Assembly: GCF_029193885.1 (NCBI RefSeq)
Contig: NZ_JARFVB010000002.1
Coordinates: 124,001 to 188,000, forward strand
DNA: 64,000 nt
Direction of reading: 5' to 3'
From: Flagellimonas yonaguniensis
GTDB taxonomy: Bacteria > Bacteroidota > Bacteroidia > Flavobacteriales > Flavobacteriaceae
Positions 1-64,000 of the stretch are shown piece after piece. The notes below the pieces were generated by a model. It made no database searches and had not been told where the DNA came from. It saw nothing but the letters and a program-made list of their open reading frames with translations. Position 1 is the first letter of the stretch, and the number at the start of each line of letters is the position of its first letter. The position numbers were made by a program, and so were the translations under genes.

Positions 1-2746
1 TGGAAGTCAAAATCACATCTGCAAGGGTTACGGCTTCACCATTGTACGTATCATTTGTCAACACATTGCTATCTGTTATCACTCCATCATCTCCTGTTTC
101 GGCAACGTACGAATCATCAACGGCATCCAATGCGTTTGACCCTACTTCTATGAAAATGGTCGCAGTTGCACAAACACTGGGGTCCAGTAAAACATTACAA
201 ACCTGGTATTCTATGGTCACAGTTGAACTGGACTCTGAAAGGGTTGGTGTATAGCTCACAAAACCACTCTCGGTATCAAAGGCAAGTGTACCTTCTGCAT
301 TACCCCCTATCCTTGACAAATTCGTCTCGCCTACGTTGTTTGTATCATTATTGGGGAGAAAGTCATCATTCTCCAAAATATTCAATGCTACTTCAGTCAA
401 TGCTGGGGTCGATCCATAATCATCATTGGCGGTGGCCACCAATGGGTCTGGGTCTGTTTCATTAGGATTGCCATCACCATCACAATCTAGTGCTTTCCAA
501 TCGGCGGATGGCGGCAGAGTTACACTTTCCGGATTGTAATCACATGGATCCAATGGGTCGGTGCCGTCATTTTTCTCGTCCTGATTGGTTACACCATCAC
601 CATCACAGTCAGAAGTGTTCCATGTGGACGAAGGATCAACCGTTTGGCTATCCAATACAAAATCACATGCGTCCCAAGGGTCGGTTCCATCCTCTTTTTC
701 ATCGCCGTTTGTAACGCCATCTCCATCGCAATCCGCTGCTAGGTAATCCCCTGTTTGTGTCAAGGTTATGCTATCGGGATTATAATCACATGGATCAAAT
801 GGATCTGTACCGTCCTCTTTCTCATCTTCGTTGGTAACGCCATCCCCATCACAATCGGCAGTAAGATAATCGCCTGTTTGTGGTTGGGTAATGTGTTCTT
901 CTATAAAATCACATGGGTCGGTAGGGTCCGTTCCATCTTCTTCTTCGTCATCATCCGTTACTCCGTCACCATCCGTATCGGTATCATCATCTGGATCCAA
1001 ATAGTCGGGCGTTCCATCTTCATCGGTATCATCATTGGTGGGGTCACCATCTCCATCTGCGTCTTCATCGGGAGTATCAATACCATCGCCGTCATCGTCT
1101 ATATCACGATAATTCACATCATCTTCGCCATCTCTGTCCGGAAGGTCGGTCGCAGGATTTTCGATTTCATCATTCACATCAAATCCATCGTTCACATCGC
1201 TGCCTTCATAACCATCATCAAGTCCATCCCCATCAGTATCCGTGCCCGTGTAGGTCCAATCCGGGATTCCATCAAAATTGAAATCGTTCCCTTCGTTATT
1301 GTCGGGCACCCAATCATTGTCACTATCGTCATCCAAATAATCTGGAGTTCCATCGGCGTCTGTATCCTCCAATGAAAGTCCCATTGTTTCACCATTTTCG
1401 TAGGCATCGTCCAAACCATTTCCATTCAGGTCTTCTCCAGATGGCAAAACATACTCAAAAGTTGGCTGTGCTTCCACATTGTCCGGTATTCCATCATCAT
1501 CACTATCAATGTCCAATCTATCTGGATATCCGTCTTCATCACTATCTATGTCCTCACTGAAATTCACTGTTTGTGGGTCTATGAAATTATCCAAACAGGT
1601 AAATTGAATACCAGCTTGTCTGGCAATATTCGTCCTAAAATTATCATCTTCAGCGGCTTGGATTCCAAAACGGAACACAAACGAATCAATATCAATGTAT
1701 TCCACTGCAACATTTACTGAAGGATGCTCATTGGAGATACCTGTATATTCCTGCATACCACCATTGACCAAAAAGCCGCCCGTAGTGTTCTGCACCGTGA
1801 TTTCATTATCCGCATCAAGGGTATAACTTGCTGGTGTGTTGAATCTATTATATTCTTGATATTGACTATTTCCATCAACATCGATAAAATTGGCACTTAA
1901 CTCTTCAAGAACCACTGGAGTTGTCGTTCCATCTTCCACAAAAGAGATTCTGAAGTCCACATAGGGCCTTCTTTCCTGAGACGTGGTTGTAAAATAAATC
2001 TCTGGTTTGAAATACTCTGCATCGGTCTCGTTCTGATCAAAGTATAAAATCTCACCATTAACCACTTTTTCAATGGTAACCAATGCATCCAGACCTTCTT
2101 CAACTCCTTGATAACGATAAACCGCTCCTTCGGAAAGCGCAGTGCCCGATTCCAATACAGGTTCCATTCCAAAATTCAATCTCGGCACGGTAGTGCAATC
2201 AAAATCGGTACTTACCACACTGGATTCGTTTTGATCGAGTATCCCATCATTATCGGAATCCAGATCCAAATAATCGGGAATATTATCACTATCCGTATCT
2301 ATGGGGGACAATCCATTGCCCGCTCCAGGGAAATCCTCGTATGCATCATCCAAACCATTTCCATCTGTATCCTCTCCAGAAGGTAACTGAAAAGAAGCAT
2401 AGTTCTGTGCTTCGTAGTTGTCCAACAAACCATCTCCATCAGAATCCAGATCCAAATAATTCGGGATGCCGTCCCCATCCGTATCGGTAGGATTGGTAGC
2501 CGGATTATTGTCCCCGTCTATATTTGCATCCTCGGCCACATCCAATATGCCATCGTTATCGCTATCGATATCGATACTATCGGGAATTCCATCTCCATCA
2601 GAATCGGTATTACCGGAATATGCCCCAAGGATAACGGTACCAGGGCCGATCGCTGAAACAATAGCAGGGTATATTGGAAATCCTAAAAATAGAAGTAACA
2701 TTACCAAAATGCCCTTCTTAAAATTCAAGAAAGTAATCTTCTCCAT
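1..2746 (-). CDS. Secreted thrombospondin type 3 repeat protein, C-terminus cut by window edge
   Basis: The frame is open from an ATG at 2746 to base 1, giving about 915 residues with no stop, so the 3' end lies outside the window. Residues 1-32 form a signal peptide (MEKITF, then a hydrophobic core LVMLLLFLGF). Residues ~40-170 are acidic repeats of the DSDGDGIPD/DLDSDNDG type, typical of calcium-binding TSP3 modules. Residues ~175-395 are a non-repetitive, beta-rich-looking domain I do not recognise. TSP3-like repeats resume at ~397, including four ~42-residue units with paired cysteines. From ~770 to the edge the sequence looks like an Ig/cadherin-like domain (NDD...LNILENDD, then FVSYTP). 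The architecture fits a large adhesin of the type IX secretion route. That is inferred, because the C-terminal sorting domain is not in view. Confidence 0.88.
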   Translation of the reverse strand, partial: MEKITFLNFKKGILVMLLLFLGFPIYPAIVSAIGPGTVILGAYSGNTDSDGDGIPDSIDIDSDNDGILDVAEDANIDGDNNPATNPTDTDGDGIPNYLDLDSDGDGLLDNYEAQNYASFQLPSGEDTDGNGLDDAYEDFPGAGNGLSPIDTDSDNIPDYLDLDSDNDGILDQNESSVVSTDFDCTTVPRLNFGMEPVLESGTALSEGAVYRYQGVEEGLDALVTIEKVVNGEILYFDQNETDAEYFKPEIYFTTTSQERRPYVDFRISFVEDGTTTPVVLEELSANFIDVDGNSQYQEYNRFNTPASYTLDADNEITVQNTTGGFLVNGGMQEYTGISNEHPSVNVAVEYIDIDSFVFRFGIQAAEDDNFRTNIARQAGIQFTCLDNFIDPQTVNFSEDIDSDEDGYPDRLDIDSDDDGIPDNVEAQPTFEYVLPSGEDLNGNGLDDAYENGETMGLSLEDTDADGTPDYLDDDSDNDWVPDNNEGNDFNFDGIPDWTYTGTDTDGDGLDDGYEGSDVNDGFDVNDEIENPATDLPDRDGEDDVNYRDIDDDGDGIDTPDEDADGDGDPTNDDTDEDGTPDYLDPDDDTDTDGDGVTDDDEEEDGTDPTDPCDFIEEHITQPQTGDYLTADCDGDGVTNEDEKEDGTDPFDPCDYNPDSITLTQTGDYLAADCDGDGVTNGDEKEDGTDPWDACDFVLDSQTVDPSSTWNTSDCDGDGVTNQDEKNDGTDPLDPCDYNPESVTLPPSADWKALDCDGDGNPNETDPDPLVATANDDYGSTPALTEVALNILENDDFLPNNDTNNVGETNLSRIGGNAEGTLAFDTESGFVSYTPTLSESSSTVTIEYQVCNVLLDPSVCATATIFIEVGSNALDAVDDSYVAETGDDGVITDSNVLTNDTYNGEAVTLADVILTS
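430..960 (-). repeat. Four tandem ~42-codon units inside the TSP3 protein
   Basis: Units follow the pattern DE-x-x-DGTDP-x-D-x-CDY/F, a variable ~18-residue stretch, then DCDGDGVTN. The CD(Y/F) motifs fall near 906, 783, 657 and 534, so the period is about 123-126 bp. Each unit has one Cys after GTDP and one at DCDGDG, suggesting a disulfide plus a calcium site per unit. The last unit degenerates to DCDGDGNPN. Boundaries are approximate. Confidence 0.75.
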
Positions 2747-3148
2747 AAATGATAAGTTTTGGTCAACTAATCACCATGGCGTAAAGTGGTTCTCGTTCGT
2801 AATTGTAAGAAAATTGGGGTTTTCTTAGTTGTTTTTAATATCTCTGGTCCTTTCGACACACATCGATACAAATTGGTCACATAATTAACCTATTTGTCAT
2901 TTACCTCCTATTTTAATCGATAAAAGGCAGTTTCCTTATCATTAGTTACCTCATCTACCTGTTTCACAAATGGATATCACATCAGTGGAATGGCCAATGA
3001 TTTTAAAACGGCTGAAAAATACCCTTCTTTTTTGGTTTAGGCGAGTCTTGCCCCCTTTATTTTTTCCAATTATATTAACAATCCCGAATCGTCCTAAAAA
3101 TGAGTGACAAAAGATTTAAATCCCCTATTTTTGCCGAAATTTTTGTTG
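2747..3148. other. 402-bp divergent intergenic region
   Basis: This separates the divergent TSP3 gene (minus) and prfC (plus). It holds an 8-bp perfect hairpin at 2806-2827 (TAAGAAAA / TTTTCTTA, loop TTGGGG) in the presumed leader of the minus-strand gene, and a -7-like box next to prfC. No credible ORF is present; the prfC frame is open upstream of 3149 but that stretch is not homologous to RF3. Confidence 0.6.
3126..3133 (+). promoter_or_regulatory. Bacteroidota -7 box upstream of prfC
   Basis: TATTTTTG matches TAnnTTTG exactly and lies 15 nt before the chosen prfC ATG. Transcription would then start around 3139-3141, which rules out the upstream ATG at 3104. No good -33 TTTG is visible at the usual spacing. 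Confidence 0.45.
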
Positions 3149-4738
3149 ATGGAATTTGAAAAGGAAATAGCGAAACGAAGAACTTTTGGTATCATATCCC
3201 ACCCTGATGCCGGTAAAACAACCTTGACCGAAAAATTACTGCTATTCGGCGGTGCCATCCAGGAAGCAGGTGCTGTAAAGAGCAATAAAATCAAAAAATC
3301 AGCGACTAGTGACTTTATGGAGATTGAGCGTCAAAGGGGAATTTCCGTAGCTACTTCCGTTTTGGCCTTTATCTACAGGGACAAAAAAATCAATATTCTG
3401 GATACTCCCGGGCACAAGGACTTTGCCGAGGATACTTTCCGTACCTTGACCGCGGTTGATAGCGTCATCGTTGTTATCGATGTGGCCAAAGGTGTGGAGG
3501 AACAGACCGAAAAGCTGGTGGAAGTCTGCCGGATGCGAAATATCCCCATGATCGTCTTCATCAATAAATTGGACCGTGAGGGTAAAGATGCTTTTGACCT
3601 TTTGGACGAGGTGGAGCAAAAATTGGGGTTGACAGTAACTCCTTTGAGCTTCCCCATTGGGATGGGATACGATTTCAAGGGGATTTATAATATCTACGAG
3701 AAGAACATCAACCTGTTTAGCGGAAATAGCAAGAAGAACATCGAAGAGACCATTGCCTTTGACAACTTGGACAATCCCGAACTTGAAAAAATCATTGGAA
3801 CGGATGCCGCCGAAGAATTACGTGGCAATCTGGAACTTGTTGAAGGAGTTTACCCCGATTTTGATAAAGAAGCCTATTTGAAGGGCGAGCTACAGCCCGT
3901 GTTCTTCGGTTCAGCCCTGAATAATTTTGGTGTTCGAGAACTATTGGATTGCTTTGTGAACATCGCCCCCTCTCCACGACCCAAAAAAGCGGAAGAGCGA
4001 TTGGTAAAAGCAGGTGAAAAGGATTTTTCCGGCTTTGTTTTCAAGATACACGCCAACATGGATCCCAAACACCGAGATCGTTTGGCTTTTATCAAGATCG
4101 TTTCCGGCACGTTTGAAAGAAACACACCTTATCTGCATGTAAGACAAGGAAAAAAGCTGAAATTTTCAAGTCCCAATGCATTTTTTGCCGAAAAAAAAGA
4201 AATTGTCGATATTTCATATCCAGGTGACATCGTGGGGCTTCACGATACCGGAAACTTCAAGATTGGGGATACATTGACCAGTGGAGAGGAATTGCACTAT
4301 AAAGGCATACCCAGTTTTTCCCCTGAGCATTTTAGGTACATTAACAATGCCGATCCTATGAAAGCCAAGCAATTGTATAAAGGTATCGATCAGCTAATGG
4401 ACGAAGGTGTCGCTCAATTGTTCACTTTGGAAATGAATGGTAGAAAGGTAATCGGTACGGTTGGGGCATTACAGTATGAAGTGATTCAATATCGATTGGA
4501 ACATGAGTATGGGGCAAAATGCACTTACGAGAACTTCCCTGTACACAAAGCGTGCTGGGTGGAGCCCGAAGATGAGAAAAACGAGGAGTTTCAGGAATTT
4601 AAACGAGTAAAGCAAAAGTTCTTGGCCACAGATAAAAAAGGACAGCTGGTGTTTTTGGCGGATTCCCCATTTTCACTTCAAATGACACAACAAAAGTATC
4701 CTTCGGTAAAGTTGCACTATACTTCGGAATTTGAGTGA
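3149..4738 (+). CDS. prfC: Peptide chain release factor 3 (RF3)
   Basis: RF3 is the translational GTPase that recycles RF1/RF2 from the ribosome after peptide release. The 529-residue product has the family length. It begins MEFEKEIAKRRTFGIISHPD, with the P-loop DAGKTTL, then switch II DTPGH and the NKLD guanine-specificity motif. The C-terminal half is the EF-G-like domain II/III region ending in PFSLQMTQQKYPSVKL. I chose the ATG at 3149 rather than 3104 because RF3 homologues begin there and the likely promoter box at 3126 lies between the two. It appears monocistronic. Confidence 0.96.
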   Translation: MEFEKEIAKRRTFGIISHPDAGKTTLTEKLLLFGGAIQEAGAVKSNKIKKSATSDFMEIERQRGISVATSVLAFIYRDKKINILDTPGHKDFAEDTFRTLTAVDSVIVVIDVAKGVEEQTEKLVEVCRMRNIPMIVFINKLDREGKDAFDLLDEVEQKLGLTVTPLSFPIGMGYDFKGIYNIYEKNINLFSGNSKKNIEETIAFDNLDNPELEKIIGTDAAEELRGNLELVEGVYPDFDKEAYLKGELQPVFFGSALNNFGVRELLDCFVNIAPSPRPKKAEERLVKAGEKDFSGFVFKIHANMDPKHRDRLAFIKIVSGTFERNTPYLHVRQGKKLKFSSPNAFFAEKKEIVDISYPGDIVGLHDTGNFKIGDTLTSGEELHYKGIPSFSPEHFRYINNADPMKAKQLYKGIDQLMDEGVAQLFTLEMNGRKVIGTVGALQYEVIQYRLEHEYGAKCTYENFPVHKACWVEPEDEKNEEFQEFKRVKQKFLATDKKGQLVFLADSPFSLQMTQQKYPSVKLHYTSEFE

Positions 4739-4846
4739 AGCCCAATTTAAATTGTCCCGCATACATCTCTGGCCATGAATTGATTGCAACTTTCATATCT
4801 CTTTTTTTTGTACATTGATTGATGTAACCAATTAAATAAAGATATT

Positions 4847-5278
4847 ATGACGACTTCAGTTAAACCGCCAACCTGGTTCTGGGTGGTGAGTGTTATCGCT
4901 CTTCTATGGAATTTAATCGGGGTAATGAACTATCTCAATCAGGCTTTTAACCAAGTAGCCCTTTTGGAAAGTATGGATCAAGCCCAGCGAGAAGCTTTTG
5001 AAGGAATCCCTGCTTGGGCAACTGCAGCTTTTGCCATTGCTGTTTTTTCCGGTACGCTCGCATGTATCGGTCTTTTAATACGTAAAAAATGGGCCAAGCC
5101 ACTTTTTATCATCTCCTTGATCACCGCAGCGGCACAGTTCATCCATTGGCTGTTCATCTCCAATGCCGTGGAAGCTTTTGGGCCATCCACCTACACCATG
5201 CCAGTAATTGTAATCATTATAGGTATTTACCTGATTTTCTTCTCGAAAAAGGGAATTGAGAAAGGTTGGTTGAAGTAA
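4847..5278 (+). CDS. Small four-helix membrane protein, unknown function
   Basis: The 143-residue product is very hydrophobic, with four predicted membrane segments at about residues 9-32, 57-76, 83-107 and 114-135. Charged patches (RKKWAKP and the KKGIEKGWLK tail) fit cytoplasmic loops. I do not recognise a catalytic motif. Similar flavobacterial proteins are usually left as hypothetical. It is probably monocistronic and is followed after 5 nt by a strong terminator hairpin shared with the convergent gene. Confidence 0.82.
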   Translation: MTTSVKPPTWFWVVSVIALLWNLIGVMNYLNQAFNQVALLESMDQAQREAFEGIPAWATAAFAIAVFSGTLACIGLLIRKKWAKPLFIISLITAAAQFIHWLFISNAVEAFGPSTYTMPVIVIIIGIYLIFFSKKGIEKGWLK

Positions 5279-5280
5279 AA

Positions 5281-5308
5281 AAAAGCCCCGAAATCGGGGC
5301 TTTTTTTA
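5281..5308. terminator. Bidirectional rho-independent terminator
   Basis: An 8-bp perfect GC-rich stem (AGCCCCGA / TCGGGGCT, 5284-5301) has an A-run on the left and a T-run on the right. It can terminate both the plus-strand membrane gene and the convergent minus-strand DUF3467 gene, whose stop codon overlaps its right edge. Confidence 0.9.
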
Positions 5309-5617
5309 TGCTTCTCCAGTGGGTCCAAAATTCAATGGAATCGCTGGTTGTTCATAATCTTGAATTGTTCCGTGGGTCTTCTCAAATCGGCTTACGTTAT
5401 CATTCAATGCCTTTAACAGCTTCTTGGCATGTTGAGGCGTCAAAATGATTCTGCTCTTCACTTTTGCCTTTGGCGCACCCGGCATCAGGCTAATGAAGTC
5501 CACGACAAACTCTGATACGGAGTGGTTGATGATGGCCAGATTGGAATAGGTTCCCTCTGCTATCTTCTCATCCAACTCTATATTGATCTGTTTTTGTTTT
5601 TTCTTTTCTTCAGCCAT
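5306..5617 (-). CDS. DUF3467 family protein
   Basis: The 103-residue product begins MAEEKKKQKQINIELDEKIA and contains GTYSNLAIINHSVSEFVVDF and the SRIILTPQHAKKLLKAL segment characteristic of DUF3467. No membrane segment or signal is present, so it is a small cytoplasmic protein of unknown role. It lies 58 nt downstream of rpoC on the same strand, but a strong terminator sits between them. It is therefore expressed either by read-through or from its own promoter. Confidence 0.9.
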   Translation of the reverse strand: MAEEKKKQKQINIELDEKIAEGTYSNLAIINHSVSEFVVDFISLMPGAPKAKVKSRIILTPQHAKKLLKALNDNVSRFEKTHGTIQDYEQPAIPLNFGPTGEA

Positions 5618-5640
5618 ATTATTATTACTTGTCTTAAAAG

Positions 5641-5668
5641 AAAAACCCTGGCCTAAAGGCCAGGGTTT
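5641..5668 (-). terminator. rho-independent terminator after rpoC
   Basis: An 11-bp stem AAACCCTGGCC / GGCCAGGGTTT with loop TAAA (5643-5668) lies just past the rpoC stop. On the minus strand it is followed by TTTTTC-TTTT. It ends the secE-to-rpoC transcription unit. Confidence 0.9.
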
Positions 5669-5675
5669 GTTTTAT

Positions 5676-8600
5676 TTAGAATTTGAATTCCTCTTTTCGG
5701 GCCATGATCTCATCGTACTCCTCTTTGGATCCTACAATGATACTGTCATAATCCCTCATACCTGTACCGGCCGGAATCTTATGTCCTACAATTACATTTT
5801 CCTTCAATCCTTCCAAGGAATCCACTTTACCGCTTACAGCAGCTTCGTTCAATACTTTGGTGGTTTCCTGGAACGATGCAGCCGAGATAAACGACTTCGT
5901 CTGCAACGATGCTCTTGTGATACCTTGCAGGATTGGCGTAGCAGTTGCTGCCACAGCATCCCTTGCGGTCACCAAGGTCTTGTCCTCTCTTCTAAGAATC
6001 GAGTTCTCATCCCTTAGCTCACGTACCGTCAAAATCTGTCCTGGTTTCAACCTTTCTGAATCACCGGCATCCTCAACGACTTTTTTACCGAAAATCTCAT
6101 CGTTCTCATTGATAAAGTCATCTTTGTGCGCCAATTGGTTCTCTAGGAAAATCGTATCTCCTGGATCTTGGATTTTTACTTTACGCATCATTTGTCTCAC
6201 AACAACCTCAAAGTGCTTGTCGTTGATTTTCACACCTTGCAAACGGTAAACTTCTTGCACTTCGTTTACCAAATACTGTTGTACTGCGGATGGTCCTTTG
6301 ATGGCCAATATGTCTTCTGGTGTAATGGAACCATCCGACAATGGCATACCTGCACGTACATAGTCATTCTCCTGAACCAAAATCTGGTTGGACAATTTAA
6401 CCAAGTACTTTTTGATATCGCCTGTCTTGGACTCAATGATAATCTCACGGTTACCACGCTTGATCTTACCGAAGGATACCACACCGTCAATCTCGGAAAC
6501 AACTGCTGGGTTGGATGGGTTACGTGCTTCAAACAGCTCGGTCACCCTTGGAAGACCACCGGTAATATCCCCTGCCTTGGCAGATTTACGTGGGATTTTC
6601 ACCAAAGTCTTACCTTCTTTCACCTTCTCTCCATCATCAACCATCAAGTGGGATCCAACTGGCAAGTTATATGAACGTAAAGTCTCACCTTTACCATCCT
6701 TGATCAACAAGGTTGGAATCAACTTTTTGTTTCTGGTCTCGGAAATTACTTTCTCCTGGAAACCGGTCTGTTCGTCAATCTCAACTTGGTAAGTAACCCC
6801 TTGCTCAAGATTTTCGTAAGCAATCTGACCAGAGAACTCTGAAACGATCACACCATTATATGGGTCCCATTCACAAATCACGGTTCCTTTGGTAATCTTC
6901 TCTCCGTTCTTGATGAACAATTGAGAACCGTAAGGAATATTGTTTGTACTTAGGGTAATTCCTGTTTTTGGATCAGTGATCTTGACCTCGGATGTCCTAG
7001 AAATCACAATGTTGGTTTTACCCCCTTCACTGTTTTCCCCTGTTACAAGTCTTAAGTCTTCAATCTCCGCAACACCATCAAACTTGGACTCCAACTTATT
7101 CTCCTCTGAAATGTTACCTGCAATACCACCCACGTGGAAGGTACGCAATGTCAACTGTGTACCAGGTTCTCCAATGGATTGTGCAGCAACTACACCTACA
7201 GCTTCTCCTCGTTGCACCATTTTGTTTGTCGCAAGGTTTCTACCGTAACACTTGGCACAGATTCCTTGTGGAGCCTCACATGTCAATGGAGATCTTACTT
7301 CTATCTTTTCGATTGGAGCTGCTTCCACCTTTTTCACATCGGCTTCATTGATTTCTTGGCCTGCTTCAAGGATAAGTTCCTCGGTCAATGGGTTGTACAC
7401 ATCGTGCAACGATACCCTGCCCAAGATTCTTTCTCCCAAGGTTTCAACAATCTCCTCGTTTTTCTTCAATGGTTCCACCTCGATACCTCTCAAGGTTCCA
7501 CAATCTTCGCTGTTCACGATCACGTCTTGTGAAACATCCACCAAACGCCTGGTCAAGTAACCAGCATCCGCCGTTTTCAAAGCGGTATCCGCAAGACCCT
7601 TACGTGCACCGTGGGTAGAGATAAAGTATTCCAAAATCGACAATCCTTCCTTAAAGTTCGAAAGAATCGGGTTTTCGATAATTTCCCCACCTCCTGCAGT
7701 GGATTTTTTAGGCTTGGCCATCAAACCACGCATACCGGTCAACTGACGAATCTGCTCTTTGGAACCCCTTGCTCCGGAATCCAACATCATATACACAGAG
7801 TTGAATCCTTGCTTGTCCTCACGGATTCGCTTCATCGCCAACTCGGTCAACATCGCATTGGTGGAGGTCCAAACATCAATAACCTGGTTATATCGCTCGT
7901 TGTTGGTGATAAGACCCATGTTATAGTTCATCATAATACCATCGACCTGCTCGTTGGCCTCACCGATCATATCTTGCTTTTCCGCAGGAATGATAATATC
8001 ACCCAAACTAAAGGATAGACCACCTTTAAAGGCAAAATCGTATCCCATGGCCTTAATATTATCCAAGAAGTCGGCAGTTGTGGGAACATCGGTCACTGCA
8101 AGAATGTCCCCAATAATATTTCTAAGGGCTTTCTTGTTCAATACCTGATTGATGAATCCCGCTTTTTCCGGCACTTGAGTATTGAACAATACACGACCTA
8201 CAGTGGTTTCGATGATTTGATAGACCAACTCGCCTTCTTCATTAAAGTCTTTTGCCCTTACCTTGATTCCGGCGTTAAGCGAAACTTTTTTCTCGTTAAA
8301 GGCGATTTCCACTTCTTCAGAAGAATAGAAGGTCAACCCTTCACCCAATACAGGCTCTTCTGGTGTGGATTTTTTATGCTTGGTCATATAGTACAATCCC
8401 AAAACCATATCCTGGGATGGTACGGTAATCGGAGAACCGTTGGCTGGGTTAAGGATATTCTGTGAAGCCAACATCAATAATTGAGCTTCCAAAATAGCCT
8501 CTGGCCCCAATGGCAAGTGAACTGCCATCTGATCCCCATCAAAATCCGCGTTAAATGCGGTACATGCCAATGGGTGCAAACGAATCGCCTTACCTTCAAT

Positions 8601-9974
8601 AAGTTTAGGCTGGAACGCTTGGATACCCAATCTGTGCAATGTGGGGGCACGGTTCAACAATACAGGATGTCCTTTAAGGACATTTTCAAGAATATCCCAA
8701 ACCACGGGCTCTTTCTTGTCTATAATCTTTTTCGCAGATTTAACTGTCTTTACAATACCTCTCTCGATCAACTTACGGATGATGAATGGCTTGTAAAGCT
8801 CGGCCGCCATATCTTTAGGAAGACCACATTCGTACAATTTCAATTCCGGTCCAACGACGATTACGGAACGAGCGGAGTAATCCACACGTTTACCCAACAA
8901 GTTTTGACGGAATCGACCTTGCTTACCTTTCAAGGAATCAGAAAGGGATTTCAATGGCCTGTTTGATTCTGTTTTTACCGCAGATGCCTTTCTTGTGTTA
9001 TCGAAAAGGGAATCCACCGCTTCTTGAAGCATACGTTTTTCGTTCCTCAAGATCACCTCTGGGGCCTTGATTTCCATCAAACGCTTCAAACGGTTGTTAC
9101 GGATAATTACCCTACGGTACAGATCGTTCAAATCGGAAGTTGCGAAACGACCACCATCCAACGGCACCAATGGACGCAATTCAGGTGGAATCACTGGAAT
9201 CACTTTCATGATCATCCACTCAGGATTGTTCTCCCTGTTGTTCTGTGATTCACGCAAAGCTTCAACTACCTGAAGACGTTTCAAGGCCTCGGTCTTACGT
9301 TGCTTGGATGTTTCTGTGTTCGCCTTGTGACGTAGTTCGTAGGACAATTGTTCCAAATCGATTCTGGACAATATCTCGATCAAACACTCGGCACCCATTT
9401 TGGCGATGAACTTATTTGGATCGTTATCCTCCAAGTATTGGTTCTCGGTTGGGAGCGTTTCCAAAATGTTCAAGTATTCTTCCTCGGTCAAGAAATCCAT
9501 TTTATTGATTTCCTCACCTTCTGGACCTTTGGCGATACCTGGCTGGATAACCACATACCTTTCGTAGTATATGATCATGTCCAATTTTTTGGAAGGTAAT
9601 CCCAAAAGGTATCCTATTTTGTTTGGCAGCGAACGGAAGTACCAGATGTGCGCTACGGGAACCACAAGGTTAATGTGTCCCACACGGTCTCTACGTACTT
9701 TTTTCTCCGTCACTTCAACACCACAACGGTCACAAACGATTCCACGGTAACGGATTCTCTTGTATTTACCACAGGCACATTCGTAATCCTTCACAGGACC
9801 AAAAATACGCTCGCAGAACAATCCATCACGCTCTGGTTTGTGCGTTCTATAGTTAATGGTTTCAGGCTTCAACACCTCGCCACGGGACTCGGCCAAGATT
9901 GACTCCGGAGAGGCCAGTCCGATGGAAATTTTGTTGAACCTTTTTTGTGCGTTATTATCTTTTATTCTAGCCAT
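5676..9974 (-). CDS. rpoC: DNA-directed RNA polymerase subunit beta'
   Basis: This is the beta' subunit, which holds the catalytic magnesium of RNA polymerase. The protein is 1432 residues, the long Bacteroidota form. The N-terminal zinc site is C66-x-C68 with C81-x-x-C84. The active-site motif [12 protein letters not shown] lies at residues 475-486 (Asp477, 479, 481). A second zinc cluster (CGT ... [13 protein letters not shown]) sits in the C-terminal half, followed by the trigger-loop region [16 protein letters not shown]. It lies 39 nt downstream of rpoB and is the last gene before a strong terminator. The start [13 protein letters not shown] matches flavobacterial orthologues. Confidence 0.99.
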
Positions 9975-10013
9975 AACAATATGGTGATGATATAATTAAT
10001 GTAATATAGTGTT

Positions 10014-13000
10014 CTACTCTTCCAAACGGATATCCAAGCCCAAACCTTTAAGTTCATGCATCAATACGTTGAAAGATTCTGGTAACCCAGGTTCTGGCAT
10101 GGTCTCACCTTTTACGATGGTCTCATAGGTCTTGGCCCTTCCGATAACATCATCCGACTTAACGGTCAATATTTCCCTAAGGGTGGATGATGCGCCGTAG
10201 GCCTCGAGTGCCCAAACCTCCATCTCTCCAAAACGCTGACCACCAAACTGAGCCTTACCACCCAATGGTTGCTGTGTGATCAATGAGTATGGTCCGATAG
10301 ATCTAGCGTGCATCTTGTCTTCCACCATGTGTCCTAGTTTCAACATGTAGATGACACCAACGGTTGCACGTTGGTCGAAACGCTGACCTGTTCCTCCGTC
10401 ATATAGGTAGGTATGTCCGAATCTCGGCACACCTGCTTCATCGGTAAGCTTATTGATCTCATCCAAGGATGCACCATCGAAAATCGGGGTCGCATATTTC
10501 TGACCCAATTTTTGTCCGGCCCAACCCAATACGGTTTCATAAATCTGACCAATGTTCATCCTTGATGGTACACCTAGTGGGTTCAATACTATGTCCACTG
10601 GGGTTCCATCTTCCAAGAATGGCATATCCTCTTGACGAACGATACGGGCAACAATACCTTTGTTACCGTGACGACCTGCCATTTTATCACCAACTTTAAG
10701 CTTACGCTTTTTAGCGATGTAAACTTTGGCCAACTTCATGATACCAGCAGGAAGTTCATCTCCTACAGAGATGGTAAACTTGTCCCTTCTAAGGTTACCT
10801 TGAATATCGTTCAACTTGATTTTATAGTTGTGCAACAAGTCTGCGACCAATGCATTGGTTGCATCATCTGTTGTCCAGCTTCCTCCAACCAAGTGAGCGA
10901 AATCGTCAACGGCGTTCAACATTTTAATGGTGTATTTCTTTCCTTTTGGAAGTACTTCCTCACCCAAATCGTTGATTACCCCTTGTGATGTTTTTCCGCT
11001 GATCAAACTGAACAATTTCTCGATCAATTCATCCTTAAGTTGTTGGAACTTCACCTCGTAGTCCATCTCCAATCTAGCGATGGCCTCTTTATCTTCAGAA
11101 CGTTTTCTCTTGTCCTTGATGGAACGGGAGAACAATTTCTTATCGATTACCACACCTCTCAATGATGGAGAAGCTTTTAAGGAAGCATCTTTAACGTCAC
11201 CTGCTTTATCACCAAAGATGGCACGCAACAGTTTTTCTTCCGGAGTTGGATCAGACTCTCCTTTTGGAGTAATCTTACCGATCAAAATATCTCCAGGCTT
11301 CACTTCGGCACCGATACGGATCATACCGTACTCGTCCAAATCCTTTGTTGCTTCTTCGGATACGTTCGGAATATCGTTTGTCAATTCCTCAGCACCCAAT
11401 TTGGTATCCCTTACTTCCAAGGAATACTCATCCACGTGGATAGAGGTAAAGATATCCTCACGAACAACTTTTTCAGAAATCACGATCGCATCCTCAAAGT
11501 TGTATCCTTTCCAAGGCATAAAAGCAACCTTCATGTTTCTACCCAAGGCCAATTCACCTTTTTCGGTAGCATAACCTTCACAAAGTACCTGACCTTTTTT
11601 CACCTTGTCGCCTTTTCTTACGATTGGCTTCAAGTTGATGCTGGTCCCTTGGTTTGTTTTTCTAAACTTCACCAATTGGTAAGTTTTTGCATCATCGTCA
11701 AAGCTTACCAAGCGCTCTTCGTCGGTCCTTGTATATTTTATTGTGATTTTCTGTGAATCCACATATTCCACAACTCCATCTCCTTCTGCATTGATCAATA
11801 CTCGGGAATCCGTGGCAACTTGTCTTTCCAAACCTGTACCTACGATTGGAGAATCCGGTCTCAACAATGGAACAGCTTGACGCATCATGTTCGATCCCAT
11901 CAAGGCACGGTTCGCATCATCGTGCTCCAAGAAAGGGATCAAGGATGCGGAAATGGAAGCAATCTGATTCGGTGCAACGTCGGTGTACTTTACCTCTGTT
12001 GGATCCACTACCGGGAAATCACCTTCTTCACGGGCAATTACCTTTTCCCTTTCAATTGTACCATCTTCTGCCAATGGAATGTTGGCTTGGGCAATCTTCA
12101 TTCCTTCTTCTTCCTCTGCACTTAGGTAGATATGGTTTTTCGTATCTACTTTTCCATCTTCTACTTTACGATAAGGAGTTTCCAAGAAGCCCATATTGTT
12201 CACCTTGGCAAATACGGACAATGAAGAAATCAAACCAATGTTCGGTCCTTCAGGTGTCTCGATAGGACACAACCTTCCGTAGTGTGTATAGTGAACGTCA
12301 CGCACCTCGAAACCTGCTCTTTCACGAGAAAGACCTCCTGGTCCAAGTGCGGACAATCTTCTTTTGTGTGTAATCTCTGCCAACGGGTTGGTCTGGTCCA
12401 TGAACTGGGACAACTGGTTGGTTCCAAAGAAAGAGTTGATCACAGAAGACAATGTCTTCGCGTTGATCAAATCAATCGGAGTAAACACCTCGTTGTCACG
12501 TACGTTCATACGCTCACGGATGGTACGTGCCATACGTGCCAAACCTACACCGAACTGTGAGGACAATTGCTCACCTACGGTTCTTACACGACGGTTGGAC
12601 AAGTGATCAATATCATCAATCTCCGCTTTGGAGTTGATCAACTCGATCAAATACTTGATGATGGTAATGATATCTTCCTTTGTCAACACTTGTTTGTCCA
12701 TTCCGATATCCAAGCCCAACTTCTTGTTCATTCTGTATCGACCTACCTCACCTAAGTTGTAACGTTGGTCGGAGAAGAACAATTTATCGATGATACCACG
12801 AGCTGTCTCTTCATCTGGCGGCTCGGCATTACGCAATTGTCTATAGATATGCTCTACCGCTTCTTTTTCAGAGTTGGTAGGGTCTTTTTGCAAAGTGTTG
12901 TGGATAATGGCGTAATCGGATTGTGCATTGTTCTCCTTGTGAAGCAAAATGGTCTTCACGTCGGCATCAATGATCTCATCGATGTGCTCCTTTTCCAAAA

Positions 13001-13823
13001 CGGTATCACGATCAAGTACAATCTCGTTTCTTTCGATGGAAACCACTTCTCCTGTATCCTCGTCCACGAAATCCTCATGCCATGTGTTCAACACCCTTGC
13101 GGCCAATTTACGGCCCAATACTTTTTTAAGTCCGGATTTGGAAACTTTTACTTCTTCCGAAAGGTCGAAGATTTCCAAAATATCCTTGTCCCTTTCAAAG
13201 CCAATGGCACGGAACAAAGTGGTTACCGGTAATTTTTTCTTCCTATCGATATAGGCATACATCACCGAGTTGATATCGGTAGCGAATTCAATCCAAGATC
13301 CTTTGAAAGGAATTACCCTGGCTGAATATAGTTTTGTTCCATTTGCGTGGAAAGACTGTCCAAAGAAAACCCCTGGAGATCTGTGCAACTGGGATACTAC
13401 AACACGTTCCGCCCCGTTGATTACAAAGGTCCCACTAGGAGTCATGTAAGGGATGGTACCCAAATACACATCCTGAACGATAGTTTCGAAATCTTCGTGC
13501 TCCGGATCGGTACAATATAGCTTTAAACGTGCCTTAAGTGGTACGCTATAGGTAAGTCCACGTTCGATACATTCTTGAATGGAATATCTTGGTGGATCTA
13601 TGAAGTAATCCAAAAACTCAAGTACAAACTGGTTTCTGGTATCTGTGATTGGAAAATTCTCCATGAAGGTGTTGTAGAGACCTTCGTTTCCTCTTTCGTC
13701 AGATTTAGTTTCAAGCTGGAAAAAGTCTTGGAACGATTTTATCTGAATGTCCAAGAAATCCGGGTATTCCGGTATGTTCTTAGCGGATGCGAAATTAACT
13801 CTTTCAATAGTGTTTGTGAACAT
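10014..13823 (-). CDS. rpoB: DNA-directed RNA polymerase subunit beta
   Basis: The 1269-residue beta subunit contains the fork-loop/rifampicin region [20 protein letters not shown] and LSALGPGGL, then [16 protein letters not shown], the [10 protein letters not shown] motif, and the C-terminal [18 protein letters not shown] clamp sequence. The residues equivalent to E. coli D516, H526 and S531 are D, H and S, so no common rifampicin-resistance substitution is evident. It follows rplL after a 127-nt spacer with a notable hairpin and precedes rpoC by 39 nt. Confidence 0.99.
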
Positions 13824-13896
13824 CTATGGACAAATTTTGATCGTGAATACTAAGTGGGTTCGTGTACGGCTTTATACACTCCTCATATAAATAGGC

Positions 13897-13926
13897 TAAG
13901 GTCTAACCAAAAATGGAAAGACCTTA
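13897..13926 (-). promoter_or_regulatory. rplL-rpoB intergenic RNA hairpin
   Basis: A perfect 8-bp stem (TAAGGTCT / AGACCTTA) encloses a 2x2 TT/TT internal loop and a further CCA/TGG stem around TTTT. No U-run follows on the minus strand, so it is not a simple terminator. The position matches the attenuator and RNase III site between rplL and rpoB of E. coli. By analogy it may set the ratio of ribosomal protein to RNA polymerase subunits or mark a processing site. Confidence 0.5.
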
Positions 13927-13950
13927 ACCAAGTTCTTATGGGAAAAGCGA

Positions 13951-14334
13951 TTATTTAAGCTCAACTTCTGCTCCTGCTTCTTCCAATGATTTTTTGATAC
14001 CTTCTGCTTCATCTTTAGCAACGCCTTCTTTAACAGCTTTTGGTGCGCTGTCAACGATTTCTTTAGCGTCTTTTAGTCCAAGACCGGTCAATTCCTTAAC
14101 CAATTTTACGACTGCCAATTTAGAACCACCAGCAGCTGTAAGGATTACATCAAATTCTGATTTTTCCTCAGCAGCTTCACCATCACCTCCACCAGCAGCA
14201 GCGCCACCAGCAACGGCTACTGCAGCAGCAGCAGGCTCAATACCATATTCTTCTTTTAAAATGTCGGCCAACTCATTTACCTCTTTTACCGTAAGGTTTA
14301 CCAACTGTTCTGCAAAATCTTTTAAATCTGCCAT
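13951..14334 (-). CDS. rplL: 50S ribosomal protein bL12 (L7/L12)
   Basis: The 127-residue stalk protein has an N-terminal dimerisation domain ([20 protein letters not shown]), an Ala/Gly-rich hinge at ~36-52, and a C-terminal factor-binding domain with [35 protein letters not shown] and KEGV. It recruits translational GTPases. It lies 55 nt downstream of rplJ, as in most bacteria. Confidence 0.98.
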
Positions 14335-14389
14335 TTTTCTATCGTTTAATAAAAATTTTTAAAAATATACTTAGTTTATTGTGCGCGAA

Positions 14390-14908
14390 TTATTCTTTCT
14401 CAGAAAGCGTTTTAAGGATACCTGCCAATTTACCGCCTCCGGACTTAAGTCCAGAAATAACATTCTTGGCTGGCGATTGCAACAATCCAATGATATCCCC
14501 GATAACTTCCTCTTTGGACTTGATGTTAACAAGTGCGTCAAGGTTTTCATCCCCGATGTAAACTGCCTCTTCGATAAAGGCACCTTTCAATACGGGCTTT
14601 TCTGATTTCTTTCTAAAGTTCTTGATAAGTTTCGCAGGTGCGTTCCCTGTTTCGGACAACATCAATGATGTGTTGCCTTTCAATACTTCGGGAAGTTCAC
14701 CGAATTCCTTATCAGAGGCTTCCATTGCTTTTGCAAGCAAGGTGTTCTTAACGACCGCAAGCTTAATGTTCGCCTTGAAACACGCTCTTCTTAAATTAGA
14801 GGTGTCCACGGCATTCAATCCTGATATATCCGCCAAGTAAATGTTTGGATTATCAGCCAACTGTGCAGTCAAGTCTTCTATTACTGTTGCTTTTTCTTCT
14901 CTTGTCAT
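14390..14908 (-). CDS. rplJ: 50S ribosomal protein uL10
   Basis: The 172-residue stalk base protein starts MTREEKATVIEDLTAQLADN and contains the SGLNAVDTSNLRRACFKANI and KVVKNTL-type core, with a C-terminal helix that docks bL12 dimers. It follows rplA by 24 nt. The tight spacing leaves little room for a separate L10 leader structure, so autoregulation may act elsewhere or through coupling. Confidence 0.97.
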   Translation of the reverse strand: MTREEKATVIEDLTAQLADNPNIYLADISGLNAVDTSNLRRACFKANIKLAVVKNTLLAKAMEASDKEFGELPEVLKGNTSLMLSETGNAPAKLIKNFRKKSEKPVLKGAFIEEAVYIGDENLDALVNIKSKEEVIGDIIGLLQSPAKNVISGLKSGGGKLAGILKTLSEKE

Positions 14909-14932
14909 AGTTAAAAAAATTGAACTACCAGT

Positions 14933-15625
14933 CTATTGAACTGCTTTTGGATCTAATTGAACACTAGGACTCATAGTACTGGACAGATAGATACTTTTCA
15001 TGTACACACCTTTTGCAGCGGATGGCTTCATTTTGATCAAGGTATCAATCAATTCCCTTGCATTCCCTGCGATTTTGTCCGCAGAGAAAGAAGCTTTTCC
15101 TATTGCAGCGTGCACAATACCTGTTTTGTCCACTTTAAAGTCGATCTTACCGGCCTTAACATCGGATACTGCCTTGGCAACATCCATAGTCACTGTTCCG
15201 GTTTTTGGATTGGGCATTAAACCTCTAGGACCCAAAATTCTACCTAATGGACCTAGTTTACCCATAACGCTTGGCATAGTGATGATCACATCAACATCGG
15301 TCCAACCGCCTTTGATTTTCTCCAAATATTCGTCCAATCCTACAAAGTCCGCACCGGCTTCTTTAGCTTCTGCTTCTTTGTCCGGAGTCACCAATGCCAA
15401 AACTTTTACGTCTTTACCTGTTCCGTGTGGAAGGGTAACAACGCCACGTACCATTTGATTTGCTTTTCTTGGATCTACACCCAAACGAACTGCCAAATCA
15501 ATGGAAGCGTCAAATTTTACATTGGTTATTTCTTTTACTAAAGCTGATGCCTCTTCCAAGGAATAGAGTTTGTTCTTGTCTATCTTGGCCTGGGCTTCTT
15601 TTTGCTTTTTAGTCAATCTTGCCAT
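14933..15625 (-). CDS. rplA: 50S ribosomal protein uL1
   Basis: The 230-residue product has the L1 core: [37 protein letters not shown], then the domain II sequence [20 protein letters not shown] and the return strand [19 protein letters not shown]. It binds 23S rRNA at the E-site stalk and in other bacteria represses the rplK-rplA mRNA. It lies 20 nt after rplK. Confidence 0.98.
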
Positions 15626-15645
15626 TTCTTAATTGCTTTCAGATT

Positions 15646-16083
15646 TTAAAAAGGTCTTGGTCCTGCTATTTTCAGACCCATTGATCTCGCAGTACCCGCA
15701 ACCATACTCATTGCAGATTCCACGGTAAAGGCATTAAGATCCGCCATTTTGTCTTCGGCGATCGCTTTTACTTGATCCCAGGTTACTGAACCATTCTTAA
15801 CCCTGTTAGGTTCTCCCGATCCTTTTTTAATCTTAGCCGCTTCCATCAATTGAACTGCCGCAGGTGGTGTTTTTACAACAAACTCGAAAGATTTGTCTTT
15901 GTAAACGGTGATAACAACAGGTAAAACCTTACCTTGTTTGTCCTGTGTACGAGCATTAAACTGCTTACAGAACTCCATGATGTTAACACCAGCAGCACCT
16001 AAGGCGGGTCCAACCGGTGGCGATGGGTTCGCAGCACCTCCCCTAACTTGTAATTTAACTACCTTATCTACTTCTTTTGCCAT
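15646..16083 (-). CDS. rplK: 50S ribosomal protein uL11
   Basis: The 145-residue product begins [20 protein letters not shown], followed by [22 protein letters not shown] (an N-terminal helix/loop bearing thiostrepton-site prolines), and ends with [18 protein letters not shown]. It is part of the GTPase-associated centre. It lies 67 nt downstream of nusG. Confidence 0.98.
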
Positions 16084-16150
16084 TGTTTCTAATTAAATTT
16101 AAAGTGTGTCAATTGGAAGCAACACAGCTTTATATATGTAACAGCTCTTG

Positions 16151-16702
16151 TTATACTTTTTCTACTTGCATATAGCTGAGTTCCAATGGTGTCTTTCTTC
16201 CGAAAATCTTTACCATTACCTCCAGCTTACGCTTTTCTTCATTGATTTTTTCAACGGTTCCATTGAATCCATTGAAAGGTCCATCAATAACCTTAACCGT
16301 TTCACCCAACACAAATGGAATAGCAACATTATCTGTATTGACAGCCAATTCGTCCACTTTCCCCAACATACGGTTCACTTCGGATTTCCTCAATGGAATG
16401 GGATCGCCACCTTTCACTTCGCCCAAGAAACCAATCACATTGGTAATGGAACGAATGATGTGCACCATTTCTCCTCCAAGATTGGCCTTTATCATGATAT
16501 ATCCTGGAAAGTAAACACGCTCTTTGTTGATTTTCTTTCCATTCCTGATCTGAACAACTTTTTCGGTAGGCACTAGAACTTCTTCGAGATAGTCGCCAAA
16601 ACCTGCACGCTCCACCTCGCTTTCAATATAGCCCTTGATCTTGTTCTCTTGACCACTGACCGCTCTAACTACATACCATTTTTTCTCCAGAACCTCAGAC
16701 AT
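16151..16702 (-). CDS. nusG: Transcription termination/antitermination factor NusG
   Basis: The 183-residue protein has the NGN domain (WYVVRAVSGQENKIKGYIE, YFPGYIMIKANLGGEMVHII) and a C-terminal KOW domain starting at VKVIDGPFNGFNGTVEKI. It contacts RNA polymerase and couples it to Rho or ribosomal uS10. It lies 12 nt after secE in the standard secE-nusG-rplKA order. Confidence 0.98.
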   Translation of the reverse strand: MSEVLEKKWYVVRAVSGQENKIKGYIESEVERAGFGDYLEEVLVPTEKVVQIRNGKKINKERVYFPGYIMIKANLGGEMVHIIRSITNVIGFLGEVKGGDPIPLRKSEVNRMLGKVDELAVNTDNVAIPFVLGETVKVIDGPFNGFNGTVEKINEEKRKLEVMVKIFGRKTPLELSYMQVEKV

Positions 16703-16714
16703 ATCGACCGATCT

Positions 16715-16903
16715 TTATCCTATTAATTTTTCAAAATACAATGTGATCAAATTACTGAACAAGGAATCCACACCCCATGTTGCCAAGGCAAACAAGATGG
16801 AAAACACAGCAACGATCACCATAAGATTGGAAGCTTTGCTCCTTTCCAACCAAGTAACATTGTTCTTAAGCTCTTCGAATGATTCCTTTATGTAAGTGAC
16901 CAT
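16715..16903 (-). CDS. secE: Preprotein translocase subunit SecE
   Basis: The 62-residue, single-membrane-span minimal form has an amphipathic N-terminus (MVTYIKESFEELKNNVTWLE), the conserved W-x-x-R/K element (WLERSKASN), then a hydrophobic helix LMVIVAVFSILFALATWGVD. It is an essential part of SecYEG. It lies directly downstream of tRNA-Trp. Confidence 0.96.
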   Translation of the reverse strand: MVTYIKESFEELKNNVTWLERSKASNLMVIVAVFSILFALATWGVDSLFSNLITLYFEKLIG

Positions 16904-16922
16904 ATTATTTGTATTTTACTTG

Positions 16923-16995
16923 CACGGGAGGAGAGACTCGAACTCCCGACACCTGGTTTTGGAGACCAGTGCTCTACCAACTGAGCTACACCCGT
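16923..16995 (-). tRNA. tRNA-Trp (CCA)
   Basis: A 73-nt cloverleaf reads ACGGGTG as the 5' acceptor arm, a D-arm with GCTCAGTTGGTAGAGC, and anticodon stem CTGGT with loop CTCCAAA (anticodon CCA). The T-loop is TTCGAGT and the discriminator base is G. The CCA tail is not encoded. The acceptor arm has one U-U mismatch (6-67). It is embedded between tuf and secE. Confidence 0.95.
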
Positions 16996-17004
16996 TTATA
17001 ATTA

Positions 17005-17045
17005 CACTGAAAGGTATCCCGAGAAAATCGGAACACCCTTGAGTG
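17005..17045 (-). promoter_or_regulatory. Long interrupted hairpin between tuf and tRNA-Trp
   Basis: On the minus strand, CACT, AAGG and TTCCGA pair with TCGGGA, CCTT and AGTG around loop TTTTC, with small internal loops between stems. No U-run follows. It ends about 10 nt before the tRNA-Trp 5' end, so a processing signal separating tuf mRNA from tRNA-Trp is more likely than a terminator. Confidence 0.45.
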
Positions 17046-17067
17046 CAATTTTATAATAATTTGAATC

Positions 17068-18255
17068 TTAATCTAGAATCTCAGTAACCTGACCGGCACC
17101 TACTGTTCTACCACCCTCACGGATAGCGAAACGTAGACCTACGCTACAAGCTACAGGCTGAATCAAATCCACAGTAATTGTCAAGTTATCACCTGGCATT
17201 ACCATTTCAACACCGTCAGGCAAGTTAATGTTACCAGTAACGTCAGTTGTTCTCAAGTAGAACTGAGGACGGTAGTTGTTGTGGAATGGAGTGTGACGTC
17301 CACCTTCTTCTTTTTTCAAGATATATACCTCAGCTTTGAATTTAGCGTGTGGCTTAACAGAACCTGGCTTACAGATTACCATACCTCTTTTAATATCGGA
17401 TTTCTCGATACCTCTCAAAAGAAGACCTACGTTATCACCAGCTTCACCTCTATCCAAAATCTTACGGAACATCTCAACACCAGTAATGGTAGAAGACAAC
17501 TTCTCAGCACCCATACCAATGATATCAACAGCGTCACCTGTGTTGGCAACACCAGTTTCGATACGACCGGTAGCAACGGTACCACGACCAGTAATAGTGA
17601 ATACATCTTCGATTGGCATAAGGAAGTCTTTATCAACTTCACGAGTTGGCTCCTCAATCCAAGAATCAACAGCTTCCATCAACTCCATAACAGTGTCAAC
17701 CCATTTTTGCTCACCGTTCAAAGCACCAAGTGCAGAACCAGCGATAACAGGACCATTGTCACCATCGTACTCGTAGAAAGAAAGCAATTCCCTTACTTCC
17801 ATCTCAACAAGCTCCAATAGTTCTTCATCATCCACCATGTCAACTTTGTTCAAGAAAACAACGATACGTGGAATACCAACCTGACGTCCCAAAAGGATGT
17901 GCTCACGAGTTTGCGGCATTGGACCATCCGTTGCAGCAACAACCAAGATAGCACCGTCCATCTGAGCAGCACCAGTAACCATGTTCTTTACGTAATCCGC
18001 GTGACCAGGACAGTCAACGTGTGCGTAGTGACGGTTTGCTGTTTGGTACTCAACGTGTGAAGTGTTGATTGTAATACCTCTTTCTTTTTCTTCAGGAGCG
18101 TTGTCAATTGAATCAAAGCTTCTTGTTTCAGACAAACCTGCGTTGGCCAATACAGTGGTAATAGCAGCGGTCAATGTAGTTTTACCGTGATCCACGTGTC
18201 CAATGGTACCAATATTTAAGTGCGGTTTGGAACGATCAAAAGTTTCCTTTGCCAT
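17068..18255 (-). CDS. tuf: Elongation factor Tu
   Basis: The 395-residue GTPase delivers aminoacyl-tRNA to the ribosome. The sequence has P-loop [10 protein letters not shown], switch [25 protein letters not shown] and NKVDMVDD, then beta-barrel domains ending [15 protein letters not shown]. It sits between the tRNA-Thr/Gly/Tyr/Thr cluster and tRNA-Trp, as in other Flavobacteriaceae, so tRNA and mRNA share a transcript. Confidence 0.99.
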
Positions 18256-18302
18256 TTTAAATAATTTTAATCTTAGTTTATATTAGTGTACAAATCGTTT
18301 TG

Positions 18303-18374
18303 AGCCAATGACGGGATTTGAACCCGTGACCTCTTCCTTACCAAGGAAACGCTCTACCCCTGAGCTACACCGGC
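18303..18374 (-). tRNA. tRNA-Thr (GGT)
   Basis: A 72-nt cloverleaf has acceptor GCCGGTG / CATTGGC, D-arm GCTCAGGGGTAGAGC, anticodon stem TTTCC with loop TTGGTAA (anticodon GGT), T-loop TTCAAAT and discriminator T. It lies immediately upstream of tuf. Confidence 0.96.
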
Positions 18375-18463
18375 CTATGGGTTATCAGGTTTAGAGTTTG
18401 AAAGTTACAAGTCTAGCTCGTCAAAACTTCAACCTTTTTCTTGAAACCAAGTTTCAAGTTTAG

Positions 18464-18536
18464 AGCGGGAGACCGGGTTCGAACCGGCGACATTCAGCTT
18501 GGAAGGCTGACGCTCTACCAACTGAGCTACTCCCGC
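18464..18536 (-). tRNA. tRNA-Gly (TCC)
   Basis: A 73-nt cloverleaf has acceptor GCGGGAG / CTCCCGC, anticodon stem TCAGC / GCTGA with loop CTTCCAA (anticodon TCC) and T-loop TTCGAAC. A perfect 8-bp hairpin (CTTGAAAC-CAA-GTTTCAAG, about 18440-18458) separates it from tRNA-Thr(GGT). Confidence 0.96.
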
Positions 18537-18617
18537 ATTTTTTTTCTGGATTCACATCCAAAGATTCCATTATTTCAAAAAACCTTCTTTCCCAATTGTT
18601 CCGCCGAACAATCTTTG

Positions 18618-18700
18618 TGGGGGGAGCAGGATTCGAACCTGCGAAGGTAAAAACCAACAGATTTACAGTCTGTCCTCGTTGGCCGCTTGAGTATCCCCCC
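18618..18700 (-). tRNA. tRNA-Tyr (GTA)
   Basis: An 83-nt class II tRNA with a long variable arm, as expected for bacterial tRNA-Tyr. Acceptor GGGGGGA / TCCCCCC, anticodon loop centred on GTA in CAGACTGTAAATCTG, T-arm GCAGG-TTCGAAT-CCTGC, discriminator A. Confidence 0.96.
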
Positions 18701-18724
18701 GCCTTATTTTTCAGTATCTTAACG

Positions 18725-18798
18725 AGCCGATAGAGGGACTCGAACCCACGACCTGCTGATTACAAATCAGCTGCTCTAGCCAGCTGAGCTATATCGGC
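18725..18798 (-). tRNA. tRNA-Thr (TGT)
   Basis: A 74-nt cloverleaf has acceptor GCCGATA / TATCGGC, anticodon stem CTGAT / ATCAG with anticodon TGT, and T-loop TTCGAGT. It is the promoter-proximal member of the tRNA-tuf transcript. Confidence 0.96.
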
Positions 18799-18848
18799 AT
18801 TTCACCGCTTTTTATTCACTAAAAAAGCCCGCTATTTCTAACGGACTG

Positions 18849-18880
18849 CAAATGTATAGATATTTATTTTTTTATTCAAA
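18849..18880 (-). promoter_or_regulatory. Promoter of the tRNA-tuf-secE operon
   Basis: On the minus strand TTTG (18877-18880) is followed after 20 nt by TACATTTG (18849-18856), an exact match to the Bacteroidota -33/-7 consensus. Transcription would begin near 18840, about 45 nt before tRNA-Thr(TGT). It is the best promoter in the window. Confidence 0.75.
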
Positions 18881-18901
18881 ACAAATTTGAAAAAAATTTC
18901 A

Positions 18902-19204
18902 TCAAGCTTTTGCCCTTAATTTTTCCTTTTTTTTCACCAATTGTCTTTCCAGGGAACTACAGGCCGAATCCACAGCCTCTTCAAATGACTTACATTGTTT
19001 TTTTACCATGAATTTATCCCGGGGGACAAACACCATGATTTCCACGATCTTATTTTCTTTAGCACTTGTGTTTTCCACTTTTAAATATACATCCGATTCG
19101 ATGACCTTGTCGTAGAACAATTCCAACTTGTCCATTCGTTTTTGGACGAAGTCGATGAGTTTACCATCAGCTGTAAAATTTACCGATTGTGCGTTTACTT
19201 TCAT
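18902..19204 (-). CDS. hpf: Ribosome hibernation-promoting factor, HPF/YfiA family (short form)
   Basis: The 100-residue protein begins MKVNAQSVNFTADGKLIDFV and has the KRMDKLELFYDKVIESDVYL and KKQCKSFEEAVDSACSSLER segments of the S30AE/HPF domain. It binds the 30S decoding region and inactivates ribosomes in stationary phase. No C-terminal dimerisation domain is present, so it is the short type. It lies 55 nt downstream of xerC. Confidence 0.92.
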   Translation of the reverse strand: MKVNAQSVNFTADGKLIDFVQKRMDKLELFYDKVIESDVYLKVENTSAKENKIVEIMVFVPRDKFMVKKQCKSFEEAVDSACSSLERQLVKKKEKLRAKA

Positions 19205-19259
19205 AAGACGAAGTTTTTAGTACTGTCTGTGACAGTGAAGTTAAACAATACAAGAATTT

Positions 19260-20150
19260 TCATTTCTTGTTTCTTGGATGGGCCTTTTGATGTACCTTTT
19301 TCAGTTCAGCAATACTATTGTGCGTGTACACCTGCGTGGATGCCAAACTCGAATGACCCAATAATTCCTTTACGGAGTTTAAATCCGCGCCCCTGTTCAG
19401 CAAGTGGGTTGCAAAGGTATGCCTGAGTATATGTGGACTCTTTTTTACCTTCGGGGACACCAAACTAAAATACTTATTTATAGTTCGATAAACAAGTGTT
19501 TCATAAATTTTAAGACCTTCTTTGGTCAATAACAAATAAGGAGATTCAACCTGGTCATCAAGTTCTGAACGCTTCTTCAAATAATTCTTGATCTGCTCTA
19601 CGGTGGATGGCAACAAGGGCAGGATTCGTTCTTTGTTCCTTTTGCCCAACACTTTTAACACTTGCCCTGTTAGATCAACATCCGACACTTTTAAATTGAC
19701 CAATTCCGCCCTTCGCATACCCGTCGTGTATAAGAGCTCCACAATGAGCTTATCGCGCTCGCCCTCAAAATCATCATCAAAGGGGATTTCGGACAATATA
19801 GCTTCCATTTCCATCTCGGAAAAAGACACCTCCACTTTCTTTTGGGTCTTTAGTGCTCTATGTTTTACCAATGGCGAAATGGCAACATCACCTACCTTCA
19901 ATAAAAATTTATAATAAGCTTGGAGCGAGGATATTTTCCTGTTGATCGTCCTGTTGGACAAACCTTCATCGGAAAGGGCCACTATCCAGTTTCTGATCAA
20001 CGGATAGGAAACCGTTGCAATATTGGACTCCCCATGGTGCTCCCTACAGAAGTCTGCAAAGATTTCAATGTCCTTTTCATAAGCCTTTATGGTATGTTCG
20101 GAGTAATTTTTCTCCAACCTTAAATAGGATATAAAAGCTGATACGGACAT
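19260..20150 (-). CDS. xerC: Tyrosine recombinase XerC
   Basis: The 296-residue protein has an N-terminal core-binding SAM-like domain (SAFISYLRLEKNYSEHTIKAYE). The catalytic residues follow: R in TGMRRAEL, H-x-x-R in SPHILRHTFATH, H in LLGHSSLASTQ and the nucleophile Y in VYTHNS. It resolves chromosome dimers at dif with a XerD partner. Its place between rpsU and hpf next to tuf is typical of Bacteroidota and supports a housekeeping XerC rather than a mobile integrase. Confidence 0.95.
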   Translation of the reverse strand: MSVSAFISYLRLEKNYSEHTIKAYEKDIEIFADFCREHHGESNIATVSYPLIRNWIVALSDEGLSNRTINRKISSLQAYYKFLLKVGDVAISPLVKHRALKTQKKVEVSFSEMEMEAILSEIPFDDDFEGERDKLIVELLYTTGMRRAELVNLKVSDVDLTGQVLKVLGKRNKERILPLLPSTVEQIKNYLKKRSELDDQVESPYLLLTKEGLKIYETLVYRTINKYFSLVSPKVKKSPHILRHTFATHLLNRGADLNSVKELLGHSSLASTQVYTHNSIAELKKVHQKAHPRNKK

Positions 20151-20190
20151 ATATCAAAGGTAGCAATTAGGATGCGTATGGATATAAAAC

Positions 20191-20222
20191 GAAAAATCCC
20201 GCTCCAATATTGGAACGGGATT
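20191..20222 (-). terminator. rho-independent terminator after rpsU
   Basis: AATCCCG / CGGGATT (20195-20222) encloses a TCCAATATTGGA inner palindrome, with one C-A mismatch between the two stems. It is followed on the minus strand by TTTTTC-GTTTT. It lies between rpsU and xerC, so xerC probably has its own promoter. Confidence 0.85.
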
Positions 20223-20247
20223 GATATATTTTGTAAAAGCGGTAGCC

Positions 20248-20442
20248 CTATACTTCTTCTTGGTCTCTTAGGCCTTGAATGTATTGTGCTTTTTGAATTT
20301 GCGCTCTACGCTCCACAGAAGGTTTGGTAAACTGCTGTCTTGATCTCAATTGACGCATGGTACCTGTTCTGTCGAACTTACGTTTGAAACGCTTCAAAGC
20401 TCTATCGATGTTTTCTCCTTCTTTTACTGGTATAATTAACAT
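20248..20442 (-). CDS. rpsU: 30S ribosomal protein bS21
   Basis: The 64-residue product MLIIPVKEGENIDRALKRFK is standard bS21, followed by RKFDRTGTMRQLRSRQQFTKPS. In Bacteroidota, bS21 with bS18 and bS6 helps sequester the 16S anti-SD. Studies in Flavobacterium johnsoniae found that rpsU keeps a strong SD as a feedback sensor of bS21-free ribosomes. The SD here fits that mechanism. It is monocistronic, bounded by a -7 box and a terminator. Confidence 0.97.
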   Translation of the reverse strand: MLIIPVKEGENIDRALKRFKRKFDRTGTMRQLRSRQQFTKPSVERRAQIQKAQYIQGLRDQEEV

Positions 20443-20450
20443 GGGCTACA

Positions 20451-20461
20451 ACCTCCTTTCT
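20451..20461 (-). promoter_or_regulatory. Exceptionally strong Shine-Dalgarno of rpsU
   Basis: AGAAAGGAGGT is perfectly complementary over 11 nt to the consensus 16S 3' tail and sits 8 nt before the rpsU ATG. I saw no comparable SD before the other genes whose starts I examined. Confidence 0.85.
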
Positions 20462-20477
20462 TTAAAATTTTGGTGTG

Positions 20478-20485
20478 CAAATATA
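20478..20485 (-). promoter_or_regulatory. -7 box of rpsU
   Basis: TATATTTG on the minus strand matches TAnnTTTG. It would give a leader of about 25-30 nt containing the full SD. No consensus -33 was found at 19-21 nt. Confidence 0.5.
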
Positions 20486-20534
20486 CGAATGATATTCAAT
20501 GGGTAAAGAAATATTTCATTTTTTTGATGAAAGA

Positions 20535-21704
20535 CTACACAGAGTGCTTTTTGTACTCCTTTTTGTCCACGATGATCTTTGCCAGGATTTCCTTTAGGAT
20601 TTCCGAAGTACCCCCTCCGATGGGTCCCAACCTACTATCCCTGCTCAAGCGTGCCATGGGATAATCCTCAATATACCCGTAGCCGCCCAAAAACTGCAGA
20701 CAATTATAAATGACCTCATCAGCCATTTTTGTGGATTTAAGTTTGGAAATAGTCGCTTCTTTGACCACATAGACACCTTTCTCCATTTGCGCTACTGTGG
20801 AATAATTGTATTGTTTGCACAACAGCATGTCCGAATATAGATCGACCAATCGATGTCGGAGAGCCTGAAACTGATCTATGGATTTGCCAAACGCCTCACG
20901 TTCGGACATGTATTGCAATGCATAGTCCAATGCAAATTCAGCTCTTGCATGGGCATTGACACCCATTACCAAGCGCTCCAAAGAAAAAGCTTCCATGATA
21001 TAGGCAAATCCAGCATTTTCCTCTCCCAATAAGTTAGCTGCGGGAACCTCCACATTGTCAAAAGCCAGTTCCGCCGTATCGGAGGCACGCCAGCCCAATT
21101 TATTCAGCTTGCTTGCGGAAACACCCTCAGCATTCCTGTCCATAATAAACATACTGATTCCCTTATGGCCAGCATCTTTATCCGTTTTGGCAGCAAGGAT
21201 GATATAGTCGCCGTAAACCCCATTGGTAATGAACGTTTTGGAACCGTTTACGATATAAACATCGCCTTTCTTTTCGGCCGTAGTCCGCATGGCCGCAACA
21301 TCACTACCACCAAAAGGCTCGGACACTCCCAAACAACCGATTTTATTCCCAAGCACGCTGGGCTCCAGATAAGTCTTTTTCTGATCGTTATTGGCCAATC
21401 TGTTCAGATAAGTCATTGCCAGGTACTGGTGCGCCCACATGGCCGCGGCAAAACCGCCAGAATTTATTTTCTGTAATTCCTCTAGAAAAATAACGGTATA
21501 AAAAAGGTCCAGGCCCAAACCAGAATATGCTTCTGGGGTCATCAGGCCAAAAAAGCCCATTTCCCCAAACTTGGTCCATATAGCTTTATCAATCTTACCG
21601 GATTCCTCCCATTCCTCAATATGGGGAACAACTTCCTTCTGTAAAAAATCCTTCAAACTTTCGCGGAATAAATTATGCTCTTCCGTGAAGTACATTTCGT
21701 TCAT
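20535..21704 (-). CDS. Acyl-CoA dehydrogenase
   Basis: The 389-residue FAD enzyme introduces the alpha-beta double bond of an acyl-CoA. Family signatures are CLGVSEPFGGSDVAAMRT, TFITNGVYGDY, the AFGKSIDQFQALRHRL arginine helix, and C-terminal FLGGYGYIEDYPMARLSRD and GGTSEI. The usual short-chain catalytic Glu before GTSEI is Gly here. The Glu in SLERLVMG, at the isovaleryl/long-chain-CoA dehydrogenase position, is probably the base (inferred). It is the last gene of a minus-strand run, 10 nt after the HhH gene. Confidence 0.95.
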   Translation of the reverse strand: MNEMYFTEEHNLFRESLKDFLQKEVVPHIEEWEESGKIDKAIWTKFGEMGFFGLMTPEAYSGLGLDLFYTVIFLEELQKINSGGFAAAMWAHQYLAMTYLNRLANNDQKKTYLEPSVLGNKIGCLGVSEPFGGSDVAAMRTTAEKKGDVYIVNGSKTFITNGVYGDYIILAAKTDKDAGHKGISMFIMDRNAEGVSASKLNKLGWRASDTAELAFDNVEVPAANLLGEENAGFAYIMEAFSLERLVMGVNAHARAEFALDYALQYMSEREAFGKSIDQFQALRHRLVDLYSDMLLCKQYNYSTVAQMEKGVYVVKEATISKLKSTKMADEVIYNCLQFLGGYGYIEDYPMARLSRDSRLGPIGGGTSEILKEILAKIIVDKKEYKKHSV

Positions 21705-21714
21705 AGCACCTATT

Positions 21715-22569
21715 TTATAAAGACAAATATAAAGCTATTCTGTCTAGTTTTTCTGTAGGAAATTGATCCACTTGACTCAACTCCTGTAACGATGCAAATA
21801 AACCATTTTTATCCCTATATTCAATAATATTGAAGGCCAACGACTTGTTTATGTAGATTAATCTAGATAACTCCTCCACTCCCACTTTGTTGACATTGAT
21901 TTTATTAACGGACGGAACTTCCTTTACTTGAAACTGAAGCAAAGCTTTTTCAACAACTTCGGGCTTTAACCCATAAACATCATACAATTGCTCGTTCACC
22001 AAAAAACCTCCCAACCTATCCCTGAACTTCACGATTCTTTGGGACAAGGTCTCGCCGATGCCATAAACGGATTTCAGGTCTTCAGCCGTGGCTGAGTTCA
22101 GGTCCTTAATCGTAGGTGCTTTCTTGACACTTGATTCTTTCTTCGCTGGAGTTTGATTGTTCTTTACCCAATCTGGAAACTTAAAATACGGAGAGATTTC
22201 GTTCAGCAACGAGTCTGATATTCGGGTAACGGTTTGGAACTCCTCTGGCGAATTAACAAACTTGCCTTGCTTTCTAAGAGCAAACAACCGGTCCAATTCC
22301 GTTGTGGATAATCCCAAGGCATAGCCTTTGTAATCGGTAATATAATTTGGGTTGAAGGGATACATTTTTGGAACTCCTTCAGACTGGTAAGTCTTTAGGC
22401 TATCAATCCTATGTTGTTCCGAAGCATTGAGAGCAAAGTTGGTTTCACTTTTTGATGGATTTGCCTTTACATAATAATACCCGCCTTGAAGCACGACCAC
22501 CATCAGCAATAAAAAGAAAATCCCACTTCGTTCCTGCTTATTGAACCTGAAGTGGGATTTGAATTTCAT
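21715..22569 (-). CDS. Membrane-anchored helix-hairpin-helix (ComEA-like) protein
   Basis: The 284-residue protein has one N-terminal membrane segment (GIFFLLLMVVVLQGGYYYV) and three HhH-like repeats: ITDYKGYALGLSTTELDRLF, TIKDLNSATAEDLKSVYGIG and NKINVNKVGVEELSRLIYIN. The NSAT/VNKV motifs followed by a GIG-type turn are typical of ComEA DNA-binding modules. It may bind DNA in the periplasm, but a general helical scaffold role cannot be excluded. It lies 14 nt downstream of the symporter gene. Confidence 0.82.
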   Translation of the reverse strand: MKFKSHFRFNKQERSGIFFLLLMVVVLQGGYYYVKANPSKSETNFALNASEQHRIDSLKTYQSEGVPKMYPFNPNYITDYKGYALGLSTTELDRLFALRKQGKFVNSPEEFQTVTRISDSLLNEISPYFKFPDWVKNNQTPAKKESSVKKAPTIKDLNSATAEDLKSVYGIGETLSQRIVKFRDRLGGFLVNEQLYDVYGLKPEVVEKALLQFQVKEVPSVNKINVNKVGVEELSRLIYINKSLAFNIIEYRDKNGLFASLQELSQVDQFPTEKLDRIALYLSL

Positions 22570-22583
22570 CTTAGCTATGGCTT

Positions 22584-24203
22584 TTACATTTTATCCACCA
22601 AGTCTTCCGCACCATCTTCCAGCGCATCTTCTTTTTTATTGATGGCATTCATGTATTTGTTCAATTCTTTTCGAACCACTGGAGTCAATAAAACAACACC
22701 TATAATATTAGGTACAACCATCGCAAAAATCATGGCATCCGAGAAGTCGATCACGGAACCAAGGCTAATGGAAGCTCCAACGATCACAAAGAACAAGAAC
22801 AAGATTTTGTACGCTAGGTCGCTTGTTCTGCTTTTTCCAAAAAGGTACATCCATCCCTGCATTCCGTAGTAAGACCAAGAAATCATAGTGGAGAATGCGA
22901 ACAATATTACCGCAATGGTCAATACTACCGAGAAGTGGGGAATAACAGAATCAAAAGCGGTCGCCGTAATCTCAACACCCTCCGTGATTTCGGTACCATA
23001 CTGCAAGAAACCTACTTCATAGTTGGTAATGATGATTACCAAAGCGGTCATGGTACAAATTACAACGGTATCCACAAAAGGCTCCAAAAGGGCAACAATA
23101 CCCTCACTCGCAGGATACTTGGTGCGTACAGCGGAGTGGGCAATGGCTGCTGAACCCACACCTGCTTCGTTGGAGAACGCCCCCCTACGAATACCTTGGA
23201 TCATTACACCGATAAGTCCACCTGCGATTCCAAGTCCTGAAAAGGCTCCTTCGAAAATCAAACCGAAAGCATCATCGATGGACGAAAAGTTGGCACCCAA
23301 AATAATCAGGGCCGCCAATACATATATACCGGCCATAAAGGGTACAATTTTTTCCGTAACGGATGCAATCCTTTTGATACCCCCGATAATCACGATGGCC
23401 ACCAATACGGCCATTACAATACCAAAATACAATCCAGCGTTGTCGTTTTCAAGACTGAACAACTCCACGAACTGGGCGGCCGCCTGATTGGCCTGGAACA
23501 TATTTCCACCACCAAAGGAACCTCCAATTACGAAAATCGCAAATAGTACAGCAAGTACTTTACCTAATCCCTTGGCATTTTTTTCTTTAAGACCTTTGGT
23601 CAAGTAGTACATAGGACCACCATAAACGGTACCATCCTCACCTACGTCCCTATACTTAACACCCAAGGTACATTCTGCAAATTTTGATGCCATACCCAAA
23701 AGTCCGGCCAAGATCATCCAAAAAGTCGCTCCGGGACCACCAATGGACAAGGCTACCGCCACACCGGCAATGTTCCCCAACCCAACAGTGGCGGAAAGTG
23801 CAGCAGTAAGGGCTTGAAAGTGGGAAACCTCTCCATGGGCAGATTCATCCCTAATCGTATCCGGCAAATCGTGCTCTTCCGCAGAATCCCCATATAAATG
23901 GTCCACACCGTGCTTTTCTATATCCTCATACTTCCCTTGGACCACTTTTATCGCAGTCCAAAAACCCGTAAAGTTGATGAGCTTAAAATAAATGGTAAAG
24001 TACAATGCACCTCCTACCAATACAAGAAGCACCCAAGGTATCTGGAACTGTTCCGAAAAAGGGATCTCGTAGAAAATAGCATCAACAAACCAGCTTGTGT
24101 ATCTGGAAAAAACCGCATCAATTTTTTCTGATGTACTTTCCTGAGCAAAAGAAAGTGCCGGTAACATTAAACTTAAAATGGAAAGAAGTCTATACTTCAT
24201 CAT
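22584..24203 (-). CDS. Alanine/glycine:cation symporter (AGCS family)
   Basis: The 539-residue inner-membrane transporter has an N-terminal signal-like segment (LLSILSLMLPALSFAQ) and the AGCS core. The core includes HFQALTAALSATVGLGNIAG, GPGATFWMILAGLLGMASKF, YGGPMYYLTKGL and GIRRGAFSNEAGVGSAAIAH. It takes up alanine or glycine with sodium or protons. The extra ~70 N-terminal residues and long acidic loop (HGVDHLYGDSAEEHDLPD) are features of the Bacteroidota form. Confidence 0.93.
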   Translation of the reverse strand: MMKYRLLSILSLMLPALSFAQESTSEKIDAVFSRYTSWFVDAIFYEIPFSEQFQIPWVLLVLVGGALYFTIYFKLINFTGFWTAIKVVQGKYEDIEKHGVDHLYGDSAEEHDLPDTIRDESAHGEVSHFQALTAALSATVGLGNIAGVAVALSIGGPGATFWMILAGLLGMASKFAECTLGVKYRDVGEDGTVYGGPMYYLTKGLKEKNAKGLGKVLAVLFAIFVIGGSFGGGNMFQANQAAAQFVELFSLENDNAGLYFGIVMAVLVAIVIIGGIKRIASVTEKIVPFMAGIYVLAALIILGANFSSIDDAFGLIFEGAFSGLGIAGGLIGVMIQGIRRGAFSNEAGVGSAAIAHSAVRTKYPASEGIVALLEPFVDTVVICTMTALVIIITNYEVGFLQYGTEITEGVEITATAFDSVIPHFSVVLTIAVILFAFSTMISWSYYGMQGWMYLFGKSRTSDLAYKILFLFFVIVGASISLGSVIDFSDAMIFAMVVPNIIGVVLLTPVVRKELNKYMNAINKKEDALEDGAEDLVDKM

Positions 24204-24283
24204 ATTGTTTTGGTTATGTTAGTTTTTTGTAAAGGCCCAATATCCTAAAAAATTTCTTCGCAAAAAAATTAATGCGTGTTAAA

Positions 24284-25291
24284 CTAGCCTATCTGAAACA
24301 TTTGGTTCAGCTTACGTATCTGCTCTGGCCTACCCAACACAATAACTTTACTTTTGGGCTGTAGAACCATATCTGCTTCCGGGTTGATGATATATTTGCC
24401 GTTAGGATCTATGTAACCTATAATGGTACAGCCCGTTTTTCTACGTAAATCCAAATCGCGAAGGGAATGGCAATCCATTTGATTGGTAAAGTCCTCTATA
24501 CTGACTTCCTCTAAATTCGTGGTATGCTCCCCTTCTATGGACAATTGGTCCAAAAAGGTGATCAAATCTGGCATGACCACCAAAGATGCCATGTGATCGC
24601 CCCCTATCTTGTCGGGCATGATCACTTTGTTCGCACCCGCAAATTGCAGCTTTTTTATCGAGGTTACCTGCGATGCCCTACTTATAATGAAAAGATTTTT
24701 ATTGAGTTGCCTTGCTGAAAGAACAATAAAAAGGTTGGCCGAATCGTCCGGTACGGCCGTGATCAGATACTGCGCCCTATCTATGCCCGCTTGGAGCAGT
24801 ACTTCATCCTCATTGGCATCGCCTTCCACAAACAAGACTTCTTCCTCATGCCTTTCTATGATCTCCCTGTCCTTTTCAATGACCACAAAAGGCTTTTTGT
24901 AAGCAATCAATTTTTCGGCGGCCTGCATTCCATTTCTACCAAATCCGCAAACCACAACATGATTGGAAAGACTATCTATTTGTTTCTTCACTTTTTTCTT
25001 TTTTAGCAGTTCCAATGAGTTTCTTCCTAAAATGTACTCGGAAACCACGGAAATGGCGAAACCGAAGATGAACACACTGGTAACGATTAAAAATACGGTA
25101 AAAATCTTTGCATTGGCGTCCAAGGGCCTTACCTCAGAAAAACCCACCGTGGTCACTGTGATAATGGTCATGTAAATGGCCTCTATCCAGGTAAAGTCCG
25201 ACAACATTTTATAACCGACCACCCCAAACAAAAGCACCACGACCATTAAGGAAAGTGCCAATACTATTTTGGAACGCATCAATCTAATCAT
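24284..25291 (-). CDS. Two-helix potassium channel with TrkA-N/TrkA-C (RCK) domains
   Basis: The 335-residue protein has membrane helices at about 7-28 and 63-86 flanking a pore loop with TTVGFSEV, a variant of the TVGYGD filter. Residues ~108-230 are a Rossmann TrkA-N domain (VVVCGFGRNGMQAAEKL), followed by a TrkA-C domain (TGCTIIGYIDPNGKYIINPE). The design matches MthK-type ligand-gated K+ channels. The filter has F-S in place of Y-G, so selectivity is uncertain. It overlaps no gene and starts 2 nt after pspC. Confidence 0.9.
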   Translation of the reverse strand: MIRLMRSKIVLALSLMVVVLLFGVVGYKMLSDFTWIEAIYMTIITVTTVGFSEVRPLDANAKIFTVFLIVTSVFIFGFAISVVSEYILGRNSLELLKKKKVKKQIDSLSNHVVVCGFGRNGMQAAEKLIAYKKPFVVIEKDREIIERHEEEVLFVEGDANEDEVLLQAGIDRAQYLITAVPDDSANLFIVLSARQLNKNLFIISRASQVTSIKKLQFAGANKVIMPDKIGGDHMASLVVMPDLITFLDQLSIEGEHTTNLEEVSIEDFTNQMDCHSLRDLDLRRKTGCTIIGYIDPNGKYIINPEADMVLQPKSKVIVLGRPEQIRKLNQMFQIG

Positions 25292-25293
25292 GT

Positions 25294-25521
25294 TCAGAGG
25301 TCAAATACGGAGGTTCTTTTGGTATAGATCAAGTCTTTAATCCGAAGCCAGAACGCGATAAAGAGGTACAGCGCGAAACCGAAACCCAAGGTAACAAAGG
25401 TCAAATAGATAAAACTGGTACGCACCACCCGGGCACGAATCCCAAGTCGTTCCGCTATGCGTCCACAGACCTCAAAACCCCTTTTTTGAAAGTAATAAAG
25501 CGTATTGTAAAATAAAGACAT
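25294..25521 (-). CDS. PspC-domain membrane protein
   Basis: The 75-residue product has the PspC pattern: VCGRIAERLGIRARVVRTSF followed by a membrane helix (YLTFVTLGFGFALYLFIAFW). Such proteins act in envelope stress sensing, but no other psp gene is nearby. It is co-transcribed with DUF2851 upstream (8 nt) and the K+ channel downstream (2 nt). Confidence 0.88.
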   Translation of the reverse strand: MSLFYNTLYYFQKRGFEVCGRIAERLGIRARVVRTSFIYLTFVTLGFGFALYLFIAFWLRIKDLIYTKRTSVFDL

Positions 25522-25529
25522 GGTTAAAA

Positions 25530-26810
25530 TTATGTATTTCTATTCAATAATTGCGTACCAATGGCGCATTGCATGCATTTATTTTGAGAACAGTAATTGG
25601 TAAATAGCTCCAGTTTTGCCTGACTTTCCAATGCATTTTGGGCCTTTAAACCTATTTTATCAAAATTTTTGATGACGGAATTATCCTCCTTCCCCAATGC
25701 TGAAACCAGCGTGATCAAATCTTCATTCCAGTCCCTGCCCAAATGCTTTGCATAGCAGAATTTAAGTGGCACCAACGTATTAATGACTATCAGGTCGATA
25801 AACCTTTTGGATAATTTTTTCATTCTCTTTTTGGAGACCTTTCCAAAGGTATAATGCTCTTCCCAATACGGACCTGCACAAATCTCGAAGGACTGATAAA
25901 TACCTTCCAGCGTGTTCAAATCCATTAATTTGGAAAAGAAGTTGTGACTTCCCGCATATAAATTGACCAATTGCGAAATCCGAATAGTTGGAAAATTCAT
26001 CGGTCGCAATCCGAAGAACTCCGGTTTCGATGACGGTATGTCCAAATCAAACTTACGCTGCAGATAACCGTATTCTTTTTTGAGTTGCAAATAATACGAA
26101 TCGATGCAGTCATCCACTTGTAAAAGTCCAAAGTGACCAAAAAGCAAAGCTTCCAATTGCAAGGGCTCGTTGGTTGTTTTCCTCACTATGGAAAAATCCA
26201 ATTGTCGTGCCCGCTCCATAAAGTATGGGCCATTGACCTTGGAACCAAAATTCTTGGCCAAAAGCATAAAAAGCACCGCTTCCCAATCATTCTTGGAGGC
26301 GTCCAAAAGTTCCCATATCAATTTGGATTTATGCTCTAGGCGTTCAATGTACAATCGATGCAACCAATTTTCCATCACAAAGGAATCCACCTGCCTCACA
26401 TCTTTCTCGCAGCTGATAAACTTTGTGCGCGAATTGTTCATCAGGTTTTGATAACCATTCAAAAGTTGGTCTGCCACATATTGCTTGACTTCCAAAGTGG
26501 GTATTTGGGAGCCGTCCTTCCTAAAAACAGCAATGTCATCCTCCCATACCACATGGAGAATGACATTGTCATAATTTTCATCTGTTTCGTGATGATGCAC
26601 ATACCAATCCGAAGATTTAAGGTGCATCTCCACATTACCTGCCCAGAGCTGTCCGTCGATTTCAACTTTGGCGTTGAAAAAATCGGGACCGGCCAACCTG
26701 TTTTGGGTTCCCGGTGCCTTAATCACAATAGGCTCCCCATTGCCCGTGCACAACTGTTCGGTCGGAAGCTTATTATGCCTCCAAATAAAATAAAGTAGGT
26801 CTTCTCGCAT
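25530..26810 (-). CDS. DUF2851 family protein
   Basis: The 426-residue protein starts MREDLLYFIWRHNKLPTEQL and contains AGPDFFNAKVEIDGQLWAGN and VEMHLKSSDWYVHHHETDEN, highly conserved in Bacteroidota DUF2851 proteins. No signal or membrane span is seen, so it is cytoplasmic. The C-terminus has clustered cysteines (YCSQNKCMQCAIG) that could bind metal. Function is unknown. Confidence 0.9.
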   Translation of the reverse strand: MREDLLYFIWRHNKLPTEQLCTGNGEPIVIKAPGTQNRLAGPDFFNAKVEIDGQLWAGNVEMHLKSSDWYVHHHETDENYDNVILHVVWEDDIAVFRKDGSQIPTLEVKQYVADQLLNGYQNLMNNSRTKFISCEKDVRQVDSFVMENWLHRLYIERLEHKSKLIWELLDASKNDWEAVLFMLLAKNFGSKVNGPYFMERARQLDFSIVRKTTNEPLQLEALLFGHFGLLQVDDCIDSYYLQLKKEYGYLQRKFDLDIPSSKPEFFGLRPMNFPTIRISQLVNLYAGSHNFFSKLMDLNTLEGIYQSFEICAGPYWEEHYTFGKVSKKRMKKLSKRFIDLIVINTLVPLKFCYAKHLGRDWNEDLITLVSALGKEDNSVIKNFDKIGLKAQNALESQAKLELFTNYCSQNKCMQCAIGTQLLNRNT

Positions 26811-26831
26811 TGATTTGGGATAAATGGAGAT

Positions 26832-27143
26832 CTACTCTGCTACTTCGCCGTCCCAGTTCATAAAGCCACCTTCCAGATTGTAAGCGTTTTCAATTCCAAG
26901 ACTGTTCATAATGGCACAGGCCTGTCCGCTACGGTTTCCCGACCGGCAGTAGACATAATAGTTTTTGGACTTGTCCAATTTTTCCAATTCGTCCATAAAT
27001 TCCTGTCCCAAATAAATATCGATGTTCGTTGACCCTGGAATATATCCTTCTTCCACTTCTTCGGGGGTACGTACATCCAAAATAAAGGCGTTGTCATCTT
27101 TTTCCAGTTGCTCCGCCCATTCTTCTTGTGATAGATCTGACAT
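26832..27143 (-). CDS. Rhodanese-like sulfurtransferase
   Basis: A single rhodanese domain of 103 residues has the opening FILDVRTPEEVEEGYIPGST and active-site loop YCRSGNRSG with the catalytic Cys. The ATG at 27143 is preferred to the in-frame TTG at 27152. No signal is present, so it is a cytosolic persulfide carrier. It is first in a likely rhodanese-DUF2851-pspC-channel operon. Confidence 0.92.
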   Translation of the reverse strand: MSDLSQEEWAEQLEKDDNAFILDVRTPEEVEEGYIPGSTNIDIYLGQEFMDELEKLDKSKNYYVYCRSGNRSGQACAIMNSLGIENAYNLEGGFMNWDGEVAE

Positions 27144-27170
27144 TTTTTTCAATTTAGATTGCTACAAAAA

Positions 27171-27198
27171 TAAAAATCCGAAGCGTTACTCCGGATTT
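27171..27198 (-). terminator. Terminator after the thioredoxin-like gene
   Basis: AAATCCG / CGGATTT (27174-27198) with an 11-nt loop is followed on the minus strand by TTTTATTTTTG. It separates the redoxin pair from the rhodanese operon. Confidence 0.7.
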
Positions 27199-27226
27199 CT
27201 CTTCTGGTTTTATTTTTATTATCGGC

Positions 27227-27859
27227 TTATTTTATGCCACAACCAATGGCTTTTGTCGTCTTCGGATTGATTTCATTACCTGCCAGCATGGCATCCACGG
27301 CATTTTCCACAAAAGTTTCATCCACCTGTGATGCATCTTGATAGTTGTCGTCGATAGCACCGATATATTTTACCATGTTTCCTGTTGCCGTTTTTTCCAA
27401 CAAGAAAACGTGTGGTGTACGAGTGGCCCCATATTTCGGATATACTTTTTGGCCCTCATCGAACAAATAAGGGAAAATGAACCCTTTTTCGGCTGCACGC
27501 TCCTTCATTTTTGCGAAACCGTCCCCCGGCTTGACACTGGGGTCGTTCGGGTTGATGGCAATTACGGGAACGCCTTGTGGTTTGTATTTGGCATCCAACG
27601 CAATGATTCTATCCTCATAAGCCTGCGCATAAGGGCAGGTATTGCAGGTAAATATGACCAAAAAACCTCTGGCACCATCAAAATCCGATAGCGACACCAT
27701 GGCCCCATCCACATTCTTCAAGGAAAAATCGGCGGCTTTATCGCCAACTTGGTATCCTTTGTCCAAATTATGTTCGGTCTCCACCTTGAATCCCATGGCA
27801 AATGCTGCCACAAAAATCAAAAGCAATGCAGACCCTCCTAAAATCCTTCTCTTTTTCAT
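27227..27859 (-). CDS. Exported redoxin-family protein (AhpC/TSA-like)
   Basis: The 210-residue product has an N-terminal signal or anchor (RRILGGSALLLIFVAAFAMGF) and a peroxiredoxin/TlpA-like fold: KAADFSLKNVDGAMVSLSDF, the motif FTCNTCPYAQAY (C-x-x-C), and the cis-Pro region ATRTPHVFLL. It is probably a periplasmic thiol oxidoreductase. It lies 6 nt after the TlpA-like lipoprotein gene, so the two likely work together. Confidence 0.9.
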   Translation of the reverse strand: MKKRRILGGSALLLIFVAAFAMGFKVETEHNLDKGYQVGDKAADFSLKNVDGAMVSLSDFDGARGFLVIFTCNTCPYAQAYEDRIIALDAKYKPQGVPVIAINPNDPSVKPGDGFAKMKERAAEKGFIFPYLFDEGQKVYPKYGATRTPHVFLLEKTATGNMVKYIGAIDDNYQDASQVDETFVENAVDAMLAGNEINPKTTKAIGCGIK

Positions 27860-27865
27860 AGTCGA

Positions 27866-28420
27866 TTAGTTTATGAATTTATATAACTCGTTGTTCAGTT
27901 CTTCGTACGTGAAACCACGTTCGTAAAAAGTTCGTTTATCCTTATTATATATTAAGGTAGCGGGAATACCTCCACCCCATTCTTCGGATACCTTTGGTAT
28001 CCAATCGTTTTGTTTGGGGTCGTCCAGTATCACCACCTCGGCCTGTATGTTTTTGTTCTCCACAAAAGGTTCCAATCGGGTCTTCCACATATTGGGCATA
28101 TCCAAACTGACCAATATCACTTCAACATTGTTATTCTTTTGTTCCGAATGGATTCTTTCAAAATGGGGCATTTCCTCAATACAGGGTTTGCACCAAGTGG
28201 CCCAAAAGTTGACCACATAGGTTTTGCCATCATCTTTATGGAGCATGGGCTCAAAACCATCAAAATCATAAATGGGAAAGGCAACATCTGTGTTGGTATT
28301 GTCTTTCTGCACAACCAATTCGTTATCAGCGGTTTCAGCCTCTACCTTTTTTTGCTTCTTCTCTTCAGCACAGCCCATAATAATGGAAATCATCAATCCT
28401 AAAGTCAATAACTTGTTCAT
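27866..28420 (-). CDS. TlpA-like thioredoxin lipoprotein
   Basis: The 184-residue protein has a lipobox (LMISIIMGC, Cys17) and a thioredoxin fold with VVNFWATWCKPCIEEMPHFE (C-x-x-C) and cis-Pro in GGGIPATLIYNKD. It is expected to be membrane-anchored and to keep periplasmic or cytochrome thiols reduced. It heads a two-gene operon with the downstream redoxin and is divergent from marR. Confidence 0.92.
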   Translation of the reverse strand: MNKLLTLGLMISIIMGCAEEKKQKKVEAETADNELVVQKDNTNTDVAFPIYDFDGFEPMLHKDDGKTYVVNFWATWCKPCIEEMPHFERIHSEQKNNNVEVILVSLDMPNMWKTRLEPFVENKNIQAEVVILDDPKQNDWIPKVSEEWGGGIPATLIYNKDKRTFYERGFTYEELNNELYKFIN

Positions 28421-28499
28421 TATCTGTCTTTTACATCTTTAAAAATACATAAGGAGAACCTCTTTCCCCTCTCTTTAACAAAAATTTATCTATCAAAAA

Positions 28500-28543
28500 T
28501 TTGGATGATTGTCAAAAATCATCATACATTTGTATATACAAAT
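28500..28543 (+). promoter_or_regulatory. marR promoter with overlapping palindromic operator
   Basis: TTTG (28500-28503) and TACATTTG (28525-28532) are 21 nt apart and match the Bacteroidota promoter consensus. A perfect 16-bp palindrome ATTTGTATATACAAAT (28528-28543) covers the -7 box and start-site region. A further half-site TTTGTAC lies just downstream. A MarR dimer bound here would block initiation, which suggests autoregulation. Confidence 0.7.
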
Positions 28544-28554
28544 ATTGTTTGTAC

Positions 28555-29001
28555 ATGAATGTTGAAGAGATTATAAAAACCACTAAAAAAATTCCTTTGG
28601 AGCCCAGAACGGCAATTCATATGGAGTTGGTCAACAATAAGATCAATGAAATTATGACCAGCGCCCTTAAACCTTTTGAGGTTTCCATGCAACAATTCAA
28701 TGTGCTGCGCATTTTAAGAGGGCAGAAAGGTAAACCTGCCAACCTTTCCACACTAAATGAACGCATGGTAACCAAAATGAGCAATACCACTCGATTAGTG
28801 GACAAGCTTCTGGCAAAGGGTTTTGTGAACAGAACCGTATGCCCATCCAATAGACGTAAGGTGGAAATAGTTATTACCGACACAGGTCTAAAGACCTTGG
28901 AGCAAATGGACGAGGCTTTGTCCGGTGTCCACAAAGTGATTTTTAAAAACTTCGACAATAAAGAACTGGAACAATTAAATACCCTACTAGATAAATTTTA
29001 G
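28555..29001 (+). CDS. MarR-family transcriptional regulator
   Basis: The 148-residue product starts MNVEEIIKTTKKIPLEPRTA and has the winged-helix pattern QQFNVLRILRGQKGKPANLS, MVTKMSNTTRLVDKLLAKGF and the wing VCPSNRRKVEIVITDTGLKT. The ATG at 28555 is chosen over 28501, since the promoter and operator lie between them. It heads the marR-nitroreductase-yceI group, so it likely represses these genes until an electrophile or oxidant signal appears (inferred). Confidence 0.92.
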   Translation: MNVEEIIKTTKKIPLEPRTAIHMELVNNKINEIMTSALKPFEVSMQQFNVLRILRGQKGKPANLSTLNERMVTKMSNTTRLVDKLLAKGFVNRTVCPSNRRKVEIVITDTGLKTLEQMDEALSGVHKVIFKNFDNKELEQLNTLLDKF

Positions 29002-29008
29002 ATATAAT

Positions 29009-29665
29009 ATGAGCACAGCAACAGAAAATAGCACAAGCAACGTAATCGATAACAGGACATGGCGCTATGCCACCAAAAAGTTCGATGCAAGCAAGAAAAT
29101 TTCCGAGGAAGACTTGGATACACTTTTGGAAGCCATCCGTTTGAGCGCTTCCTCTTACGGATTGCAACCTTATGAAGTATTGGTTGTTTCCGACCAAAAG
29201 GTAAAGGAACAACTAAGACCCGCATCTTGGGACCAATACCAAATTGAGGACGCTTCTCAAATCATCGTGTTTGCCAATAAAACCAACTACGGTGAGGAAT
29301 TAGTGGATGATTTCGTATCTAACGTAAGTAAGACCAGGGATATTCCAATGGATGGACTTAAAGGATATTCCGACTTTATGAAGTCCAAACTTATCGATCT
29401 TCCTTTGGAAACCAAAAGCAATTGGACCGCAAGACAAGCATATATCGCTTTGGGAAATACATTACAGGCTGCGGCAGAACTAAAAATCGACACCTGCCCC
29501 ATGGAAGGTTTTGAATCAGACAAGTACAACGAGATTCTTGGACTTAATGACAGAGACCTAAATGCAGTCGTCGTATTGGCCGTGGGTTACCGTTCCGAGG
29601 AAGATGCCACCCAGCACTTGCCCAAGGTCCGTAAATCAAAAGAAGAATTATTCACTCTTATATAA
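29009..29665 (+). CDS. NAD(P)H-dependent nitroreductase, NfsB-like
   Basis: The 218-residue flavoprotein has RTWRYATKKFDASKKISEED, LSASSYGLQPYEVLVVSDQ, WTARQAYIALGNTLQAAAEL and DTCPMEGFESDKYNEILGL, matching the NfsB/dihydropteridine reductase branch of nitroreductases. It uses FMN to reduce quinones and nitro compounds. It starts 7 nt after marR. Confidence 0.94.
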   Translation: MSTATENSTSNVIDNRTWRYATKKFDASKKISEEDLDTLLEAIRLSASSYGLQPYEVLVVSDQKVKEQLRPASWDQYQIEDASQIIVFANKTNYGEELVDDFVSNVSKTRDIPMDGLKGYSDFMKSKLIDLPLETKSNWTARQAYIALGNTLQAAAELKIDTCPMEGFESDKYNEILGLNDRDLNAVVVLAVGYRSEEDATQHLPKVRKSKEELFTLI

Positions 29666-29707
29666 TTATTGAACCCTTAACATTTAAAAACAGAAATTAA
29701 AACAATC

Positions 29708-30280
29708 ATGAAAAAGACAATTTTAAGTTTGGCATTGGTTACCCTTTTTGGCGCTTCTGCAATAGCCAACCCAATTAAAAAAGAAACCAAAGAAGTAAAA
29801 ACTTCCGAAAGTACCGTTACCTGGAAAGGTTACAAAGTTGGAGGTTCCCACACAGGAACTATCAGCCTTGAGTCAGGAGCTTTGGAATTTGATGGTGAAA
29901 AATTGGTTGGCGGTGAGTTTGTTGTGGACATGACAAGTATCAACACAACTGATTTGGAAGGTGACTATAAAGGGAAATTGGACGGCCACCTGAAGTCAGA
30001 TGACTTTTTTGGTACGGCCAATAATCCTACTGCCAAATTGGTTTTCACTAAAGTGAAATCAACTGGAAAAAACTCTTACGACGTGACCGGTGACCTTACC
30101 ATTAAAGGTACCACCGAGCCTGTGACTTTTGAGGTTTCCGTTTATGGAGACAAAGCAACTGCTACATTGAAAGTTGACAGAACCAAGTATGACGTAAAAT
30201 ACGGATCTGGAATAATTGGCACCGCCAAGGACAAATTGATCTATGATGAGTTTGATTTGGTAGTTGATCTACAGATGTGA
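29708..30280 (+). CDS. YceI-family periplasmic protein
   Basis: The 190-residue protein has a signal peptide (MKKTILSLALVTLFGASAIA) and the YceI lipocalin-like domain: STVTWKGYKVGGSHTGTISL, LDGHLKSDDFFGTANNPTAK and GDLTIKGTTEPVTFEV. YceI proteins bind polyprenoid or quinone-like lipids. The marR-nitroreductase-yceI linkage suggests a quinone or electrophile response. Confidence 0.94.
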   Translation: MKKTILSLALVTLFGASAIANPIKKETKEVKTSESTVTWKGYKVGGSHTGTISLESGALEFDGEKLVGGEFVVDMTSINTTDLEGDYKGKLDGHLKSDDFFGTANNPTAKLVFTKVKSTGKNSYDVTGDLTIKGTTEPVTFEVSVYGDKATATLKVDRTKYDVKYGSGIIGTAKDKLIYDEFDLVVDLQM

Positions 30281-30301
30281 TCAACTCCTATTTAGTGTGT
30301 G

Positions 30302-30337
30302 AAAATCCCGTCCGAGCAATTCTTGGACGGGATTTTT
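30302..30337 (+). terminator. rho-independent terminator after yceI
   Basis: AATCCCGTCC (30304-30313) pairs perfectly with GGACGGGATT (30325-30334), followed by TTTTTT-free-of-GC sequence. A-residues on the left side allow bidirectional action for the convergent DoxX-like gene. Confidence 0.9.
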
Positions 30338-30349
30338 TATTTAATGCCA

Positions 30350-31621
30350 TCACCGATTCATTGGATAATCATTAATCCAATGAAATCCTCGACTTTCCAG
30401 GTAAAAATCTTCCCGCTTCTTTCTTAAAAGATTAACTATTAAAGAATCCTTTCCTTGTTCTGAATTCAAATAAAGCCAGTTTCCTTTTTGCTTATAGTTG
30501 AATTCATATTTTAAACTCTCATCCAAGTGACTGGTCATACTAAACCTTTTGGAAATGGTATCCAGTTCATGCTTCATGGCCCTTTGTTCATCATCCATCA
30601 AAATAATTCTACTATCCCTTTTATCAATCAATAGCTTTTTCCATTTTTGGGGATATCCCAATAATGGCATAGGATCATTGGATGATAATGTATCTCCATT
30701 TTTAATAAAATGATGCACCTCATAAACACCATACAGATTATGTTCTGGAGCGCGTTTGCCATACTCTTTTTGTCGTTGTAAACTTGATTTTACTCCATTG
30801 AACAATACAAAGCCAACCAATAGAAACTTCACAGTCAGCCGTATAATCTCATTTCTTTTTACTTTAAAGTAAGGTTGATGGGTAATGGGTTCTGATGGAC
30901 TGTTCTTTAAAAAGAACTTCATCAGATTTTTATAATCAGGCATTAAAATCACCAAACTCATAAGGGTCAAATGAAATGAAAACAATTTTACAGGCACATC
31001 ATAGGAAAGATTCAATACAAAGACGTTCAACATTATTCCAAAACACATAATAGCTCCAAGGACTTTAGTCCTCCTCCAAATCAGAAATATGCCTCCCAAA
31101 ACCTCCAGTATGCCCGTAAACACCGTATAGGGTTCAGAATACCCCATAAATCGCCACAAAATTCCCATAGGGGATGAATTGCCAAAAGTTTGCTCTAAAC
31201 TATATAAGCTAAGTTGACTAAATTGCAAGTAAAACATTTTGGCAAAACCATAGGTGAACATAGTAAAAGCCAAAAAATAACGTAATGTCACTATAAAATA
31301 GGTAAAGATTTTCTTTTCCTTGTTTTCTTCAAGGGAAAAGAACAAACTTCCAACGGTGACAATTATGGCAAGTAAAAAGTTCACCATCAAAAACAAATAG
31401 TCAACGGTACGATCACCACTTCCAGTAGGTTCCAATACCAATTTATCTTCAAAACCTAGAACATCTTCATAAACAATAGGCAATATCCAATCCCAAAAAT
31501 TTTGAACGGTATTGGCCACATACTTTCCCACAAATGGAATATAATCCGATGGAAATGGAAATATGTAGATTAAAAAATAAATGACAATAAACCTATTTAG
31601 GGCTTTGGTTAAGGTATTCAT
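30350..31621 (-). CDS. DoxX-like multispanning membrane protein
   Basis: The 423-residue protein has about seven to eight hydrophobic segments in the N-terminal two thirds. These include FIVIYFLIYIFPFPSDYIPF, a DoxX-like stretch ALRYFLAF-type (LRYFLAFTMFTYGFAKMFYL) and FTGILEVLGGIFLIWRRTKV. The C-terminal ~130 residues are soluble and charged. It resembles flavobacterial proteins labelled DoxX-like, but the function is unknown. It is noticeably AT-rich compared with flanking genes and lies in the opposite direction to them. Confidence 0.8.
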   Translation of the reverse strand: MNTLTKALNRFIVIYFLIYIFPFPSDYIPFVGKYVANTVQNFWDWILPIVYEDVLGFEDKLVLEPTGSGDRTVDYLFLMVNFLLAIIVTVGSLFFSLEENKEKKIFTYFIVTLRYFLAFTMFTYGFAKMFYLQFSQLSLYSLEQTFGNSSPMGILWRFMGYSEPYTVFTGILEVLGGIFLIWRRTKVLGAIMCFGIMLNVFVLNLSYDVPVKLFSFHLTLMSLVILMPDYKNLMKFFLKNSPSEPITHQPYFKVKRNEIIRLTVKFLLVGFVLFNGVKSSLQRQKEYGKRAPEHNLYGVYEVHHFIKNGDTLSSNDPMPLLGYPQKWKKLLIDKRDSRIILMDDEQRAMKHELDTISKRFSMTSHLDESLKYEFNYKQKGNWLYLNSEQGKDSLIVNLLRKKREDFYLESRGFHWINDYPMNR

Positions 31622-31728
31622 AGTCTATTAGGTTTTGAGTGTTCTCTCAAAAATAAACAAAACCAGACATCAACTAACTTTTTAGTTTAATTTCATACTA
31701 ATGAATTCTCATTTTAAAACAAAAGGGT

Positions 31729-31760
31729 ATTGCTGAGTTAAAAATTCCTCCCTATATTTG
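31729..31760 (+). promoter_or_regulatory. trp operon promoter
   Basis: ATTG (31729-31732) and TATATTTG (31753-31760) are 20 nt apart, close to the Bacteroidota TTTG/TAnnTTTG consensus. The predicted start, about 5-8 nt past the box, falls at or next to the ATG of the leader peptide at 31766. The leader mRNA may therefore be almost leaderless. Confidence 0.65.
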
Positions 31761-31765
31761 ATGCA

Positions 31766-31822
31766 ATGAAATTATTTAGAGCAAATAACTGGTGGTGGAT
31801 AAACTTACGTCAAACGTCGTGA
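31766..31822 (+). CDS. trpL: trp operon leader peptide (18 aa, Trp-Trp-Trp)
   Basis: The frame encodes MKLFRANNWWWINLRQTS and stops at TGA 31820-31822. Three consecutive TGG codons (31790-31798) precede a terminator hairpin 25 nt downstream of the stop, and trpE-A follows. This is the classic layout for ribosome-stalling attenuation in response to charged tRNA-Trp. The peptide has no other similarity that I recognise. Confidence 0.88.
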   Translation: MKLFRANNWWWINLRQTS

Positions 31823-31884
31823 GCTAAGTCCCCATTATAACCATATAAAAGGCTTGTCATCACGACAGGCCTTTTTCTTTTTTT
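31816..31884 (+). terminator. trp attenuator: terminator hairpin with competing pairing
   Basis: The terminator is a 12-bp stem (31847-31858 with 31864-31875, one G-U pair, loop ATCAC) followed by TTTTTCTTTTTTTT-like sequence. A competing 7-bp pairing exists: GTCGTGA (31816-31822, the end of the leader ORF) with TCACGAC (31860-31866, terminator loop plus 3' arm). A ribosome finishing trpL would mask 31816-31822 and favour termination. One stalled at the Trp codons would leave it free to disrupt the terminator. The competing fold is my inference. Confidence 0.8.
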
Positions 31885-31899
31885 AAGACTTTAGTTCTA

Positions 31900-31919
31900 A
31901 TTTCCGTGAAGGCGGAAAT
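31900..31919. repeat. Left hairpin flanking the GIY-YIG gene
   Basis: ATTTCCG / CGGAAAT with loop TGAAGG, a 20-nt perfect 7-bp hairpin, 15 nt before the nuclease ATG. The outer TTTCC/GGAAAT is shared with the right-hand hairpin at 32231. Confidence 0.6.
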
Positions 31920-31934
31920 CCTAAAAGTTGAAAA

Positions 31935-32219
31935 ATGAGTTTTTATGTCTATATCATATCAAACAAGAAAATGGGAACCATATATATAGGCTATACAAAC
32001 GATTTAAAAAAGAGAATGTACAGGCACAAAAAAGGTGTCGGGAGCAAATTTGCAAGTAGATACAATCTTAAAACATTGGTCTATTATGAAAAATTCAATT
32101 TCCCAATGCCAGCCATTCGTAGAGAGAAACAATTAAAAAAATGGAATAGGAGCTGGAAAATAAATCTGATAAATGATTTCAACCCAGATTGGAAGGATTT
32201 AACCTATTTCTTTGATTAA
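31935..32219 (+). CDS. GIY-YIG nuclease family protein inserted in the trp leader
   Basis: A 94-residue single-domain protein with YVYIISNKKMGTIYIGYTND (GIY-YIG strands), KKRMYRHK (catalytic Arg), and IRREKQLKKWNRSWK (metal-binding Glu). It is of the UPF0213/YhbQ-like size class, without a DNA-targeting domain. It lies between the trp attenuator and trpE, is AT-rich, and is flanked by two similar hairpins. It has no known role in tryptophan synthesis. I infer a small mobile cassette that now falls under trp attenuation. Confidence 0.9.
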   Translation: MSFYVYIISNKKMGTIYIGYTNDLKKRMYRHKKGVGSKFASRYNLKTLVYYEKFNFPMPAIRREKQLKKWNRSWKINLINDFNPDWKDLTYFFD

Positions 32220-32230
32220 CCAAAAATAGC

Positions 32231-32248
32231 TTTCCACCTCAGTGGAAA
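32231..32248. repeat. Right hairpin flanking the GIY-YIG gene
   Basis: TTTCCAC / GTGGAAA with loop CTCA, 11 nt after the nuclease stop and 12 nt before the trpE ATG. Like the left hairpin, it is TTTCC plus eight nucleotides plus GGAAAT, with a compensating change (G-C to A-T) at the sixth position. Confidence 0.6.
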
Positions 32249-32259
32249 TAGAAATGAAA

Positions 32260-33657
32260 ATGGAGTATACATTAACCACACATTACAAAAAAATCCTCGC
32301 GGATACCATTACCCCCGTGAGCGTTTACCTAAAGATCAGGGACAAGTTCCCCAACAGCATTCTTTTGGAAAGTAGCGACTACCACGCCAACGACAACAGT
32401 TTTTCATACATCTGTTGCAACCCTATTGCATCCATTAAAGTGGAGAACGAAACCATTACACAACGTTTTCCAGATGGATCCAAGAAAGTAACCGAGATCA
32501 CTCCGGATACCGATGTTACCGAAATGATTCACAACTTTGGAAAACAATTCAAGACCACACAAAATGGTTTTAAGTTCATTTACAACGGATTGTTCGGGTA
32601 TATGGCATACGATGCCGTTCGTTATTTTGAGGACGTGGAGATTTCCAAAAAGGATGATTCCGCCAATATTCCCGACATTTATTATGCGGTGTACCAGAAC
32701 ATCATTGCCATCAATCATTTTAAGAATGAAGCCTATTTGTTCGCACATTGTTACGACTCCGAAAGCAATGTGGATGAAATGGAGCAGCTTTTCAACGTCC
32801 GTACCTTTTCCTCTTACAATTTCAATAAAGAAGGAGAACCAGAATCCAACCTAAAGGACGAAGACTACAAAGAACAAGTTGCCTTGGCAAAAAAACATTG
32901 TCAGCGTGGCGATGTGTTCCAATTGGTGCTTTCCAGAAGGTTTAAACAAAAATTCAAGGGAGACGAGTTCAATGTGTACCGAGCACTTCGCTCCATCAAC
33001 CCCTCCCCTTACCTGTTCTATTTTGATTATGGGGATTTTAAAATCTTCGGAAGCTCGCCAGAGGCCCAACTGATCGTAAAAGATGGCAAAGCGGAGATTC
33101 ATCCCATAGCCGGGACCTACAAACGTACCGGAAACGATGAAAAGGATGCCGAACTGGCCAAAAAATTGGCGCAGGACGAAAAAGAGAACAGCGAGCACGT
33201 GATGCTCGTTGATCTTGCAAGAAACGATCTAAGCCGTAATGGCAATACGGTTAATGTGGATACGTATCGAGAGGTACAATATTTCTCGCACGTAATCCAC
33301 TTGGTTTCCAAAGTAACGGGACAAAAGAAAAAGGACAGCACTACCATGAAAGTGGTGGCCGACACCTTTCCCGCAGGGACTTTGAGTGGAGCACCCAAAC
33401 ACATGGCCATGCAACTCATTGAAAAATATGAGAAAACAAGCCGTTCCTATTATGGTGGTGCCATCGGGTTTATGGATTTTGAAGGTAACTTTAACCATGC
33501 CATCATGATCCGAACTTTTTTAAGCAAGGACCACGAACTGTATTACCAAGCAGGGGCAGGATTGGTAGCCGCCTCCAATCCTGATGACGAACTCCAAGAG
33601 ACCTACAATAAATTGGGCGCATTGACCAAAGCGCTGGAAATAGCCGAAACAATCTAA
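32260..33657 (+). CDS. trpE: Anthranilate synthase component I
   Basis: The ~465-residue chorismate-using subunit converts chorismate and ammonia to anthranilate. Signatures include VFQLVLSRRFKQKFKGDEFN, SPSPYLFYFDYG-type (INPSPYLFYFDYGDFKIFGS), HPIAGTYKRTGNDEKDAELA, MLVDLARNDLSR and FPAGTLSGAPKHMAMQLIE. LLESSD near residue 35 corresponds to the feedback-inhibition motif binding tryptophan. I start at ATG 32260 (MEYTLTTHYKK). ATG 32254 and GTG 32242 are also in frame, but GTG lies inside the right-hand hairpin. trpG follows after 2 nt. Confidence 0.96.
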   Translation: MEYTLTTHYKKILADTITPVSVYLKIRDKFPNSILLESSDYHANDNSFSYICCNPIASIKVENETITQRFPDGSKKVTEITPDTDVTEMIHNFGKQFKTTQNGFKFIYNGLFGYMAYDAVRYFEDVEISKKDDSANIPDIYYAVYQNIIAINHFKNEAYLFAHCYDSESNVDEMEQLFNVRTFSSYNFNKEGEPESNLKDEDYKEQVALAKKHCQRGDVFQLVLSRRFKQKFKGDEFNVYRALRSINPSPYLFYFDYGDFKIFGSSPEAQLIVKDGKAEIHPIAGTYKRTGNDEKDAELAKKLAQDEKENSEHVMLVDLARNDLSRNGNTVNVDTYREVQYFSHVIHLVSKVTGQKKKDSTTMKVVADTFPAGTLSGAPKHMAMQLIEKYEKTSRSYYGGAIGFMDFEGNFNHAIMIRTFLSKDHELYYQAGAGLVAASNPDDELQETYNKLGALTKALEIAETI

Positions 33658-33659
33658 GC

Positions 33660-34226
33660 ATGGGAAGAAAGATTTTAATGATAGACAACTACGATAGCTT
33701 TACCTACAACTTGGTACACTATCTGGAAGATTTGGATTGCGAAGTAACCGTAAAACGGAACGACCAGCTTACCTTGGACGAAGTCGAACCGTTTGAATAC
33801 ATCGTGCTTTCCCCAGGACCGGGAATCCCCGATGAAGCAGGACTTTTAAAGGAAATCATCAAGACCTATGCGCCCACCAAACGCATTTTTGGAGTGTGCC
33901 TGGGGCTACAGGCCATTGGAGAAGTGTTCGGAGGTACCTTAATCAATTTAGACCAAGTATATCACGGGGTGGATACCACCATAACCGTGACGAAGGATGA
34001 CCCCATTTATCAAGGTATGCCCAAAACGCTTCAGGTGGGTCGATACCATTCTTGGGTAGTCGACCCCAATTTACCGAAGGTATTGGAGACCACAGCGGTG
34101 GATGAAAACGGACAAGTAATGTCACTTCGACATAAGGAATACGATGTTACGGCAGTGCAATTCCATCCAGAATCCGTATTGACACCCGAAGGAAAGCAAA
34201 TGCTCAAAAATTGGTTAAACACCTAA
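33660..34226 (+). CDS. trpG: Anthranilate synthase component II (glutamine amidotransferase)
   Basis: The 188-residue class I amidotransferase supplies ammonia to TrpE. Visible motifs are DNYDSFTYNLVHYLEDL, LSPGPGIPDEAG, the nucleophile loop GVCLGLQAIGE (Cys) and the His-Glu pair in AVQFHPESVLTPEG. Its start is 2 nt after trpE, indicating coupling. Confidence 0.97.
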   Translation: MGRKILMIDNYDSFTYNLVHYLEDLDCEVTVKRNDQLTLDEVEPFEYIVLSPGPGIPDEAGLLKEIIKTYAPTKRIFGVCLGLQAIGEVFGGTLINLDQVYHGVDTTITVTKDDPIYQGMPKTLQVGRYHSWVVDPNLPKVLETTAVDENGQVMSLRHKEYDVTAVQFHPESVLTPEGKQMLKNWLNT

Positions 34227-34232
34227 TGTATA

Positions 34233-34299
34233 TGTCATTCCTGCGCAGGTGGGAATCCAAAATAACAACAAATAGATTCCTGCCTTTGCAGGAATGACA
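34233..34299. repeat. 67-bp palindromic element between trpG and trpD
   Basis: TGTCATTCCTGC (34233-34244) and its exact inverted copy GCAGGAATGACA (34288-34299) bound an imperfect inner inverted repeat (GGTGGGAATC with GATTCCTGCC) and an A-rich loop. The form is a REP- or MITE-like palindrome. From memory, GTCATTCCTGC-type palindromes are common between flavobacterial genes, but I cannot count copies here. Confidence 0.8.
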
Positions 34300-34309
34300 A
34301 ACAAGAACA

Positions 34310-35302
34310 ATGAAAGAGACTTTAAATAAACTCATCAATCACGAGATCCTTCCAAAGGAAGAAGCCAAACAAATATTGGTAAACATTGCCAAGGGAGATT
34401 ACAACACTTCGCAAATCGCAGCTTTTTTGACTGTCTATATGATGCGGAGTGTGGCCATTGAAGAACTTGAAGGCTTTCGCGATGCCCTTTTAGAGCTCTG
34501 TTTGGCCGTTGACCTCGCCGAATACGACCCTATCGACCTTTGTGGAACTGGTGGGGACGGCAAGGACACCTTTAATATCTCGACACTGGCGTCTTTTGTG
34601 ACGGCAGGTGCAGGAATATATGTGACCAAACATGGCAACTACGGAGTATCCTCAAAATGTGGAAGTAGCAACGTCATGGAATTTTTAGGAATCAAATTTA
34701 GTAATGATGCAGATTTCCTAAAGAAAACCATCGAGGAAGCAGGTATTTGTGTATTGCACGCACCCTTGTTCCACCCTGCCATGAAAAATGTGGCCCCCAT
34801 CCGGAGAGAGTTGGCCGTGAAAACATTTTTCAATATGTTGGGACCTATGGTAAATCCCGCATTTCCTAAAAACCAGATGGTGGGAGTATTTAATTTGGAG
34901 TTGGCCAGAATGTATGGTTATCTGTATCAGAATACGGACAAGAAATTTACCATTCTAAATGCCCTGGACGGATATGATGAAATCTCTTTGACGGGCGACA
35001 CCAAAACCATATCGAACCACACCGAAGCCATGTTGAAACCAGCTGATTTTGGCGTGGAAAAAGTTTCGCAAGAGGAAATCAAAGGAGGTGAAGATGTGGC
35101 GGAGTCCGCTCAAATTTTCATGAATATCCTGCAAGGCAAAGGAACCGATGCCCAGAACAATGTAGTCTGTGCCAATGCAGGGATCGCCATTGCCACGGTG
35201 GAAGGCACCACGCCAAAAGAAGGTTTTGAAAAAGCAAAAGAGTCGTTGTTTGGTGGCAAAGGACTGGAAGCCTTAAGGAAATTGCAATCTTTATCTAAAT
35301 AA
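34310..35302 (+). CDS. trpD: Anthranilate phosphoribosyltransferase
   Basis: The 330-residue enzyme transfers phosphoribose from PRPP to anthranilate. Key motifs are DLCGTGGDGKDTFNIST (PRPP loop), KHGNYGVSSKCGSSNVMEFL, HAPLFHPAMKNVAPIRRELA (anthranilate channel) and the FFNMLGPMVNPA segment. The length is standard. It is separated from trpG by the palindromic element and from trpC by an inserted cassette. Confidence 0.97.
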   Translation: MKETLNKLINHEILPKEEAKQILVNIAKGDYNTSQIAAFLTVYMMRSVAIEELEGFRDALLELCLAVDLAEYDPIDLCGTGGDGKDTFNISTLASFVTAGAGIYVTKHGNYGVSSKCGSSNVMEFLGIKFSNDADFLKKTIEEAGICVLHAPLFHPAMKNVAPIRRELAVKTFFNMLGPMVNPAFPKNQMVGVFNLELARMYGYLYQNTDKKFTILNALDGYDEISLTGDTKTISNHTEAMLKPADFGVEKVSQEEIKGGEDVAESAQIFMNILQGKGTDAQNNVVCANAGIAIATVEGTTPKEGFEKAKESLFGGKGLEALRKLQSLSK

Positions 35303-35309
35303 TGTAAGG

Positions 35310-35764
35310 AGTCCGAAGTCAGAAGTCCGGAGTTTAATGAGACTAGAAATAAATCAACAGTAATGAGAGCGTCAAAATTCAAGTTTGAAAAGATAATTGT
35401 CTGGCAAAAGGCCATGGATTTTGGAGAAACCATAAATGATATAACGAAACTCTTCCCAAAAAATGAAATCTACAATCTCAGCTCACAAATAAGACGGGCT
35501 GTGGATTCAATAGCATTAAATATTTCGGAAGGTTCTACCGGACAAACAAATCCCGAATTTAAAAAATTCATTGGTTATGCAATTAGATCTTTAAGCGAAG
35601 TTGTTACCTGCTTACACAAAGCGAATAGAAGAGATTATATTCCAAGCGAAACCTTTGAAGAGCTTTATAATGAAGCATTCCATTTAATGAACATGTTGGT
35701 CGCTTTCAGAAAAAACATCAAATAATTACAAAGAATCTACCGACTTCGGACTACCGACTTCGGG
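35310..35764. mobile_element. Inverted-repeat-bounded four-helix-bundle gene cassette
   Basis: AGTCCGAAGTC (35310-35320) is an exact inverted copy of GACTTCGGACT (35742-35752). Each end carries a second degenerate copy: AGAAGTCCGG on the left, CTACCGACTTCGG repeated at about 35738 and 35751 on the right. The enclosed single gene encodes the four-helix-bundle protein typical of 23S rRNA intervening sequences. No target-site duplication is obvious. Confidence 0.7.
35363..35725 (+). CDS. Four-helix bundle protein (23S rRNA intervening-sequence type)
   Basis: The 120-residue product contains FEKIIVWQKAMDFGETINDI, NEIYNLSSQIRRAVDSIALN, ISEGSTGQTNPEFKKFIGYA and IRSLSEVVTCLHKANRRDYI, the conserved features of the S23/IVP family (avd-like fold). 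Such genes occur inside 23S rRNA IVS elements and as solitary cassettes; the related Avd protein assists retroelements. Here it interrupts trpD-trpC, is AT-rich and is bracketed by inverted repeats. It is unlikely to be involved in tryptophan synthesis. Confidence 0.93.
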   Translation: MRASKFKFEKIIVWQKAMDFGETINDITKLFPKNEIYNLSSQIRRAVDSIALNISEGSTGQTNPEFKKFIGYAIRSLSEVVTCLHKANRRDYIPSETFEELYNEAFHLMNMLVAFRKNIK

Positions 35765-35778
35765 CTTTCAAATCAAAT

Positions 35779-36564
35779 ATGAACATACTAGATAAAATAG
35801 TAGCTGATAAGCGCAAAGAAGTCGATTTGAAAAAATCGCTCATTACCCTTCCACAATTGGAGGCTTCGGTAATGATGGAGCGTACCTCTATCTCTTTGGC
35901 AGAAGTATTGCGCAAAAGCAATTCCGGCATTATTGCAGAGCATAAACGCCGTTCCCCATCCAAATCCGTTATCAACCAAAGCTTGAGTGTTCAGGACGTG
36001 GCCAAGGGGTATACCGATGCTAGTGCCTCAGGCATGTCCGTGCTGACCGATGGCAAATATTTTGGTGGTTCACTGGATGATTTGGTCCTTGCAAGGGCAT
36101 CAACCAACATTCCCATTTTACGAAAGGAGTTCATCATAGATGAATATCAGATTGTGGAAGCCAAAGCGTATGGTGCCGATGTCATTTTATTGATTGCGGC
36201 AATTTTATCGAGAGAGGAAATCAAGAAATTTTCCGAATTGGCCAAAAGTTTGGGACTGGATGTACTGTTGGAAGTACACAACGAAGAGGAACTCGAAAAA
36301 TCCATCATGCCCAGTTTGGATATGTTGGGCGTGAACAACAGGAATCTTAAATCCTTTGAGGTCGATTTGGACATCAGCAAAACCTTATCAAAAAAAATTC
36401 CAGATGATTTTGTCAAGGTTTCCGAAAGTGGTATCAGTTCCGTAGAGGCCATTCGTGAGCTAAAGGAATTCGATTATCAAGGCTTTTTGATCGGGGAGAA
36501 TTTTATGAAGACCAACGAACCCGGCGAGAGCGCCAAAAGATTTATTGATAAAATAATTGCATAA
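35779..36564 (+). CDS. trpC: Indole-3-glycerol phosphate synthase
   Basis: The 261-residue TIM barrel cyclises CdRP to indole-3-glycerol phosphate. Motifs include MNILDKIVADKRKEVDLKKS, IIAEHKRRSPSKSVIN (catalytic Lys), PILRKEFIIDEYQIVEAKAY, LLEVHNEEELEKS, GVNNRNLKSFEVDL and VSESGI. It is a single-function enzyme, with TrpF encoded separately 106 nt downstream. Confidence 0.97.
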   Translation: MNILDKIVADKRKEVDLKKSLITLPQLEASVMMERTSISLAEVLRKSNSGIIAEHKRRSPSKSVINQSLSVQDVAKGYTDASASGMSVLTDGKYFGGSLDDLVLARASTNIPILRKEFIIDEYQIVEAKAYGADVILLIAAILSREEIKKFSELAKSLGLDVLLEVHNEEELEKSIMPSLDMLGVNNRNLKSFEVDLDISKTLSKKIPDDFVKVSESGISSVEAIRELKEFDYQGFLIGENFMKTNEPGESAKRFIDKIIA

Positions 36565-36566
36565 CG

Positions 36567-36644
36567 TTATTTCGAGTGATTAACTTTTGGTGAATCGTAT
36601 CGTGAAATAAGTGGTCTCGATACATTTTGAAACAAGTTTCAAAA
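36567..36644. repeat. Compound palindromic element between trpC and trpF
   Basis: TTATTTC (36567-36573) is inverted at GAAATAA (36604-36610). A second perfect 9-bp hairpin TTTTGAAAC-AA-GTTTCAAAA spans 36625-36644, flanked by CTCGATACA and ACACTCGACC. The TTTCGAGTG at 36571 echoes the TTTCGAG of the repeat inside trpF. I read this as one or two adjacent small palindromic elements. Confidence 0.6.
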
Positions 36645-36670
36645 ACACTCGACCTGACAAGACATTAACT

Positions 36671-37321
36671 ATGAAACTAAAGATTTGCGGCATGAACCAT
36701 AATCCAGAAGAGGTGGCAGCATTGCAACCCGATTATTTGGGTTTTATCTTCTGGGAACCTTCCTCCCGTTACTTTTCGGGAGAGATTCCAGCATTGCCCA
36801 GTTCCATCAAAAAAGTAGGGGTTTTTGTGGACGCACCTTTGGAAGAGGTCTTGGAAAAAATAGGCCATTATCAATTGGATGCCGTACAACTCCATGGAAA
36901 AGAAAGTGCTGAATACTGCCATGAACTAAAAGAAAGATTTCTGTCATTTCGAGTACAGTCGAAAAATCTAGAAATCATCAAAGTATTTTCCATCAAGGAT
37001 GATTTTGATTTTGATGTATTGAATGATTTTGAGGCGGCCTGTGATTTTTTTCTTTTCGACACCAAGGGAAAACTCCCTGGAGGTAATGGTTATACCTTTG
37101 ACTGGTCCATTTTGAAACAATATCCATCCGACAAACCTTACTTTTTAAGCGGTGGCATTGGATTGGATTCCAAGGAAAAATTACAGAGCTTCTTAAACAG
37201 TCCCGCTTCCGAAAATTGTTTTGCCATTGACGTGAACAGTAAATTTGAGACGGCCCCAGGCCTAAAAAACATAGATGACATAAAAGTATTTATCGAATCG
37301 CTGAAGAGCGTTCGCAACTAA
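36671..37321 (+). CDS. trpF: Phosphoribosylanthranilate isomerase with internal repeat
   Basis: The 216-residue isomerase starts [20 protein letters not shown] (catalytic Cys in KICGM) and has [58 protein letters not shown] and SGGIGLDS. It starts at ATG 36671; the open frame back to GTG 36611 is repeat sequence. Residues ~88-99 (around L91-S-F-R-V-Q-S-K98) are encoded by a 24-bp repeat also found in the UDG-like gene. The insert falls between the helix after LHG and the strand LEIIKVFSI. The frame is intact and the active-site residues remain. Confidence 0.95.
36942..36965 (+). repeat. In-frame 24-bp repeat inside trpF (copy 1)
   Basis: The copy runs from TGTCATTTCGAG to AGTCGAAAA and contributes LSFRVQSK to TrpF. 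It matches 40951-40974 (opposite strand) at 20 of 24 positions, and all four differences are transitions. Confidence 0.75.
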
Positions 37322-37335
37322 AAAATAAGACACCA

Positions 37336-38520
37336 ATGAAAAGCTATCATGCTGATGAACGGGGATACTACGGCGAGTTCGGGGGAGCTTTTATCCCGGA
37401 GATGCTGTATCCCAATTGCGAGGAGCTTCGTCAAAACTACCTCGGCATCATGGAAGAACCTTCTTTCAAAGAAGAGTTCCATCAATTGTTGAAGGATTAC
37501 GTTGGTAGGCCAACACCTCTTTATTTTGCAAAGCGCCTATCCGAAAAATACAATACGAAAATCTACCTGAAACGGGAAGATCTCTGTCATACGGGAGCAC
37601 ACAAGGTCAATAATACCATCGGACAAATTCTAATGGCCAAAAGATTGGGCAAAAACAGGATCATCGCTGAAACAGGTGCAGGTCAGCACGGGGTGGCGAC
37701 AGCAACCGTTTGCGCTTTGATGGGGATCCAATGTGTGGTGTACATGGGGGAAATCGATATTGCACGCCAAGCACCGAACGTGGCCCGTATGAAAATGTTG
37801 GGAGCCGAGGTTAGACCAGCCACATCGGGCAGTAAAACCTTAAAAGATGCGACAAACGAAGCGATTCGCGACTGGATCAACAATCCTGTGGACACACATT
37901 ACATTATTGGTTCCGTAGTAGGGCCGCACCCTTATCCGGATATGGTGGCCCGTTTCCAATCCGTAATCTCAGAAGAGATGAAAAACCAGCTCCAAGAAAA
38001 AGAAGGCAGGGAAAACCCAAATTATGTGGTGGCCTGTGTGGGAGGTGGAAGTAATGCTGCTGGAGCATTTTATCATTACTTGGATGTTCCCGAAGTGGGT
38101 ATCATTGCCGTTGAGGCGGCCGGAAAAGGAATTGATTCCGGTAAAAGTGCCGCCACATCGGCCTTGGGCAAAGTAGGTATTATTCACGGCAGTAAAACCT
38201 TGTTGATGCAAACACAAGATGGACAAATAACCGAGCCCTACTCCATTTCAGCAGGATTGGATTACCCTGGAGTCGGCCCCATGCACGCCCACTTGTATAC
38301 TTCGGGTCGTGGAGAGTTCATTTCCATTACCGATGATGATGCTATGAAGGCAGGATTGGAGCTTTGTAAATTAGAGGGTATCATTCCCGCTATTGAATCG
38401 TCCCATGCACTGGCCATTTTTGAGGACCGCAAGTTCAATCCCGATGATATTGTGGTAGTGAATCTATCCGGTCGTGGGGACAAAGATTTACAGAACTATA
38501 TTGATTATTTCAAGTTATGA
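37336..38520 (+). CDS. trpB: Tryptophan synthase beta chain
   Basis: The 394-residue PLP enzyme condenses indole with serine. Motifs include [39 protein letters not shown] (PLP Lys in HK), [34 protein letters not shown] (phosphate loop), EAAGKG and NLSGRGDKD. It lies 14 nt after trpF. Its stop overlaps the trpA start by 4 nt (ATGA). Confidence 0.98.
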
Positions 38521-39278
38521 ACAGAATCAAACAAAAACTACAGGAGGACAAAAAAATCCTCTCCATATATTTTTCAGCAGGTTACCCCAATTTGGGTGAC
38601 ACTGTAAAAATCATCCAAGATTTGGAAAAAAACGGTGTGGACCTCATCGAGATAGGTTTGCCGTTCAGTGACCCCTTGGCGGACGGACCCACCATCCAAG
38701 AAAGTTCCACGGCAGCACTTAAAAATGGAATGAACACCGCTTTGCTCTTTGATCAACTGAAAGATATTCGAAAAACGGTATCGATTCCCCTTATTTTGAT
38801 GGGGTATTTTAATCCAGTGCTACAATATGGTGTGGAAGAATTTTGTGCCCAATGCGAAGAAATCGGGATTGACGGACTGATTCTTCCCGACCTGCCATTG
38901 GATGTGTACAAAGAGGAGTATGAGGGCATTTTTAAAAAACATGGACTGATCAATGTTTTCCTAATCACTCCTCAAACAAGTGACGAACGCATCAAAGCCA
39001 TAGACGAAGCGTCTGAAGGATTTATTTACATGGTAAGTTCGGCCAGTACCACAGGGGCCAAACAGGGGTTCGGCAGTGAACAATCCGACTATTTCAACCG
39101 TATTGCCAGCATGGGGTTGAACAACCCCCAAATTGTCGGTTTCGGCATCAGTAATGCAGAAACTTTTGGGCAAGCGACACAAAAAGCGAAAGGAGCTATC
39201 ATTGGTTCAGCATTCATTAAATATTTAACAGCAAATGGAGTGGATGACATTAGTGACTTTGTGAAGCAAATTCGTTAA
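38517..39278 (+). CDS. trpA: Tryptophan synthase alpha chain
   Basis: The 253-residue TIM barrel cleaves indole-3-glycerol phosphate. It shows [32 protein letters not shown] (catalytic Glu and Asp), [32 protein letters not shown] and [13 protein letters not shown]. The 4-nt overlap with trpB indicates translational coupling and matched subunit output. It is the last trp gene. Confidence 0.98.
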
Positions 39279-39311
39279 ATTTCAACTTTTAAAATCAAGA
39301 CGATTTGTTTC

Positions 39312-40808
39312 ATGAAAAAAATGCTCTTCCTTGGTTCCCTATTCCTTGGTTTTTCCCTTTTCGCACAAGATGATGTTGCTATAAAATCACAAGTGGCAGA
39401 TGCCATCAATGAAATTCGGGAATTTGTCGCCATTCCCAATGATGCGCTGGATGCGGCCGATATTGACCGAAATATCATGTGGCTCAAGCGTAAATTTGTC
39501 GATAGGGGTTTTAACACTGCCGTTTTGGATACAGAGGGACTTCCCTTGTTTTTTGCGGCAATGCCCATGACCGATGAAAAACCTACCATACTTATTTATA
39601 TGCATTTTGATGGGCAGTCCGTAGACCCATCCAAATGGAATCAGTCGAATCCTTACCAAGTGGTTTTGAAAGCCCCAAAAGGAGATGGGTTTGAAACGGT
39701 TTCTTTTGATGAAATGGACGATGACATCAATTACGATTGGCGTTTGTTCGGACGTTCCACTTCAGATGACAAATCGCCCATCGTAATGCTCTTGAACGCC
39801 GTGGACCTCTTGAAGAAGGATGGCAAGGAACTTCCGTTTAACATCAAGGTTATTTTGGACAGTGAAGAGGAAAAGGGCAGTAATCCCCTACCTGCCGCAG
39901 TAAAACAATATCGGGAACTTTTGGAATCAGACTTTTTAATAATCGTGGACGGCCCGGTACATGCTTCTGAAAATCCAACCGTTGTTTATGGATGTCGTGG
40001 CATCACTACCTTGACCCTGACCACCTACGGCCCCATAAAACCGCAACATAGTGGACATTATGGCAATTATGCCCCGAACCCTGGGTTCCAGTTGGCACAA
40101 TTGCTGGCAACCATGAAAGATTCCGATGGCAAAGTGACCATTCCTGGCTATTATGATGGTATTTCCATTGATGAAAAAACCGACTCCATTTTAAAAAGCG
40201 TTCCCGATAGCGACGAGGCTATTGCAGAAAAGCTTCAGTTTAAAACAGCTGAAAAAGTAGGTGGTTTTTATCAGGAGGCCTTGCAATATCCTTCCCTCAA
40301 TATTCGCGGATTGAGCTCTGGTTGGGTGGGTAACAAGGCTCGAACCATTGTTCCGGAAAGCGCCACGGCCGAGCTGGACTTGAGGTTGGTCATGGAAAGC
40401 GATGGCAACCGGTTGAAACAATTGGTCAAAGATCATATTACCAAACAGGGATACAAAGTATTGGATCATGTACCTTCCAAAGAGGAGCGTATGCAATTTG
40501 ACAAAATCATAACCGTGGAAGAAGGCAGTGTAACCGATGCTTTCCGCACAGACTTGGATAATCCGTACGGTAAGTTTATTGTGAAAACCTTAAGCCAAAG
40601 CTTTGGTAAAGAAGTAATTCAAATCCGTACCATGGGCGGCACCGTACCTATTTCTCCTTTTATCAACGAACTGAAAATCCCTGCTTTTATCGTTCCCGTG
40701 GTAAATCCAGACAACAATCAACATAGTCCCAACGAAAATGTAAAAATTGGTCAGTTGGCTTATGGGATTAAGGCATTTTATGGGATTCTATCTTCTGTAA
40801 TGAATTAA
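39312..40808 (+). CDS. Secreted M20-family metallopeptidase
   Basis: The 498-residue protein has a signal peptide (MKKMLFLGSLFLGFSLFAQ) and the M20 catalytic pattern: YMHFDGQSVDPSKW (metal His and Asp), GRSTSDDKSPIVML, LDSEEEKGS (general-base Glu pair), GHYGNYAPNPG, and the late metal His region NNQHSPNEN. It probably trims peptides in the periplasm. Its stop overlaps the convergent gene's stop by 4 nt (TTAA). Confidence 0.93.
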   Translation: MKKMLFLGSLFLGFSLFAQDDVAIKSQVADAINEIREFVAIPNDALDAADIDRNIMWLKRKFVDRGFNTAVLDTEGLPLFFAAMPMTDEKPTILIYMHFDGQSVDPSKWNQSNPYQVVLKAPKGDGFETVSFDEMDDDINYDWRLFGRSTSDDKSPIVMLLNAVDLLKKDGKELPFNIKVILDSEEEKGSNPLPAAVKQYRELLESDFLIIVDGPVHASENPTVVYGCRGITTLTLTTYGPIKPQHSGHYGNYAPNPGFQLAQLLATMKDSDGKVTIPGYYDGISIDEKTDSILKSVPDSDEAIAEKLQFKTAEKVGGFYQEALQYPSLNIRGLSSGWVGNKARTIVPESATAELDLRLVMESDGNRLKQLVKDHITKQGYKVLDHVPSKEERMQFDKIITVEEGSVTDAFRTDLDNPYGKFIVKTLSQSFGKEVIQIRTMGGTVPISPFINELKIPAFIVPVVNPDNNQHSPNENVKIGQLAYGIKAFYGILSSVMN

Positions 40809-41500
40809 AAAAACTCCCTATACTGCTTTACCCTGAAATCAAGTGTATTGAAATCAGGTTTTTTACTTTTAAGGTCTTTATAGGCTTGCAAACTTCCAAC
40901 TGCACGATTGGCGGCGCCTGAAGGGGCGGTCAGGGAAACGGTTTTTATCGTTCTCGACTGCGCCCGAAATGACAAATTAGAATCAAGTGGCAATTCTAAA
41001 TGATGGATCCGAGGCACTTCATTGGAGACAACTCTCAATTTTAGACCGTGTTCCTTCAACTGTCTCCGAAAGAAGTATTCCGGGCCATTTTTACTATTTC
41101 CGCCAGTGAACAATAATGTTTTGATATTCGGGTATTTTTTCAAGTAACCCACCAAATCGCGAAGGACTACATTTTGCATACCCAAATCGGAGGCGTCGAT
41201 TTTTTCTCTTTCGGCACTTTCAACTATATCGCAAACTCCTATTTTATGCTTGACAAGAAACTTTTTTCGTTGCTCAACTGCCTCTTGCGTAGTCTCATAT
41301 TTTAAACCCAAATCAAATATTCTATCAAGAATGGGCCAAAGCTGACCGTTACAACTCCCATAGCAGAAATCCACATCTTGCGGCTTTAATTCTCCCGTGG
41401 TAAATCGTGGTGGAGGCAAGGTTCCAACTATCAATTTAGTGGCCTCGGGTAATAAAAAGGGCGCATAAGGGTGGGTGTGCTTGAATGGTTGTTTGCTCAA
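40805..41500 (-). CDS. Uracil-DNA glycosylase superfamily protein with internal repeat
   Basis: The 231-residue protein has IVGTLPPPRF near the N-terminus, KKFLVKHKIGVCDIVESAER, TLLFTGGNSKNG and C-terminal TVSLTAPSGAANRAVGSL, consistent with a UDG/MUG-like fold of the flavobacterial type. It probably excises damaged or mismatched bases, but its substrate is uncertain. Residues ~174-183 (including L176-S-F-R-A-Q-S-R183) come from a 24-bp repeat shared with trpF, placed just before the strand TIKTVSL. The reading frame continues through it. Confidence 0.85.
   Translation of the reverse strand: MSKQPFKHTHPYAPFLLPEATKLIVGTLPPPRFTTGELKPQDVDFCYGSCNGQLWPILDRIFDLGLKYETTQEAVEQRKKFLVKHKIGVCDIVESAEREKIDASDLGMQNVVLRDLVGYLKKYPNIKTLLFTGGNSKNGPEYFFRRQLKEHGLKLRVVSNEVPRIHHLELPLDSNLSFRAQSRTIKTVSLTAPSGAANRAVGSLQAYKDLKSKKPDFNTLDFRVKQYREFF
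40951..40974 (-). repeat. In-frame 24-bp repeat inside the UDG-like gene (copy 2)
   Basis: On the minus strand it runs from TGTCATTTCGGG to AGTCGAGAA and encodes LSFRAQSR. Relative to copy 1 in trpF it has four transitions. It is read in the same frame and the same orientation relative to its host gene. Confidence 0.75.
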
Positions 41501-41614
41501 AACTAAAAGTATACTGTATATGGGTAAAAATAAACAATCAGTATGATGCTATGGATTCTGCACCATACTGATTGCTACTATTAAACTTGTAATATCCTAA
41601 AAAGAAATCAAGCA

Positions 41615-44161
41615 CTATGCTGAGTTCCTACTCGCATTGATGTTGCCATAAAGCGAACGGGTCACAATCTTCTCGTACAGTTCTTTGTATTCCGAGTTTT
41701 GTGTGATATGGTACAGGGCGTTTTGCTGTATTACCAACAATGGCAACACAATCTTTTCCCTGATTTTCACGGATTCCCTTGAAACGGCTTCGTCCTCCAT
41801 CAGAATTTTGAGTCCTGAAATCTGCAAGAGCATCTTTTTGGACAACTGGAATTCATCATGTAGTATGTTCCAGAAATCGCCAAACTCGGCATCTTCTTTC
41901 ATATAACTGGTCAAATCGAAATTGGACTTGGCCAAGGACATCATACTGTTCAGCATCAAAGCTTTGAAGAAGGGAACTTCTTTGTAGAGTTTCTTCACTT
42001 CGTTCAATCGTCCTTCCTCTTTCAATTGCTGAATGGCGGACCCCAATCCGAAATAACCTGGAACGTTTTGTTTTAACTGGCTCCATGAACCCACAAAGGA
42101 AATGGCACGTAGGTCGGATAGTGTCAACTGCTTTTTATTGCCACGCTTTCCGGGTCTACTTCCAATATTGGCCTTGGTGTAATATTTTAGGGTACTCCTG
42201 TTTTCCAAGTACGGAATAAATTTCCCGTGTTGCTTTAGGGCATCGTATTTCTCAAAGCTCAGTTCGGAGAGCTCCTCAATCAACTTACGCTGAGCAGCGG
42301 AAATAGTGTGTTCCTTACCAAAAAGGTTGTTGCTGAGCCCCGCAGTGAGCAACTGCTCGGAATTGTGTATGAACTGTTCTTTGGTACCATAGGTACTGGT
42401 AATGGTCTGCCCTTGGATGGTAAGTTGGATCTCGTGATTGGCCACATCCTTGGTCTGGGCAGCGTAGAACTTGTGGGTCTTACCTCCTCCCCTTGCTGGT
42501 GGCCCCCCCCTACCATCAAAGAAAATGGCGCTGACTCCGTTTTTCTTACAGACTTTGCTCAGCGTTTCCTTGGTCTTTAAGATGGACCAGTTGGCCTTTA
42601 AATAACCTCCATCCTTGGTACCATCGGAGAAACCGAGCATTATGGTGTGGATATCCCTTCTTCGCTCCAGGTGCTGCCTGTATTTTGGGATGTCGAACAA
42701 GGTCTGCATCACTTCTTCAGAAGCCTCCATGCCTTTCATGGTCTCAAACAATGGAACAATATCGAATGTGATTTCCTTCTCGTCCCATCCGCACCATCTG
42801 AACAATCCGAACACGAACAATACGGCAAAAATATCTTCTGAGTTACTGATGATGTAGCGGTTACACCCATCTTCGCCGTTCTTCTCTTGAATTGCTTTCA
42901 GGTTTTGGATATTGACAATGGTATCCTTTACAATATCATCATCAAAATCCTTTGGATCGAGGTTGAAATCTTTCTCAAGCAACAACTTGACCAATTCTTT
43001 TTCTTTAATCTCATCAATGCTTTCCTTGATGATGCCCTGCTTTTTCAGCACGGTCTCCACAACTAACAAATGCTTGCTGTGGTCTTGGCGAATGTCCAAA
43101 GTGGCAAAATGTGTTTTGAAGATGTGGACCTTATCAATGAACCGATCTAATTCATCCAAGTACAATTCATGATAATGCTCTACCAATTGTTCCCTTACGA
43201 CATTCAAATGCCCTATGATTCCCTCATAGGAAATGAGTGCGTTGGGGTCGAACATGGCCTTATACAATTTACCACTCAATTCGTTAAGTTCACCCTGCAT
43301 GCTCTTAAAAGTCAGCTTTTTGCGAAGGTTCTTTAATTCATTGTAGTAGCACTTCATCAGGGTAAGCCTTAACTCATCGGCTACTTGCTTGGTAATATCG
43401 GCCGTGACAAACGGATTTCCATCACGGTCACCACCTGGCCAAAATCCGAGTTTCATCAGGTTGTAGTTCTCAAACTTATCATCTCGAATGTTGCTTTTTA
43501 CATACTGATACAATTCCCCAACAGCATCATAATAGGTATTACGAAGAATATAGATAATGTTTTTAGCCTCATCCAAAGGTGTCGGCTTCTTCGCATTGAT
43601 CAATGATGTCAAACCCAACTGTTGAAGGGTCACATCAATATCATGGATTCTATCTTCATCGATAAGCGAACGTAACTCTGCAATGATATCCAAGACCGCA
43701 GGGGTATAGAACTGCGTTGGATGTGCCGTTAAAACTATTCGTGCACTGAAGGTGGACAATTTTTTGGATACCTTGTCCCAATTTTTGGTACGGTTCACCA
43801 ACTCAAAATAATCCTTGATGGTCAACGAACTACTGTATTCCTGCAGCTTTGGAAATGCGGAATCCTCTACACTATCGTACAGCACCACTTGGCGCTCTAC
43901 GTACTGAATGATACGGAACATAAAGTCCAATCGTTCCCGTTCATCCTGAATATCCACAAAATTGGAAAAGAACACCTCCAAAATCTCTTGGGGTTCTTTG
44001 CCAGCCTTTAGCCCTTTCTCACATTGATCGAGCAAGAGGGGAATGAGAATCCCCACATTTTCCACGTTCTTGTAGGGCAAGCTGAGGAAAAGGCTGTTAT
44101 AGATGTTGAACTTATTGGTTACCGATTTTTTAAACTCTTCTAACCGTTTGGTCTGCTGCAT
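41615..44161 (-). CDS. ppc: Phosphoenolpyruvate carboxylase
   Basis: The 848-residue enzyme forms oxaloacetate from PEP and bicarbonate. It has the catalytic TAHPTQ, FWPGGDRDGNPFVT, MLGFSDGTKDGGYLKANWSI and FFDGRGGPPARGGGKTH loops, and ends SLYGNINASRNSA rather than the typical -NTG. The length is close to the bacterial norm. It is flanked by spacers of 114 and 174 nt, so it is probably monocistronic. Confidence 0.97.
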   Translation of the reverse strand: MQQTKRLEEFKKSVTNKFNIYNSLFLSLPYKNVENVGILIPLLLDQCEKGLKAGKEPQEILEVFFSNFVDIQDERERLDFMFRIIQYVERQVVLYDSVEDSAFPKLQEYSSSLTIKDYFELVNRTKNWDKVSKKLSTFSARIVLTAHPTQFYTPAVLDIIAELRSLIDEDRIHDIDVTLQQLGLTSLINAKKPTPLDEAKNIIYILRNTYYDAVGELYQYVKSNIRDDKFENYNLMKLGFWPGGDRDGNPFVTADITKQVADELRLTLMKCYYNELKNLRKKLTFKSMQGELNELSGKLYKAMFDPNALISYEGIIGHLNVVREQLVEHYHELYLDELDRFIDKVHIFKTHFATLDIRQDHSKHLLVVETVLKKQGIIKESIDEIKEKELVKLLLEKDFNLDPKDFDDDIVKDTIVNIQNLKAIQEKNGEDGCNRYIISNSEDIFAVLFVFGLFRWCGWDEKEITFDIVPLFETMKGMEASEEVMQTLFDIPKYRQHLERRRDIHTIMLGFSDGTKDGGYLKANWSILKTKETLSKVCKKNGVSAIFFDGRGGPPARGGGKTHKFYAAQTKDVANHEIQLTIQGQTITSTYGTKEQFIHNSEQLLTAGLSNNLFGKEHTISAAQRKLIEELSELSFEKYDALKQHGKFIPYLENRSTLKYYTKANIGSRPGKRGNKKQLTLSDLRAISFVGSWSQLKQNVPGYFGLGSAIQQLKEEGRLNEVKKLYKEVPFFKALMLNSMMSLAKSNFDLTSYMKEDAEFGDFWNILHDEFQLSKKMLLQISGLKILMEDEAVSRESVKIREKIVLPLLVIQQNALYHITQNSEYKELYEKIVTRSLYGNINASRNSA

Positions 44162-44335
44162 GTATCTGTTTTATGTTGGTGTTAAAAAATAGTCAAACAC
44201 TCAAAGGTCGTGAATAATGTGTAACCTCTGGGTTAAATTTAAGCGTATCACAATTTAAGGCATGTGCACTTCAATCGTAACAACATGCCTTGTCGTTTAT
44301 AACTTAAAGATTACTTCGGATTTTACCAAAGTTTT

Positions 44336-45097
44336 TTAGCGAATGAACACAGGTTCGTTTTTCTTTACCGTGTGCTCTTCGCTGTAGAGATATCCGTCGT
44401 AGTCAAAATTCTTGATATCGTCCAAGGTTTCCGCTCCCGTATCCAAGATATAACGGACCATGGAACCACGTGCTTTTTTAGCAAAAAAACTAATGACCTT
44501 TAACTTATCGTTTTTCCAATCCTTGAAGACCGGGGCAATGACTGGAACTTTAAGGTTCTTGTCATCCACGGCACTAAAGTATTCGTTACTCGCCAAGTTC
44601 ACGAATAATTCGTCATCCTTTAGTTCACTGTTCAAAGATTCCGTAATCTGGTCTTTCCAAAACTCGTACAGGTTCTTTTTACGGCCCACTTTCAGTTGCG
44701 TTCCCATTTCCAAACGGTAGGGCTGCATCAGGTCCAAAGGCTTCAAGATACCGTACAGGCCCGACAAAATTCGCAAGGTATCCTGCAAGCGGTCCAATTT
44801 ATCCTCTGGAATGGTGTAGGCATCCAAACCTTGGTACACATCACCATTGAATGCATAAATAGCGGGTCTCGCATTGGCCGCAGTAAATGGCAACTCAAAT
44901 TGTTGATTGCGTTCCCAATTTAAATCGGCCAGTTTATCAGAAATGGACATGAGCTCCGACAAAGCCTTGGGCTTTTTCTTTTTTAGGACGGAATTCAGTT
45001 TTTCCGCTTGTTCCAAAAATTGGGGCTGACTATATTTTGATGTAGGCAAAGCCGTATCATAATCGAGCGACTTTGCAGGAGAAATCACAATTTTCAT
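44336..45097 (-). CDS. yaaA: Peroxide stress protein YaaA
   Basis: The 253-residue protein starts [20 protein letters not shown] and has [48 protein letters not shown] and [15 protein letters not shown], the UPF0246/YaaA signatures. In E. coli, YaaA limits free iron and peroxide damage to DNA. It lies 88 nt downstream of the pseudouridine synthase gene. Confidence 0.95.
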
Positions 45098-45185
45098 CTT
45101 GTTCTATTTTTTGTAAAAATAACGAGGTTTTTACTTTTTTGGAAGGGGATTCCAATGGTGTTTTCAATCTTGGGATTGAAGAAAA

Positions 45186-46217
45186 CTATGATTCGTGATG
45201 CTTGGCATAGCCTCGCCATTTTTCGATTCCGTTTACCATATCCTCGGGCAGTTCGGAATCAAATCGCATAAACTCGCCCGTAACAGGATGTTCAAAACCA
45301 AGGGTTTTGGCATGTAGTGCTTGTCTGGGCAATACTTTAAAGGTATTTTCCACAAATTGCTTGTATTTGGTAAAAGTGGTCCCCTTTAAAATCTTATCGC
45401 CACCGTAGCGCTCATCGTTGAACAAGGTATGCCCTATGTATTTCATGTGCACCCGAATCTGATGGGTCCTGCCTGTTTCCAGTTTGCATGAAATCAAAGT
45501 AACGTATCCAAAACGCTCCAATACCTTGTAATGGGTAACGGCTTCTTTCCCTTCATCTCCTTCTGGAAACACCATCATCTGCAAACGGTTCTTGGGGTTC
45601 CGGGCAATATGCCCTTCTATGGTCCCCTCATCATCTTCCACATTGCCCCAAACCAAGGCTACATATTCCCGCTCACTGGTCTTATCAAAAAATTGCTGGG
45701 CCAAATGTGTCATGGCCGTCTCCGTTTTGGCAACCACCAATAAACCCGAAGTGTCTTTATCGATACGGTGTACCAATCCCGGTCTGTCCGAACTATTATT
45801 GGGCAAATTTTCAAAATGATAGACCAATGCATTGATCAAGGTTCCCGAGTAATTCCCATGTCCCGGGTGGACCACCATGCCTGCAGGTTTGTTCACTACC
45901 AAAAGTACATCGTCTTCATAGACGATATCCAATGGAATATCTTCGGGGGTCAGCAGGAACTCGTAGGGTGGGTGCTCGAACATCACCTTTACCTCATCGC
46001 CGGCCTTTACCTTGTAATTTTGCTTTACAATGGAGCCATTTACCCAAATATGTCCTTTCTTGGCTGCCTGTTGGATTTTGTTCCGTGTAGCGTTCTCGAT
46101 AAAGTTCATCAAGAATTTATCCACACGCAACGGTTCCTGACCTTTGGAGGCCACAAAACCATGATGCTCATAGAGATCTTCCTGAGAAAGCTCGTCCTGA
46201 TTTTCCGAAGTATCCAT
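45186..46217 (-). CDS. rluD: RluA/RluD-family 23S rRNA pseudouridine synthase
   Basis: The 343-residue protein has an N-terminal S4 domain (LRVDKFLMNFIENATRNKIQ ... GHIWVNG) and the catalytic VHRIDKDTSGLLVVAKT with the nucleophilic Asp. LETGRTHQIRVHM follows. The symbol reflects family resemblance, since paralogues can share these motifs. It lies 2 nt downstream of the PASTA gene and is probably co-transcribed. Confidence 0.92.
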   Translation of the reverse strand: MDTSENQDELSQEDLYEHHGFVASKGQEPLRVDKFLMNFIENATRNKIQQAAKKGHIWVNGSIVKQNYKVKAGDEVKVMFEHPPYEFLLTPEDIPLDIVYEDDVLLVVNKPAGMVVHPGHGNYSGTLINALVYHFENLPNNSSDRPGLVHRIDKDTSGLLVVAKTETAMTHLAQQFFDKTSEREYVALVWGNVEDDEGTIEGHIARNPKNRLQMMVFPEGDEGKEAVTHYKVLERFGYVTLISCKLETGRTHQIRVHMKYIGHTLFNDERYGGDKILKGTTFTKYKQFVENTFKVLPRQALHAKTLGFEHPVTGEFMRFDSELPEDMVNGIEKWRGYAKHHES

Positions 46218-46219
46218 AC

Positions 46220-46807
46220 TTAGTTGGAATCTGCCTGTACCCGCGCACTTCCGGGGATGGTCCCGTTGCCACAGATAAGCTCGATCTTGGAGGTTTTTGG
46301 CAATCGGTCGCCGGGTTTTATGTATTTCCCTTTATGCTTCATATTATAGACCATGTCCTTGCCCAACTCATCCTTGTAAGTAACACGTTCCACATCCAAT
46401 CCCACAGCTCTGAGCATAGATTCTGCATTGCGGCGAGTAACCTGAATGATATCCGGCACACTTACCTTTTTATAACCTGATGGGTTTACCGTGAAATAAA
46501 TTTTACGATTGGACTTGACCTTATTGCCCGCAGGAGGATTTTGTTCCAATATGGAGAAACGTGGGTAGTCGGGATTATATTCTGATGAATCCAACACCTG
46601 ATACCTCAACCCAGCTTCCTCAACTGCCGACCGCATTTCCGAAACCGACATTTTTGAAAAATCGGGCACCTCAACAAATTCACCATGGTTGGTCGTACTC
46701 TTTAGCCATTGCAGTGTAACGAAAACCAAAACCAACACGGCAACAGCAGCCAATCCAAGCTGGATCAAAAATGTCTTACTTTTTAAAAACTTGAAAAAAT
46801 TTTTCAT
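46220..46807 (-). CDS. Membrane-anchored PASTA-domain protein
   Basis: The 195-residue protein (ATG 46807 preferred to GTG 46816) has a short cytoplasmic tail, one membrane helix (FLIQLGLAAVAVLVLVFVTL), then two to three PASTA repeats: VEVPDFSKMSVSEMRSAVEE, VSVPDIIQVTRRNAESMLRA and PGDRLPKTSKIEL. PASTA modules bind peptidoglycan or lipid II-like ligands. No kinase domain is attached. It is divergent from ddl, which is suggestive of a cell-wall link. Confidence 0.9.
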   Translation of the reverse strand: MKNFFKFLKSKTFLIQLGLAAVAVLVLVFVTLQWLKSTTNHGEFVEVPDFSKMSVSEMRSAVEEAGLRYQVLDSSEYNPDYPRFSILEQNPPAGNKVKSNRKIYFTVNPSGYKKVSVPDIIQVTRRNAESMLRAVGLDVERVTYKDELGKDMVYNMKHKGKYIKPGDRLPKTSKIELICGNGTIPGSARVQADSN

Positions 46808-46886
46808 GCAGTTCACCTTATCGGAACAAATATAGGAAAGCCAACCCTTTTTTCTTTACTTTGGCTCTGCGATATTTTACAAGTCA

Positions 46887-47861
46887 ATGAAAAAGAACAT
46901 TGCCATCATCATGGGCGGCTACTCCAGCGAACACCATATTTCCATAAAAAGCGGGAACGTGGTTCACAAGTATTTAGATAGAAAAAAGTACAATGCCTAT
47001 CGTATTGTCATCACAAAGGACAGATGGTTTTATTTGGATGAAGACAATCAGGAACATTCCGTGGACAAATCCGATTTCAGCATAACCATCGATACTGAAA
47101 AAATTCATTTTGATTGTGTTTTCAATGCCATACACGGCACTCCCGGAGAAGATGGATTGATGCAGGCCTATTTTGAACTTTTGGGCATTCCACAAACCTC
47201 CTGCAACCATTACGAAGCCGCATTGACCTTTAACAAACGAGACTTGCTGAGCACCTTGAAACCCTATGGCGTGCCTTGTGCCACCTCCTACTATTTGAAC
47301 AAGGGCCAATCGGTGGATGAAGATGCCATTGTGGACAAAGTGGGCCTTCCGTGTTTTGTGAAGGCCAATAGAGCGGGCAGTAGCTATGGAGTTTCCAAAG
47401 TGCACAAAAAAGAGGATTTGGGCGACGCCATTGAAAACGCATTTTCCGAGGACAACCAAATCATCATAGAATCCTTTTTGGATGGAACCGAAGTTTCCGT
47501 TGGTGTGATCACGTTCAACAACGAAGTGACGGTACTTCCCGCCACTGAAATTATTTCGGAAAACGATTTTTTTGACTTTGAGGCGAAATACATGGGCAAA
47601 TCACAGGAGATAACCCCGGCAAGAATCTCCGAAAAGCAGGAATCCAATGTGAGACAATCGGCCGAGTTCATTTACAGAACCCTGGGATTGAAAGGCTATA
47701 CCCGTAGTGAATTTATTTTTATCGGCGATGTGCCCCATCTCCTCGAAATAAACACAACCCCGGGACTCACCGAAGAAAGTCTTTTGCCTCAACAAGCCAA
47801 AATCGCGGGAATTTCCCTCGAAGCGCTTTTTGATAGTGCCATTGTTGAAGCTTTGCGATAG
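46887..47861 (+). CDS. ddl: D-alanine--D-alanine ligase
   Basis: The 324-residue ATP-grasp enzyme has MGGYSSEHHISIKSG, AIHGTPGEDGLMQAYFELLG, CFVKANRAGSSYGVSKVH, ESFLDGTEVSVGVITF and the metal site EINTTPGLTEESLLPQ. It makes the D-Ala-D-Ala dipeptide for peptidoglycan. coaD follows after 33 nt on the same strand. Confidence 0.97.
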   Translation: MKKNIAIIMGGYSSEHHISIKSGNVVHKYLDRKKYNAYRIVITKDRWFYLDEDNQEHSVDKSDFSITIDTEKIHFDCVFNAIHGTPGEDGLMQAYFELLGIPQTSCNHYEAALTFNKRDLLSTLKPYGVPCATSYYLNKGQSVDEDAIVDKVGLPCFVKANRAGSSYGVSKVHKKEDLGDAIENAFSEDNQIIIESFLDGTEVSVGVITFNNEVTVLPATEIISENDFFDFEAKYMGKSQEITPARISEKQESNVRQSAEFIYRTLGLKGYTRSEFIFIGDVPHLLEINTTPGLTEESLLPQQAKIAGISLEALFDSAIVEALR

Positions 47862-47894
47862 AAACCGTATTTTTAAGAAACTTTATTCCACAAC

Positions 47895-48350
47895 ATGAGA
47901 CGCGCATTGTTCCCCGGTTCTTTTGACCCACTCACTTTAGGACACTACGATATTATAAAAAGAGGGGTCACCCTGTTTGATGAATTGGTCATTGCCATAG
48001 GAATCAATGCGGACAAAAAATACATGTTCTCTTTGGAAGACCGGGTTAAGTTCATTGAAGAAGCCTTCAAGGACGAGCCCAAAATCAAAGTGACCACCTA
48101 CAAAGGGATGACGGTTGATTTTTGTAAAAAGATAGATGCCAATTTTATTTTGAGAGGATTGCGCAATCCTGCGGATTTTGAGTTCGAAAAAGCCATTGCC
48201 CATACCAACAGAAAGCTCTCCGAAATTGAAACTGTATTTCTGTTGACCTCTTCTGGCAAATCCTATATCAGTTCTTCCATTGTTCGGGATGTTATTAGAA
48301 ATGGTGGGGACTATACAGGTTTGGTACCAGAGACTGTTGTGGTCAAATAA
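47895..48350 (+). CDS. coaD: Phosphopantetheine adenylyltransferase
   Basis: The 151-residue enzyme catalyses the penultimate step of CoA synthesis. Motifs are FPGSFDPLTLGHYDIIKRG (T/HxGH nucleotide-binding motif), RGLRNPADFEFEKAIAHTNR and SSGKSYISSSIVRDVIRNGG. The length is standard. It is probably co-transcribed with ddl. Confidence 0.97.
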   Translation: MRRALFPGSFDPLTLGHYDIIKRGVTLFDELVIAIGINADKKYMFSLEDRVKFIEEAFKDEPKIKVTTYKGMTVDFCKKIDANFILRGLRNPADFEFEKAIAHTNRKLSEIETVFLLTSSGKSYISSSIVRDVIRNGGDYTGLVPETVVVK

Positions 48351-48537
48351 AATACATTGGGCCAAAAACACAATGTAAGTAATTTCTCTGAAATTGATAT
48401 TTGTCAAACATAGCATAAACCATTAGACGCAACACTAATAAGTGTTTTCACAACATTAAAGTTGGCAAATTACCTAATAACCATACTTTGGTCAGAAATT
48501 TCTTAGAGGTAGAACTTTTTAAATATTCCCCCAAGGT

Positions 48538-50364
48538 TTGAAAGCAGTTGAAAGAGTTGACCAATTTTATTTACTGAAGCAGTTGCCAAAAGCAACGGCA
48601 CTTCTTTGCAAGGAAGGCAATCTATTGGATGCTTCTTGTTCTTGGCTGGAAATCTTCGGACTACCTCCCATCAACAAAAAACAAAAGACCCAAATTTTCA
48701 GTTTGCTCCCAGAGGTAGAAGATCTAATAGAAAAACTACAGGAAGCCAAATCGTTCAACCTACGGCATGAAATCTCCCTCAACAACGAGACCCGTCATTT
48801 AAAAAGTTATTTCGCCCCCTGGTTCGACGAAAAAGAGAATGTTATCGGAACCATTGTCCAAACCGATGACATTACTTCCGAAGTTGAAAAAGAAGAGGAA
48901 CTCAACTGGTTGAAAAACATCATGGAAACCAAAATGGAGGTATCCAAAACAGGTTGGTGGGAATATGAAATAGACACCGAGAAGCTTACGTGGTGCAAGG
49001 AAACCAAAAGAATCCATCAAGTTCCCGACTGCTATGAGCCCACTGTAATCGAGGCGATAGAATTTTATAAGTCCGGATATAGCCAAAACAAAGTATCCAT
49101 GCTGTTTCACAAGGCTATAACGGATTATCAATCCTACGACACCAAGGTTATGATAGTGACCTTCAATGGCGAGGAAAGATGGGTTCGCATAACCGGCAAA
49201 CCTTTTATCAAGGAAGGTAAAGTGGCCAAGATCTTTGGAACCATCAAGGATATCCACAATCAAGTAATTGCCGAGCATAGGGTAAAAGAACACCAACAGT
49301 TGCTTACCACCTTGGTGGACAGCCTCCCTTTAAATGTTTATGTAAAGGATTTGGAATCCAGAAAGGTATTGGTAAACAAGGGTGAGTGCTCCTATTTACA
49401 CAAAAAACCTGAAGAACTCATTGGCAAGACTGACTTTGACCTTTATGACCGGGAGATTGCTCAAATTTCCCGAGAAGAAGACATTCAGGTAATGAAACAC
49501 CTTACCCCGATTATAGGTAAAGAGACCGTTAGCTGCCTCAATGGCAAAACAACCCATTTCCTAACATCAAAAATCCCATATTTTGATTTGGAAGGGAAAG
49601 TATGTGGAGTCATTGGTATGGGTTTGGACATCACTTCCATGAAAAAAAAGCAAGAGGAATTATGTGACTTGATTAAAATAACTTCGATGCAAAATCAAAA
49701 ACTCATCAGTTTTGCACATATTGTATCACATAACCTAAGATCTCACTCCGCTAATTTTTCCATGCTTTTAGGATTCTTAAACTCCGAAAAAGACCAAGAG
49801 GAACGTAAGCGTATCATCAAAATGCTGACTCAGGCTTCGGACAACTTATTGGAAACCTTGGGAAACCTCAACCAAGTGTTGGATATCAACACCCAGGAAT
49901 CCGAAACAAAAAAAACACTTAACCTCAAAAAGAGCATTACGGGCGTATTGCACAACCTTTCCGCATTTTTGGAAAACAATGATACCCAAATCATAAACAA
50001 CGTAGCAGATGACATGGTAGTGAAATGCGTGCCGACTTACTTGGACAGCATTATTCTAAACCTTGTTTCCAATGCGGTCAAATATAAAAGTCCGGGCAGA
50101 CCACCTATAATTACCATAAATGCCATCAAGTCCGACAAAGGTGTTTTGTTGAGCATTTCCGACAACGGATTGGGAATGGATTTGGACAGGTACGGGGACA
50201 AAATTTTTGGGATGTACAAGACATTCCACAACAGAGAAGATGCCAAAGGCTTTGGTCTTTATTTGATAAAGAACCAGATTGAAGCCATGGGCGGAAGTAT
50301 AACAGTGCAGAGTGAAGTTGACAAAGGCACTACATTCAATGTGTATTTTAATGAAGAAAGTTAG
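48538..50364 (+). CDS. PAS-domain sensor histidine kinase
   Basis: The 608-residue soluble kinase has three PAS-like domains (about 15-115, 128-245 and 256-370), a HisKA-type dimerisation region with FAHIVSHNLRSHSANFSMLL (phospho-His ~398), and an HATPase domain (ILNLVSNAVKYKSPG N-box, SDNGLGMD G1, GFGLYLIKNQIEAMGG G2). No membrane span is seen. A TAA at 48520 blocks extension and no ATG lies nearby, so TTG 48538 is the likely start. Its last 14 nt overlap the response regulator, so the two form a coupled two-component pair. Confidence 0.92.
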   Translation: MKAVERVDQFYLLKQLPKATALLCKEGNLLDASCSWLEIFGLPPINKKQKTQIFSLLPEVEDLIEKLQEAKSFNLRHEISLNNETRHLKSYFAPWFDEKENVIGTIVQTDDITSEVEKEEELNWLKNIMETKMEVSKTGWWEYEIDTEKLTWCKETKRIHQVPDCYEPTVIEAIEFYKSGYSQNKVSMLFHKAITDYQSYDTKVMIVTFNGEERWVRITGKPFIKEGKVAKIFGTIKDIHNQVIAEHRVKEHQQLLTTLVDSLPLNVYVKDLESRKVLVNKGECSYLHKKPEELIGKTDFDLYDREIAQISREEDIQVMKHLTPIIGKETVSCLNGKTTHFLTSKIPYFDLEGKVCGVIGMGLDITSMKKKQEELCDLIKITSMQNQKLISFAHIVSHNLRSHSANFSMLLGFLNSEKDQEERKRIIKMLTQASDNLLETLGNLNQVLDINTQESETKKTLNLKKSITGVLHNLSAFLENNDTQIINNVADDMVVKCVPTYLDSIILNLVSNAVKYKSPGRPPIITINAIKSDKGVLLSISDNGLGMDLDRYGDKIFGMYKTFHNREDAKGFGLYLIKNQIEAMGGSITVQSEVDKGTTFNVYFNEES

Positions 50365-50764
50365 TTGTATTTTTATTGTGGACGATGACCCGATTACAGT
50401 GTTTGGCATCAAAAAAATGTTGAAATCTGTCGCAGATTGCAAGGACATACAAATTTTTCAAAATGGCAAAGAGGCCTATGACGCCCTTATTGAAAGACAA
50501 AACTTGGGAAAACCTATTCCAGAAGTTATTTTTCTGGACATCAATATGCCCATCATGGATGGATGGGACTTCTTGGATGAAATGATCGAGCTGAACATTA
50601 CCGAACATGTAGTGATCAATATGATCACATCTTCCATAGATCCGTTGGACTACAAAAAATGGGCGGATTTCAAAGACAGGTGTCCTTACATCCTTAACTT
50701 CAAGAACAAACCTATTTTTAAAATTGAGCCAAACGACCTTGGCTGTATCACTGCTGCTTCATAA
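50351..50764 (+). CDS. Single-domain response regulator
   Basis: The 137-residue receiver domain starts MKKVSCIFIVDDDPITVFGI, with acidic pocket D11-D13, phospho-acceptor D63 in FLDINMPIMDGW, a TS pair in NMITSSIDPLD and Lys in ILNFKNKP. No output domain is attached, so it likely signals through protein interactions. ATG 50351 is chosen because upstream codons lie well inside the kinase gene. Confidence 0.93.
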   Translation: MKKVSCIFIVDDDPITVFGIKKMLKSVADCKDIQIFQNGKEAYDALIERQNLGKPIPEVIFLDINMPIMDGWDFLDEMIELNITEHVVINMITSSIDPLDYKKWADFKDRCPYILNFKNKPIFKIEPNDLGCITAAS

Positions 50765-50778
50765 ATTAGAATAATCCG

Positions 50779-50786
50779 TATTTTTG
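50779..50786 (+). promoter_or_regulatory. -7 box before the M14 peptidase
   Basis: TATTTTTG matches TAnnTTTG, 15 nt after the response regulator stop. The start site would fall near 50792, so both GTG 50801 and GTG 50831 are possible starts. No -33 element is seen. Confidence 0.45.
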
Positions 50787-50830
50787 GTACAGCCAAACAA
50801 GTGTTTTGTGAACCAAAATCCCCGATTATA

Positions 50831-52606
50831 GTGTTGAAGTACATATTTTTTTTCGCCGCCCTTTATCTTTTTGCATCCTGTGAATCTGAAACACAAGATG
50901 AGAAATCCTCTTACCCTACCCGTTACGAATCATCAGAAGGAATGGAAACGGCAACCTATCAACAGACCATTGATTACTTCATTACCCTTGCCCGTGAATT
51001 TCCAGAGATAAACATTCACACCATTGGCAAAACCGATAGTGGCCTACCGTTGCACACCGTTACCTTTAATCCCGATGGGGACTTTAACTATGAAAATATC
51101 CGCAAGGAAAAATCGATCATCCTTATAAACAATGGCATCCATCCAGGTGAGAGCGATGGAATAGATGCCACCATGATGCTTTACAGGGATTTGGCCACCG
51201 GCAAACTGGAAATGCCAAAGAACACGGTATTGGTCACCATTCCCATTTACAACGTAGGCGGCTCCTTGAATAGGAATTCCACAACTCGGGCCAATCAAAA
51301 TGGCCCCGCCGAATATGGATTCAGGGGAAATGCCCGCAATTACGACTTGAATCGGGATTTCATCAAAATGGACACCCAAAATGCTAAGACGTTTGCACAG
51401 ATATTCCATATGGTAAAACCCGATGTGTTCATAGACAACCATGTGAGCAACGGGGCGGATTATCAATACGTACTGACCCATCTTTTTACCCAACACAATA
51501 AATTGGGAGGCGAAATGGGCGAATATCTGCATGATACATTAATGCCAAGCCTTGAGAATTCATTGATTGAAAAAGAATGGGACATCACTCCTTATGTCAA
51601 TGTGTTCAATAGGCCTCCAGAACAGGGGTTCAGCCAATTCATGGATTACCCCCGGTACTCCACAGGATACACTACACTCTGGAGCACCTTGGGCCTAATG
51701 GTGGAAACACACATGCTAAAACCTTACAAACAGCGGGTTGAAGGCACGTATGACCTTATGCAGAGCCTTATCGAGGTGGTAGAAACAGAACACGACAACA
51801 TAAAATCGCTTCGTAAGAGAACCTTGGAAAACAACTTGGATCTAAGCGAGTATTACTTTAACTGGCAGGTGGACACTACACAAAGCTCAATTCTAAATTT
51901 TAAAGGTTTTGAAGCAGAACATCCGACAAGTGAGGTTACCGGTCTACCAAGATTGAAATACAACAGGGACAAGCCTTTTACCAAAGAAACCGTTTACAAC
52001 GATTATTTTTATCCGGCTGATACCGTAGAGGTGCCTGATGCCTATATCATCAAAAAAAGTTGGAAAAAAGTAATAGAGCGATTGGATGTCAATAAAATTC
52101 AATATTCCCCTATCAAAGAAGACACCACACTTTTAGTAGAAGTATACAAAATAGCAACTTACGATACACGAAACGCTCCCTACGAAGGTCATTACCTCCA
52201 CTCAAACACCCAAGTCACAAAAAGCAACAAGCAGGTCCATTTTAGAGAGGGGGATTTATTGGTTCCTACGCGCCAACCAGGAATTAGATATCTTATGGAA
52301 ACCTTGGAACCACAAGGGGCCGATTCCTTCTTCAACTGGAACTTTTTTGATACCGTATTGCAGCGTAAAGAAGGCTTCTCCCCTTACGTTTTTGAAGATG
52401 TTGCACTGGAAATGTTGCAAAGTGATTCACTGTTGTTACAGGAATTCGAAGCCAAAAAAGAAGCTGAACTCAATTTTGTCAACAACTGGTATGCACAGCT
52501 CAATTGGATTTTTGAACGCTCAGAGCATTTTGAAGAGGCCTATCTTACCTACCCGATTTATCGCATTGCGAAAGGCAGTGACGCTTCGGGGTTATTGCCT
52601 AATTAA
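50831..52606 (+). CDS. M14-family zinc carboxypeptidase lipoprotein
   Basis: The ~591-residue protein has a lipoprotein signal (LKYIFFFAALYLFAS-C) and the M14 metal motif NNGIHPGESDGID (H-x-x-E). Later residues NARNYDLNRDFIKM, DNHVSNGADYQY (third ligand His) and the Glu region LMVETHMLKP follow. It is an anchored periplasmic or surface peptidase. The start is uncertain: GTG 50831 gives a clean 17-residue signal, while GTG 50801 adds a charged ten-residue extension. Its end overlaps the convergent Nudix gene by 8 nt. Confidence 0.9.
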   Translation: MLKYIFFFAALYLFASCESETQDEKSSYPTRYESSEGMETATYQQTIDYFITLAREFPEINIHTIGKTDSGLPLHTVTFNPDGDFNYENIRKEKSIILINNGIHPGESDGIDATMMLYRDLATGKLEMPKNTVLVTIPIYNVGGSLNRNSTTRANQNGPAEYGFRGNARNYDLNRDFIKMDTQNAKTFAQIFHMVKPDVFIDNHVSNGADYQYVLTHLFTQHNKLGGEMGEYLHDTLMPSLENSLIEKEWDITPYVNVFNRPPEQGFSQFMDYPRYSTGYTTLWSTLGLMVETHMLKPYKQRVEGTYDLMQSLIEVVETEHDNIKSLRKRTLENNLDLSEYYFNWQVDTTQSSILNFKGFEAEHPTSEVTGLPRLKYNRDKPFTKETVYNDYFYPADTVEVPDAYIIKKSWKKVIERLDVNKIQYSPIKEDTTLLVEVYKIATYDTRNAPYEGHYLHSNTQVTKSNKQVHFREGDLLVPTRQPGIRYLMETLEPQGADSFFNWNFFDTVLQRKEGFSPYVFEDVALEMLQSDSLLLQEFEAKKEAELNFVNNWYAQLNWIFERSEHFEEAYLTYPIYRIAKGSDASGLLPN

Positions 52607-53198
52607 AGGGCCAATCCTCGAACAGAACCTTAATGTTGTGGTAAGAATTTTTTAACGCCTTTTTCGTCTTTCTGGCACCTTTCCACTTCACTTTTTTGAT
52701 GCCTTCGGATTTTTCCGCCACCAATTTCCCTTTGTAATCGGTGGTCATGATAAACCAATGCGTTTGCTTCAATCGGTATTCACCGTTTCTTTTAAAAATG
52801 TGAAAAGTGGTATGGAGAAATCGTTCTATTTTAAGGTTTTTCACACCCGTTTCCTCCTCTACTTCACGAATTGCGGCATTTTCTATGGATTCGCCTTTGT
52901 CCACCTTTCCTTTGGGCAAATCCCATTTTCCATTTCTGAAAATGAACAGGACCTTCCCTTTTTTATTGACCACAAATCCACCGCCAGCAACCACTACGGG
53001 AATCTTGTGCATGAAAAGTTTCAGGATTTTTTCATCATCGGGATGATACAGGTAGGCCTTTTTCAGCTTCTTTTTCGACAAAAGCTTGATAGCCTCAACA
53101 ATGGAATCACCATCCAAAGAAAACAAATTACCATTGGAATCCTGGGGGCGCTCGTTTGTTAAAATCAGTGGAGCCTCATTAACAAAAACTTCATACAT
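52599..53198 (-). CDS. Nudix hydrolase
   Basis: The 199-residue protein has the complete Nudix box GKVDKGESIENAAIREVEEE-TGV in its C-terminal half, preceded by GGFVVNKKGKVLFIFRNGKW. The N-terminal ~65 residues (YEVFVNEAPLILTNERPQDS) are a separate extension seen in Bacteroidota members. The substrate cannot be predicted. It is divergent from pyrE, whose -7 box overlaps this gene's start codon. Confidence 0.92.
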   Translation of the reverse strand: MYEVFVNEAPLILTNERPQDSNGNLFSLDGDSIVEAIKLLSKKKLKKAYLYHPDDEKILKLFMHKIPVVVAGGGFVVNKKGKVLFIFRNGKWDLPKGKVDKGESIENAAIREVEEETGVKNLKIERFLHTTFHIFKRNGEYRLKQTHWFIMTTDYKGKLVAEKSEGIKKVKWKGARKTKKALKNSYHNIKVLFEDWPFN

Positions 53199-53201
53199 TT
53201 G
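53194..53201 (+). promoter_or_regulatory. pyrE -7 box overlapping the Nudix start codon
   Basis: TACATTTG lies 4 nt before the pyrE ATG (53206) and covers the Nudix ATG (53196-53198, minus strand). This implies a nearly leaderless pyrE mRNA, or that the true start site lies upstream. Confidence 0.45.
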
Positions 53202-53205
53202 CGCA

Positions 53206-53850
53206 ATGGTTTTAGATAAGCAAATCGCAAAAAAAACAGCCGAGCTGTTATTACAAATTAATGCAATTAAGTTGGAACCTGAAAATCCTTTTACTTGGGC
53301 TTCGGGTTGGAAATCGCCTATTTATTGCGATAATAGGATCATGCTCTCTTACCCCCAAGTACGAAATTTTGTCAGGGAAGAAATTGCCAAACAGGTCGAG
53401 AACCTCTATGGTAAGCCCGATGTAATTGCAGGGGTGGCCACCGGCGCCATCGGAATCGGTATTCTGGTCGCCGAAGCACTGGGACTCCCCTTTGTTTATG
53501 TAAGGCCAAAACCAAAAGAGCATGGAAGACAAAACCAGATTGAAGGCTATTTTGAAGCTGGACAGAGCGTAGTGGTCATCGAAGACCTCATCAGTACGGG
53601 CAACAGCAGTTTGAATGCCGTGCAGGCCTTGAAAGAACAAAATGCCGATATTAAGGGGATGATCGCCATTTTTACCTACGGCTTTCCCGTATCCACAGAA
53701 AATTTCGAGAAAGAAGGAGTGGAACTCCATACACTGTCCGATTACGAAAACCTGATCGAACAAGCCTCGGAGACCAATTACATCCAACAAAATCAATTAC
53801 AGACCCTATTGGAGTGGAGATCCAATCCACAAGAATGGAAGAAACAATAG
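53206..53850 (+). CDS. pyrE: Orotate phosphoribosyltransferase
   Basis: The 214-residue enzyme makes OMP from orotate and PRPP. Motifs are FTWASGWKSPIYCDNRIML, GVATGAIGIGILVAEALGLP, YVRPKPKEHGRQNQIEG and the PRPP signature VVVIEDLISTGNSSLNA. ATG 53206 is the family start; the frame is open upstream to 53086 but overlaps the Nudix gene and is not homologous. Confidence 0.97.
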   Translation: MVLDKQIAKKTAELLLQINAIKLEPENPFTWASGWKSPIYCDNRIMLSYPQVRNFVREEIAKQVENLYGKPDVIAGVATGAIGIGILVAEALGLPFVYVRPKPKEHGRQNQIEGYFEAGQSVVVIEDLISTGNSSLNAVQALKEQNADIKGMIAIFTYGFPVSTENFEKEGVELHTLSDYENLIEQASETNYIQQNQLQTLLEWRSNPQEWKKQ

Positions 53851-53856
53851 TTTACC

Positions 53857-54255
53857 ATGCACATTGAAACCCCAAAAAAACAAGTAGCTAAAAGCGACAA
53901 AGAAGTATTTGAGTTCTTAACGGACATCAAAAACTTTGAAACACTAATGCCTGACAACATTGACAAATTTGAAGTATTGGACGAAAACACCTTTAAGTTT
54001 GCATTGAAAGGCATGCCTGAAATTGTACTCCGATTGAAAGAACAAAACCCACATGACAAAGTGGTTTTGGGCGCCGCCAGTGACAAACTCCCCTTTACAT
54101 TGACTGCGGACATAAACACGCTGGGAGAAAACGAAAGCGAAGTTGCATTGAGTTTTGAAGGAGAGTTCAATGCCATGATGGCCATGATGATCAAAGCACC
54201 GATTACCAACTTTATGGGAACGCTGTCCAACAACATGGACAAAATAGGTCAGTAA
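53857..54255 (+). CDS. SRPBCC-family protein
   Basis: The 132-residue protein begins MHIETPKKQVAKSDKEVFEF and has the START/Bet v1-like pattern DIKNFETLMPDNIDKFEV ... FEGEFNAMMAMMIKAPITNF. The ligand is unknown. It lies 6 nt after pyrE and is probably co-transcribed with it. Its 3' end overlaps birA by 7 nt. Confidence 0.88.
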   Translation: MHIETPKKQVAKSDKEVFEFLTDIKNFETLMPDNIDKFEVLDENTFKFALKGMPEIVLRLKEQNPHDKVVLGAASDKLPFTLTADINTLGENESEVALSFEGEFNAMMAMMIKAPITNFMGTLSNNMDKIGQ

Positions 54256-54992
54256 AGCAAGCTTACCTCTTTTAGGTCAAATTCTTTAAATATCCTATCT
54301 TCCAGTTCGAGCACCAGTTTGCCCGACGGCGATACTTTACGGATATAGCCCATGAACAATCCACCTTTGTCATTGGTAAAAGTGGAAGGCTTGTCCTTTC
54401 TGAAAAGTAGTTTCTCGTAGGAAGGCAACAATTGTGTAACGGTTTTTACCTCAATGCCATCCAAGTGGAACCTCATACGCTCCAGTAAGCTATGGAGCAG
54501 TTCATCCAAATTAAAATTTCGTCCTGTAATTCGTTTTAAAGAGGAAGCCTTGTCCAAATTCGCAAAATCAGTCTGGTTCACATTAAGGCCAATTCCGATA
54601 ATGGACTGCCCCACCCTATTACCTTTGAGCACATTTTCAATCAAAATGCCACAAACTTTCTTGGAACCTGACATAATGTCGTTGGGCCATTTTACCGCCA
54701 CATCCGGCACCAAAAGTTCATTCAACACATCACAAACTGCTATGGAAACGGCAATGTTCAATACAAATTGATGCTTGACACTCAACGCATCAAACCTTCG
54801 CAACATACTAAATGTAAGGTTCTTACCGCCTTCCGATTGCCAAACCATTCCCATTTGCCCCCTTCCTTTTAATTGTCTTTCAGCAACAACAACAGTATAG
54901 TCAGATGGATTTTCGGAACGCAACAAATCCTTCAAATATGAATTTGTGGAATCCGTGGCATCAAGTTTGAGTAATTGAAAATGTTTTCCCAA
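54249..54992 (-). CDS. birA: Biotin--[acetyl-CoA-carboxylase] ligase
   Basis: The 247-residue single-function ligase lacks the DNA-binding domain of E. coli BirA. It has TDSTNSYLKDLLRSE, ERQLKGRGQMGMVWQSEGGK (biotin/AMP loop), VKWPNDIMSGSKKVCGILIE and GIGLNVNQ. It attaches biotin to carboxylase carrier proteins. Confidence 0.96.
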   Translation of the reverse strand: MGKHFQLLKLDATDSTNSYLKDLLRSENPSDYTVVVAERQLKGRGQMGMVWQSEGGKNLTFSMLRRFDALSVKHQFVLNIAVSIAVCDVLNELLVPDVAVKWPNDIMSGSKKVCGILIENVLKGNRVGQSIIGIGLNVNQTDFANLDKASSLKRITGRNFNLDELLHSLLERMRFHLDGIEVKTVTQLLPSYEKLLFRKDKPSTFTNDKGGLFMGYIRKVSPSGKLVLELEDRIFKEFDLKEVSLLY

Positions 54993-55047
54993 TGTGACAA
55001 GCCTTTACGATTTGTTAAAAACTAGGGCTAAGAAAACAAAAAAAACA

Positions 55048-55055
55048 TAACTTTG
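55048..55055 (+). promoter_or_regulatory. -7 box upstream of rsfS
   Basis: TAACTTTG matches TAnnTTTG and lies 19 nt before the rsfS ATG, in an AT-rich divergent region. The TTTG at 55011-55014 is too far for a -33. Confidence 0.5.
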
Positions 55056-55074
55056 TAAAAACTAAACTTTTTGA

Positions 55075-55452
55075 ATGCAGAAAACGAAAGCTAGCGCAGA
55101 TGAATTGATTGCCTTGATCCTGGAAGGAATAGAAGACGTTAAAGGAGTTGATATAAATCTACTGGACCTTAGGGAAATCGAAAATACAGTTTGCGACTAT
55201 TTTATCATCTGCAACGGTACTTCCAACACACATGTAAACGCAATTGTATCCTCTATCCAAAAAAAGGTAAGCAAGGCCATACACGACAAGCCATGGCATG
55301 TCGAAGGCTCCGAGAACGCCGAATGGGTACTGATGGATTATGTGAACGTTGTGGTGCATGTATTTCAAAAACACATTAGGGAATTTTATGACATTGAAGG
55401 ACTTTGGGGAGATGCCAAGGTCACTATGGTGGAAAGTAGTTACAATTCTTAA
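55075..55452 (+). CDS. rsfS: Ribosome silencing factor RsfS
   Basis: The 125-residue product has ASADELIALILEGIEDVKGV, VCDYFIICNGTSNTHVNAIV and WVLMDYVNVVVHVFQKHIRE-FYDIEGLWGDA, the DUF143 signature. It binds uL14 and blocks subunit joining during starvation. It is the first gene of a plus-strand run with ftsH 6 nt downstream. Confidence 0.96.
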   Translation: MQKTKASADELIALILEGIEDVKGVDINLLDLREIENTVCDYFIICNGTSNTHVNAIVSSIQKKVSKAIHDKPWHVEGSENAEWVLMDYVNVVVHVFQKHIREFYDIEGLWGDAKVTMVESSYNS

Positions 55453-55458
55453 GAAAAA

Positions 55459-57411
55459 ATGGCAAAAGAAAACAACCCAAATAATAATACTCCGAAGAAG
55501 CCACGTTTTAGCTCGTGGTGGATTTATGGTGTGGTCATCGCTTTGATCATCGGCTTCCAATTTTTTGGTGGAAGCAGTTTTTCCAGCACTGAAAAAACCA
55601 CAACCTCCGAATTACAGGAATTTTTGCGCAATGGTGACATCTCCAAAATCGTCATCATTACCAATACGCGCCAAGCCAAGGTATATCTTACCGAGGAAGC
55701 CCTGAACAAGGACGTCCACAAAGGAGTGGCCGAAAAACCTTTGTTCCCATCCACTGGTCTAGTACCGCAATATGTGCTGGATTACGGGGATTTGCAGATT
55801 TTCCAGAATGAGATAACGGAAATCAAGAAAGAGAACAACCTAGACACCATTGTCGAGTTTGACACGGAATCCAACGTCCTCGGCGAAATATTCCTTACCC
55901 TGTTGCCATTTGCCCTCATAATAGGTATTTGGATCTACCTGATGCGTAGAATGTCAGGCGGTGCAGGAGGCGGTGCAGGCGGACAGATTTTCAACATTGG
56001 AAAATCCAAGGCCAAATTGTTTGACGAAAAGACCGATACCCGTACATCTTTTAAAGATGTTGCAGGTTTGGAAGGAGCCAAAGAAGAAGTTCAGGAGATT
56101 GTAGAGTTCTTGAAAAACCCGGACAAATACACCTCTCTCGGAGGTAAAATACCCAAGGGAGCCCTTTTGGTAGGCCCTCCAGGTACAGGTAAGACCCTCT
56201 TGGCAAAAGCAGTAGCGGGCGAGGCAAAAGTACCTTTCTTCTCCCTCTCAGGTTCCGACTTTGTTGAAATGTTCGTGGGTGTGGGAGCATCAAGGGTCCG
56301 TGATTTGTTCAAACAAGCGAAGGACAAATCCCCAGCTATCATATTCATCGATGAAATCGACGCCATTGGACGTGCAAGGGGCAAAAATAACTTTACAGGC
56401 TCCAATGATGAGCGTGAAAACACATTGAACCAGCTATTGACGGAAATGGATGGTTTCGGCACCAATACCAACGTAATCGTATTGGCTGCCACCAACCGTG
56501 CAGATGTACTGGACAAGGCATTGATGCGTGCAGGACGTTTTGACCGCCAAATCTATGTTGACCTTCCCGACCTTAACGAAAGAAAGCAAATATTCGAAGT
56601 ACACCTTCGTCCCATAAAAACCGCGGAAACATTGGACTTGGACTTTTTGGCCAAGCAAACCCCTGGTTTCTCTGGAGCCGATATTGCCAATGTCTGTAAC
56701 GAAGCCGCATTGATCGCTGCACGTAAAGAGAAGAAAGCAGTGACCAAACAAGATTTCTTGGATGCCGTGGACAGAATCGTTGGGGGATTGGAAAAGAAAA
56801 ACAAAATCATCACACCAGATGAAAAGAAGACCATCGCTTTCCACGAAGCGGGACACGCAACCGTAAGCTGGATGTTGGAGCATGCCGCACCACTGGTTAA
56901 AGTGACCATTGTACCAAGGGGACAATCCCTGGGAGCTGCATGGTATTTACCAGAGGAGCGTTTAATCGTCCGTCCGGAACAAATGTTGGATGAAATGTGC
57001 GCCACTATGGGAGGTAGAGCAGCAGAAAAGGTAATTTTCGGTAAGATTTCCACTGGAGCATTGAGCGATTTGGAAAAAGTAACCAAACAAGCTCGTGCCA
57101 TGGTCACCATATACGGACTTAATGATGAATTGGGTAATATTACCTACTACGATTCCTCAGGACAGAACGAGTATGGGTTTACTAAACCATACAGTGAAGA
57201 GACTGCCCAGAAAATCGATCAGGAAATATCCAAAATGATTGAAAAGCAATACGAAAGGGCCATTAAACTTTTGGAAGAAAACAAGGACAAGCTTACCGAA
57301 CTTGCCGAAAGACTTTTGGACAAAGAAGTTATCTTTAAAGACGATTTGGAGAAGATTTTTGGCCAAAGACCTTTCGAAAAAGAAGAGGAGAAGCTAGAGC
57401 CTGCCGAATAA
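55459..57411 (+). CDS. ftsH: ATP-dependent zinc metalloprotease FtsH
   Basis: The 650-residue AAA+ protease has two membrane helices (~residues 18-36 and ~140-165) flanking a periplasmic domain. Walker A is GPPGTGKT, Walker B IIFIDEIDAIG, the second region of homology AGRFDRQIYVDL, and the zinc site HEAGH. It degrades membrane and regulatory proteins. The Gly-rich stretch GGAGGGAGGQ follows the second helix. Confidence 0.98.
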   Translation: MAKENNPNNNTPKKPRFSSWWIYGVVIALIIGFQFFGGSSFSSTEKTTTSELQEFLRNGDISKIVIITNTRQAKVYLTEEALNKDVHKGVAEKPLFPSTGLVPQYVLDYGDLQIFQNEITEIKKENNLDTIVEFDTESNVLGEIFLTLLPFALIIGIWIYLMRRMSGGAGGGAGGQIFNIGKSKAKLFDEKTDTRTSFKDVAGLEGAKEEVQEIVEFLKNPDKYTSLGGKIPKGALLVGPPGTGKTLLAKAVAGEAKVPFFSLSGSDFVEMFVGVGASRVRDLFKQAKDKSPAIIFIDEIDAIGRARGKNNFTGSNDERENTLNQLLTEMDGFGTNTNVIVLAATNRADVLDKALMRAGRFDRQIYVDLPDLNERKQIFEVHLRPIKTAETLDLDFLAKQTPGFSGADIANVCNEAALIAARKEKKAVTKQDFLDAVDRIVGGLEKKNKIITPDEKKTIAFHEAGHATVSWMLEHAAPLVKVTIVPRGQSLGAAWYLPEERLIVRPEQMLDEMCATMGGRAAEKVIFGKISTGALSDLEKVTKQARAMVTIYGLNDELGNITYYDSSGQNEYGFTKPYSEETAQKIDQEISKMIEKQYERAIKLLEENKDKLTELAERLLDKEVIFKDDLEKIFGQRPFEKEEEKLEPAE

Positions 57412-57477
57412 AATCATTTAGCAAAGTCCAATCAAAAGAATTGTATTGATTCAGTAGAAAAGAACGCGATACCATAA

Positions 57478-58086
57478 ATGGGAGTTTTTAAAAAACTTTT
57501 CGGAGGAGGAAAAAAGGTTTCCAAGGAAACCGCGGAAACCCGTGGTGACCACATGCCCGATTTAAAAATTCCCGTAGATGAGAAATTTACCATCTACTTC
57601 AAAAAAAATGGTGGCAAGTTTATCTACTGTGAAGATTTTGCAGAGGTTTCCGAAGCACTCAAAAACATTATTTCGGAAAATGATTGGCAAAACCATCTTT
57701 TCTATTCCATGGACCCAAGGTTGGAAACCCGTTTTGCTTCTGAGAAAATTGACTTTACCAATAACCGCGACGAAAGCGAAATTTTCTTTACCACCTGTGA
57801 GCACCTTGTTGCACACAACGGTTCCATTTTGGTCTGCTCCAATCAAATCAAGGAAAAGAAGTTGAACGAACTACCTTCCAACTTGGTGGTTTTCGCCACT
57901 ACGAGTCAGCTAGTGGATTCCATAAGCGAAGCACTCAAAATCATTAAAGAACGCTATCAAAAAGATATTCCCAACAACATTACCACACTAAAGCACTTTC
58001 AACAAACGGCCGAAAACAAGGATGACTTCCTTTCCTACGGAAGTGCCTCAAAAAATGTATATCTTTTACTCCTAGAAGATTTCTAA
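57478..58086 (+). CDS. LUD (LutC/YkgG-like) domain protein
   Basis: The 202-residue protein begins MGVFKKLFGGGKKVSKETAE and has a LUD-like core with YFKKNGGKFIYCEDFAEVSE, SEIFFTTCEHLVAHNGSILV and LPSNLVVFATTSQLVDSISE. LutC takes part in lactate oxidation elsewhere, but no lutA or lutB is nearby. Placement between ftsH and cdsA is common in Flavobacteriaceae and points to another role. Confidence 0.85.
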   Translation: MGVFKKLFGGGKKVSKETAETRGDHMPDLKIPVDEKFTIYFKKNGGKFIYCEDFAEVSEALKNIISENDWQNHLFYSMDPRLETRFASEKIDFTNNRDESEIFFTTCEHLVAHNGSILVCSNQIKEKKLNELPSNLVVFATTSQLVDSISEALKIIKERYQKDIPNNITTLKHFQQTAENKDDFLSYGSASKNVYLLLLEDF

Positions 58087-58090
58087 ATAC

Positions 58091-58894
58091 ATGAGAGAAA
58101 TTTTAAGACGCTCCATAACAGGGGTGATTTATGTATTACTACTCCTAGGCGCTGTATTTTTAAGTTCGGATGCTTTCGATTTCCTGTTCATGGCATTTGG
58201 ACTGGCATGTTTGTATGAGTTCAAAAGAATCGTAAGGCTCAAAGGCTATTACATCTTTGTGGCCTATTTGGCATTGTGGTGGATTTTTATTTACCTGACC
58301 AACGACACTATAGTGGTAAATCTACTGATGCTGTTGACCATAACGGTGGACATCGCATTGCTCATGTTCCTGTTTTCCAAAAAACCCGGGAATTTTACAA
58401 GCTTTCAGAAATTTTTCATTGGACTCTTTTATATTGGGGGGGGATGCATTTTCTTGACCATGATTCCCTACAAAATCGATGAATTCGCCCAGTTTTTGAT
58501 TATGGGCATATTTATTTTGATATGGGTCAATGATACGTTTGCCTACTTGGTGGGAAGAACTTTGGGACGCACGAAACTATTTCCTGCAGTTTCACCAAAA
58601 AAAACCATTGAAGGTTCCGTAGGAGGTCTTATTTTTGCATTGATAGCCGCCTATTTTTTATCGTGGTACGAAACAAGGCTCACGGTAACGGAGTGGATGG
58701 CAATGGCCTGTTTAATAGTGGTTGCAGGGAGTTTGGGCGATTTATTGGAATCAAAATTCAAGCGTATGGCAGGAGTTAAGGATAGCGGAGCTATCTTGCC
58801 TGGACATGGCGGAATTTGGGACCGATTGGATAGTTTGGTTTTTGCTGCGCCTTTTGCTTATTTGATTTTAACTATATTCTCCTATGTTTCATAA
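58091..58894 (+). CDS. cdsA: Phosphatidate cytidylyltransferase
   Basis: The 267-residue membrane enzyme forms CDP-diacylglycerol. It has about eight membrane segments and the C-terminal signature GSLGDLLESKFKRMAGVKDS followed by GAILPGHGGIWDRLDSL. It overlaps the downstream psd by 11 nt. Confidence 0.95.
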   Translation: MREILRRSITGVIYVLLLLGAVFLSSDAFDFLFMAFGLACLYEFKRIVRLKGYYIFVAYLALWWIFIYLTNDTIVVNLLMLLTITVDIALLMFLFSKKPGNFTSFQKFFIGLFYIGGGCIFLTMIPYKIDEFAQFLIMGIFILIWVNDTFAYLVGRTLGRTKLFPAVSPKKTIEGSVGGLIFALIAAYFLSWYETRLTVTEWMAMACLIVVAGSLGDLLESKFKRMAGVKDSGAILPGHGGIWDRLDSLVFAAPFAYLILTIFSYVS

Positions 58895-59549
58895 AGAGGG
58901 GCAAAAAATTATCATTACCACTTTTTTTATTGTGGTAGCAGCCGTTTTGGCCGCACAGTACTTGATTGATATCGAATGGATTCGGTTTGCGGTTCAAATT
59001 GCCGCTTTATTGCTTTTGATAGCCATATTGCAGTTTTTCAGGAATCCAAAGCGATTGGTCACACCCAATTTTGATGAAATATTGGCTCCCGTTGATGGCA
59101 AAGTAGTGGTCATTGAGGAAGTTGACGAGCCCGAATACTTCAAGGAGAAAAGAAAGCAGGTATCCATATTCATGTCACCTACCAATGTACACGTGACCCG
59201 ATACCCTGCCAGCGGCACGGTAACCTATTCCAAATACCATCCAGGAAAATATCTGGTGGCCTGGCACCCAAAATCCAGTACCGAGAATGAACGCACCACG
59301 ATAATCCTGCACACCCCAAAATTTGGGGAAATCGGTTACCGGCAAATAGCTGGGGCCATGGCACGTAGAATCGTAAACTATGCCGAAGAAGGCGAACAAG
59401 TAACCCAAGGGGAGGATGCTGGTTTTATAAAATTTGGATCGCGTGTGGATCTATTGTTGCCGCTTGACTGTGACATCACTGTAAAACTCAATCAAAAAGT
59501 AGTTGGGGCACGCACTTGCATTGCTTCCGTAAGACCGTTGGATGATTAA
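58884..59549 (+). CDS. psd: Phosphatidylserine decarboxylase family protein
   Basis: The 221-residue short-form (PSD-A-like) enzyme has two N-terminal membrane segments (FFIVVAAVLAAQYLI and FAVQIAALLLLIAILQFF), then APVDGKVVVIEEV, MSPTNVHVTRYPASG and the self-cleavage site FIKFGSRVDLLLP (Gly-Ser). Cleavage gives the pyruvoyl group needed to make phosphatidylethanolamine. It overlaps cdsA by 11 nt and the acyl-CoA-binding gene by 8 nt. Confidence 0.95.
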   Translation: MFHKEGQKIIITTFFIVVAAVLAAQYLIDIEWIRFAVQIAALLLLIAILQFFRNPKRLVTPNFDEILAPVDGKVVVIEEVDEPEYFKEKRKQVSIFMSPTNVHVTRYPASGTVTYSKYHPGKYLVAWHPKSSTENERTTIILHTPKFGEIGYRQIAGAMARRIVNYAEEGEQVTQGEDAGFIKFGSRVDLLLPLDCDITVKLNQKVVGARTCIASVRPLDD

Positions 59550-59805
59550 CGAAGAATTACATAAAAGGTTCAATGATGCCGTTAACTTTGTTAACGATTA
59601 CACGGATCCCCTACCCGCAGACCTTCTGTTAAAGTTGTACGCCTATTTTAAGATTGCCAACAAAAACTTTGACAATCCTGGCAGTAGGACACCACTCATC
59701 AATGCATTCAAGGCAAATGCCCTTTTTCAAGCCAAAAGAATAAGCGTGGAGGAAGCCATGGAAAAATATGTGGAATTGGTGGAAAAAGAACTTAAATCGC
59801 TCTAA
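59542..59805 (+). CDS. Acyl-CoA-binding protein
   Basis: The 87-residue four-helix ACBP has LPADLLLKLYAYFKIANKNF and AFKANALFQAKRISVEEAME (the family KWDAW-type site is weak: here INAFKANA). It buffers cytosolic acyl-CoA, and its coupling to psd and cdsA suggests a supply role in phospholipid synthesis. It overlaps psd by 8 nt and the convergent desaturase by 4 nt. Confidence 0.9.
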   Translation: MINEELHKRFNDAVNFVNDYTDPLPADLLLKLYAYFKIANKNFDNPGSRTPLINAFKANALFQAKRISVEEAMEKYVELVEKELKSL

Positions 59806-61070
59806 GAAACCAAATCCGGGGTCGCGAATGACTTCTCAAAATACGTAAAGTAGATAGCCCCGAAAATCGTTACCAAAAAATATAGGGCCACTAGATAGCT
59901 TCCTATCGAAAAGTATGTATTGATTCCAAACCAATCATTGGTAAAATAAATCAGTGCCAATCCACCCACTCCTCGAACCACTTCAATCCAAACTGCATAG
60001 CTCTTGCGGTCCATAAGAGTGGTGTAGCCATAAATACCCACAAAAATAAAAGCACCGAAGAGTAAAAGTCCATCAAATCCAATGTTCGAATAATTGTAGA
60101 ACATAAAGAGCATTAAAACCGTAGTGGCAATCAATTGGAACAGTGCATAGCCCTTTAACGAATTGGAGGCCTCAGGCTGGTACTTTCTAAAATTGTAGAC
60201 ATTCTCTATGATGGCAACAGGATATTTTTCCTTCACATCCTTGGGCCGCCAACCCGTTGGCATAAACCAAATCCGTAATTTGTCCCAATAACTTTTGGTA
60301 CGCCATGCATCTTGAGTCAATCGCCATAAATGCTGAAAATTGATGATTATGGGGTTCCAGGTATTGGCAGGTTTCAATACACCGTATTGTGGGGGCACCT
60401 CTTCCAACTCCTCCTGAAAAGTTCCAAACATTCTGTCCCAAACACAGAATATCTGTCCAAGGTTTTTATCAATGTACTCCGGGTTAATGGCATGGTGGAC
60501 CCGATGCTGAGAAGGGGTCACTATCACGTACTCCAAAAAGCCCATTTTTCCAATATGCTGGGTATGGTACCAAAATTGGGCAAACAAATGGATGGGCGCC
60601 AATATCGCTATCACTTGATTGGGAACCCCCAACAGGGCGGCTGGAATCAGCAAAAGTGCGTAATATCCCAATAAGTTGGAAATAGGCTGGCGAAGTGCAC
60701 ATGCCAAATTGAATTCTTCACTGCTATGATGAATCACGTGCTGGTTCCAAAAAAAATTAATGTGATGGCTCAACCTGTGGTTCCAATAGCCAGCAAAATC
60801 CAAAGCTATAAAGGCCACTACCCAAACCAACCACGTAGCTTTGATTTCCAATAACGCCAAATGCTCCAATAAAAAGGGATAGCTTACCAGAATAAGTACC
60901 AATCCCAACGAATCCTTGACCACATTGGTCAAACCGGAGCTAAGACTGCTCACGGTATCCATGAGGTTGTGTTTCTGATCTTTCACAAATCGGCCGTAAA
61001 GAACCTCAATCAATACCAAGCCAATAAAAAATGGTGTGGCATATAATAATGCCGTTGCATACGATTCCAT
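59802..61070 (-). CDS. Sterol desaturase/fatty acid hydroxylase family protein
   Basis: The 422-residue membrane di-iron enzyme has the clustered histidines of the family: WNHRLSHHINFFWNQHVIHH and SQHRVHHAINPEYIDKNLGQ, with several membrane helices on each side. The C-terminal ~130 residues add further hydrophobic segments. The substrate is unknown; it may hydroxylate a lipid or carotenoid-like compound. It lies 53 nt downstream of the nucleotidyltransferase gene. Confidence 0.9.
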   Translation of the reverse strand: MESYATALLYATPFFIGLVLIEVLYGRFVKDQKHNLMDTVSSLSSGLTNVVKDSLGLVLILVSYPFLLEHLALLEIKATWLVWVVAFIALDFAGYWNHRLSHHINFFWNQHVIHHSSEEFNLACALRQPISNLLGYYALLLIPAALLGVPNQVIAILAPIHLFAQFWYHTQHIGKMGFLEYVIVTPSQHRVHHAINPEYIDKNLGQIFCVWDRMFGTFQEELEEVPPQYGVLKPANTWNPIIINFQHLWRLTQDAWRTKSYWDKLRIWFMPTGWRPKDVKEKYPVAIIENVYNFRKYQPEASNSLKGYALFQLIATTVLMLFMFYNYSNIGFDGLLLFGAFIFVGIYGYTTLMDRKSYAVWIEVVRGVGGLALIYFTNDWFGINTYFSIGSYLVALYFLVTIFGAIYFTYFEKSFATPDLVS

Positions 61071-61122
61071 TTCAAAAATTTAAAGTTTGCTCGATGCAAG
61101 TATGGGATTACATGCCTTTAAG

Positions 61123-61956
61123 TTACTCTAAATTTTTAAATAATTGAATATCATTTGCATCCGTTAAATCGGGAATGTGCTCGGAGCGGGGTATACAAAG
61201 GACGCTTTGGGATTCCTCGCCAACCAAAACAGCTACGGCCTTGGGCAACTCCTTTTCATCGCGTACAGGGTCAATGGGACAGTTTTTTAAATAGGGATAG
61301 ATTTCTTTGCCCGAAAAACTAAAAATGTTCATACTTACCCGCAGTTCCCCAGACTCATCCCTATACTTTGGAACATCCTCCACATTGGGTTTTTCTATGA
61401 TTTGCTGTAAAAAACCATCCGAAGAAATATCCATCACGGCAAACTTGGCAATGCGCTCCTCGGTGTAATCAAAACCTGAACTGCCGTAACTGATCAAAGC
61501 ATGGGGAGCTTTTCTATCTTCCCTTAAATCTTTCAAAGCACCAACGGAATAAAGATTATCCCCATTGCAAACCGTAAACGTGGTCTGCTTCAATTCAGGG
61601 TATTGGTCCAAACATTGCTGAAGGGCATCGGCAGTGCCCAATGGTTTTGTTCTTCCCGCTGGCACGGATTGTACGGCCAAAAAAACCTCCAGTCCCTTCG
61701 GAAGACCGCCTTGCTCTTTCAAATTTTGAAAGGCTCCATTCTCTGGGCTTGTAATCAAATACAGTTTGGTATATCCCGCTTCCACTGCATTCTGGACCAA
61801 ATAGTACAAGAAAGGCCTGCTATTTTCCCCTACAGGAATCAAACTTTTGTGGGGAATGTTGTCCATGATCCCTTTTTGGTCCTCCCTAGCTTTTAAACTA
61901 CGCTTCATTCGTGATGATGCGCCACCTACCATAATAATCAAACTCGTATTCTCCAT
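61123..61956 (-). CDS. Sugar-phosphate nucleotidyltransferase
   Basis: The 277-residue enzyme has SLIIMVGGASSRMKRSLKA (a G-x-x-R loop resembling G-G-x-G-T-R-L), PHKSLIPVGENSRPFLYYLV, NGDNLYSVGALKDL and an internal KPNVEDVP. It probably activates a sugar-1-phosphate. ATG 61956 is used; TTG 61965 would overlap the kinase gene. It lies 5 nt after the kinase. Confidence 0.88.
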   Translation of the reverse strand: MENTSLIIMVGGASSRMKRSLKAREDQKGIMDNIPHKSLIPVGENSRPFLYYLVQNAVEAGYTKLYLITSPENGAFQNLKEQGGLPKGLEVFLAVQSVPAGRTKPLGTADALQQCLDQYPELKQTTFTVCNGDNLYSVGALKDLREDRKAPHALISYGSSGFDYTEERIAKFAVMDISSDGFLQQIIEKPNVEDVPKYRDESGELRVSMNIFSFSGKEIYPYLKNCPIDPVRDEKELPKAVAVLVGEESQSVLCIPRSEHIPDLTDANDIQLFKNLE

Positions 61957-61961
61957 TGTAA

Positions 61962-63014
61962 TCAACTTATTAATTCCACTGAGTAGACTGCCTTGGCGCC
62001 CTTGTCCAAAAATGCCTGTTTCACGTTATTCTCCATATCCTCCGTTATCATGGCCACCATACAGCCACCACCTCCAGAACCGATGATTTTTGCTCCTAAA
62101 GCGCCAGCATCACGGGCAGCATCCATCATCCCCACCATTTCCAAAGGTGTATTTTTGATTTCATTTTGGAGAATGATTTGGTGCTGGTTCATTAAATCCC
62201 CCAAAAGTTGGATGTTCGGATTTGGATTCAACAATTCTTTTTTTGCTTCCAATGTGATGTGATAGTTATAAATAGTGGCGTACCAATATCCTTGAAGCTC
62301 CTTGGGCACTAGATTGACATATTTTTGATAATCCTCCAAGACGGCATGCTCCAAATCAAATTCCGGATAAACGTTTTTAACAGCAGCCACAGCCTTTTGT
62401 GCATACACCCTAGCATTTTTCAATACTTCCAAGGTTTTTTTGGGCACGCCGGACTCCGCCACCAGCAACTTTCCCAAATTGGCACTGAGGCGGGTAGTTT
62501 CTCCACTCTGGGTATCAATATAGATCAATCCCTTTTGTGCAATGGTATACTGATCCATTAAACCTCCAGGCTGATCAAAGAACAACACTTCTGCCTCATA
62601 GGCCCATCTCCCAATTTGATGATCACTGATTTCTTCGGATTTTCCTTGTGCTGCGATCAAAAAACGAATCCAAGCCACCACTAACGCAGAGGAACTGGAA
62701 AGCCCAGCATTCACAGGGATGTTTCCTGAAATCTCTATATAGTAACCTTGATCAAACTGAAAACCTTGCCTTTTTAATACAGCCATTACCGATCTAAAGT
62801 AATCATCGGCTTGAATCCGGATCAAATCATCATCCAGTGCAATGGAGGTTTCCACTTCGAGGTCCAACAACTTTAAAAGGTATGCATTATCGGTATTGGG
62901 ACTTGCTTTTATATTGATGTATCGGTCAATGGTTCCCGCGATAACGGGCAGTTCCAAATAATCCTGATGGTCGCCGTAAAAACAGATTCGGGCGGGTACT
63001 TTTATTTCAATCAT
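61962..63014 (-). CDS. GHMP-family sugar kinase
   Basis: The 350-residue kinase has PARICFYGDHQDYLELPVIA (galactokinase-like substrate region), the ATP motif IPVNAGLSSSSALVVAW and C-terminal IGSGGGGCMVAMI. The pattern is nearest to galactokinase/mevalonate kinase proteins annotated in Bacteroidota. Next to the nucleotidyltransferase and GH109-like gene, it likely phosphorylates a released hexose or hexosamine at C1 (inferred). Confidence 0.9.
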   Translation of the reverse strand: MIEIKVPARICFYGDHQDYLELPVIAGTIDRYINIKASPNTDNAYLLKLLDLEVETSIALDDDLIRIQADDYFRSVMAVLKRQGFQFDQGYYIEISGNIPVNAGLSSSSALVVAWIRFLIAAQGKSEEISDHQIGRWAYEAEVLFFDQPGGLMDQYTIAQKGLIYIDTQSGETTRLSANLGKLLVAESGVPKKTLEVLKNARVYAQKAVAAVKNVYPEFDLEHAVLEDYQKYVNLVPKELQGYWYATIYNYHITLEAKKELLNPNPNIQLLGDLMNQHQIILQNEIKNTPLEMVGMMDAARDAGALGAKIIGSGGGGCMVAMITEDMENNVKQAFLDKGAKAVYSVELIS

Positions 63015-63027
63015 TGGTCCGGTCTAC

Positions 63028-63999
63028 TTAGCTTACAATTTGCAACGGTTCGGTATCCTTCCAATTGCCTCGGGTAAAATCGGGAAAAGGTTGTGGTGCA
63101 CCGCCACTGGCCACGGAACGTTCACTCAATGGGGAAACAGCGCTCCACAAACATCCTTCATAAACATTTTGGTCCAACGGCAAGCCTTTTTGCAGGCATT
63201 CCACAATGCGGTACACCATGATTCCGTCCATACCTCCATGTCCACTGCCTTTAGCTGCTTCATTCAGTCGTTTATAGAGGGGATGATCATATTTTTCGTA
63301 CAATTTTTCGAGCTGTTCTCCTTGCACCCAAGAGTGGTGGTTCTTGGTAATGCCCAAAACACCCCCCTCCAAAGCAACCCGCGTAGGAAATCCAGCCAGT
63401 GTGCCTTTGGTTCCTTGTACCAAATTCAATCGGGAATAGGGTCGTGGGCTTGTTTCATCCCATTGTACCATTATGGTCTTGCCCATGGTGGTTTTAATAA
63501 TCGATGTATTCAAATCCCCACCTTTAAAATCGAGTTGGTTCCATTTATGATCCGCAGGATAATTTTTCTCGGCATATAACGCCCTCCCTCTTGCTGGTGT
63601 GGAAAAAGAAACCAAGCTACCAAAAGTATCCTCCCGTCTTGCCAATTTCATGTATTGGGCCACGGGTCCCAAACCATGGGTGGGGTACAGGTTTCCGTTA
63701 CGGTTGGCATAGTGGTATGTCCGCCAAGAGCCCGTACCTCGCTCCTGCTCTTCCATTTGCCAGCGCAATTCGTGGATATAGGCTGCTTCACCATGCAAGA
63801 TTTCCCCAATCACACCTTGTCGGCACATATTGAGAAACATCAATTCATCTCGACTGTAGTTGACATTTTCCAACATCATGCAATGCTTTTGGGTGCGCTC
63901 ACTGGCATCCACAATATCCCACATATCCTGAATGGTGGTGGCCATGGGCACCTCGACAAACGCATGCGCCCCATGCTCCATGGCACCAATGGCCATCGG
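63028..63999 (-). CDS. GH109-like Gfo/Idh/MocA oxidoreductase, N-terminus outside window
   Basis: About 324 residues are visible, in frame from the window edge to a stop at 63028. [37 protein letters not shown] and [19 protein letters not shown] closely resemble GH109 enzymes (NAD-dependent alpha-N-acetylgalactosaminidase type). The N-terminal NAD-binding half is missing, so cofactor motifs cannot be checked. It is upstream of the kinase (13 nt) and forms an operon with it. The ATG at 63996 is internal and not the true start. Confidence 0.88.
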
Positions 64000-64000
64000 T

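Follow-up and report, generated by a model that had tools for sequence, protein, structure and literature searches.

The window, a stretch of 64,000 nucleotides from Flagellimonas yonaguniensis, contains trpF and, on the opposite strand, a UDG-like gene, each carrying within its reading frame one copy of a short REP-like repeat that we call family A (Table 1). The sequence-only reading of this DNA had proposed that the trpF copy, TGTCATTTCGAGTACAGTCGAAAA (36942-36965, forward strand), and the UDG-like gene copy, TGTCATTTCGGGCGCAGTCGAGAA (minus strand), are the same 24-bp repeat read in the same frame. Comparison bore this out, with 4 of 24 positions differing, all by transitions, and with LSFRVQSK at residues 91-98 of TrpF and LSFRAQSR at residues 176-183 of the UDG-like protein. 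A degenerate pattern covering both copies matched the window twice, whereas 100 dinucleotide shuffles averaged 0.01 matches, and this control, together with the 77 genomic copies described below, rules out chance likeness of the two. Structure models also agree with the proposal that the segment falls just before a beta strand: in TrpF a helix is predicted at residues 80-93 and a strand at 101-108, and in the UDG-like protein, modelled with moderate confidence (mean pLDDT 71), the segment likewise precedes a strand, the predicted strands being 164-171 and 182-189.

TrpF has one match in its own genome, and outside the repeat its dN is well below dS, indicating that the flanks are under purifying selection. 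The UDG-like protein had no Pfam match at 0.001 and matched TIGR04274 (DNA-deoxyinosine glycosylase) weakly, at 41.4 bits where the cut-off is 80.

Table 1. Family A copies in the window and the genes that carry them
Feature	Position	Strand	Basis
Family A REP-like repeat in trpF, single (half of a head-to-head pair), reads LSFRVQSKN	36942..36969	+	0 mismatches to TGTCATTTCGAGYRYAGTCGARAAATCT
Family A REP-like repeat in UDG-like gene, reads LSFRAQSR	40951..40974	-	Pattern match and orthologue comparison
trpF (phosphoribosylanthranilate isomerase), host gene	36671..37321	+	PF00697, 2.9e-31
UDG-like gene, host gene, start codon uncertain	40805..41500	-	Weak profile match; conserved in genus

Family A across the genome

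A genome-wide search, suggested earlier as a check on the repeat, recovered 77 copies at up to 3 mismatches, compared with none for the reversed pattern. The head reads TGTC (T in 76, G in 70, T in 75 and C in 76 of the 77 copies), and in 62 copies bases 6-7 are the complement of the two that follow the core, compared with a mean of 10.2 and a maximum of 20 in 5000 shuffles. By inspection, the stem spans 8 positions, with A-T first, covariation at the second and third, and a tandem G-A mismatch; the loop of the consensus is 6 bases long (CGCAGT), and that of a second family, B, is 5. At position 26, 43 of the 77 copies have T and 18 have C, and later positions are mixed.

Thirty-six of the 77 copies form 18 head-to-head pairs of 56-78 bp, and no other arrangement was found within 120 bp. 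The 24-bp unit recognized at first is real, but it is often half of such a pair, and trpF here holds one half. In a DNA folding model, a natural family A pair forms one long hairpin (z -7.6) and the full family B element gave z -4.4; lone family A copies fold weakly (consensus z 0.43; window copies -1.45 and 0.49). Bases 6-7 were identical between members in none of the 18 pairs, compared with a shuffled mean of 3.06 (P=0.03), which we regard as a weak lead. A long-loop repeat upstream of trpF was considered as a further high-copy family and rejected, just one copy being found at up to 3 mismatches; family D has 4 copies in this genome at the same threshold. The family patterns overlap, in that A resembles D and mfd of four genomes was called both.

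A codon-usage heuristic places 11 of 59 elements inside genes and in frame, although ORFs of at least 120 aa cover 0.88 of the window; the score was trained on the window and required both flanks to be at least 25 codons long, above zero and in the same frame, and copies near gene ends were missed. The hosts include trpF, leuS, prmC, purL, hemW, argS, mfd and metG. Nine of the in-frame ORFs lie outside the window, and seven of these have clear protein-family matches; of ten ORFs compared with profiles, a GSCFA-type one had no match and a serine hydrolase one had only matches far under the cut-off. By the same heuristic, these nine further ORFs support the idea that the repeat invades coding sequence without breaking it, but in-gene copies are a minority of all elements. 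Likewise, the common LSFRxQS frame is true of the window pair, but other in-gene copies read SSAVE or CQVERSR. The in-gene copies keep the frame and contain no stop codons, a result that is partly built in, as the census counted open frames only. An apparent sense-strand bias (10 of 10 single in-gene copies; 0.001 at p=0.5 and 0.006 at p=0.6) was dropped because 2 of 5 single in-gene copies are antisense in a second genome, G005.

The same loops in related species

The sequence-only reading held that homologues lack the segment, and for TrpF this was the case in all 5 records that fall outside the genus (two Maribacter, Eudoraea, Zeaxanthinibacter and one unassigned Flavobacteriaceae). The two best-matching solved TrpF sequences (1dl3 and 1lbm/1nsj, from Thermotoga maritima) have a 10-residue gap at the segment. 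The results named in advance as speaking against the proposal, an LSFR-x-QS segment in orthologues of species without the repeat or a lack of genomic copies, were looked for and did not appear. Some named TrpF records are evidently from the same genomes as the congeners compared here, and the two sets overlap and are not independent. At the UDG-like gene site, a short turn replaces the segment in several congeners, and a recognized repeat occurs at the site in 13 of 36 orthologues (35 of the genus, including its own, and one outgroup).

Most species of the genus have a long trpF loop, and relatives hold there the same half, a full pair, another family or nothing. Among 34 congeneric genomes (36 were searched, and G010 and G029 gave no trpF match), labels assigned by fuzzy match were family A in 13, B in 11, both in 1, C in 1 and nothing recognized in 8, with six A sites that also match the C pattern counted as A. 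On a tree that is resolved only in part (31 inner branches, of which 11 are starred; G013 missing, and the outgroup G037 on a very long branch), these states require 12 or more changes. With labels assigned by eye and G003 left out, three sister pairs differ in family, and all six labels were jointly more clustered on the tree than shuffled labels (14 changes versus 18.9); part of the trpF occupancy is inherited. Filled and empty loops differ in neighbouring residues as well, and insertion is therefore not always a simple addition; no target-site duplication was readable at filled versus empty loops. By eye, the start points of A and B in trpF are separated by about five codons, and therefore at least two insertions occurred there.

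Eight further genes carried a recognized family in 49 of 80 orthologue stretches, or 57 of 88 with the window genome's own, among the matches listed, which came mostly from nearer genomes; this is not an unbiased rate, because the genes were chosen for having a repeat in the window's genome. The serine hydrolase and mutase sites were left out of this comparison. Control flank windows gave 0 of 176 and shuffled segments 1 of 1760. Two or more families were found, among the matches listed, in at least 5 of the 8 genes (leuS, prmC, purL, mfd and metG). In G005, 7 of 66 elements lie in ORFs, 6 of the 7 in genes that also carry repeats in the window's genome, with the purL and mfd copies elsewhere in the gene. 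Because different kinds of repeat occupy the same loops in related species, these sites seem to gain and swap repeats repeatedly.

Explanations for the occupied loops

We propose, with considerable confidence from the sequence comparisons, that selfish REP-type palindromic elements survive in tolerant loops, where they may be gained, halved, stacked and replaced. Elements would insert widely across the genome; of those that land in genes, only the ones that keep the frame and fall in a tolerant surface loop would persist. That loop could serve as a safe harbour, in which elements decay and lose one half of a pair, further elements arrive beside or inside existing ones, and others give way to new insertions or to recombination with other lineages. 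The predicted extra residues are most probably near-neutral ballast, and the elements themselves most probably selfish; a need for the segment in enzyme activity is unlikely, given the empty orthologues.

As for a mobilising gene, a search for Y1-type transposases gave no link, the nearest family A copy to either of two Y1_Tnp genes being tens of kb off, and on this basis RAYT mobilisation is rejected. On the contig with the two genes, family A copies occur only at 23.9 kb, and the nearest family B copy is ~7.6 kb from one gene. A RAYT-like gene at 72 kb on contig C40 is flanked, by eye, by a different palindrome.

Family switching could instead be mainly homologous recombination of segments of trpF, leuS and other genes between species, with few fresh insertions, a possibility that we take seriously while leaning against it. 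Beyond the first 25 columns downstream of the site, the trpF genes of G019 and G024 share 95-100% identity; the figure is 67% in the 25 columns adjoining the site and 88-97% upstream, as for a short imported tract. However, those of G008 and G034 are 88-100% identical in every 25-column block outside the site, and 90% and 97% in the ten codons either side of it; the separate start points of A and B in trpF and the displaced purL and mfd copies of G005 also argue against recombination as the main source. More tentatively, and less probably than not, core-enzyme loops (TrpF alpha4-beta5 and the LeuRS, Mfd, MetRS, PrmC and PurL sites) might be standing REP exchange sites, in which a palindrome attracts or is swapped for another and, from species to species in the genus, one family follows another at the same codons, by RAYT-independent REP-on-REP targeting or conversion.

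It is conceivable, but improbable, that the palindromes are kept for an RNA- or DNA-level role in the host gene, for instance through mRNA hairpins by which ribosomes are slowed or operon expression is tuned; REP families would then be interchangeable, and one could therefore replace another. Unlike sequences do share a palindromic shape at the same loop, and the full A pair and full B element fold well as DNA, but the loops of close relatives carry just a half, or no repeat that can be recognized, lone halves fold weakly, and the window copies are decayed from the consensus. Skipping of the repeats in translation, so that the proteins never contain the segments, has a reported precedent in palindromic elements of mitochondrial genes of the yeast Magnusiomyces (accessible text of PMC6649704), but is very improbable here, as the in-gene copies are open in frame as expected if translated, partly by construction of the census. 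Finally, an ancestral loop, family-wide in TrpF and the UDG-like protein and lost in other genera, with chance likeness of the copies, would suit the long trpF loop of the genus but deserves almost no credence, being ruled out by the genome-wide copies, the absence from outside records and solved sequences, and the switching of families between species.

The many sequenced species of the genus with different REP families in the same core-enzyme loops make gene entry and protein tolerance readable on a tree, and both become testable in ordinary laboratory strains. Segments of this kind in tRNA synthetases, TrpF, Mfd and PurL can also mislead alignments and structure work, and annotation should take them into account.

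Comparison with known systems

In the accessible text of Di Nocera et al. (2013, PMC3733652), CGTC-tagged REPs have a stem of 8-9 bp with A-T as first and second pairs, a loop of 4-5 (with exceptions in three species) and a short unpaired tail that is mostly CCA; Bacteroidetes are among the named host phyla, and RPE-4 and RPE-6 are equated with CGTC repeats. Family A is like these REPs in its unpaired CGTC/TGTC head, short hairpin, predominance of head-to-head pairs, lack of a linked transposase (Y1-type searched) and presence of some copies inside genes, but differs, by inspection, in the tandem G-A mismatch of its stem and its loop of 6. Because this loop is outside the CGTC-tagged range, family A is a variant close to these REPs and not a member; family B, by inspection of copies, fits their stem.

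The likeness to Rickettsia palindromic elements (Ogata and colleagues) drawn in the sequence-only reading is apt, since the TGTC head, hairpin and head-to-head pairing are shared with CGTC repeats, including RPE-4 and RPE-6. As far as the available text of the sources goes, both are in-frame palindromes in conserved genes, apparently tolerated and absent from other homologues (PMC3733652, PMC2229807, PMC6649704), and activity was reported for a Rickettsia guanylate kinase that carries an RPE insert (PMC2229807). The likeness is one of description. The classic RPE is 105-146 bp long (PMC2229807) and its host an obligate intracellular alphaproteobacterium, whereas the genome here is that of a flavobacterium of 4.3 Mb. 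In-frame palindromic elements were once called a unique feature of Rickettsia, in a title carried in reference lists, and catalogues of intragenic REPs from other bacteria followed. Correia/NEMIS and ERIC/IRU are also short inverted-repeat elements, some fused in frame in genes, but are set apart by their described lengths (107-155 bp and 127 bp) and other termini (partial text of PMC2229807). REPINs/BIMEs resemble family A pairs in that a head-to-head REP pair forms one hairpin, but they are described with a RAYT transposase (partial text of PMC6006769), and no RAYT gene flanked by family A was found here.

Open-licence literature, mostly abstracts, gave no description of in-frame REPs in Flavobacteriaceae, with PMC3733652 and PMC6006769 naming Bacteroidetes, and none of repeated REP family turnover at one site. 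The accessible text of PMC3733652 reports one instance, recB of two Xanthomonas, in which different REPs lie at roughly the same position, compared with the repeated family switching seen here; against the literature covered, what is new relative to known intragenic REPs is the turnover of REP families at the same site.

Structure and distribution of family A

The sequence-only reading had described a 24-base repeat shared by trpF (phosphoribosylanthranilate isomerase) and a UDG-like gene (a weak match to the DNA-deoxyinosine glycosylase family). Both copies were located as described, with four differences, every one a transition, and a degenerate pattern covering both matched only these two places in the window. 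The genome-wide search that it had proposed (4.29 Mb, 44 contigs) recovered 77 copies of TGTCANNTCGAGCGNAGTCGAGA with up to three mismatches, and none with the reversed pattern. We refer to this REP-like palindromic repeat as family A, and to other REP-like families as B, C and D.

Alignment of the 77 copies gave the consensus TGTCA-NN-TCGAGCGCAGTCGAGA-N'N'. NN and N'N' were complementary in 62 of 77 copies, far above shuffled expectation (mean 10.2, maximum 20 over 5000 shuffles), which supports a hairpin; by inspection, A-N-N-T-C is followed by a tandem G-A mismatch, then G and a loop of six bases. The 77 copies amount to 59 elements. Eighteen of these are head-to-head pairs, with 33–55 bp between their starts; no copies within 120 bp of each other were arranged in any other way. 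Folded as DNA, a natural pair reached -22.8 kcal/mol (z -7.6) and a full family B element z -4.4, while single family A units folded weakly (consensus z 0.43; stretches with the window copies z -1.45 and 0.49). Bases 6–7 were identical between members in 0 of 18 pairs (3.06 on average after shuffling, P 0.03), which may point to a preference for pairing unlike subtypes in this genome.

With up to one mismatch, family A occurred in 34 of 36 genus genomes, the window's own counted, and in 1 of 23 genomes from other families of the order; the control pattern gave no matches. Family B (CGTCATGCTGAAC-TCG-TTTCAGCATC type) gave 22 matches, compared to one in the control.

Coordinates of repeats and related features
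Feature	Location	Strand	Observation
Family A copy, trpF	window 36942-36965	+	
Family A copy, UDG-like gene	window 40951-40974	-	
Palindromic stretch between trpC and trpF	window 36568-36659		DNA fold z -2.0; resembles a long-loop head-to-head pair, right member starting TGTCAGGTCGAG (minus strand) at 36659; long-loop sequence has one copy in the genome
123-bp repeat arrays with shorter related repeats	window 470-2605		Perhaps a repeat protein
RAYT-like Y1 gene (L110)	contig C40, about 71964-72203		Has another palindrome on its flanks, GCTGGYGCGAGC ... GCTCGCGCTAGC (by eye)

Family A copies within genes

Tabulation of copies in coding regions, also proposed from the sequence, showed that 11 of the 59 elements, including the trpF and UDG-like copies, had coding-like flanks on both sides and one open frame, according to codon-usage scoring with the window as training set. 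Since ORFs of at least 120 aa cover a fraction of 0.88 of the window, family A is under-represented in genes. Profile matches identified the hosts of seven of the remaining nine elements as LeuRS, PrmC, PurL, HemW, ArgRS, Mfd and MetRS (the Mfd, MetRS and PurL ORFs run off the ends of the fetched stretches and are incomplete). One host ORF, which we take to be GSCFA-type, had no NCBIfam match in the profile search, and a serine hydrolase ORF had matches below cut-offs only. The methylmalonyl-CoA mutase small subunit also holds a copy, narrowly below the codon-score threshold. The reading frame shared by the two window copies does not extend to all in-gene copies, whose translations are of SFRAQSR, SSAVE or CQVERSR type.

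A second complete genome (G005) held 89 copies in 66 elements, 23 of them pairs. Seven elements lay in ORFs, and for six the host gene carries family A in the window's genome as well: by our reading, at the same site in argS, the GSCFA-type gene, the UDG-like gene and trpF, and at a different place in purL and mfd. The seventh host ORF presumably resembles MetH.

The TrpF segment had been placed just before a beta strand, and the structural model agrees, with residues 91–98 at the end of helix 80–93 and in the loop preceding strand 101–108. Mean pLDDT was 89 overall and 72 for this block, with comparably low values only at 131–150 and the C-terminus. In (beta-alpha)8 barrels, alpha-beta loops such as this one are found on the face opposite the active site. 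The UDG-like model has a mean pLDDT of 71; there the segment falls in and directly after the turn between strands 164–171 and 182–189. TrpF has a single match in its own genome, and outside the insert dN (about 0.02–0.14) was well below dS (at least 0.25) in six pairs compared, indicating purifying selection on the gene.

Occupancy of host sites across the genus

Judging by the nearest named records, the window probably belongs to the Flagellimonas/Allomuricauda group; its TrpF is 88% identical to that of F. oceanensis. trpF was recovered from 34 of 36 genus genomes. The loop before IIKVFSI held family A in 13, B in 11, an A+B tandem in one, C in one and no recognised family in eight; six of the 13 sites scored as A also match an overlapping C pattern, and the loop in G023 appears by eye to hold a decayed C. 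A recognised family was found in 0 of 70 flank windows and 1 of 700 shuffled segments, and none in the trpF loop of an outgroup from another family (G037). Among 15 named genus TrpF records, 11 carried A and four B by eye. Homologues had been described as lacking the segment, and five records outside the genus indeed showed neither A nor B by eye.

On a tree of TrpF and the UDG-like protein, with insert columns removed, the five trpF classes required at least 12 changes (34 rows), and A versus B alone at least five (23 rows); six by-eye classes required 14 (33 rows), compared to 18.9 with shuffled labels. The starred inner branches (only 11 of 31) by themselves require at least six changes for B. 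Three sister pairs on starred branches carried unlike families: A in G008 and B in G034 (93% protein identity outside the inserts), A in G007 and B in G011 (84%), and A in G019 and C in G024 (89%). The trpF genes of G008 and G034 were 88–100% identical in all blocks outside the site. Between G019 and G024, identity was 67% over the 25 columns following the site and 95–100% further downstream, a possible sign of a short imported tract. Of 36 genomes examined, 13 had the UDG-like site filled (flank windows 0/72), with at least seven changes on the tree.

For eight further host genes, 80 orthologous stretches were aligned, from 9–11 relatives per gene chosen among the places listed. A recognised family occurred in 49 of 80 (57 of 88 once the window's genome is counted): leuS 8/12, prmC 8/10, purL 6/11, hemW 5/11, argS 10/11, mfd 11/11, metG 4/11 and GSCFA-type 5/11. 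These genes were picked by repeat presence in the window's genome, so the rates are not genome-wide; flank windows gave 0/176 and shuffled segments 1/1760. At least two families each occurred in leuS, prmC, purL, mfd and metG. By eye, argS holds the first half of a pair in the window's genome and the second half in several relatives, as would result from insertion of a pair and later loss of one half or the other.

A 21-base palindrome occupies one position in the repeat loop in trpF (G017), the UDG-like gene (G007, G008), metG (G001, G008) and, decayed, hemW (G001), and lies within a family D repeat in mfd (G016). The combined pattern gave 18 matches in 7 of 22 genus genomes searched (G001, G005, G006, G007, G008, G016 and G017) and none in 14 others. 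Its length is a multiple of three, and it is found within genes too.

Family A and known repeat systems

The simplest account is that family A is a selfish REP-type element. In-gene copies would persist where a loop tolerates them, and turnover at such loops could involve fresh insertions, stacking of elements, loss of one half of a pair, and recombination. The window's genome has two Y1-type genes, by eye one IS200-like and one RAYT-like, and no family A copies were found near either. The RAYT-like gene and its flanking palindrome are a candidate REP-transposase pair unrelated to family A.

We found no description of in-frame REPs or their turnover in Flavobacteriaceae in the open-licence papers searched. 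Intragenic REPs and further in-frame miniature elements are already known (PMC3733652, PMC2229807), and the former paper lists Bacteroidetes among the hosts of CGTC repeats. Family A shares the TGTC head and the prevalence of head-to-head pairs with the CGTC-REP superfamily, and fits it less clearly in stem and tail. It differs in its loop of 6, and is therefore reported as a variant of that superfamily. In its behavior, it is much like the Rickettsia palindromic elements.
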